DNA from: a virus | Reading direction: 5' to 3' (one strand) | Length of the DNA: 21,355 bases | Virus record (IMG/VR): IMGVR_UViG_3300027782_000424 | Coordinates: 1-21,355 of that record | Shown here: piece after piece, positions 1-21,355 of the stretch | How the letters are laid out: every line of letters begins with the position of its first letter | Position numbering within the stretch: position 1 is the stretch's first letter | Program-made: the position numbers and the translations under genes | The notes under the pieces: model-generated | Database searches by the model: none | What the model saw: the letters and a program-made list of their open reading frames with translations, nothing else | What the model was told of the DNA's origin: nothing

Positions 1-2694
1 ATGGATGCACTTCTGAAGATTCGCGCCCAGGTAGATGGCGCCAACAAAATTGTTGAACTAAACCGTGGACTGCGGTCTGTTGAAGGTGCGGCTAAGGGTG
101 TGACGGGCGCGATGCGCGGGCTATCTGGCGCGTCTGCTGGGCTATCCGGTGCATTGGGTGCTCTGGCCCCATTGGCAAGCGTGGCGGGGCTGGTGGGTCT
201 GGCCAAGGGCGCGTTGGATGCCGGCGACAAGCTCTATGACATGGCGCAAAAAACCGGCGTCAGTGTTGAGTCTCTGGCCCGATTTAAGAAGGCAGCAGCC
301 ACCAGCGGAACAGATATTGACGCGGTAGCCAAGAGCTTGAACAAGCTCAATAAAGGCATGTATGAGGCGGCCACTACTGGCAAGGGCAAAGCTGCTGATG
401 CGTTGAAAACTCTGGGGATTTCCGCTACTGATGCCAGCGGCAGATTGAAGAAGGCTGACGCGGTGACCCTGGAGATTGCTGACAAGTTCAGCAAGATGGA
501 AGGTGGCGCTAAAAAATCAGCACTTGCCATGGCGCTGTTTGGTGCCAAGACAGGCGCCGAAATGATTCCGCTGCTCAACATGGGCGGCGCTGCAATCGAC
601 AAACTGTCGGTCAAAATGACCACAGCCTTTGCGCAGAAGGCAGACGCCTATAGCGACAAACTCGCCATGCTCAGCGGGAAGGTGGGCGCACTGGGCGCTG
701 ATCTGCTGATCGCTTTGCTGCCTGCTTTGGATGCGGTGACCAGTGCAGTGACGGCTGGCGTGAGTGCATTTAACTCGTTACCTGGACCCGTCAAGGGACT
801 GGCGGTGAGCGCCGCCATGCTTGCCATTGCCTGGGGGCCGCTGAGTGGGTTGATCGCTGGGGCTAGCACGCTGTTCATCGCTGGCGCTGCAGCCGTCGGA
901 ACCCTGCGCGTTCAGATTGCCCTAGCGGCCATGGAAGGGATTCCAGCCCTTAGTGCGGCAATCATGGCCATCCCAGGCTGGGGCTGGGCATTGGCAGGAG
1001 TTACAGCCCTGACAGCACTAGGTACGGCGCTTTACACCAATAACGCCGACTTCAGGAACTGGGTTGATAACGTCGCGTCAATTGTCGCCAACGATTTCAA
1101 GGCGGCAATGGATAACATTGCCAAGACTGCTAAAGACGGCTTTAAAGCGGCAGTAGATGCTGGTAATTGGTTCAAGGCCAGGATTAGAGATATTGCCAAT
1201 TCAATCCCCCAGGGATTTTCAAGTGGCTTTAGCAGGATGGTGCAATCAGCGCAGCAAAAGTTTGCTCAAATGCAAGCCATTGTTTTTGGCTGGTGGTCGC
1301 GCATTCCTGCCCCGGTTCGGGGATTGCTCAGCAAAGGCGCCAGCGCTGTAGGTGATGCGCTGAATGTTGTGCCTGGTGTCTATGCCGCAAAGGTGTATTT
1401 GGGTGCGTTGGGCAAGGGCCCTGTCGCCAAGCAAAGTGGAAACGGCAACGGTAATGGGAATGGCGGCGGTGGCGGTGGAGACATCCCTGGACTAACTGGC
1501 GGCAGCGGTAGCAGCGGAAAGAAAGCAGGTGCCGATAAAGCCGCAGCAGAAGCAAAACGCCTTGCTGAAGAGCAAGCCAAGCAACTGTTGGCCAGCCAAA
1601 AAGCACTGGCAATCTCTCAGGCTGAGCTGACCGTTACTCAGACCACAAACGCGCTAGAAAAAGCAGCAGCAGAATACGCCCTGCAGAAATTGCGAATTGA
1701 GCAGGATTTTGCGGTGAAACTGGCAGATACCAAGCAGCTCAAAGACGGCCAGGTAAAGCAAGAGATCATCAGCAACATTCAAGCTGCCAAGCGTAACGAG
1801 CTAGAGAAAGCCCGCCTTGGATACCTAGAGCAGCAAACCAGGGAACTGCTTCGCCAGGCTGGGATTGATAACCCAGATTTCGGGAAGAAGCCAACCGGGA
1901 TAGATCCTAAAGACACATACAAATACAAGCCATCACCTAGTACAGGGCTGCAAGGCGAGGACAGAAAAAAGATAGATGAAGAATATAGCAAAATCAAAGA
2001 GCGGCTCAATGATTTAATGAATCCCGCCAACCAAATCATTGGCGCAGCTAACGCCATCGGCGACGCCTTTGCCAATAGTTTTGAGGGAATGATTTCTGGG
2101 GCAATGACGGCCAAGCAAGCGTTGGCCAGTTTCTTTAAGGATCTTGCCAGTTACTTCAGCAAGATGGCAACGCAGATGATTGCGGATGCCCTGCGCATGG
2201 CAGCGATCAAAATCTTGACCAATATCTTCAGCAGTGTTTTGGGAGGCTTTGGTGGTGGCGGTAGTGGCGTGGATCTAGGCAAGAACTTCAACTCTGCTGG
2301 TGCTGGAGATACGGGAATTAGCTGGGGCGCTGCGCTGAACTACAAGCGCAACGCGCTCGGCAACGTCTATGGCGCCAATGGGATTGTTCCTTTCGCTGAT
2401 GGTGGGATTGTCAATCGCCCGACGTTGTTCAAATTTGCCCAAGGTGGCGCAATGCAAAACGGGCTGATGGGCGAGGCTGGGCCAGAAGCAATCATGCCGC
2501 TCAAGCGTGGCGCTAACGGAAAGCTCGGCATTGCAGGTGGAGGCGGAACGACCAATATCTCAATCAACGTGGATGCCAAGGGCACCAAGGCCGAAGGGGA
2601 CCAGGGCAAGAGCGGCGCATTGGCGCGTGATCTGGCCGCCGTAGTTGACCAGCGGCTGGTGTACCACAAACGCCCTGGGGGGATCCTCGCGTAA
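1..2694 (+). CDS. Phage tail tape measure protein (lambda H type)
   Basis: Sets tail length and is thought to act as a scaffold inside the growing tail tube. The 897-residue protein has the usual build: Ala/Gly-rich N-terminus (1-75), a long helical stretch (about 80-260), hydrophobic segments near 265-345, a Gly/Asn linker at 480-493, a coiled coil at about 510-620, and a Gly-rich C-terminus. The C-terminal motif GEAGPEAIMPLKR (from about residue 824) is the hallmark of the lambda-type tape measure C-terminal domain. The ATG is the first base of the window, so any upstream extension and the tail-assembly chaperone genes normally found upstream cannot be seen; MDALLKIRAQVDG does read like a natural start. 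The stop overlaps the next start (TAATG), as in lambda H and M. Confidence 0.93.
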   Translation: MDALLKIRAQVDGANKIVELNRGLRSVEGAAKGVTGAMRGLSGASAGLSGALGALAPLASVAGLVGLAKGALDAGDKLYDMAQKTGVSVESLARFKKAAATSGTDIDAVAKSLNKLNKGMYEAATTGKGKAADALKTLGISATDASGRLKKADAVTLEIADKFSKMEGGAKKSALAMALFGAKTGAEMIPLLNMGGAAIDKLSVKMTTAFAQKADAYSDKLAMLSGKVGALGADLLIALLPALDAVTSAVTAGVSAFNSLPGPVKGLAVSAAMLAIAWGPLSGLIAGASTLFIAGAAAVGTLRVQIALAAMEGIPALSAAIMAIPGWGWALAGVTALTALGTALYTNNADFRNWVDNVASIVANDFKAAMDNIAKTAKDGFKAAVDAGNWFKARIRDIANSIPQGFSSGFSRMVQSAQQKFAQMQAIVFGWWSRIPAPVRGLLSKGASAVGDALNVVPGVYAAKVYLGALGKGPVAKQSGNGNGNGNGGGGGGDIPGLTGGSGSSGKKAGADKAAAEAKRLAEEQAKQLLASQKALAISQAELTVTQTTNALEKAAAEYALQKLRIEQDFAVKLADTKQLKDGQVKQEIISNIQAAKRNELEKARLGYLEQQTRELLRQAGIDNPDFGKKPTGIDPKDTYKYKPSPSTGLQGEDRKKIDEEYSKIKERLNDLMNPANQIIGAANAIGDAFANSFEGMISGAMTAKQALASFFKDLASYFSKMATQMIADALRMAAIKILTNIFSSVLGGFGGGGSGVDLGKNFNSAGAGDTGISWGAALNYKRNALGNVYGANGIVPFADGGIVNRPTLFKFAQGGAMQNGLMGEAGPEAIMPLKRGANGKLGIAGGGGTTNISINVDAKGTKAEGDQGKSGALARDLAAVVDQRLVYHKRPGGILA
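1438..1479 (+). repeat. Gly-Asn / poly-Gly coding microrepeat
   Basis: Within the tape measure gene a short run of GGN AAY codons followed by GGN codons encodes (GN)4 then six Gly. It forms a flexible linker between the hydrophobic region and the coiled coil. Such runs change length easily by slippage. Confidence 0.7.
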
Positions 2695-3029
2695 TGGCTA
2701 CCTTCACCTGGACTCCAAGCTTTGAAGCCACCGAGAGCAGCAAGCCTCGGGTACGCAAGTTTCAAGCCGGAGACGGCTACGAGCAACGCATCACGTTCTC
2801 CTTGCACGCCGACCCAAAGGAATGGGGCCTTGTTTTTTCCGAGCGCACCAACACAGAACGGGATGCAATCTTGAGTTTCCTTGAAACCAATGGAGGCGTT
2901 ACATCATTTGACTGGACACCACCACGCGGTAGCGCTGGGAAATACATCTGCGAAGAATGGCAAGTGACATTGCGTGCCTACAATTTCAATACAATCCAAG
3001 CCACTTTCAGGCAGGTATTTGAGCCATGA
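2694..3029 (+). CDS. Minor tail protein, lambda M / Phage_min_tail family
   Basis: The 111-residue length and the pattern W-x-P-x-F at the N-terminus, VRKFQAGDGYEQR (22-34), FLETNGGVTSFDWTPP (about 62-77) and W-Q-V-T with TIQATFRQVFEP at the end fit the phage minor tail family that includes lambda gpM, a small beta-rich tail-tip protein acting at the end of tail initiation. The gene follows the tape measure gene directly, as in lambda, its ATG using the last A of the preceding TAA. Its own stop overlaps the next start (ATGA). No lambda L, K, I or J homologue follows. Confidence 0.85.
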   Translation: MATFTWTPSFEATESSKPRVRKFQAGDGYEQRITFSLHADPKEWGLVFSERTNTERDAILSFLETNGGVTSFDWTPPRGSAGKYICEEWQVTLRAYNFNTIQATFRQVFEP

Positions 3030-4615
3030 GCAGCATTACCACCAGAGCAGCTAAAGGCTCGGCGCTCACTCACGCTGAGGTAGATGCGAACTTCACCAAC
3101 CTGAACAGCGGTAAGGCTGAGGTATCTGGCCAGACCTTTACGGGTGCGGTGGTGTTGCCTGCAGGTAGCGCAACGGCTGGTGGTGTGCAGGTTGGCACGG
3201 GCGCAACGTATAAGCCTTCGATCTACTCCCCTGCTACCGACCAACTGGCGATCTCGACGGGCGGCAGCGAAAGACTGCGCATCGACAGCTCCGGGAGGTT
3301 AGGTCTGGGGACTAGTAGTCCAGTTGCAAGTTTTCACGTTGTTGGCGCGAATGGTGCTGGGCTAAGGATTGATCAAAGTAATTACAATTATTACGGCGCC
3401 TATAGCCATGTATTCATGAATTCTGGATTAACTTCCACGTTCATGACTCTTGACAACAACGGGCGAGTAGGGATTGGCACTACTTCGCCTGCAACGCCAC
3501 TACAGGTATCATCTGCATCCAATGGATCTCTTGGAAGGTTTAGCTCAAGTGCCGTCAGCGGAGAAATTTCCGTAGATGTCGGTTTCGGAAACTCCTATTT
3601 CACGCAACTTGGGTACGACTTACCCACTGGCAATGGATTGCTCACCACAAACCTTGCTGGCACCAGCATCATATTTAGGCCAAGCGGCACCGAAAGAGCA
3701 CGGCTGGACTCAAGTGGCAGGCTCTTAGTTGGCACGTCTACTGCGCGTGCGAATACCTTTAACGGAACCGTTCAGGGCGGCCATTTTCAAGTTGAAATCA
3801 CCGGAGGAAGTGGGCAACCACAAGCCGCTTTAGGACTTTATACCGGTGGAACCACTGCGTACCCTGGGCCCGTATGCATTTTTGGAGCTAATAGAGCTAC
3901 AGCAATAGGTGGAAATAGCATTGTAAATAGTGGTGATCGAATTGCTTTATTAAGCTTTCAAGGGAACGATGGTTCAGAGTTTGTTGAGGCTGCCAGCATT
4001 GAAGCCTATGTAGACGGCACCCCCGGCGCTAACGATATGCCAGGCCGCCTAGTGTTCTCCGTTACGGCAGACGGCGCGGCCAGTCCTACGGAGCGGATGA
4101 GGATTAATAGCGCAGGTAATGTATTAATAGGGGATACTTCTGTTTATGCTGCGTGTAATGGGCTATTTAGTGTTGTCAAAAGTAGTGCATCAACAGCATC
4201 GCCAACAATCGGAGTTATAAATCCTTCGGCAACTGCTGCATATGTTTCTTTTTCTGACTCAGCCGTTGTTTATGGAAGTATCACACGCGTATCCTCTACG
4301 ACCGTTTACAACACCACTTCAGATTATCGTTTAAAAACAGTAACTGGAGTTGTTTCTGATGCCGGGCAACGCATTGATTCTTTGCGCCCTGTTGAGTACA
4401 CATGGAATGCTGATGGCTCACATAGTCGTGGTTTCTTGGCACATGAATTTCAAGAGGTCTATGCAGGTAGCGTAAGCGGCACCAAAGACGCTGTAGATGC
4501 TCAAGGCGAACCTATTTACCAAGCAATGCAAGCAAGCACTTCTGAAGTAATTGCAGATCTTGTTGCCGAAATTCAATCCCTCCGAGCCCGCGTTACTGCC
4601 CTTGAAAGCGCGTAG
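3026..4615 (+). CDS. Tail fibre with C-terminal S74 intramolecular chaperone
   Basis: The 529-residue receptor-binding fibre starts with a head seen on many phage fibres (TRAAKGSALTHAEVDANFTN, residues 6-25). The shaft holds at least four copies of an E-R-x-R-[IL]-[DN]-S-[SA]-G-[RN]-[LV] block, each followed by a G-[TD]-[TS] turn; one copy lacks the E-R start. From residue 432 it matches the peptidase S74 / endosialidase chaperone domain: the SDYRLK motif supplies the Ser432-Lys437 dyad, followed by RPVEYTWN, GFLAHEFQEV and a C-terminal coiled coil (IADLVAEIQSLRARVTALE). By family knowledge this domain trimerises the fibre and then cuts itself off before Ser432, leaving a mature shaft of about 431 residues. 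It overlaps the M-like gene by 4 nt. Confidence 0.9.
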   Translation: MSSITTRAAKGSALTHAEVDANFTNLNSGKAEVSGQTFTGAVVLPAGSATAGGVQVGTGATYKPSIYSPATDQLAISTGGSERLRIDSSGRLGLGTSSPVASFHVVGANGAGLRIDQSNYNYYGAYSHVFMNSGLTSTFMTLDNNGRVGIGTTSPATPLQVSSASNGSLGRFSSSAVSGEISVDVGFGNSYFTQLGYDLPTGNGLLTTNLAGTSIIFRPSGTERARLDSSGRLLVGTSTARANTFNGTVQGGHFQVEITGGSGQPQAALGLYTGGTTAYPGPVCIFGANRATAIGGNSIVNSGDRIALLSFQGNDGSEFVEAASIEAYVDGTPGANDMPGRLVFSVTADGAASPTERMRINSAGNVLIGDTSVYAACNGLFSVVKSSASTASPTIGVINPSATAAYVSFSDSAVVYGSITRVSSTTVYNTTSDYRLKTVTGVVSDAGQRIDSLRPVEYTWNADGSHSRGFLAHEFQEVYAGSVSGTKDAVDAQGEPIYQAMQASTSEVIADLVAEIQSLRARVTALESA

Positions 4616-4646
4616 TCACCTTCACTACATGGCGGACAACCGGCCA

Positions 4647-4675
4647 TTACAAACTGGTTGCATCATTCTTATAGT
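4647..4675 (+). promoter_or_regulatory. Candidate sigma70-type promoter before the small-gene run
   Basis: TTACAA and TATAGT are separated by 17 bp in the 81-bp gap between the fibre gene and the gene at 4697. The -10 box matches TATAAT at five of six positions; the -35 box is weak (three of six). It would give a leader of about 15 nt. It is one of the few real intergenic gaps in the rightward block. Inference only. Confidence 0.3.
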
Positions 4676-4696
4676 TCCACAAACACCTTCTAACCC

Positions 4697-5014
4697 ATGG
4701 CTACCGCTGCACCCGTGACCGTCACCACCTGGAAGATCGCTCAGCTTGAGCGTGAAACCGCTGACGGATTTGTGTTTACCGCCCACTACACCGTGGATGC
4801 CAAGGATGACACCTATTCCGCAGGTGCCTACGGCTCAATCGGCTTTGAGCGTCCCGACAACCTGATCCCCTTCGCTGACCTCACCGAGGCCGAAGTGGTG
4901 TCATGGGTGCAAGAAGCACTTGGCGCTGACAAAGTTGCCGAAGTGGAAGCTGCTTTGCAAGCACAGCTCGACGAACAGCGCAATCCCACCAAGGCTGCTG
5001 GCGTCCCCTGGTAA
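4697..5014 (+). CDS. Small conserved-looking phage protein after the fibre gene
   Basis: 105 residues, acidic, no membrane segment. The N-terminal half looks like a small beta domain (TTWKIAQLERETADGFVFTA, then SAGAYGSIGFERP). The second half looks helical (LTEAEVVSWVQEALGADKVAEVEAALQAQLDEQ, residues about 62-94) and ends in GVPW. The layout recalls small proteins found near fibre genes in cyanobacterial phages, but I cannot name a function. The ATG lies within CCATGG and no clear Shine-Dalgarno precedes it. It is followed 3 nt later by the basic 50-aa gene, so the two are probably co-translated. Confidence 0.8.
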   Translation: MATAAPVTVTTWKIAQLERETADGFVFTAHYTVDAKDDTYSAGAYGSIGFERPDNLIPFADLTEAEVVSWVQEALGADKVAEVEAALQAQLDEQRNPTKAAGVPW

Positions 5015-5017
5015 ATC

Positions 5018-5170
5018 ATGACTGTACGCGCTAAGGCTGGTGCTGCTCGTATCGACCACCAGCCTGGTCCACCAAAAAAGACACGCCAAGGTACATCACT
5101 ACATACAAAGCTGGCCCGCACCAGTCGTAATGGCGCAAAAAAGCGTTATCGCGGTCAGGGTAAAGGCTAG
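5018..5170 (+). CDS. Small highly basic protein, 50 aa
   Basis: An open frame from ATG 5018 to TAG encodes 50 residues with 14 Lys/Arg, three His and only one acidic residue. Features are RAKAGAARIDHQPGPPKKTRQG at the N-terminus and a KKRYRGQGKG tail. The composition suggests binding to nucleic acid or an acidic structure. Small basic proteins with the RAKAGAARID...PGPPKKTRQG pattern are, to my knowledge, frequent in cyanophage structural regions, but their role is unknown. It lies 3 nt after one gene and 9 nt before the next, fitting a continuous operon. It is easily missed because of its size. Confidence 0.75.
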   Translation: MTVRAKAGAARIDHQPGPPKKTRQGTSLHTKLARTSRNGAKKRYRGQGKG

Positions 5171-5179
5171 ACTGACCTT

Positions 5180-5518
5180 ATGGCAGTAGCACCAGGCACG
5201 TACAACATCAGCCTGCAACGTCGGGCGGATTACTACATTGCGCTGCAATTTAAAGATGGCAGTGGTACACCAATCAACCTGACCAGTTGGACAGTTGCAG
5301 CGCAGGTGTGGAATCAAACCCGCACCACAAAATATGCCGATTTCACCGTTACCTACACCAACCGCAGTGTTGGATCAGTCAGTATTGCATTGACCGCTGT
5401 TCAAACAGCAACATTACCTGATGAGGCATTTTACGACGTGCTTCTCACCAATCCATCCAATATCAAAGAGTATTATCTAGAAGGCATCGTTTACATCAGC
5501 GAGGGTTACACGGCATGA
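5180..5518 (+). CDS. Putative beta-sandwich fibre- or baseplate-associated protein
   Basis: 112 residues, almost all predicted beta strand: YNISLQRRADYYIALQFKDGSG, PINLTSWTVAAQVW, then SVSIALTAVQTATLP and YYLEGIVYISEGYTA. The pattern of an N-terminal strand, 'x-D-G-x-PINLTSW-x-V-x-A-x-V' and a closing beta hairpin is like the N-terminal domain of BppU-type upper baseplate proteins and similar small tail-attached domains. That resemblance is by eye, so the function is tentative. Its stop overlaps the next ATG by 4 nt (ATGA), which suggests coupled translation with the short protein that follows. Confidence 0.75.
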   Translation: MAVAPGTYNISLQRRADYYIALQFKDGSGTPINLTSWTVAAQVWNQTRTTKYADFTVTYTNRSVGSVSIALTAVQTATLPDEAFYDVLLTNPSNIKEYYLEGIVYISEGYTA

Positions 5519-5739
5519 CCTCAGTAGTTGTTACAGAAGTTAATGGTACAGTCATTGTCCAAACCCCTGCACCACTTGGTCTGCCGGTTGGTGGTACGAC
5601 CACTCAGGTATTGACCAAAACCTCAAGCGCTGATTTTGCAACGACGTGGACGACGGTGCCAACCGCTGCTCAATTTGCCGCACTGGAAGCTAGGGTGACT
5701 GCACTAGAGGATCTGGACATCCTGCTGTTGGAAGGCTGA
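5515..5739 (+). CDS. Short fibre-like protein with C-terminal coiled coil
   Basis: 74 residues. The central PLGLPVGGTTTQVLTKTSSADFATTW resembles the 'GLPxGGTTGQVLTK' linker common in phage fibre and collar proteins. The C-terminus (AAQFAALEARVTALEDLDILLLEG) is a heptad coiled coil that could make trimers and closely resembles the last heptads of the S74 fibre at 3026 (RVTALE in both). It could be a fibre adaptor or a fibre fragment. Overlaps the preceding gene by 4 nt. Confidence 0.7.
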   Translation: MTSVVVTEVNGTVIVQTPAPLGLPVGGTTTQVLTKTSSADFATTWTTVPTAAQFAALEARVTALEDLDILLLEG

Positions 5740-5771
5740 TACCATAGAATTACCACAACGCGCTTAGTACC

Positions 5772-6113
5772 ATGCCATCTGCAACTGACAGGATTCAATC
5801 ACAGCAGTTTACGACGCTTAGCACTCTTACTGCAGCTGGCGTTACTGAAAATGGATTGAGTTATGGCGCCCAAGCAATCACCTATCAAGTAACAGTTACT
5901 TCGATTGGCACTAACGTTGTAGTCAGATTTGAAGGCAGCTTGGATGGAACTAACTACTTTAACCTAAACCAAGATAATGCTGACTATACAATTCTAACTA
6001 ATGGTACAACTGGTTACTGCTTGAGTGGTTGCCCAATCAACTATGCACGTCTACGTCTTGTAAGTATTAGTGGTGGTAGCCCTTCTGTTGCTACAACAAT
6101 AGGCGCAAGCTAA
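5772..6113 (+). CDS. Unknown beta-rich protein, probable virion component
   Basis: 113 residues with alternating hydrophobic/polar strands: ITYQVTVTSIGTNVVVRFEGSLDGTNYFNL (about residues 37-66) and INYARLRLVSISGGSPSVAT near the end. This layout fits a jelly-roll or carbohydrate-binding-like beta sandwich of the sort decorating phage tails. Two Cys (CLSGC) could bond. No family is recognised. The stop shares its last A with the ATG of the next small gene (TAATG). Confidence 0.72.
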   Translation: MPSATDRIQSQQFTTLSTLTAAGVTENGLSYGAQAITYQVTVTSIGTNVVVRFEGSLDGTNYFNLNQDNADYTILTNGTTGYCLSGCPINYARLRLVSISGGSPSVATTIGAS

Positions 6114-6277
6114 TGGCTGCAAATCTACGTACCAGCCTTAAAGGTTCACTACGCCCAAGCCTTAAGACCAGCTTGAGTGGTGGTGCAAGAACACGCACTG
6201 CAACAGAGTACATTTTGACAGAGAATTCTGACGCCTTGTTGTATGAGGACGTCACCTTCATCTACCAGGAAGCCTAG
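6113..6277 (+). CDS. Unknown 54-aa protein
   Basis: ATG overlaps the preceding TAA (TAATG), giving 54 residues. The N-terminal half is basic and repetitive (RTSLKGSLRPSLKTSLSGG: three S-L-K / S-L-R units). The C-terminal half is acidic and hydrophobic (EYILTENSDALLYEDVTFIYQEA). The abutting start and clean stop argue for a real gene. No function is suggested. Confidence 0.6.
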   Translation: MAANLRTSLKGSLRPSLKTSLSGGARTRTATEYILTENSDALLYEDVTFIYQEA

Positions 6278-6312
6278 GTATTTGGTAAAATAAAGACACC
6301 TAACCGTCCGCC

Positions 6313-6555
6313 GTGTCAACCCCTGTATCACAACCGGGGTTTTGGCGCGGCGTCCGTCAAGAAGCTTTGGCTGGCATCGTCGTCCTTGCTGTTGGCAGTG
6401 CTGGCGCTGGTATTTTCTACCTGTGCTACACCGTCCCAACCAAACTGGATGATGTGCTTAGCAACCAGCAGTTAATCCAAAAAAAGCTTGGTGACGTTGA
6501 AGACAAGGTTATGGATCATGATGTCCGTATTATCAAGCTGGAGTTAGCTAAATAA
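6313..6555 (+). CDS. Membrane protein with TM helix and coiled coil, possible lysis protein
   Basis: GTG start, 80 residues. A single strong membrane helix (ALAGIVVLAVGSAGAGIFYL, about 18-37) is followed by a helical, heptad-like segment (LDDVLSNQQLIQKKLGDVEDKVMDHDVRIIKLELAK). The signal-anchor-plus-coiled-coil layout is what one sees in XhlA-like haemolysin accessory proteins and in some inner-membrane spanins or holins. Position just before the lysis genes supports a role in lysis or in placing another lysis protein. The GTG lacks an obvious Shine-Dalgarno. Confidence 0.65.
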   Translation: MSTPVSQPGFWRGVRQEALAGIVVLAVGSAGAGIFYLCYTVPTKLDDVLSNQQLIQKKLGDVEDKVMDHDVRIIKLELAK

Positions 6556-6557
6556 GT

Positions 6558-6743
6558 ATGACTGAACGCCTAATCATTAACAGCACAGACATCGGCCAAG
6601 GTTTTACCATTGACCAACTAGAAAATGAGCGTGGAGATTTGTACTATCGAGTTTGCAAAGGAGGCGTTTGTCGTTACTGCGAAGATGAATACTTTGCTCA
6701 CATGTATGCTGAAAGCATGGGCTGGAACCGATTTATTGACTAA
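6558..6743 (+). CDS. Unknown 61-aa protein with Cys cluster
   Basis: Starts 2 nt after the TM/coiled-coil gene. 61 residues with a CKGGVCRYC cluster (three Cys in nine residues) after an acidic N-terminal half, suggesting a small metal-binding knuckle. The C-terminus ends GWNRFID. Its last 11 nt overlap the 3' end of the oppositely oriented HNH gene, so the natural end of this gene may have been altered by that insertion. No family is recognised. Confidence 0.6.
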   Translation: MTERLIINSTDIGQGFTIDQLENERGDLYYRVCKGGVCRYCEDEYFAHMYAESMGWNRFID

Positions 6744-7041
6744 GCCAGTAGCAAATAGCATCTTCTAAGTGCGGCTCCCAAAAATGCTGCATCCGAAACC
6801 ACTCTTTCCAATGACTGGAACTTTTACGTACATTACAATTAAAACAAGCAGCTACAAGATTAGATGTAGAAGTTTCTCCACCTTTTGATTTAGGTCGCAC
6901 ATGATCAAGTGTTCCAGATTTACCTAGATATTCCCGACAATATGCACATCTGTAATCCCAACCCTTAAGTATCTGATCTCTAAACCTGGCTTTAGCCTGG
7001 CGTTTACTCACAAAACCAAGTTCCTCGTCGATGTAGTCCAC
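6733..7041 (-). CDS. HNH endonuclease, antisense to the late operon
   Basis: 102 residues. A classic HNH core: zinc pair C32-x2-C35, catalytic-strand motif LDHVRPKSKGG with D46 and H47, N61 in the 'SNLV' segment, and second zinc pair C66-x2-C69 (ACFNC) followed by N70. The N-terminal helix (SKRQAKARFRDQILKGW) and basic surface suit DNA binding. It starts with GTG. It is the only leftward gene inside the rightward block and overlaps its convergent neighbour by 11 nt, typical of a free-standing homing-type endonuclease gene that has moved in. An alternative is a packaging-associated HNH, but no terminase is nearby. Confidence 0.85.
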   Translation of the reverse strand: MDYIDEELGFVSKRQAKARFRDQILKGWDYRCAYCREYLGKSGTLDHVRPKSKGGETSTSNLVAACFNCNVRKSSSHWKEWFRMQHFWEPHLEDAICYWLSQ

Positions 7042-7052
7042 GCGAGGTCGTA

Positions 7053-7069
7053 GCTACCCAAACGGTAGC
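7053..7069. other. Perfect 6-bp hairpin upstream of HNH gene
   Basis: GCTACC / GGTAGC with a 5-nt loop (CAAAC). Seen from the HNH gene's strand it ends 11 nt before the GTG start, where a ribosome binding site would lie. No Shine-Dalgarno is visible in that space. It lacks a U-tail on the side that would make it a terminator. Confidence 0.5.
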
Positions 7070-7138
7070 CCAAAAAACATGATGCCGCTGGACAACTCCA
7101 CTACAAGTTGTAGACTTACACAAGTTAACGCCATACCA

Positions 7139-7282
7139 ATGGACATCCTCCATAACGCCGCTTTTTGGGTTGTAATTGCTGCAGCTTCCGAGCTGATTGG
7201 CATGAACCCCAAACTCAAAGCAAATAGCATCATTCAATTGGTACTGCAAATTCTGGAACTTCTCCGCCCAAAAAAGCGCTGA
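7139..7282 (+). CDS. Small membrane protein of the lysis region (holin-like)
   Basis: 47 residues from ATG 7139 (an in-frame ATG at 7079 adds 20 polar residues and looks unlikely). Two hydrophobic stretches (AFWVVIAAASELIGM, 8-22; SIIQLVLQILELL, 30-42) lie around the polar NPKLKAN, ending in a basic RPKKR tail. Small proteins of this kind sit just before lysins in cyanobacterial phages, and a holin or holin-partner role is inferred from size, hydrophobicity and neighbourhood. The last sense codons, CCA AAA AAG CGC, contain a dnaX-type slippery site (see the 7270 entry), so a longer frameshifted form is possible. Confidence 0.65.
   Translation: MDILHNAAFWVVIAAASELIGMNPKLKANSIIQLVLQILELLRPKKR
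7270..7276 (+). promoter_or_regulatory. Candidate -1 frameshift site A AAA AAG
   Basis: The heptamer A AAA AAG is in the correct phase (X XXY YYZ) relative to the 7139 gene, the same heptamer used in E. coli dnaX. It lies one codon before the zero-frame TGA (7280-7282). Slipping back one base joins residue 46 to the open frame 7276-7506. No strong stimulatory hairpin or upstream Shine-Dalgarno was found by eye, which weakens the case. Confidence 0.4.
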
Positions 7283-7506
7283 ACGAAATAGGGGCAGCTG
7301 CAATCCGTCGTGCCATACGACAAGAGCAATTTGAAACCCTCCTTCCAGCCAAGATCACTTTGGCTGAGAAAGAGTGGCTTGCGGATCAGCCATTAACCAC
7401 AAAACCTATTGTCGTTAATGAACCCATAGATCATGAACAACAAACTGGCGCCTCTTTAGATCTAGGAGGTCCCATGTCCATCCATGCACCTTGGTCCCGT
7501 GAGTAA
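7276..7506 (+). CDS. -1 frame extension or unassigned ORF between membrane protein and endolysin
   Basis: 76 sense codons without a stop, with no ATG/GTG start in its first two thirds: it is open from 7228, and the first usual start in frame is TTG near 7363, without a Shine-Dalgarno. It begins ALNEIGAAAIRRAIRQEQFE and ends GGPMSIHAPWSRE. The composition is soluble, with an amphipathic helix at the N-terminus and a Pro-rich tail. Read through the A AAA AAG site it would extend the 47-aa membrane protein to 122 residues with a cytoplasmic tail. Otherwise 7283-7473 is plain spacer. A remnant of a gene that lost its start is the main alternative. Confidence 0.4.
   Translation, partial: ALNEIGAAAIRRAIRQEQFETLLPAKITLAEKEWLADQPLTTKPIVVNEPIDHEQQTGASLDLGGPMSIHAPWSRE
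7464..7469 (+). promoter_or_regulatory. Strong Shine-Dalgarno before the endolysin gene
   Basis: AGGAGG is a full Shine-Dalgarno core, unusual here since most genes in the window lack one. It stands 4 nt before ATG 7474 (frame of the upstream extension, 10 further codons), 14 nt before ATG 7484 and 29 nt before GTG 7499 of the endolysin frame. The spacing to 7484 is long but this is still the best candidate for the lysin. Confidence 0.55.
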
Positions 7507-8614
7507 CCCCAACGCAATCAGGCTGCTGGATGTAGTCCGGTTTTACCGCAGCCTTCCATACCAGATGGCCGCCATTTCCGAACTAGAGGAGGCTATCAAC
7601 AAGGCTAATCCTCACATCCTGGGCCGTGACCAAGCATGGTTCAAAACCTGGAGCCAAACCAAAAAGCAAATTGAAATTCGTAACGACTGGGATGGAATTG
7701 CTGCAGCTGCTCGAATAGCAGGAGCAAAATTTCCTGAACTTGTAGCAGCTCAGTGGACTCTGGAATCATCTAGCGGCAAGATTGTATCAGGCCGCAACAA
7801 TTTCTTTGGCCTTAAGGGCGATGGTACTTTAACTACAACCCAAGAATTTGTAAACGGCAACTGGATCACAATTCGAGACAACTTTTTAGATTTTCCCGAT
7901 ATCCAGACAGCCGTTTGCTATCTCGTAACTCGCTGGTACAAAGATTACAAAACCTGGAAAGGCTGCAACAATGCCCAAACCAGAACTGAAGCTGCCCAAT
8001 GGCTTCAGAAAGATGGGTATGCAACTGACCCTGAGTATGCCAATCGCTTGATCCAACTGATGGATCAACATCAGCCAACTAATAGCAAACAACACCTACT
8101 ATTAGTTGCCTATGAATATCAGCTTGATAATAAGTCTGGTACTGGCTACCGGGAATGCTTTAGTTCTAGTTGTGCAATGGTAGCCCGGTACTGGGGTAAG
8201 ATTGGCAACGATGATAGTTATAATTTAGTCCGTAAAAAATACGGCGATACTACTGATGTCCATGCACAAGTTGCAGCCCTAAAAGAACTTGGATTACGAG
8301 CAACTTTTGTTATGAATGGAACTGCCGCCGATCTTGAGAGCGAGATTAATATGGGCTATCCAACTCCCGTTGGTTGGCTCCATAGAGGAACTGTTGCCCA
8401 TCCAAGTGGTGGAGGCCACTGGAGTGTAGCAATCGGATACAATCCCACGCATTTTTTCCTGAACGATCCGAATGGGGAGGCAAACCTTACTGAAGGCGGT
8501 TACGTTAGTAACAAAGGCGGAGCTGGAGTCGCGTATTCTCGTAAGAACTGGCTACCCCGCTGGCTCGTTGATGGACCTGAATCAGGTTGGTTTCTCCGCA
8601 TCAGACCTATATGA
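7484..8614 (+). CDS. Two-domain endolysin: glucosaminidase + C39-like peptidase
   Basis: 376 residues. Residues about 65-196 match the glucosaminidase/flagellar FlgJ-type fold: probable catalytic Glu94 in AAQWTLESSSGK, then SGRNNFFGLKG (102-112) and the C-terminal helices with YATDPEYANRLIQLM. Residues about 205-373 match the papain-like peptidase C39 family: ECFSSSCAMVARYW with probable nucleophile Cys225, GGHWSVAIGY with His312, FFLNDPNG with Asp328. It would cut both the glycan and the peptide part of peptidoglycan. There is no signal peptide, so export needs a holin, fitting the small membrane proteins upstream. The start could be ATG 7484 or GTG 7499. Its stop overlaps the next gene (ATGA). 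Confidence 0.88.
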   Translation: MHLGPVSNPNAIRLLDVVRFYRSLPYQMAAISELEEAINKANPHILGRDQAWFKTWSQTKKQIEIRNDWDGIAAAARIAGAKFPELVAAQWTLESSSGKIVSGRNNFFGLKGDGTLTTTQEFVNGNWITIRDNFLDFPDIQTAVCYLVTRWYKDYKTWKGCNNAQTRTEAAQWLQKDGYATDPEYANRLIQLMDQHQPTNSKQHLLLVAYEYQLDNKSGTGYRECFSSSCAMVARYWGKIGNDDSYNLVRKKYGDTTDVHAQVAALKELGLRATFVMNGTAADLESEINMGYPTPVGWLHRGTVAHPSGGGHWSVAIGYNPTHFFLNDPNGEANLTEGGYVSNKGGAGVAYSRKNWLPRWLVDGPESGWFLRIRPI

Positions 8615-8832
8615 ATTTAATTGAACAAAGCCTAGAAGCTAAACTGAGTGAACGCAGTACAGCCGACATGTTGAAGAAGCGCTACGACGAAAAGGACTGG
8701 AATGGTCTTCTCGAAGCAGCGCTTTTATTGAATACGCTCCATCACATGGAACGTTGTAAGTCAACCTGGGCTATTCGTGAAGCAGCAAATAATCTGGCTA
8801 AAAACAATGGCCTGGACCGCGATTCAGCTTAG
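8611..8832 (+). CDS. Unknown small helical protein, last gene of the rightward block
   Basis: 73 residues from ATG 8611, overlapping the endolysin stop (ATGA). An earlier in-frame start at 8587 would lie within the endolysin gene and is rejected. Predicted almost wholly helical: LIEQSLEAKLSERSTADMLKKRYDEKDWNGLLEAALLLNTLHHMER. Late-block location and coupling to the lysin suggest a lysis or late accessory role, but I do not recognise it. Its TAG overlaps the convergent early gene by 4 nt with no terminator between. Confidence 0.7.
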   Translation: MNLIEQSLEAKLSERSTADMLKKRYDEKDWNGLLEAALLLNTLHHMERCKSTWAIREAANNLAKNNGLDRDSA

Positions 8833-8990
8833 ACAGCAAATATATTTTTGTACTGTTCTTCCAGTCCGGTATATAAACCATGCATTGGATGGGACTTTTG
8901 ATTACGTCCATCTAGTTTGTAGATCCATTCCAAATACTCTTGGCGATCATCTTGAATTACCACATGTTGCCAGGGCTGTAGTTCAGACAT
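8829..8990 (-). CDS. Small conserved-looking early protein
   Basis: 53 residues from ATG 8990, which overlaps the upstream stop by 8 nt (ATGTCTGA), the same arrangement as several other gene pairs here; in-frame starts at 9029 and 9047 are less likely. Sequence QPWQHVVIQDDRQEYLEWIYKLDGR then HPMHGLYTGL. I have an impression of similar short proteins in cyanophages, with no known function. It is the last gene of the leftward block and converges on the late genes. Confidence 0.65.
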   Translation of the reverse strand: MSELQPWQHVVIQDDRQEYLEWIYKLDGRNQKSHPMHGLYTGLEEQYKNIFAV

Positions 8991-9231
8991 TGCGTTGTTT
9001 ACGACGACGTTGGGGTGTGGGGCGGCCATAGTTTTCAGACCGCACAAGAGAAGTGCATTTTGCGGCTAGCGGTGGGATTTCCACCAAACAACCTACATGC
9101 TGCAATTTAGCTGCTTCGATTGCCTCAGGTACTGTCTGCCCCTTAAAAATGTCCCGAAAGGGACCACGACCAGGCAACCACACGAGTAGCTCAAAGTAAT
9201 CTTCCCCTTCGGGAATGTTAAGTTTTGTCAC
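8983..9231 (-). CDS. Unknown small early protein
   Basis: 82 residues from GTG 9231, which overlaps the previous gene's TGA (GTGA). The layout is beta-rich then helix then beta: YFELLVWLPGRGPFRDIF, TVPEAIEAAKLQHVGCLVEIPP, followed by a basic tail (RRRKQRN). The middle 'PEAIEAAKxxxxGCLVEIPP' looks like a short alpha/beta unit, similar in outline to the 52-aa protein at 10024. No function is assigned. Confidence 0.65.
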   Translation of the reverse strand: MTKLNIPEGEDYFELLVWLPGRGPFRDIFKGQTVPEAIEAAKLQHVGCLVEIPPLAAKCTSLVRSENYGRPTPQRRRKQRNV

Positions 9232-9464
9232 TTTGTTGTACGGCCAATGGACGTCCAGCTCCTGGGATAGTCAGGTTCTTCGACAGCATGGATAGCAACA
9301 GGAGCACCATTCCAGTCAGCAACAGCTCGCGCCGCTTCAACCGCTCTTTCGTAGGTAAGCCACGACCCCGCATCATCCTCGGAGTAAGTCAGGCTAATAA
9401 TCCGTGTTTGGGGCTGGCAAGCAGCGACATATTTGTCACCGCAAGCAATGATGTAGCGAGTCAT
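9228..9464 (-). CDS. Unknown small early protein
   Basis: 78 residues from ATG 9464. Strand-rich N-terminus (TRYIIACGDKYVAACQPQTR, IISLTYSEDDAGSWL), then a helix (TYERAVEAARAVADWNG) and a strand (APVAIHAVEEPDYP). Coupled to the following gene by a GTGA overlap. The 40-nt gap to the preceding gene is one of the larger gaps in this block and could hold a promoter, but no clear boxes were found. Confidence 0.65.
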   Translation of the reverse strand: MTRYIIACGDKYVAACQPQTRIISLTYSEDDAGSWLTYERAVEAARAVADWNGAPVAIHAVEEPDYPRSWTSIGRTTK

Positions 9465-9504
9465 AGGTTCAATAAAATCGTGTGTACTGTAGTAGTTTAG
9501 CAGA

Positions 9505-9768
9505 TCAGGAGCCAGTTTCAGGTTGCTTGGTACGCATCCTTCCCTGTACCCGCCTTTTTACTGAATCCGCCCATGCTGCATGATCCGCCGCTTCTGCAGC
9601 CCTGTACTCAGAGCCTGGAACAGCCTTCTCCAGTGCTGCGTAGACCATATCCCGCAAATACGCGGTTACCCGCTTTCCTTCCCGTACAGCCAGCTGCTCC
9701 ACCAACTCGTAGCGATTTCTGTCCAGCAGCAGTTGGCAATAAAATTTCTGTCCGTGCTTAAGCGGCAT
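9505..9768 (-). CDS. Putative ribbon-helix-helix DNA-binding protein
   Basis: 87 residues. The first 50 have the ribbon-helix-helix layout: a short strand (KFYCQLLLDRN), helix A (RYELVEQLAVREG) and helix B after KRVTAYLRDMVYAALEKAV. The C-terminal half (EYRAAEAADHAAWADSVKRRVQG) is helical and basic, unlike toxin-binding tails. A small phage regulator or antitoxin-like protein is a reasonable guess. No toxin partner is seen next to it. 43 nt of non-coding sequence precede it, where an autoregulatory operator would be expected. Confidence 0.6.
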   Translation of the reverse strand: MPLKHGQKFYCQLLLDRNRYELVEQLAVREGKRVTAYLRDMVYAALEKAVPGSEYRAAEAADHAAWADSVKRRVQGRMRTKQPETGS

Positions 9769-9811
9769 AACCTGCAGTCTACTCTGCTACATAGTATCAC
9801 AATGTACCACA

Positions 9812-10027
9812 CTAGCCACCCCACCTGAGGTCCTGATCCACCTTTTTTCGCCATGCCCCAAGCTGTGCCTTGCGACTGGTATTTCGAGTCTTGGTACATC
9901 CCTTGCGTATATCCCTAGCCCAAGCCAAAAAACCGGCCATACGCTGGAGATCCGCAGTCTTAGCCTGCCGAATCTCCTCGTACAGCCAGGCGAGGATAAT
10001 TTGCCTTCCCGTCCGCGCGGGACTCAC
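9812..10027 (-). CDS. Unknown basic early protein
   Basis: 71 residues from GTG 10027, overlapping the TGA of the 52-aa gene (GTGA). Two helices (QIILAWLYEEIRQAKTADLQRMAGFLAWARDIRK) are followed by a strongly basic segment (CTKTRNTSRKAQLGAWRKK). The composition suggests nucleic-acid binding. The overlapping start supports it as real. No family is recognised. Confidence 0.55.
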   Translation of the reverse strand: MSPARTGRQIILAWLYEEIRQAKTADLQRMAGFLAWARDIRKGCTKTRNTSRKAQLGAWRKKVDQDLRWGG

Positions 10028-10182
10028 AAGTCTTGACTTGAGACTGTCATTATTTTGACAATAGTATCCTGTGGAAAACGTGCCAAAGCCAGCTGTCTAG
10101 CCTTGAACGCATCCTCCGCTTGAACTGTGTAGGTATGGATAGCGCCCTGCTTGGGACGCAGTAATACCTGGTAATACGTCAT
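10024..10182 (-). CDS. Unknown 52-aa early protein between HNH and basic protein
   Basis: An open frame tied to both neighbours: its ATG overlaps the HNH stop (ATGA) and its TGA overlaps the next GTG (GTGA). Product: MTYYQVLLRPKQGAIHTYTV, then QAEDAFKARQLALARFP and DTIVKIMTVSSQDL. The strand-helix-strand outline resembles the middle of the protein at 8983. Perfect 4-nt overlaps at both ends are the main reason to call it real despite its size. Confidence 0.65.
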   Translation of the reverse strand: MTYYQVLLRPKQGAIHTYTVQAEDAFKARQLALARFPQDTIVKIMTVSSQDL

Positions 10183-10697
10183 TTCGCTTGGTCCCATGAG
10201 TCTCCGATTTTGGCCTCTGGTACAGAACTGTAGGTTTTCCGCCGCACAATCTGACTAATGTGAGCTTGACATACTCCGTAGTCAGCACCGATGTGTGCTT
10301 GAGTTTCTCCTTTGGTATACCGCGCTCGTATATCCTGCACTTGCTCTACGGTAAAACGAGCGCTGTAGTGATTTATACCCTTAGGAGTACAGTTAGGCCG
10401 ACGCTGTTTTTTATACGCATCTTGCATATTCAGGCCGTGAGTACCTTCTTGTAAATGGCTAGGTCTAACACATGCAGGATTGTCGCATTGGTGCATAACA
10501 TACTTTGGTATGTACCCAAGTGTCCAAGATAGCGATAATGCATGTGCCCGTTCAAGCTTTCCATTAACCCGAAAGCGTCCGTACCCATCGTTATTTGTGG
10601 CACCTTGCCACTCCCAGCAGCAAGTAGGCATGTGCACCTGGTGCGTACCAGCCACATTGACTTTGGCCCAAAAGCGAGGCTCTATACTCTGATCCAT
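10179..10697 (-). CDS. HNH homing-type endonuclease with HTH and polymerase-like tail
   Basis: 172 residues. Residues 26-92 form an HNH_3-type nuclease: CCWEWQGATNNDGYGRF (26-42), AHALSL with His52, MHQCDNPACVRPSHL with His69, Cys71, Cys76 and His81, then GTHGLNMQD. Residues 115-158 form a helix-turn-helix DNA-binding module (FTVEQVQDIRARYTKGE...HISQIVRRKTY) like those on phage homing nucleases. The last 12 residues (EAKIGDSWDQAK) copy the C-terminus of the neighbouring DNA polymerase (EAKIGNSWDECK). The gene lies 63 bp downstream of the polymerase, behind a large hairpin. It is probably a free-standing homing endonuclease that inserted at the 3' end of the polymerase gene. Confidence 0.88.
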   Translation of the reverse strand: MDQSIEPRFWAKVNVAGTHQVHMPTCCWEWQGATNNDGYGRFRVNGKLERAHALSLSWTLGYIPKYVMHQCDNPACVRPSHLQEGTHGLNMQDAYKKQRRPNCTPKGINHYSARFTVEQVQDIRARYTKGETQAHIGADYGVCQAHISQIVRRKTYSSVPEAKIGDSWDQAK

Positions 10698-10701
10698 CAG
10701 C

Positions 10702-10759
10702 CGGTAGTGCGGTTGGTCGGGGGCTGGGCGTTAGAGCGCCGCAGCCCAACCACTATACC
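10702..10759. other. Long imperfect hairpin between polymerase and HNH gene
   Basis: Plus-strand arms: GGTTGG (10711-10716) with CCAACC (10746-10751), GCTG (10723-10726) with CAGC (10742-10745), and GGCG (10727-10730) with CGCC (10737-10740), loop TTAGAG, one bulged G and a 6-nt internal bulge. Outer bases GGTAGT...ACTATACC extend it. It fills nearly the whole 63-bp gap, ends about 5 nt before the HNH ATG, and has no U-tail. Possible roles are translational shut-off of the HNH gene, an mRNA 3' end, or the homing site. Confidence 0.7.
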
Positions 10760-10760
10760 G

Positions 10761-12584
10761 CTACTTACACTCGTCCCAGGAGTTGCCAATCTTTGCTTCA
10801 GCTGCTGGGGGTATGGCATCCAACCACTCAGCTTCGCACTCTTCCATTACAGAAGACAAGATACCGGCCCACCGCTCGGCGTGTTCTTCTCGCACAAGGC
10901 ACAAAACCTCGTCATGTACCACGCCAGCTAGCCGTACGATGTCCTCGCCATCTGCGTGGAGCGGTTCCCACAGCTTGCCAAGGGTCCGCTTGAGAACAGC
11001 TGCGCCAGCACCTTGAATCGGCGTGTTACAGCGCGTGGTGAGTTTGTTGTGCTCGCCAGGTAGAAACCTCCGCATCCCAGAGCGGCGAATGTAGATGGGT
11101 GCAAGGCCCGAAGACGCATCAGCAGCCCGAGCATTTTCGCGCTGCCACTTGCTGATCCCCTTGTAAGCAGCGTGGAACTTCTCCCTGATTTCCGCAGCCT
11201 CAGCCAAATCCATTTGGATTCCCATTGCGGCGGCGTAATTACGCAACCCTTTAGCTCCCGATCCATACAGCAAACCAAAGTTTGCTGACTTAGCAATTTG
11301 TCGCTGGTCCTTGGTGACATCGGCCTCATCAACGCCATAGATCTGCATCGCAGTAAGAGTGTGTAAGTCCGTCCCCTCCTGGAACGCCTGGATCATCAAC
11401 GCATCATTAGCCTCAGCTGCAGCCAGCCTTAACTCCATCTGCGCGTAGTCCGCAACCACCAGTTTGAATCCTTTTGGAGCCTGAACGCAGGCCCGAAACC
11501 TTACGTCTCTTGGTATTTGCTGCAAGTTGGGACTCATGCAAGACATGCGGCCCGTATCAGCCCCAAGTTGCATGTAACTAGCCTTGATAAAGCCATCATC
11601 CGTAATATTTTTAAGTAATGTTTCAGCCATCTGGCGCCGCTTCTCAAGTCGCTTCCACTTCAAGTATTCCGCAATAACCGGGTGGTTTCCGATGTACTCC
11701 TGAAGCGCCAACTTACTAGAGCTGGGTCTACCAGACTTCTGATCAATCGGTGGCTCACCTAGTAAGGCAGTGAACTTTTTGAGCAGCTGTACGGGACTGT
11801 TTAAGTTAAAAAACTCCTTAGTCCCAAGACGTTCAGCATCCTCTTTTTTATAAAGAATTGTGTTGTGTTCAGGATCTCTAGGTAATTTATGATCGTCAGG
11901 TAGAGCAGCATCAAAGTTAGCGATAAAAGCTTCTCCCGCTTCGAAGTGGTCATCATCAAGATCATCGATAAGTTTATCAAGCAATTGTTTATTAAACGGA
12001 AGGCCCGTTCGATTTAATAAAGCCATTGACTGGAGCGCCCGGCATTCCAAATCCCAAGCCCTGTGCAAATTGCCCTCCGCCATCCGTTGGTTGATGGGGC
12101 CATCCAGCTGAATCAAAAGATCAGCATCGTAGGCGGCGTACTCCAGTTGCTCTTGAGTCAGATCACCAGACCAATTGCTCTTCTGCTGCTCCTTGGAGAC
12201 GTCCAGCTTCAAGTACCGCTTGACCACATGGGCCAGACCATGTTTTAGGTTGGGCATTCCATTGGTCAGGATGCGACTAGCCAGCATGGTGCAACGGATG
12301 GTACCAGCCGGGTGGATCCCATGTACTTGGAGCCAGCCAATATCAAATGCAGCATTGTGCGCCAACCAAAACCGCTGCTGGTTGAACAAATCCAGCAACA
12401 CATTCCAGCCATCGTCGTCTAGATCCCAGCAATCAACAATCACTGGTGTCCTATCAAGTGCTGCAAACTGCAGCAGTCGTAGGCCCCCAGGTGTGGGTTG
12501 GAGGCCAGTTGTTTCACAATCAAATGCAATGGTTGTTGCATTCTGCATCGAGCCAATATGCTCGACACCCATTAGGTATTTCAT
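10761..12584 (-). CDS. Family A DNA polymerase with 3'-5' exonuclease
   Basis: The 607-residue phage replicative polymerase (Pol I / T7 type). Exonuclease motifs: ExoI FDCETT (Asp22, Glu24), ExoII AHNAAFD (Asp81), ExoIII Y149-AAY-D153. Polymerase motifs: A VVADYAQMELR (Asp379), B RQIAKSANFGLLYG (Arg428, Lys432, Phe436, Tyr440) and C VHDEV (His557, Asp558, Glu559). Motif A has Ala-Gln-Met where most have Ser-Gln-Ile. Phe436 stands at the position which in Taq (Phe667) goes with discrimination against dideoxynucleotides. There is no 5' nuclease domain. The C-terminal EAKIGNSWDECK recalls the G-x-x-W tail of T7-like enzymes. ATG 12584 is preceded by no clear Shine-Dalgarno; Met13 is an alternative start. 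Confidence 0.96.
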   Translation of the reverse strand: MKYLMGVEHIGSMQNATTIAFDCETTGLQPTPGGLRLLQFAALDRTPVIVDCWDLDDDGWNVLLDLFNQQRFWLAHNAAFDIGWLQVHGIHPAGTIRCTMLASRILTNGMPNLKHGLAHVVKRYLKLDVSKEQQKSNWSGDLTQEQLEYAAYDADLLIQLDGPINQRMAEGNLHRAWDLECRALQSMALLNRTGLPFNKQLLDKLIDDLDDDHFEAGEAFIANFDAALPDDHKLPRDPEHNTILYKKEDAERLGTKEFFNLNSPVQLLKKFTALLGEPPIDQKSGRPSSSKLALQEYIGNHPVIAEYLKWKRLEKRRQMAETLLKNITDDGFIKASYMQLGADTGRMSCMSPNLQQIPRDVRFRACVQAPKGFKLVVADYAQMELRLAAAEANDALMIQAFQEGTDLHTLTAMQIYGVDEADVTKDQRQIAKSANFGLLYGSGAKGLRNYAAAMGIQMDLAEAAEIREKFHAAYKGISKWQRENARAADASSGLAPIYIRRSGMRRFLPGEHNKLTTRCNTPIQGAGAAVLKRTLGKLWEPLHADGEDIVRLAGVVHDEVLCLVREEHAERWAGILSSVMEECEAEWLDAIPPAAEAKIGNSWDECK

Positions 12585-12587
12585 GGA

Positions 12588-12863
12588 TTAAGAGTGCATT
12601 GCTTGGTGTTGAATCCATGCACCACTGTGCATCTCAGCCATGGTGATACCAGGCTCTTCGCTGTACTGGGGCGTGGGATCGTATTCAATTTCATTGATGG
12701 CCTCAGCGAGCAATGGCATCAGCTCATCCTCCAGCAGCATCAAAAGGCTAGGAGGCATGTGGGCATCCATCAGGTGACGACTGGCGTCACGCTTGACGAC
12801 TACTTCGAGTTTGCGTTGAAACTCGGCTATAAGCTTGGAGGCTTGGTCAAAGTCATTGATCAT
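12588..12863 (-). CDS. Unknown early protein upstream of the polymerase gene
   Basis: 91 residues, 3 nt before the polymerase start, so the two are probably translated together. Helical and acidic: INDFDQASKLIAEFQRKLEVVVKRDASRH, then PPSLLMLLEDELMPLLAEAINEIEYDP and a polar tail with several Met/His. No motif is recognised. Co-translation with the polymerase hints at a replication-linked role, which is only inference. Confidence 0.7.
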   Translation of the reverse strand: MINDFDQASKLIAEFQRKLEVVVKRDASRHLMDAHMPPSLLMLLEDELMPLLAEAINEIEYDPTPQYSEEPGITMAEMHSGAWIQHQAMHS

Positions 12864-12890
12864 GGTGTGGCCTGTGTGGGGCGAACTCGA

Positions 12891-13376
12891 CTACTGTACT
12901 ACATCTACAAGGGCTCTGGGCGTGAAAACGCAACAATCCGTTGCAAAGTCTCCACCAGCCTCAGGAAACCCAAACCCACACTGCTCTTTATTCCAGCTGG
13001 AACAGTCAGTGCAGTACGTAATTGGACCTGTGCGTGGCGGGTACAACTCCTGGTAGATCTCCTTGTACATAGAGCCCGTCTGGATCAGCGAGATGGACTG
13101 GCGTGATACCCCGTAGGTTTCAGCCAGGATACGTTGGGGCAACTTAGAAGTAATAATTTTTATAGCATCCTCACGACTAACTCTGCGCCATAAGGATTTT
13201 CTAGTTTCGTTGGCATCCCAACGATTTTTGTAGGGCTGTCCTTTACCTTCATCTGTAAAAAATGTCCATCGATATTTACAAACTTGGCACTCAAAGCGGC
13301 GACGTCGTTTACCGCGAACAGTTAAACGACTTTCCAGTAATCTACGATTTTCAGACTTGCAATCAGGACAATCCAT
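12891..13376 (-). CDS. Zinc-ribbon + helix-turn-helix DNA-binding protein
   Basis: 161 residues from ATG 13376; a longer frame from 13511 overlaps the upstream gene out of phase and is rejected. The zinc ribbon at 3-37 has C3-x2-C6 and C30-x2-C33 with a basic hairpin (RLTVRGKRRRRFE). A helix-turn-helix follows at about 65-105 (SREDAIKIITSKLPQRILAE, YGVSRQSISLIQTGSMYKE). A C-terminal Cys box has C122-x2-C125, C133, and C148-C149 within YCTDC...QCGFGFPEAGG...DCCVF. There is no nuclease motif. It could be a phage transcription regulator or a relic of a mobile nuclease that kept only DNA-binding parts. The zinc-ribbon/HTH coding part is visibly more AT-rich than its neighbours. It overlaps the gene before it by 14 nt. 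Confidence 0.75.
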   Translation of the reverse strand: MDCPDCKSENRRLLESRLTVRGKRRRRFECQVCKYRWTFFTDEGKGQPYKNRWDANETRKSLWRRVSREDAIKIITSKLPQRILAETYGVSRQSISLIQTGSMYKEIYQELYPPRTGPITYCTDCSSWNKEQCGFGFPEAGGDFATDCCVFTPRALVDVVQ

Positions 13377-13548
13377 CCAGCTCGTCGGCAATGGCGAGGA
13401 TGCGGTCATAACACTGTTGAGCAGTGTCATTCGGGAATAAATAACCAGCAGCAGCGCGAAGAGCGGCGGCCATGGCATCGACGTTGGCAGCTTCAAAATC
13501 GCCGTAAGCATTCAGCACTGCCTGCGCGGTGGGGGAGAGGTTAGTCAT
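13363..13548 (-). CDS. Short helical early protein
   Basis: 61 residues. The pattern LSPTAQAVLNAYGDF...VDAMAAALRAAAGYLFPND...CYDRILAIADELDGL recalls a family of short proteins, common in cyanobacteria and their phages, with 'SPAAQAVLNA' and 'AAALRAAA' segments and no known function. The ATG overlaps the stop of the 32-aa gene (ATGA). Confidence 0.75.
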   Translation of the reverse strand: MTNLSPTAQAVLNAYGDFEAANVDAMAAALRAAAGYLFPNDTAQQCYDRILAIADELDGLS

Positions 13549-13643
13549 CGTTTGTAGTTCAGTAAGTGATGAATTGCTATCCAGGTGAGTGGACTACAAA
13601 GAAAGCCAACGGCAAACGCTTGGATCATGCGAGTGTTAATCAT
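13545..13643 (-). CDS. 32-aa single-span membrane peptide
   Basis: An open frame fitting exactly between two genes: its ATG overlaps the preceding stop (ATGATTAA) and its TGA overlaps the next ATG (ATGA). Product MINTRMIQAFAVGFLCSPLT plus WIAIHHLLNYKR: basic N-terminus, one hydrophobic span (residues 7-28) and a basic C-terminus. The double overlap and clear membrane design support a real gene. A membrane toxin, superinfection factor or host-takeover peptide are all possible. Confidence 0.55.
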   Translation of the reverse strand: MINTRMIQAFAVGFLCSPLTWIAIHHLLNYKR

Positions 13644-13971
13644 TGGGCAATGCCTCCAGTGCGCGGCGGATAATCTTTAGCTGAACGGGTTCAAGCTTTT
13701 TTCCAGCAAGCATGGAGTATCCGTCTGCGCCCAATGCTTCCAGCGCTTGCTCTTTTAAGCTCGGCGGCTTGGGGCGGCGGGCGATGCGGAGGGGATTCGC
13801 TTGTGGATAGTTGTAGTTGCACTCAAGCCACTTACAACAAGCCTCAAGTTCCTGGTCGGCACCCCAGCGGGCGGCAAGGCTGAACACGGCATGGTCTGAT
13901 CGGTGGCTCAACATGTCTGCCCACTGCTGCACCAGCTCAGGCGGTGGGGTGATTGGGTCTTGGTTAGTCAT
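13636..13971 (-). CDS. Unknown early protein
   Basis: 111 residues. The N-terminal NQDPITPPPELVQQWADML is a pattern I associate with small hypothetical proteins of cyanobacteria and cyanophages. It is followed by ARWGADQELEACCKWLECNY and, after a basic Pro-rich stretch (RIARRPKPPSLKEQALEAL), a C-terminal helix (LEPVQLKIIRRALEAL). ATG 13971 overlaps the preceding stop by 8 nt (ATGACTAA). Function unknown. Confidence 0.8.
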   Translation of the reverse strand: MTNQDPITPPPELVQQWADMLSHRSDHAVFSLAARWGADQELEACCKWLECNYNYPQANPLRIARRPKPPSLKEQALEALGADGYSMLAGKKLEPVQLKIIRRALEALPND

Positions 13972-14233
13972 TGTTCAATCTGTTAGCAACAAGTTGTGCA
14001 TAACCAGCAATGTCATGCCACGAATCTGCATAGTCTGGATCACCATTAAGTATCCGCCCAATTTTGTGACAAATCATATCTAACGCTTCTATTTGATCAT
14101 GCTCCAGTTTTTTCTCGCGTGTGATTACATACAGAGCAATAATATCTTTTAGCTCGCAAGTAATTTCTGCGTGGCCCATGAAATCACCGTAACGTGATCC
14201 CCGTTCATCAAGTGTTGCCTGAATGTCGTTCAT
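13964..14233 (-). CDS. DUF6378-like small phage protein
   Basis: 89 residues. The pattern LDERGSRYGDFMGHAEITCELKD, then LEHDQIEALDMICHKIGRILNGDPDYADSWHDIAGYAQL matches the widespread small phage family annotated as DUF6378. The conserved H-x2-I/E, K-I-x-R-x-x-x-G and D-S-W-x-D-I-A-G-Y elements are all visible. Biochemical role is unsettled; the helical shape and His/Asp/Glu pattern recall nucleotide pyrophosphohydrolase-like helical bundles. It follows dCTP deaminase with an ATGA overlap, which would suit a nucleotide-pool role, but that is inference. Confidence 0.8.
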   Translation of the reverse strand: MNDIQATLDERGSRYGDFMGHAEITCELKDIIALYVITREKKLEHDQIEALDMICHKIGRILNGDPDYADSWHDIAGYAQLVANRLNND

Positions 14234-14742
14234 GTTTTGGAAGCGGTAACGGTGGAGTCAAAGTTGTAATGGCCAGTAACTGAATAATCTTGAGCTGGAG
14301 TTTGTGACATGCGATGGAATACAATCTGCCCAATACGCATCCCAGGCCAAATAGCAACAGGGTGCATAGAACGTGCATTCTGTAACTCCAACGTAAGTTT
14401 GGATCCACTCCAGCCAGGATCGCAATAACCAGCCATCAGATGCTCAATGCCTGATCTTGCTCTGGAACTTTTAAGCGCAAATTGCCCAGCAATGTTGGTA
14501 GGCAAAAAGAACGTTTCTTCCGTACATGCCAGCACAAATTCGTGAGGCTGTAGATAGAAAGGCTCCTCCTGCGTGTGACCACCGATGTCAATGGGGATCA
14601 TGGTGGGCCATTCGGCCACCTCAACCAATAAATCACAACCGAGTCTCACATCGAGACTAGCTGGATTGACGAGAGCTGGATCGTAGGGAGTCACAAGGCC
14701 CTGCTTGCACAGGGCCCGGATCTCTGTGTCACAGAGAATCAT
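14230..14742 (-). CDS. dcd: dCTP deaminase (dUTPase superfamily)
   Basis: 170 residues. Deaminates dCTP to dUTP, feeding dUMP and then dTTP synthesis. Signature segments in order: NPASLDVRLG (26-35), KSSRARSGI (91-99; the usual form is RSSLARLGL), GYCDPGWSG (105-113), LTLELQN with the likely catalytic Glu119, and PGMRIGQIVF (133-142). The usual C-terminal lid ends in a shorter form here. Length is slightly under the 190 or so residues of the bacterial enzyme. A dUTPase cannot be fully excluded, but the RSS-x-AR and D-P-G-W-S-G pattern favours a deaminase. It overlaps both neighbours by 4 nt. Confidence 0.9.
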   Translation of the reverse strand: MILCDTEIRALCKQGLVTPYDPALVNPASLDVRLGCDLLVEVAEWPTMIPIDIGGHTQEEPFYLQPHEFVLACTEETFFLPTNIAGQFALKSSRARSGIEHLMAGYCDPGWSGSKLTLELQNARSMHPVAIWPGMRIGQIVFHRMSQTPAQDYSVTGHYNFDSTVTASKT

Positions 14743-15116
14743 GCGGCAGTTTGCTGGAGATGAACGTGGTTCCAGGTTTTGCCGTATTTAATGGAGTTGA
14801 TGGTAGTTACATGTACCTTGTAATCGCGGCAGATCGCGCCAGCTTTTTCGCCAGCAGCAAGACGCCGTTTGATTTCCATCACCTTGCTAACAGTCAGTAA
14901 AGCCCTCGCATGGCGTTTGGACTTACGAGTCTTAGGTTGAGACTTGACTGGAGCAGTATCTGCCGGAGCCAGCACCGACTTAGTGATTGTGGGTTGCTCC
15001 CATGTAGCAGTTTGAGCACCACCAATAATGAAAGTGATGTTGTCCATGGCAGTTGCAATTTCAGTCACATAAGATGTGAGCTGATGCACTTCGCGGTCAG
15101 AAAGAAGAGTGATCAT
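14739..15116 (-). CDS. DNA-binding protein with homing-nuclease-type HTH
   Basis: 125 residues. The N-terminal half (DREVHQLTSYVTEIATAMDN) is helical and acidic. A Pro/Thr-rich linker with a basic cluster (KTRKSKRHARALL) leads to a C-terminal helix-turn-helix (TVSKVMEIKRRLAAGEKAGA then ICRDYKVHVTTINSIKYGKT) that aligns along its whole length with the C-terminal module of the HNH protein at 10179. No nuclease residues are present. A small regulator, or a nuclease-derived DNA-binding relic, fits best. Confidence 0.7.
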   Translation of the reverse strand: MITLLSDREVHQLTSYVTEIATAMDNITFIIGGAQTATWEQPTITKSVLAPADTAPVKSQPKTRKSKRHARALLTVSKVMEIKRRLAAGEKAGAICRDYKVHVTTINSIKYGKTWNHVHLQQTAA

Positions 15117-15152
15117 GTCAAAAAAGTTGGTTGGTACGTTAACGAGAAGCAG

Positions 15153-15413
15153 CTAAGGGCTATTCTTCTCGATCTGGATTGCAGACTGAAAATAGCTTGC
15201 CACTTTCATACGGTAGAAAATTTGTCCTCCCTCTTTTGATTGACGATCATCAAGATTGGAATACTCATGGCGGGCATCATTTAGAGCAGTAAGTGTTTCG
15301 ATGTTTAGCGTCTCCAGATCCACATCAGAGATGTCTTTGATGTTTTCCAGTGAGAATGTCTTGCCAAGCAAGAATGATCTGAAGAATGGAGCGTTAGTTG
15401 GCGTTTGGGTCAT
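15153..15413 (-). CDS. Unknown early protein
   Basis: 86 residues from ATG 15413, overlapping the 3' end of the upstream gene by 20 nt. N-terminal FFRSFLLGKTFSLENIKDIS, a helical middle (VDLETLNIETLTALNDARHEY) and a C-terminus with YFQSAIQIEKNSP. No recognised motif. A 36-nt non-coding gap follows before the HTH gene. Confidence 0.65.
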   Translation of the reverse strand: MTQTPTNAPFFRSFLLGKTFSLENIKDISDVDLETLNIETLTALNDARHEYSNLDDRQSKEGGQIFYRMKVASYFQSAIQIEKNSP

Positions 15414-15663
15414 TGAAACTTGGATCCTGGGCTTTAAGGTCTAACAGAGTTGAAGTTGGCAGGCTGAGGATTTCTTGGATCACCAGCCTGGCTAGCTTCT
15501 GGCTATCCACAGTATCAGCAAGTTCTAGCTTGGCAATGATCTTGTGAAAAAGCTGGGTAAGAGTTGTTGGTCTGACCCAGCTTGTGTCGGATGGAATTGG
15601 CTCGGTACCGTATTCCCAGTCGTCGTAGTCGTCCGAGTTCCGAAGATCCCTGGCGTTAGACAT
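15394..15663 (-). CDS. Unknown acidic early protein
   Basis: 89 residues from ATG 15663, which overlaps the previous stop by 8 nt (ATGTCTAA); an in-frame start at 15729 lies inside the upstream gene and is rejected. The N-terminus is rich in Asp/Tyr/Trp (RNSDDYDDWEYGTEPIP); the rest is helical (LTQLFHKIIAKLELADTVDS, LARLVIQEILSLPTSTLLDL). Function unknown. Confidence 0.65.
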   Translation of the reverse strand: MSNARDLRNSDDYDDWEYGTEPIPSDTSWVRPTTLTQLFHKIIAKLELADTVDSQKLARLVIQEILSLPTSTLLDLKAQDPSFNDPNAN

Positions 15664-15919
15664 CCCAATCCGACGTGTCCACCAGTTCCCAGTTGTCGAT
15701 GCGCTCGGCAAAAAGTTGTCTGAGTCCATCGTCGGTAGCTGGAATTACGTCCTCTTCAGAAAAGTAGAAGGAGCCTCTGCACAGGGCAGGGCAATACTCT
15801 TCTGGATCATCCTGGGTCTGAGGACTAGAGATGGCAGCATCTTCGACAATAGCTTGCACGACGCATGTGCTGTCAGGAGTAAAGATAACGTCATAGATTT
15901 CAAGGACATCGGGATTCAC
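15656..15919 (-). CDS. Unknown acidic early protein
   Basis: 87 residues from GTG 15919, overlapping the previous gene's stop (GTGA). Strongly acidic (many Asp/Glu, very few Lys/Arg), with VLEIYDVIFTPDSTCVVQAI, a Cys pair region (EEYCPALCRG) and an acidic Trp-rich end (ERIDNWELVDTSDWDV). Such acidic small phage proteins may mimic DNA or bind host proteins, but nothing specific supports that here. Confidence 0.65.
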   Translation of the reverse strand: MNPDVLEIYDVIFTPDSTCVVQAIVEDAAISSPQTQDDPEEYCPALCRGSFYFSEEDVIPATDDGLRQLFAERIDNWELVDTSDWDV

Positions 15920-16155
15920 TTGACTGCCTCCTTAGTGATGGCGGTGGCTTCCATGCTGTCCATCCAGGCATCCCAGGACATCTTTAGGAATTGCTCCATG
16001 TCCTGGAGCTTTTGGAGGTTGTAGCGGTCGTAAGTGCAGTTGAGGCCAACTTTCTCAAGCTCGTCGATGCGCTGCTCAAACACGATGGAGGAGTAGCGAA
16101 CGGCAAAGTACCAGGAGCTGAGGTGCTCATTGGAAATTTCAGTGTGGGTAGTCAT
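15916..16155 (-). CDS. Unknown helical early protein
   Basis: 79 residues from ATG 16155; the longer in-frame version from 16263 would overlap the upstream membrane peptide and is less likely. HLSSWYFAVRYSSIVFEQRI then DELEKVGLNCTYDRYNLQKL and QDMEQFLKMSWDAWMDSMEA: largely helical with aromatic residues. Stop overlaps the next GTG (GTGA). Function unknown. Confidence 0.65.
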   Translation of the reverse strand: MTTHTEISNEHLSSWYFAVRYSSIVFEQRIDELEKVGLNCTYDRYNLQKLQDMEQFLKMSWDAWMDSMEATAITKEAVK

Positions 16156-16176
16156 GTTATGTAGTAGAGGATTGAG

Positions 16177-16198
16177 GCAGGAAGCTCCCGCCTCCTGC
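16177..16198. other. Short hairpin in the 52-bp gap before 15916-16155
   Basis: GCAGGA / TCCTGC, 6-bp stem with a 10-nt loop, in the gap between the 36-aa peptide and the next gene. On the coding (minus) strand the 5' arm contains AGGAGG, a Shine-Dalgarno-like sequence, but it lies about 37 nt from the ATG. No U-tail. Significance uncertain. Confidence 0.3.
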
Positions 16199-16207
16199 AC
16201 AGTAGTG

Positions 16208-16318
16208 TTACACAGCACCAGCAAGCTGGCAAGTGTGCCAGTTGTAAAAGTACACAATCCCAAGCATGATCGCTGAAAAGGCTTGCAGCGCAGTCCATCT
16301 CAGCGATTTGGTGAGCAA
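16208..16318 (-). CDS. 36-aa membrane peptide, probable TTG start
   Basis: Reading on from the stop at 16320, TTG 16316-16318 (one nt after the TAA) opens a frame of 36 residues: MLTKSLRWTALQAFSAIMLG followed by IVYFYNWHTCQLAGAV. Basic N-terminus and one membrane span (residues 9-27). A longer frame from ATG 16435 would lie mainly inside the upstream gene and has no membrane logic there. The alternative internal ATG gives only 19 residues. Real but non-ATG-started is my preference; chance is possible. Confidence 0.45.
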   Translation of the reverse strand: MLTKSLRWTALQAFSAIMLGIVYFYNWHTCQLAGAV

Positions 16319-16319
16319 G

Positions 16320-16640
16320 TTATGTTGTGGGCACCCCAAGCTGCTCGGGGCTGTAGGCAGTAAGGACGCAGACATCGGCACCTTGGCGTAGGCACTGCCC
16401 CACGGTGTAGTGGAAGATGTGCTCCGCCTCGTCACACTCGTCGATCTGGAACTGATCCACCTCCACAGGGCGGCCAGCCCGGTACCAAGTCAGCCGCACG
16501 ATGGAGTGGATCTCATCGGGCAGCGGACCCGTGGTAAAGCCCAGCGTGGGACGCCGGGGCGGTTTGGGCTGGGACTTACTGGCCATGAGGAAAAGTAGCC
16601 AGCTGGCTACACGCATCAGTCCAAGGTAGAGGTTAGGCAT
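16320..16640 (-). CDS. Unknown early protein, N-terminal hydrophobic segment or internal start
   Basis: 106 residues from ATG 16640, which overlaps the HNH stop by 8 nt (ATGCCTAA). The first 20 residues (MPNLYLGLMRVASWLLFLMA) are hydrophobic and could be a membrane anchor. A second candidate start, Met20 (16583), gives a soluble 87-residue protein beginning MASKSQPKPPRRP. The body (DEIHSIVRLTWYRAGRPVEV then a DECDEAEHIFHYTVGQCLRQ helix) looks like a compact alpha/beta domain. The overlap favours the longer start. Function unknown. Confidence 0.65.
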   Translation of the reverse strand: MPNLYLGLMRVASWLLFLMASKSQPKPPRRPTLGFTTGPLPDEIHSIVRLTWYRAGRPVEVDQFQIDECDEAEHIFHYTVGQCLRQGADVCVLTAYSPEQLGVPTT

Positions 16641-17364
16641 CAGTAAATTCGGTGTAGTTCACCAGGCGGTCGGATTTCCCACGGTTACAGTCTGAGCATA
16701 AAGTTCTTAAATTGTGTAACTCGTTACTACCACCTTTGGAAACTGGAATTGTGTGATCTACCTCAAGAACGGCTCCTAGTGCAGGTGACGCCCCGCAGTC
16801 CATGCACCGAAAACCGTCTCTTTCCAGAACTTTATGTCGTGTACACACTGAAACATTGCGGTATTTATTCATAGCACGAAAATACTTTTTAGCGATTTTT
16901 CCACCTGATACATTATCAGATTTTGCAAAAGCATTAGATGAAATTCTGATACCCGAGTATTCAAATATATCTTTAAACGCTTTACCTAAAAAGTATATGT
17001 GATCTTCTCCAAAAGCGTTAGAACTTTTACCTGACATGTGAAGAACCCAATCAAAAATATCTGCCATACAGCTGATTTCACCAAAATCGATTGAGTAGTA
17101 ACAAGCCTCGTGGTACAACTCGTAAACCTCTTTGCTGTCAACTTCTACACAGCGTAGTTCCCACGGACCCCACGTTTTATACAGATTGTCGGCACCCTTT
17201 ACAAAAGGAAAATATGAATTTATACGGTCTTGTGCAGTCTGTAACGAATACACGGGTGTTTTTTCCTGTTGATCTAGAACAATTTGTGTGTGAGGATTGG
17301 AGTGCGTAGGCATAGGATCTTCGGAGCAGGCTCCGGGCGTAGGTGAACGGGGCAATGCGGCCAC
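16633..17364 (-). CDS. HNH endonuclease (McrA-like core) with unknown N-terminal domain
   Basis: 243 residues from GTG 17364, or 226 from ATG 17313 (MPTHSNPHTQ), which looks at least as good. The C-terminal HNH core (long-form numbering) has C187-x2-C190, VDHTIPVSKGG with Asp203 and His204, Asn218 in 'LHNLR', C223-x2-C226 and N227. The N-terminal 150 residues (TAQDRINSYFPFVKGADNLY, then many aromatic and acidic residues) do not match a family I know and may set specificity. The gene is clearly more AT-rich than the primase-helicase gene before it, a sign of separate origin. It lies just downstream of the helicase gene behind a GC-rich hairpin, and overlaps the next gene by 8 nt. Confidence 0.85.
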   Translation of the reverse strand: MAALPRSPTPGACSEDPMPTHSNPHTQIVLDQQEKTPVYSLQTAQDRINSYFPFVKGADNLYKTWGPWELRCVEVDSKEVYELYHEACYYSIDFGEISCMADIFDWVLHMSGKSSNAFGEDHIYFLGKAFKDIFEYSGIRISSNAFAKSDNVSGGKIAKKYFRAMNKYRNVSVCTRHKVLERDGFRCMDCGASPALGAVLEVDHTIPVSKGGSNELHNLRTLCSDCNRGKSDRLVNYTEFTDA

Positions 17365-17381
17365 TGGTGTGGTGACGCATT

Positions 17382-17404
17382 AGGAGGGGCTCCCCACCCC
17401 TCCT
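17382..17404. other. Perfect 8-bp GC-rich hairpin between primase-helicase and HNH gene
   Basis: AGGAGGGG / CCCCTCCT with a 7-nt loop. It lies 18 nt after the primase-helicase stop and 17 nt before the HNH GTG. On the transcribed (minus) strand there is no U-tail after it, so it is not an ordinary terminator in the sense direction. On the plus strand a short T4 run follows, so weak termination of antisense RNA is possible. Confidence 0.65.
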
Positions 17405-17421
17405 TTTGCCGTGTCTGGAGC

Positions 17422-19866
17422 TTAGCCCCAGAAGTTGGTGGCCTCCTGGATCAGCTGCTCCAACTCTTGAGGGGTGCGTTCGTCACGTGCGGGGAATTCC
17501 TCTCGCGTGAATATAGAACTGTCCTGCTGTCCCAAACTCTGAGAACCCTTGCGGGGCAAGGTATCTGCCGGATTCACCTGTCCTAGTTTGTCCCGTTTTG
17601 TCCCAACCTGTCCTTTTGCTGTCCTAGGAGCAGGTTCAGGACAACTTGAGACAGAATCGGACAAAACGGGACAACCACTTTCCTCAGATCCAGCTCCAGC
17701 ACTGGTTTTTTCTTCTTTAGGACAGGTACTACCTCCTCCCCCCCTGTGCGCGAGGACTGCTAAGTACCTCTTGCTGGAACGATCTCCCTCAGCAACCACC
17801 AATCCCCGATCAACCAAGCGCTGGAGCGACTTGGCAATGGCGCTGACACTGCCCCCCAGTAACGGGTCGGCATTCAACTCCCCTTTTGTCATCGGTACGC
17901 CCTTGGTACGGAGGCGTTGGAGCACCCGATCAATGATCGAAGCAGGACTGGCGGAATCGACCCCATCCACAGGAGGCAGATCCTGCAGCGAGAAAGTCAG
18001 ATCCTCCTTCTGGCGCAAGATCAGCTGCTTGCCCTCATTGCCCTCGCGGCTCTTGCCAATGGTGATAAGCCGCGCAGAGGCCCCTACACGCTCCAGCTCG
18101 GCCTTCTCCGGGCGTCGGATGCCCCAAGACTCATCCACGGCATCCTGGAGCGCTGAGGTGCCCCTGAAGTCGCCAGTCTTGGATGCGTGGTGGATGAAGA
18201 CGATGGTGGTTGCGGGGAAACTCTCCCCGTTCTCAGCGCTGTACCAGTAGATCGGCTCGGCATACTCGGCCTTGTTCTGGTCAAAAGCACACCCCCGCAT
18301 ACAGGCCGTAACCGAGTCCCACACCACGAGCTTGGGCTGGTGCTCTTCGATCTGTTGGATGAACCACGGATACCAAAGCATCGAAACTTTGTTCCGCACA
18401 ATCACAGGATCCTCAGAGGTGAAGTCCAAATCCTGAAACTGCTTACGAATACGGCGACTGTTCTGGTCCCCGTTCAGCCAAAGCACCGTGCCTTGTTCAA
18501 CTGGAACCTCCTGTCCTCGGACAGAAAAAGGCGTTCCCCTAGCAATGTGCTGAGCCAGAGTCAACACAGCCATGGTTTTGCCGCAACCACCGCGACCGTG
18601 CATTAACACGGTTCCAGGCTTAGGTAACAACTCTGGAATCAAGTACTCAATCGGAGTTTCTTCCGTAGCAAAAATTTCTTGCAAGGTGCCCCCATTGGAT
18701 CCACGACGAAACTCCTGATCGGCAATGAGCAGCCGCACAACAGCTGCTGCCTCGCGGTAGCCAGCTTCCTGGGCAATTTCATGCAGTTTGTGCTGCACTT
18801 CAGACGGGTTAGGCAGTTTCATGGCTGCCTCAGCTCGCTTGACGATTTCTACGTGCGAAAGACCAGCATTACGAAACCGCTGCACCCGATCCACCTCAAC
18901 ATCAGCAACCACCTTCCGCAGATCCTCGGACAACCACAACCGGCCAGGCATCTGCTGATCTGCCATCCAAAAGAGCGTCCCAAGGCTCACAGAACCGCGC
19001 TTAAAGCTCTTCCAGACGGCTTCGCAGGGGTTGGAACCACCAGACCACTCATCACTGAATTCGGGATCCTCAGCAGACCAGGCAGACCACAACGTCAAGC
19101 CCAGATCAGTGGGCAGCTCGCTGTGGATCGCCATGCCCACCTTCACCCACTGATCCCGGCTACCAGCACCCTGCCCTGGGATGAACTTCAAAGCTGATTG
19201 GATGATCTCAGCAACCTCACCTGGATCCCGATCTGAGAAATCAAGGGCCTTACGGTTTTTGATAAAGCCGCCATCAACAACACCTTTTCCACAGGCATCA
19301 CGCATCTCAGCCAGCAACCATTCAGGTGCTTCTGGGACAGCCGTGAGATCCCCTTCAAAGTGATAGTGACCCTCTGGAGCCTTTCCATCACTGGAGCCCG
19401 GATACGCCCCGTAGATGACCCCCTGACGGCCCCAGAGCACCTCGTAGCCAGCGCCCGTATCAGACAACCCAATGCCCCGCACATGGCCCCACAGAGCCTC
19501 TGGGACACGGAACAGGTACTTGGCAGCGTTGCCTTTAGTAGACGTAACGACTGGAGCACCATCCAAGGTGTTACCCCAACCCTTTTTCAAACGGGCAAGG
19601 TTGCGATCCACGTCCAGGATCACAAGGCCATTGCTCCTAGCCCCAGTAAAAACGCCAACTGCCTGGAACACCGCAGGCTTACGAACGATCTGGAGCGCAA
19701 CGTCTCCAGGCCCCATCACGACATGGTGCGATTTCTCCAGGGGCGTCTTGCCCTTGCTTTCCTTACCAGAGTGCAAATGCGACCCTTTGACGTAAATCGG
19801 TGCATATGCACCACCTTGAGGCAGCTGGTGAACGAACGCCAGCAACTCTTGCGACTTCTGAGACAC
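17422..19866 (-). CDS. Replicative primase-polymerase / helicase
   Basis: 814 residues. The N-terminal Prim-Pol domain (about 15-190) has GVFTGARSNGLVILDVD (71-87) with metal ligands Asp85 and Asp87, and the YEVLWGRQGVIYG strand pair. A primase C-terminal (PriCT_2-like) domain follows (about 215-305). A RecA-like helicase domain (about 405-590) has Walker A GRGGCGKT (424-431), Walker B LVVWD (513-517) and FIHHASKTGDFRGTSAL (557-573), as in RepA/AAA_25 helicases. A winged helix at about 645-705 is followed by a disordered Pro/Ser/Lys linker and a short C-terminal helix. It would prime and unwind DNA for the family A polymerase. GTG start with a good Shine-Dalgarno. The linker codes through a phased DNA repeat array (17579-17673). 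Confidence 0.93.
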   Translation of the reverse strand: MSQKSQELLAFVHQLPQGGAYAPIYVKGSHLHSGKESKGKTPLEKSHHVVMGPGDVALQIVRKPAVFQAVGVFTGARSNGLVILDVDRNLARLKKGWGNTLDGAPVVTSTKGNAAKYLFRVPEALWGHVRGIGLSDTGAGYEVLWGRQGVIYGAYPGSSDGKAPEGHYHFEGDLTAVPEAPEWLLAEMRDACGKGVVDGGFIKNRKALDFSDRDPGEVAEIIQSALKFIPGQGAGSRDQWVKVGMAIHSELPTDLGLTLWSAWSAEDPEFSDEWSGGSNPCEAVWKSFKRGSVSLGTLFWMADQQMPGRLWLSEDLRKVVADVEVDRVQRFRNAGLSHVEIVKRAEAAMKLPNPSEVQHKLHEIAQEAGYREAAAVVRLLIADQEFRRGSNGGTLQEIFATEETPIEYLIPELLPKPGTVLMHGRGGCGKTMAVLTLAQHIARGTPFSVRGQEVPVEQGTVLWLNGDQNSRRIRKQFQDLDFTSEDPVIVRNKVSMLWYPWFIQQIEEHQPKLVVWDSVTACMRGCAFDQNKAEYAEPIYWYSAENGESFPATTIVFIHHASKTGDFRGTSALQDAVDESWGIRRPEKAELERVGASARLITIGKSREGNEGKQLILRQKEDLTFSLQDLPPVDGVDSASPASIIDRVLQRLRTKGVPMTKGELNADPLLGGSVSAIAKSLQRLVDRGLVVAEGDRSSKRYLAVLAHRGGGGSTCPKEEKTSAGAGSEESGCPVLSDSVSSCPEPAPRTAKGQVGTKRDKLGQVNPADTLPRKGSQSLGQQDSSIFTREEFPARDERTPQELEQLIQEATNFWG
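17579..17673. repeat. Phased TGTCC box array in two opposed arms
   Basis: TGTCC starts at 17579, 17589, 17599, 17609 and 17620 on the plus strand, then on the minus strand as GGACA at 17639, 17659 and 17669, with one variant (AGACA) at 17649. Spacing is 10 bp except once 11. Flanks often continue as TGTCC[CT]NNTT. Outer arms contain a perfect 16-bp inverted repeat, TTGTCCCGTTTTGTCC (17588-17603) against 17659-17674, and inner arms TGTCCT/AGGACA. Extra boxes lie at 17520, 17528 and 17720. Because the period is 10, each copy falls in a different codon phase. Confidence 0.8.
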
Positions 19867-19875
19867 AGTGTTAGA

Positions 19876-19881
19876 CTCCTA
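19876..19881 (-). promoter_or_regulatory. Shine-Dalgarno of the primase-helicase gene
   Basis: On the minus strand TAGGAG lies 9 nt before GTG 19866. This supports the GTG as the real start and is one of few strong ribosome binding sites in the window. Confidence 0.6.
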
Positions 19882-19897
19882 CAGAACATTGGGAACT

Positions 19898-19931
19898 ACA
19901 CCCCAGAGGCCAACGCCCTTGGGGTGTTTTT
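19898..19931 (+). terminator. Terminator-like hairpin in the divergent intergenic region
   Basis: ACACCCC (19898-19904) pairs with GGGGTGT (19921-19927), inner GC pairs add to it, and TTTTT follows on the plus strand. It lies between divergent genes, so the plus-strand RNA it would end starts either within the primase-helicase gene (antisense) or is a leader of the gene at 20016. In the other direction it has no U-tail and would form part of the primase-helicase 5' leader or upstream DNA. The rest of the 149-bp gap (19867-20015) shows no confident promoter by eye. Confidence 0.6.
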
Positions 19932-20015
19932 GTATGGTAGCCAAGGCGGCAACCCCGTGCTACTGTGACACAACCGGCAGGACAAAACCTGCTGGAGCAA
20001 CCACAACACTCAATC

Positions 20016-20603
20016 ATGGCCTTCCTTTCTAAGACTGCAACAGCTGCCATCACCACCTCGTCAAGCGGTGGCGGTTACCTAAACCTGAGCAAACTCCAAG
20101 ACAAGGGCTCGGTCCGCATCACGATCCTCAACGACCAGCCCCTTGAGTATTACGAGGTCTGGGGCACCAGTGGCACCCAGTCCAAGCCCTTCCGCTTCGA
20201 CTACCAGCCCACCCCTGAGGATGTGACGGCTGAGATGGGCGACTTTGAAGCCCGCGAAGGCCGTGGAGGTCCTGGTACAACGGACATCAAGTTTGCCATC
20301 AGCGCCCCCGTCTTCAATTACGAGACAGGCAACGTTCAGGTCTGGAGCGTCACTCAAAAGACGATCATGAAGGAGCTGGACGACATCTCCCAAATGGAGG
20401 ACTACGACAAGGATCTAACCAGCATCGACCTGATCATCTCCAAGGAAATCCAGGCCAACGGGATCCCCAAGTACACCGTCCGCCCTGTCCCTAAGAAAAA
20501 GGGCAGCCAAGAGCACATCACCGCAGCCTGGCTGGAAGCCCAGGAGGCTGGTTTTGAACTGGATCGCCTATTGACAGGTGGAAACCCTTTTAAGCCTGCC
20601 TAA
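20016..20603 (+). CDS. Replication-associated phage protein, possibly ssDNA-binding
   Basis: 195 residues from ATG 20016 (MAFLSKTATAAITT); an in-frame start at 19965 would fall in the leader and is rejected. Strand-rich core: GYLNLSKLQDKGSVRITILN, PLEYYEVWG, KPFRFDYQPTPED, then DIKFAISAPVFNYETGNVQV and WSVTQKTIMKELDDI, and IPKYTVRPVPKKKGS near the end. A beta-barrel-like core and basic strands, together with placement beside the primase-helicase and the PD-(D/E)XK nuclease, suggest an OB-fold ssDNA-binding or recombination accessory protein. I cannot assign a family from sequence alone. A strong terminator follows. Confidence 0.7.
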   Translation: MAFLSKTATAAITTSSSGGGYLNLSKLQDKGSVRITILNDQPLEYYEVWGTSGTQSKPFRFDYQPTPEDVTAEMGDFEAREGRGGPGTTDIKFAISAPVFNYETGNVQVWSVTQKTIMKELDDISQMEDYDKDLTSIDLIISKEIQANGIPKYTVRPVPKKKGSQEHITAAWLEAQEAGFELDRLLTGGNPFKPA

Positions 20604-20621
20604 ACAACGCTGCTAATCAAG

Positions 20622-20650
20622 GCCCTTTGCACTATGCAGAGGGCTTTTTT
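20622..20650 (+). terminator. Rho-independent terminator after the 20016 gene
   Basis: GCCCTTTGCA pairs with TGCAGAGGGC (one G-U pair), loop CTA, followed by six T. It lies 18 nt after the stop. It would end strong expression of the 20016 gene and set its level apart from the nuclease gene downstream. The remaining 33 bp before 20684 shows a possible -10 (TAGTAT, 20674-20679) without a matching -35. Confidence 0.88.
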
Positions 20651-20683
20651 CATGGTATTCTTTAATGGGGAAATAGTATTCAA

Positions 20684-21355
20684 ATGCCTTCAGCACAAGA
20701 CACCCTAGCAACTTTAAGACGCTGGAACCTTGTACAGGATAATTCCGGCCCCCACCGAACGTACTATTTAGCTGGAGCACCTGAATTTAAATACGCTAGT
20801 GTTACACACATCCTGAAAGAGACAAGCGATCAAACCGGGCTGGTGCAATGGGAGAAGCGGCTGGGGCCCGAAGAGGCCAACAATCAGCGGCAGACTGCAG
20901 CAACCAGGGGCAACATGGCCCATTCAAATGCTGAATACTTGCTTAAGACCGCCTCTGCACTGGCACGTCGAGCAGTCAACAAGCGCACCATCCAATTCGA
21001 CGACCGAGGACTGGCGCGTATTCCACCCCCCATCACCAAATGGGCCCTCGAAAAGGTACACAAATCTTTACCTCCCGTAGGGTGGAGCGCTGCAGGCTAC
21101 GCCCGAGGGCTAACGCAGTGGATCGTTGAGAACGTCACCCAAGTCCACGCCAGCGAGTTCAGCATTCACCACCCGGCAGGCTTCGCTGGAACGTGTGACG
21201 GCTTGGTGGACATCAAGGGCAAGCTCTACGTGGCGGACTGGAAGACGACAGCCCGCGACAAGCACCTAGACGAAAACCACCAATACGTGCATCAGCTTGG
21301 TGCATATAGCCTCGGTCTGCAGCACCTCACGGGACTTAGGCCACAAGGCGGCATC
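20684..21355 (+). CDS. PD-(D/E)XK nuclease, RecB/Cas4-exonuclease-like (3' end cut off)
   Basis: 224 codons from ATG 20684 run open to the window end. N-terminal half: FKYASVTHILKETSD, then RGNMAHSNAEYLL (75-87), the 'RG-x-x-x-H' helix typical of this nuclease group. Core: Glu158 in ASEFSIHH, GFAGTCDGLVDI with Asp172, YVADWKTTA with Asp185 and Lys187 (the D...DxK pair), and HQYVHQLGAYSLGL with Gln204 and Tyr208. It likely degrades DNA ends for recombination, nucleotide recycling or packaging-related processing. Placed next to the probable ssDNA-binding gene, together they suit a recombination pair. Its own transcription start after the terminator is not resolved. Confidence 0.85.
   Translation, partial: MPSAQDTLATLRRWNLVQDNSGPHRTYYLAGAPEFKYASVTHILKETSDQTGLVQWEKRLGPEEANNQRQTAATRGNMAHSNAEYLLKTASALARRAVNKRTIQFDDRGLARIPPPITKWALEKVHKSLPPVGWSAAGYARGLTQWIVENVTQVHASEFSIHHPAGFAGTCDGLVDIKGKLYVADWKTTARDKHLDENHQYVHQLGAYSLGLQHLTGLRPQGGI

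Follow-up and report, generated by a model that had tools for sequence, protein, structure and literature searches.

A phage HNH endonuclease gene that probably brings along a substitute 3' end for the DNA polymerase gene it interrupts

The stretch of DNA analysed here, referred to as the window, is a virus record of 21,355 bases. A family A DNA polymerase gene with a 3'-5' exonuclease domain occupies positions 10761..12584 on the minus strand (Pfam DNA_pol_A, 4.9e-70; DNA_pol_A_exo1, 1.4e-24), with its stop codon at 10761-10763. This stop codon and a 63-nt leader (together 10698..10763, minus strand; fold -34.3 kcal/mol, z -2.9), which pattern scans found to be common to four nuclease types, are followed by an HNH homing endonuclease open reading frame (ORF) of 172 aa at 10179..10697 on the same strand, closing with a stop codon at 10179-10181. 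The gene beyond it (10024..10182, minus strand), whose product begins MTYYQVLL, has an ATG that overlaps the HNH stop codon (ATGA). The same overlap is found in HNH-free relatives (L001-L005 and L033), which share this layout with 129-147 of 160 nt identical.

The product of the ORF is predicted to be an HNH_3-type nuclease, combining an HNH/His-Me finger with a C-terminal, DNA-binding helix-turn-helix. Pfam reported HNH_3 at 22.6 bits (8.2e-05), which is below the cut-off of 24.8, together with zf-His_Me_endon (0.0011) and a Sigma70_r4-like match (4e-04). In an alignment of 12 HNH proteins, the H, C, N, P, and H columns were conserved. A PDB search with the HNH sequence gave no match, and an AlphaFold model built from five sequences was poor (mean pLDDT 44), being confident only in the C-terminal helix-turn-helix and not in the tail at residues 154-172.

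The polymerase and the HNH ORF have similar ends. The last codons of the polymerase are GAA GCA AAG ATT GGC AAC TCC TGG GAC GAG TGT AAG, and those of the HNH ORF are GAG GCC AAA ATC GGA GAC TCA TGG GAC CAA GCG AAA. The initial annotation had counted, over the nine codons E-A-K-I-G-N/D-S-W-D, six changes at the third base only, one first-base change, and two identical codons, and a codon-by-codon check gave the same numbers. When HNH flanks were compared in stop-anchored fashion, this pair of ends scored 53, and because 1500 mismatched pairs reached at most 37, the similarity is not due to chance. The alignment also places the end of the HNH family proper at a KTWRHV-like motif, and the 12-residue tail beyond it is therefore extra. 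No HNH protein located away from a polymerase was found with this tail; full-length matches bearing the tail occurred only behind this polymerase.

HNH-free relatives indicate which of the two ends is original. The initial annotation had proposed that an inserted element left the original polymerase end on the nuclease, and that relatives lacking the HNH gene should in that case match the HNH tail better. Close relatives were taken from viral contigs, and the HNH-free ones (L001-L005 and L033) share 89-95% protein identity with the window polymerase. Their polymerases end in EAKIGDSW(D/N)QAK, and their stop codon (TAA in L033) overlaps or directly precedes the MTYYQVLL gene. The HNH tail matched these ends at 32-35 of 36 nt, compared with 22-25 of 36 nt for the window polymerase's own tail, and the gene downstream of the HNH ORF is the same one that lies behind the HNH-free polymerases. 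The HNH ORF therefore carries the ancestral polymerase end, as had been proposed. This native remnant, the last 12 polymerase codons fused in frame to the HNH ORF, lies at 10182..10217 (minus strand) and matches L003 at 35 of 36 nt and L002 at 34 of 36 nt.

The replaced part of the polymerase is larger than the short repeat suggests. Codon differences between the window and L001/L002 amount to about 21-24% before the tail and jump to about 75-80% over the last 48 codons (10764..10907, minus strand), a segment that groups with the tails of other carriers. The jump starts immediately after GTG GTA CAT GAC GAG (VVHDE; 10908..10922, minus strand), the codons of motif C, which are the last native codons and form a fixed left boundary of the foreign segment in codon-by-codon comparisons of carriers with their nearest HNH-free relatives. 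In the window, the only surviving native copy of the replaced end is the 12 codons at the end of the HNH ORF. The idea that the element brought its own gene end thus holds, with a size of 48 rather than 12 codons. The description of this end as recoded fares less well: the two ends do differ at most synonymous sites, but synonymous divergence is not in excess. Among shared residues, the fractions with identical codons were 0.23-0.41 in L133 and in carriers with the window's nuclease type (type A, below), against means of 0.31-0.37 in HNH-free pairs of equal protein distance, and deliberate synonymous recoding in the polymerase was rejected on these grounds. The foreign end is more aptly seen as a homologous one, acquired from elsewhere and associated with the element for a long time. 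Its composition in the window showed no shift, with a GC3 of 0.56 compared with 0.54 in the gene body.

The same arrangement was found in other polymerase lineages. A pattern scan for the leader sequence returned eight viral contigs, all with the leader immediately after a polymerase of this family; L133 and L135-L137 came from a second polymerase scan. Behind this leader we distinguished four nuclease types, of which A and B are HNH proteins and C and D are HNH proteins with an AP2-like end, this end being assigned by eye. Type A HNH genes with a fused tail are present in the window, L106, L109, L111 (= L082), and L135-L137, the last three originating from three metagenomes. At least four polymerase lineages carry type A, each fused in frame to the native tail of its own lineage, so that the direction read in the window is repeated in three more lineages: the HNH tail matched the native end of its lineage at 32 of 33 nt (L106/L114), 31 of 33 (L109/L114), 30 of 33 (L111/L128), and 32 of 33 (L135/L156). 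The left boundary, after GAC GA[A/G], is common to the window, L106, L109, L137, L133, and L082. The cleanest occupied and empty pair, almost isogenic, is L135/L137 versus L156. The L137 and L156 polymerases differ at about 1% of codons in the body and at 35 of 48 codons in the tail, and L135 and L156 are identical at 157 of 157 bases downstream of the stop. In this set, no lineage was seen with HNH-free polymerases that carry the foreign tail at the same boundary.

The retained tail could in principle be a functional mimic of the polymerase C-terminus, selected as a protein, for example to bind a partner of the polymerase, and its presence in frame in all five type A representatives would agree with this. 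However, the tail DNA, synonymous sites included, is the native polymerase DNA of each particular lineage, and it continues into the native overlap with the following gene. Moreover, the leader and foreign tails also accompany nuclease types B, C, and D, which retain little or nothing of the native tail, and in-frame fusion is therefore not obligatory. We consider the mimic explanation highly improbable.

The foreign tail and the nuclease have moved together among lineages. On a tree of polymerase bodies, the 10 carriers are scattered: nine changes are needed, of which well-supported branches force at least six, and shuffling gives a mean of 9.5. The tree of the 48-codon tails needs three changes, a value as low being reached in 0 of 500 shuffles, and places seven of the 10 carriers in one clade with a support of 91; the three carriers outside this main clade are L027, L031, and L108. 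L106 and L109 differ by 3.5% in the tail and in the HNH gene alike but by 11% in the body, which also indicates joint movement. Between the window HNH and those of other carriers, dN is about 0.15 and dS exceeds 2, and purifying selection acts on both the 48-codon tail and the HNH gene. Close relatives thus differ in whether the nuclease gene occupies the site, and the gene spreads between lineages, as a homing endonuclease gene does. Phage genomes are mosaic and the tail resembles an ordinary divergent polymerase end, so one might suppose that ordinary homologous recombination exchanged the polymerase 3' end for that of a distant phage, with the downstream HNH gene hitch-hiking. Such exchange is hard to reconcile with the same left boundary in at least five lineages, with a right boundary that keeps the native tail in place and in frame, or with seven carrier tails forming one clade while the carriers are scattered on the body tree. 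We regard it as unlikely, although it is the least improbable of the alternatives.

The leader is conserved in structure as well as position. An RNAalifold consensus of ten leaders has 14 pairs, five of them with compensatory changes, and 11 of the 14 lie in a conserved two-stem hairpin with a bulged C and a hexaloop (10720..10748, minus strand). The distant L208 leader has different letters but the same two-stem, bulged-C, hexaloop shape. In L192 (10489-11100) and L195, the leader and an HNH-AP2-like gene are found two genes downstream of the polymerase, placed precisely at the stop codon of a different gene; the leader therefore belongs to nuclease cassettes rather than to the polymerase. 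The hairpin leader probably controls translation of the nuclease. Read-through from the leader into the HNH ORF was considered and dropped, as the leader frame contains a stop in the window.

Group I introns with HNH nucleases are known from phage DNA polymerase genes, including those encoding I-HmuI, I-BasI, I-PfoP3I, and I-TslI. We take PolI site 881 to lie in motif C (H881-D882-E883 of E. coli Pol I). The HNH-carrying phiI and W31 introns have been reported at this PolI site (PMC3428280). If the present element were a group I intron or an intein, the native tail in the HNH ORF would be a second exon, and splicing would restore the polymerase. An Rfam search, however, returned nothing relevant and no intron match, and the polymerase is complete and ended by a stop codon before the leader. 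In addition, the native codons from motif C to codon -13 are missing, so splicing to the leftover tail cannot restore the native protein. These three grounds exclude a group I intron as the present state. An intein would be in frame, without a stop, and with splicing motifs, whereas here a stop codon separates polymerase and HNH ORF. Taken together, an intron or intein is the least probable of the explanations considered. The element resembles the introns in that HNH homing nucleases sit at conserved polymerase sites in both cases, but there is no intron here, and it is the carried gene end, not splicing, that keeps the function of the gene.

We therefore favor a different reading, to which we assign a probability of roughly 0.88: the window contains a mobile homing endonuclease gene equipped with a substitute 3' end for the polymerase gene. 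The parts of the element are the foreign 48-codon polymerase end, a stop codon, the structured leader, and the nuclease ORF. They take the place of a native stretch that begins directly behind motif C and reaches to about 13 codons from the native stop codon; the leftover 11-13 native codons form the end of the HNH ORF, with the overlapping start of the next gene kept. Polymerase genes that lack the element would be cut or nicked by the HNH protein near motif C, where the virus cannot readily change its sequence. In the empty allele the cut may lie near GTGCATGACGA and would be bracketed between motif C and codon -13. Repair would then copy the element from a carrier, crossing over on the left within the strongly conserved DNA of motif C and on the right within the shared tail. 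A carrier would be immune, its foreign tail having no target half-site beyond motif C; just past motif C, native polymerases read DE[IVC]ILLV compared with DEV[LV]CLV in type A carriers. The foreign tail would also be too divergent to recombine with the leftover tail, and the element would then not be looped out. The two ends share no exact match longer than 6 nt, and with so short a match the element would not be expected to be lost by recombination. Protection of the host gene from cleavage and a block to recombinational loss, both put forward in the initial annotation, may both operate; the shortness of the match fits the second.

Arrangements of this kind also occur in other phage genes. 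We surveyed 102 HNH loci by stop-anchored comparison, and a start-anchored version was also run. In the stop-anchored survey, copies of a gene end flanked the nuclease at five loci besides the window; they scored 60-107, compared with at most 37 in the null. In mycobacteriophages SkinnyPete (L199:382-2547) and DocMcStuffins (L213:283-2448), a DNA methylase gene with foreign last 28 codons is followed by an HNH gene and then by the leftover native tail, and near-identical matches to this arrangement were found in Awesomesauce, Misha28, and TootsiePop. GC3 in genes of this type is 0.25 in the foreign tail, 0.88 in the gene body, and 0.84 in the native tail, which lies unused behind the HNH gene. 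HNH-free Sparky (L211) and Piper2020 (L212) have an uninterrupted methylase gene.

L266:348-935 has two copies of LTCGTTTGCG. The native one (GC3 1.0) is joined in frame to the HNH end, and the last stretch of the host gene, which presumably ends like a class II ribonucleotide reductase, is foreign. The start-anchored version yielded a mirror case in L242:2465-3018, where the HNH ORF opens in frame with the apparently native first nine codons of a glycosyltransferase (VRFHVPALP, GC3 1.0) and the downstream glycosyltransferase has a compositionally foreign start (VRFHIPSLP, GC3 0.44). The foreign end thus shows a strong composition shift in SkinnyPete, L266, and L242. L221 and L279 have gene-end duplications in which the HNH gene is oriented opposite to the host gene. 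For L266, L242, L221, and L279 the direction of replacement is read, where it can be, from codon composition rather than from HNH-free relatives.

Across these polymerase, methylase, ribonucleotide reductase-like, and glycosyltransferase genes, and in both orientations, it seems probable, though less so than the reading of the polymerase locus itself, that phages carry a general class of selfish nuclease genes. These would rescue the invaded gene with a foreign copy of its end, either 3' or mirrored 5', and leave the native end fused to or beside the nuclease, which would make them nature's equivalent of engineered homing drives that include a rescue copy. Gordonia phages Bradissa (L214), Wrigley (L215), and DumpsterDude (L217) have the same leftover methylase tail as the mycobacteriophages (SNAVTPPAARDLVGVVAxSLGVA) just after an HNH gene, with an upstream gene that is not a methylase. 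This tail looks like a fossil of a moved element or of a lost methylase.

Searches of the open-access literature gave no description of gene-end replacement by phage nucleases. The closest known systems are mobile ORFs (mORFs) of fungal mitochondria. In Glomus (atp6, atp9, cox2, and nad3) and in atp6 of Allomyces macrogynus, an endonuclease ORF near the 3' end brings a foreign C-terminus, and the native one is displaced downstream (PMC3630166). For the atp6 mORF, the displaced native end matches close relatives at 91% of nucleotides compared with 64% for the foreign end (PMC3630166). As in those systems, the host gene here has a foreign C-terminus and the native C-terminus lies on the far side of the nuclease ORF. 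The fungal nucleases, however, are LAGLIDADG or GIY-YIG proteins in mitochondria, whereas those described here are HNH proteins in tailed phages; the phage element and the fungal mORFs are of the same design but not of the same family. Unlike the fungal mORFs, the present element has a structured leader, a native tail fused in frame to the nuclease, and a retained overlap with the next gene, and it is found in several lineages with empty-site relatives.

Two further phage systems are partly comparable. The nearest phage report, the ShiLan insertion in DNA methylases of actinobacteriophages, concerns an HNH homing insertion whose first 11 codons resemble 11 residues beyond the site (PMC11855218). 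It differs from the present element in reading through in frame with the methylase, and the authors discussed its repeat in terms of a possible intron signature rather than a replacement gene end (PMC11855218). Free-standing phage homing endonuclease genes likewise involve a nuclease gene adjoining an essential gene and conversion of the flanks (PMC10448857, PMC2988022), but the present element interrupts the gene and replaces its end.

Besides introns and inteins, replacement of the gene end would give a homing nuclease a third way to occupy the most conserved point of an essential phage gene and still leave that gene working. The near-isogenic empty and occupied alleles, and isolated mycobacteriophages such as SkinnyPete versus Sparky or Piper2020, make homing, immunity, and rescue directly testable. 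Phage polymerases and methylases can have foreign C-terminal parts, a source of distortion in trees and annotation, and some HNH proteins bear meaningless tails or heads derived from host genes.

Several other ORFs of the window, all on the minus strand, were also noted. There are two more HNH genes (Pfam HNH and HNH_5), at 6733-7041 and 16633-17364, and no gene-end duplication was found beside the window's other HNH or helix-turn-helix genes. An ORF of 125 aa at 14739-15116 ends in a helix-turn-helix and GKTWNHV, resembling the C-terminal part of the HNH proteins described here. It contains no nuclease domain and had no Pfam match, and is possibly a relic or a repressor. At 12891-13511, a 206-aa ORF encodes an NrdR-like zinc ribbon (Pfam, 1.3e-06).

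Follow-up and report, generated by a model that had tools for sequence, protein, structure and literature searches.

The question raised by this locus is whether a viral replication gene carries, within its own coding sequence, the DNA site on which its product acts. The window, by which we mean the whole stretch of 21,355 nucleotides that was analysed (positions 1 to 21,355 of IMG/VR record IMGVR_UViG_3300027782_000424), contains a primase-helicase gene in which the initial annotation had described a two-armed array of the pentamer TGTCC. We conclude that this array probably acts in cis as a platform bound by the product of the gene that contains it, most likely a replication origin and helicase-loading site, with both binding and origin activity being inferred.

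The gene and the parts of its product are as follows.

17422..19866, minus strand: 814-aa replication gene (Pfam; PHROG matches to DNA polymerase/primase and to primase-helicase)
aa 69-183, minus strand: Prim-Pol domain (Pfam)
aa 222-302, minus strand: PriCT_2 domain (Pfam)
aa 400-566, minus strand: AAA_25 RepA-like helicase domain (Pfam)
17734..17961 (aa ~636-711), minus strand: winged-helix domain, the proposed reader of the boxes (AlphaFold2, Foldseek and weak Pfam wHTH matches)
17806..17847 (aa 674-687), minus strand: recognition helix, with co-varying residues S675, A676, A678 and Q682 (AlphaFold2 and co-variation)
17770..17787 (aa 694-699), minus strand: wing loop, with co-varying residues D695, S698 and K699 (AlphaFold2 and co-variation)

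The domain content recognised by Pfam (Prim-Pol, PriCT_2 and AAA_25) is that of a replication initiator, and these domains are followed along the protein by the winged helix, the array-bearing linker and a C-terminal tail. AlphaFold2 predicts the winged helix with helices at aa 644-655, 661-666 and 674-687 and strands at 690-693 and 700-703 (pLDDT about 80-86), placing residues 675, 676, 678 and 682 on the third helix and residues 694-699 in the wing. Nearly all top Foldseek matches of the domain are winged-helix proteins, the centromere binder AspA among them. DNA comparison found no named phage relatives of the window, and a search of bacterial genomes found no close relative of the gene, only a single 69-aa fragment match at 39%.

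The 3' part of the gene holds 11 exact TGTCC boxes and one variant between 17520 and 17724, arranged in two arms that mirror each other.

17520..17524, plus strand: additional TGTCC box, not part of the mirror set, at 8 bp from the outer box; retained by many type A relatives (described below)
17528..17532, plus strand: outer box of the left arm, 51 bp from the inner row
17579..17624, plus strand: inner row of the left arm, with TGTCC at 17579, 17589, 17599, 17609 and 17620
17626, no strand: mirror centre of the two arms (mean of partner positions; mirror test in relatives)
17639..17673, minus strand: inner row of the right arm, with GGACA at 17639, 17659 and 17669 and the variant AGACA at 17649
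17720..17724, minus strand: outer box of the right arm, 51 bp from the inner row
17588-17603 and 17659-17674, no strand: perfect 16-bp inverted repeat (sequence)

The mirror partners 17528/17724, 17579/17673, 17589/17663 and 17609/17643 share the common centre at 17626. The five plus-strand boxes at steps of 10-10-10-11 and the four minus-strand boxes (one of them the variant) at 10-10-10 lie where the initial annotation had placed them; its description was correct for the inner rows and missed the outer boxes at 17528 and 17720 and the box at 17520. The perfect 16-bp inverted repeat that it reported also exists, but it pairs boxes 2-3 of one arm with the final two of the opposite arm and does not involve the outermost boxes; its centre at 17631 is displaced by one box step from the dyad at 17626. 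Over the whole window TGTCC occurs 47 times against 41 expected, which is no enrichment, and the clustering of the motif, not its overall frequency, is the special feature.

Consecutive boxes occupy different reading frames of the gene, and all three frames are used. When the encoded stretch was recoded with synonymous codons 50,000 times, the recoded versions held a mean of 3.2 and a maximum of 9 boxes against the 11 observed, so that none reached the observed number, and at most three phased steps against five. The earlier argument that protein selection is insufficient to account for the repeat is upheld by both results, and the computation demonstrates that selection acts on the array at the DNA level.

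Conservation was assessed in 118 non-redundant genes obtained from four protein scans of viral contigs, with protein identities of about 58-100%. Every one of these relatives carries 4-13 boxes within the last 345 nt of the gene. Box density is 18-39 per kb in the array region versus 0-2.4 per kb in the remainder of the gene, and phased TGTCC pairs are almost confined to the array locus in the 40-59 kb contigs of relatives. The initial annotation had named two outcomes that would refute it, relatives without boxes and an equal density elsewhere; both were tested and neither occurred, the boxes being present in 118 of 118 genes while the linker protein changes. The linker varies in both length and sequence, and the conserved property is therefore the DNA spacing.

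Two main arrangements are found among the relatives, both mirror-symmetric: type A, with arm steps of 51-10-10-10-(11), and type C, with arm steps of 45-16-(10) and alternating orientation. A third group (L161, L163 and L166) combines the two, and in its right arm the outer box is followed by a box of opposite orientation at 44 and by boxes of its own orientation at 61, 71 and 81. Steps within an arm are fixed and the centre varies from 8 to 103 bp, describing rigid arms about a flexible centre. Distances between boxes of the same orientation are best fitted by a period of 10.20 bp (R = 0.744, n = 609), which bears out the proposal that the boxes of an arm face the same side of the helix. Array, symmetry, phasing and conservation are thus established computationally. 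Six boxes per arm occur only in the fullest case, L125, with 3-5 elsewhere, and for this reason a hexamer-matching box count is not used as evidence.

The box itself consists of TGTCC and about six further bases (about 11 bp in all), alike within a genome and differing between genomes. Bases 6-11 are coherent within a genome (agreement at base 6 of 0.85 versus 0.60 when shuffled among genomes), and agreement upstream of TGTCC is barely above the shuffled level. Changes were mapped on a tree of residues 1-600, and 338 protein columns were ranked by their co-change with the box bases. Residue 678 changes 27 times, 13 of them on branches on which base 6 also changes (p = 2.4e-7); it ranked first of the 338 for base 6 and took second place for base 7. 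Base 9 was led by residue 675, and wing residues 698 and 699 took ranks 1 and 3 for base 8; residue 685, a variable neighbour, showed no association (rank 224). The pairings are simple: K678 accompanies TGTCCC followed mostly by C, R678 with Q682 accompanies TGTCCCA, R678 with D or E682 mostly TGTCCG, G678 TGTCCT, and Q or T678 TGTCCA. The same residue classes pair with the same bases again in different clades.

As a control, association with box bases was followed along the gene, where it climbs gradually toward the 3' end (medians 0.54, 0.64, 0.99, 1.00 and 1.99), and part of the co-variation may therefore be linkage of neighbouring sequence. Within the winged helix, DNA-facing columns have a median association of 4.6 versus 1.9 for the others (one-sided p = 0.026; the set was partly chosen post hoc). 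The co-change of winged helix and box is a computed result; that the gene's own product would bind the array is a strong inference from it, made from sequences and without binding data. Binding by the 87-aa RHH protein or other HTH proteins, which had also been raised, is unsupported. The box sequence changes in step with the DNA-reading domain of the enzyme, and therefore the gene very probably contains the site at which its product starts genome replication.

Arrays of this kind are not restricted to relatives of the window gene. Contigs were also scanned, independently of any protein, for triplets of phased TGTCC boxes, a design that favours TGTCC. Among the matches listed that have at least seven boxes, many are located within the 3' end of a gene for a replication helicase or primase, or immediately behind it, and these genes are of several kinds: AAA_25, VapE, D5_N/Toprim, DUF927 with a Cch HTH, DUF3987 and DnaG-type. 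About half of the listed matches have only 3-4 boxes and could have arisen by chance or as simple repeats (e.g., L022 and L026). The array lies inside the gene in the clade of the window; in the genes of other phage AAA_25 helicases, comparable arrays immediately follow the stop codon and are built from boxes of their own (TGTCCC, GGTAACA or GGCGGAAGT). One AAA_25 helicase was followed through its relatives without selection by box: they carry GGTAACA arrays after the stop together with a changed C-terminal helix-turn-helix, and the repeats of more distant ones are GGCGGAAGT or AAGTGGGGGT. On these grounds TGTCC is rejected as a universal signal, and the varied boxes indicate a common theme in which an initiator helicase has boxes of its own at the 3' end of its gene, TGTCC being one box type. 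The arrangement is not universal: no obvious array was seen after the ATPase gene in the cultured phages S-CBS4, Pam2 and Eleri, which encode related ATPases.

Several individual arrays were recorded in the same survey. The AAA_25 primase-helicases of L387-L399 are 78-80% identical to that of L110, and in L387-L399 the boxes downstream of the stop codon have changed from GGGACA to GGTAACA along with the C-terminal helix-turn-helix, a natural specificity switch. In L383, L387, L066 and L408, the arrays after the helicase gene additionally hold a perfect, G+C-rich hairpin whose short loop is AT-rich (e.g., CCCCCCCCTAAAGGGGGGGG) and which may serve unwinding or priming. L034 (5777-5998) has, immediately behind a helicase gene of the VapE type, a family different from that of the window, a perfectly mirror-symmetric TGTCC array with steps of 9, 41, 12, 11, 10, 10, 11, 18, 11, 10, 11, 12, 41 and 9. 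The cultured Microcystis phage Mae-Yong1326-1 (L410, 3634-3900) carries ACTGGCGC-type boxes in both orientations after a RecA-family ATPase gene and is a possible test system. At L105 (2163-2249) and L119 (4178-4253), 8-9 GGACA boxes stand in one orientation at 10-bp steps, and no replication helicase was recognised alongside.

The proposed mechanism, in which direct binding, origin activity, the two rings, opening and priming are all inferred, would begin with the winged helix upstream of the linker reading the box of about 11 bp, in which TGTCC is followed by about six bases set by the recognition helix and the wing. With the boxes of each arm on one DNA face, on a 10.2-bp grid at 0, 51, 61, 71, 81 and 92, the winged helices of several subunits could line up along that face. 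The two mirror arms and the flexible centre would then set two groups of subunits head to head, and two RepA-like helicase rings may be loaded from the two arms. DNA would be opened at the array, and the Prim-Pol domain would be brought in to prime on the opened DNA. Initiator and origin would evolve and be exchanged together, because both are one DNA stretch.

The core claim of the initial annotation, an iteron-like array within the gene of its presumed user, is supported (118 of 118 relatives; co-change with the winged helix); which of the functions it offered applies, origin, loading site or operator, is not shown directly. Origin or loading function is favoured over an operator because of the helicase context and because other helicases have 3'-end arrays, and it rests, by analogy, on the enzyme type and on the precedents of SaPI Rep/Cch2, lambdoid O and pRN1. 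Cumulative GC skew, put forward earlier as a check near the array, shows no switch there in seven long relatives and lends an origin no support. A strong AT-rich unwinding element was likewise not found; A+T content increases only modestly, to about 0.5, in the gaps next to the inner boxes.

It is unlikely, yet conceivable, that the enzyme binds the array for a regulatory purpose (a transcription block, autoregulation or control of downstream genes) and not for initiation. In favour of such a role, the array sits at the gene's 3' end, just before the next same-strand genes, and boxes spaced by 10 bp along one face would fit a repressor that assembles cooperatively into a filament. However, no promoter-like site above chance was found in or beside the array (sigma-70 type only), the array is more than 2 kb from the start of its own gene, and the following gene varies (11 unrelated groups among 49) while the array persists. 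An operator role is less likely because of this lack of a promoter signal and the unrelated downstream genes; similar arrays also follow other replication helicases.

We give the same low weight to a second possibility, that selection acts on a stem-loop or cruciform, of the sort proposed for the pRN1 origin (PMC4234260), and that the boxes merely result from the inverted arms. As single strands, the arrays fold much better than shuffled sequences (z of -5.4 for the window, -5.3 for L174 and -5.1 for L125), and mirrored bases outside the boxes pair at 0.38-0.45 versus 0.23-0.25 in the control; a pRN1-like hairpin contribution is therefore possible. pRN1 ORF904 also shares the outline of an AEP primase, a helicase and a C-terminal winged helix, with a stem-loop origin downstream of the gene (PMC4234260). 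A hairpin, however, needs neither direct repeats with a 10.2-bp period within an arm nor box bases that track the recognition helix, and pairing between boxes is weak in type A.

Somewhat more doubtful still is that the array is a site for another host or phage protein, for partition or packaging, with the co-variation being merely block exchange of the 3' end of the gene. The gradual climb of association along the gene and the existence of winged-helix centromere binders such as AspA would be compatible with this, but the DNA-facing columns of the winged helix stand out (with the caveat of a partly post hoc set), their variable neighbour 685 is unassociated, and the same residue class-base pairings recur in different clades. 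A protein-level or chance repeat, in which a low-complexity linker happens to encode TGTCC, is rejected with near certainty by the frame and recoding tests and by the conservation of spacing across 118 genes despite differing linkers, even though the linker looks disordered and is rich in GQ, CP, GT and DK dipeptides.

The genes next to the array were also noted. An HNH endonuclease gene (16633-17364) starts 57 bp after the helicase stop and adjoins the array; its region is AT-rich, with GC down to 0.34. Only 4 of 49 representatives have an HNH gene here, L123 (which matches the window gene), L140, L146 and L148, and in most the gene found at 16320-16640 of the window directly follows the helicase. 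The HNH gene looks like a mobile insertion beside the presumed origin. In L124 and L133 a gene for a small ribbon-helix-helix-like protein directly follows the array gene, where other relatives carry different genes. Elsewhere in the window, an ORF at 12891-13511 encodes an NrdR-like zinc ribbon and then a helix-turn-helix-like stretch, possibly a transposase- or HNH-related DNA-binding protein.

Individual parts of the array system have precedents. The iterons bound by lambdoid O are situated midway along its own gene, and added iterons add residues to the protein (PMC7466680). The window array likewise consists of repeated boxes within the coding sequence of an initiator; O, however, is neither helicase nor primase and depends on P and host DnaB/DnaG, whereas the window product has both domains (Prim-Pol and AAA_25), and Pfam finds no O-like domain in the 814-aa protein. 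Lambda has four iterons (Stx phages six) and an AT-rich tract, with no two-armed mirror array, and the window differs also in its short boxes, presumably set by a winged helix. SaPI Rep and SCCmec Cch2 use a C-terminal domain to bind short iterons that lie immediately downstream of their own genes (PMC7581432). Shared features are an initiator helicase, a C-terminal domain that binds double-stranded DNA and 3'-end iterons, with two hexamers proposed; the window protein, too, is a helicase with a predicted C-terminal winged helix and boxes at the 3' end of its own gene. Its helicase family is not theirs: their class, in which Cch2 has been compared with MCM and SaPI Rep, is 3'-5', and the iteron is AAGTG. 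Their array lies outside the gene and the primase is separate, whereas in the window AAA_25 is fused to Prim-Pol and a mirror array lies inside the gene.

In pRN1, ORF904 combines an AEP primase, an SF3 helicase and a winged helix, with a stem-loop origin after the gene (PMC4234260). Primase, helicase and C-terminal winged helix in one protein and an origin at the 3' end of the gene are common to both systems; the differences are a 100-nt stem-loop without iterons, located downstream of the gene, and an SF3 helicase instead of an AAA_25/RepA-like one. RSF1010 has a RepA-class hexameric helicase, a dedicated primase and an iteron oriV, with RepA, RepB' and RepC as three separate proteins, and its iterons, which are located outside genes, are bound by RepC and not by the helicase. 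It resembles the window in combining a RepA-class helicase, a primase and iterons, and differs in its separate proteins and its RepC-bound iterons outside genes. RSF1010 has been named as a similar system (PMC4234260). No description of such arrays for AAA_25 phage primase-helicases was found in the open-access literature, subscription journals being mostly uncovered.

A broader proposition, to which we assign even chances, is that of one-gene replicons: a widespread class of phage primase-helicases with a mirror-symmetric, phased origin for double-ring loading in or after their own gene, in which a winged-helix code (residues 675, 678 and 682 and the wing) sets the box and origin and initiator diverge as one unit. 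A one-gene replicon tool could also be built around an origin that lies within its initiator gene. The rigid arms and flexible centre make head-to-head loading of two RepA-like rings directly testable. The natural series of residue and box changes is a ready test of how initiator specificity may change without loss of the origin. For most environmental phages no origin is known; with initiator and site occurring side by side here and linked by a sequence code, origins could be predicted from sequence in hundreds of uncultured phages, and such predictions are testable with one protein domain and a short DNA.
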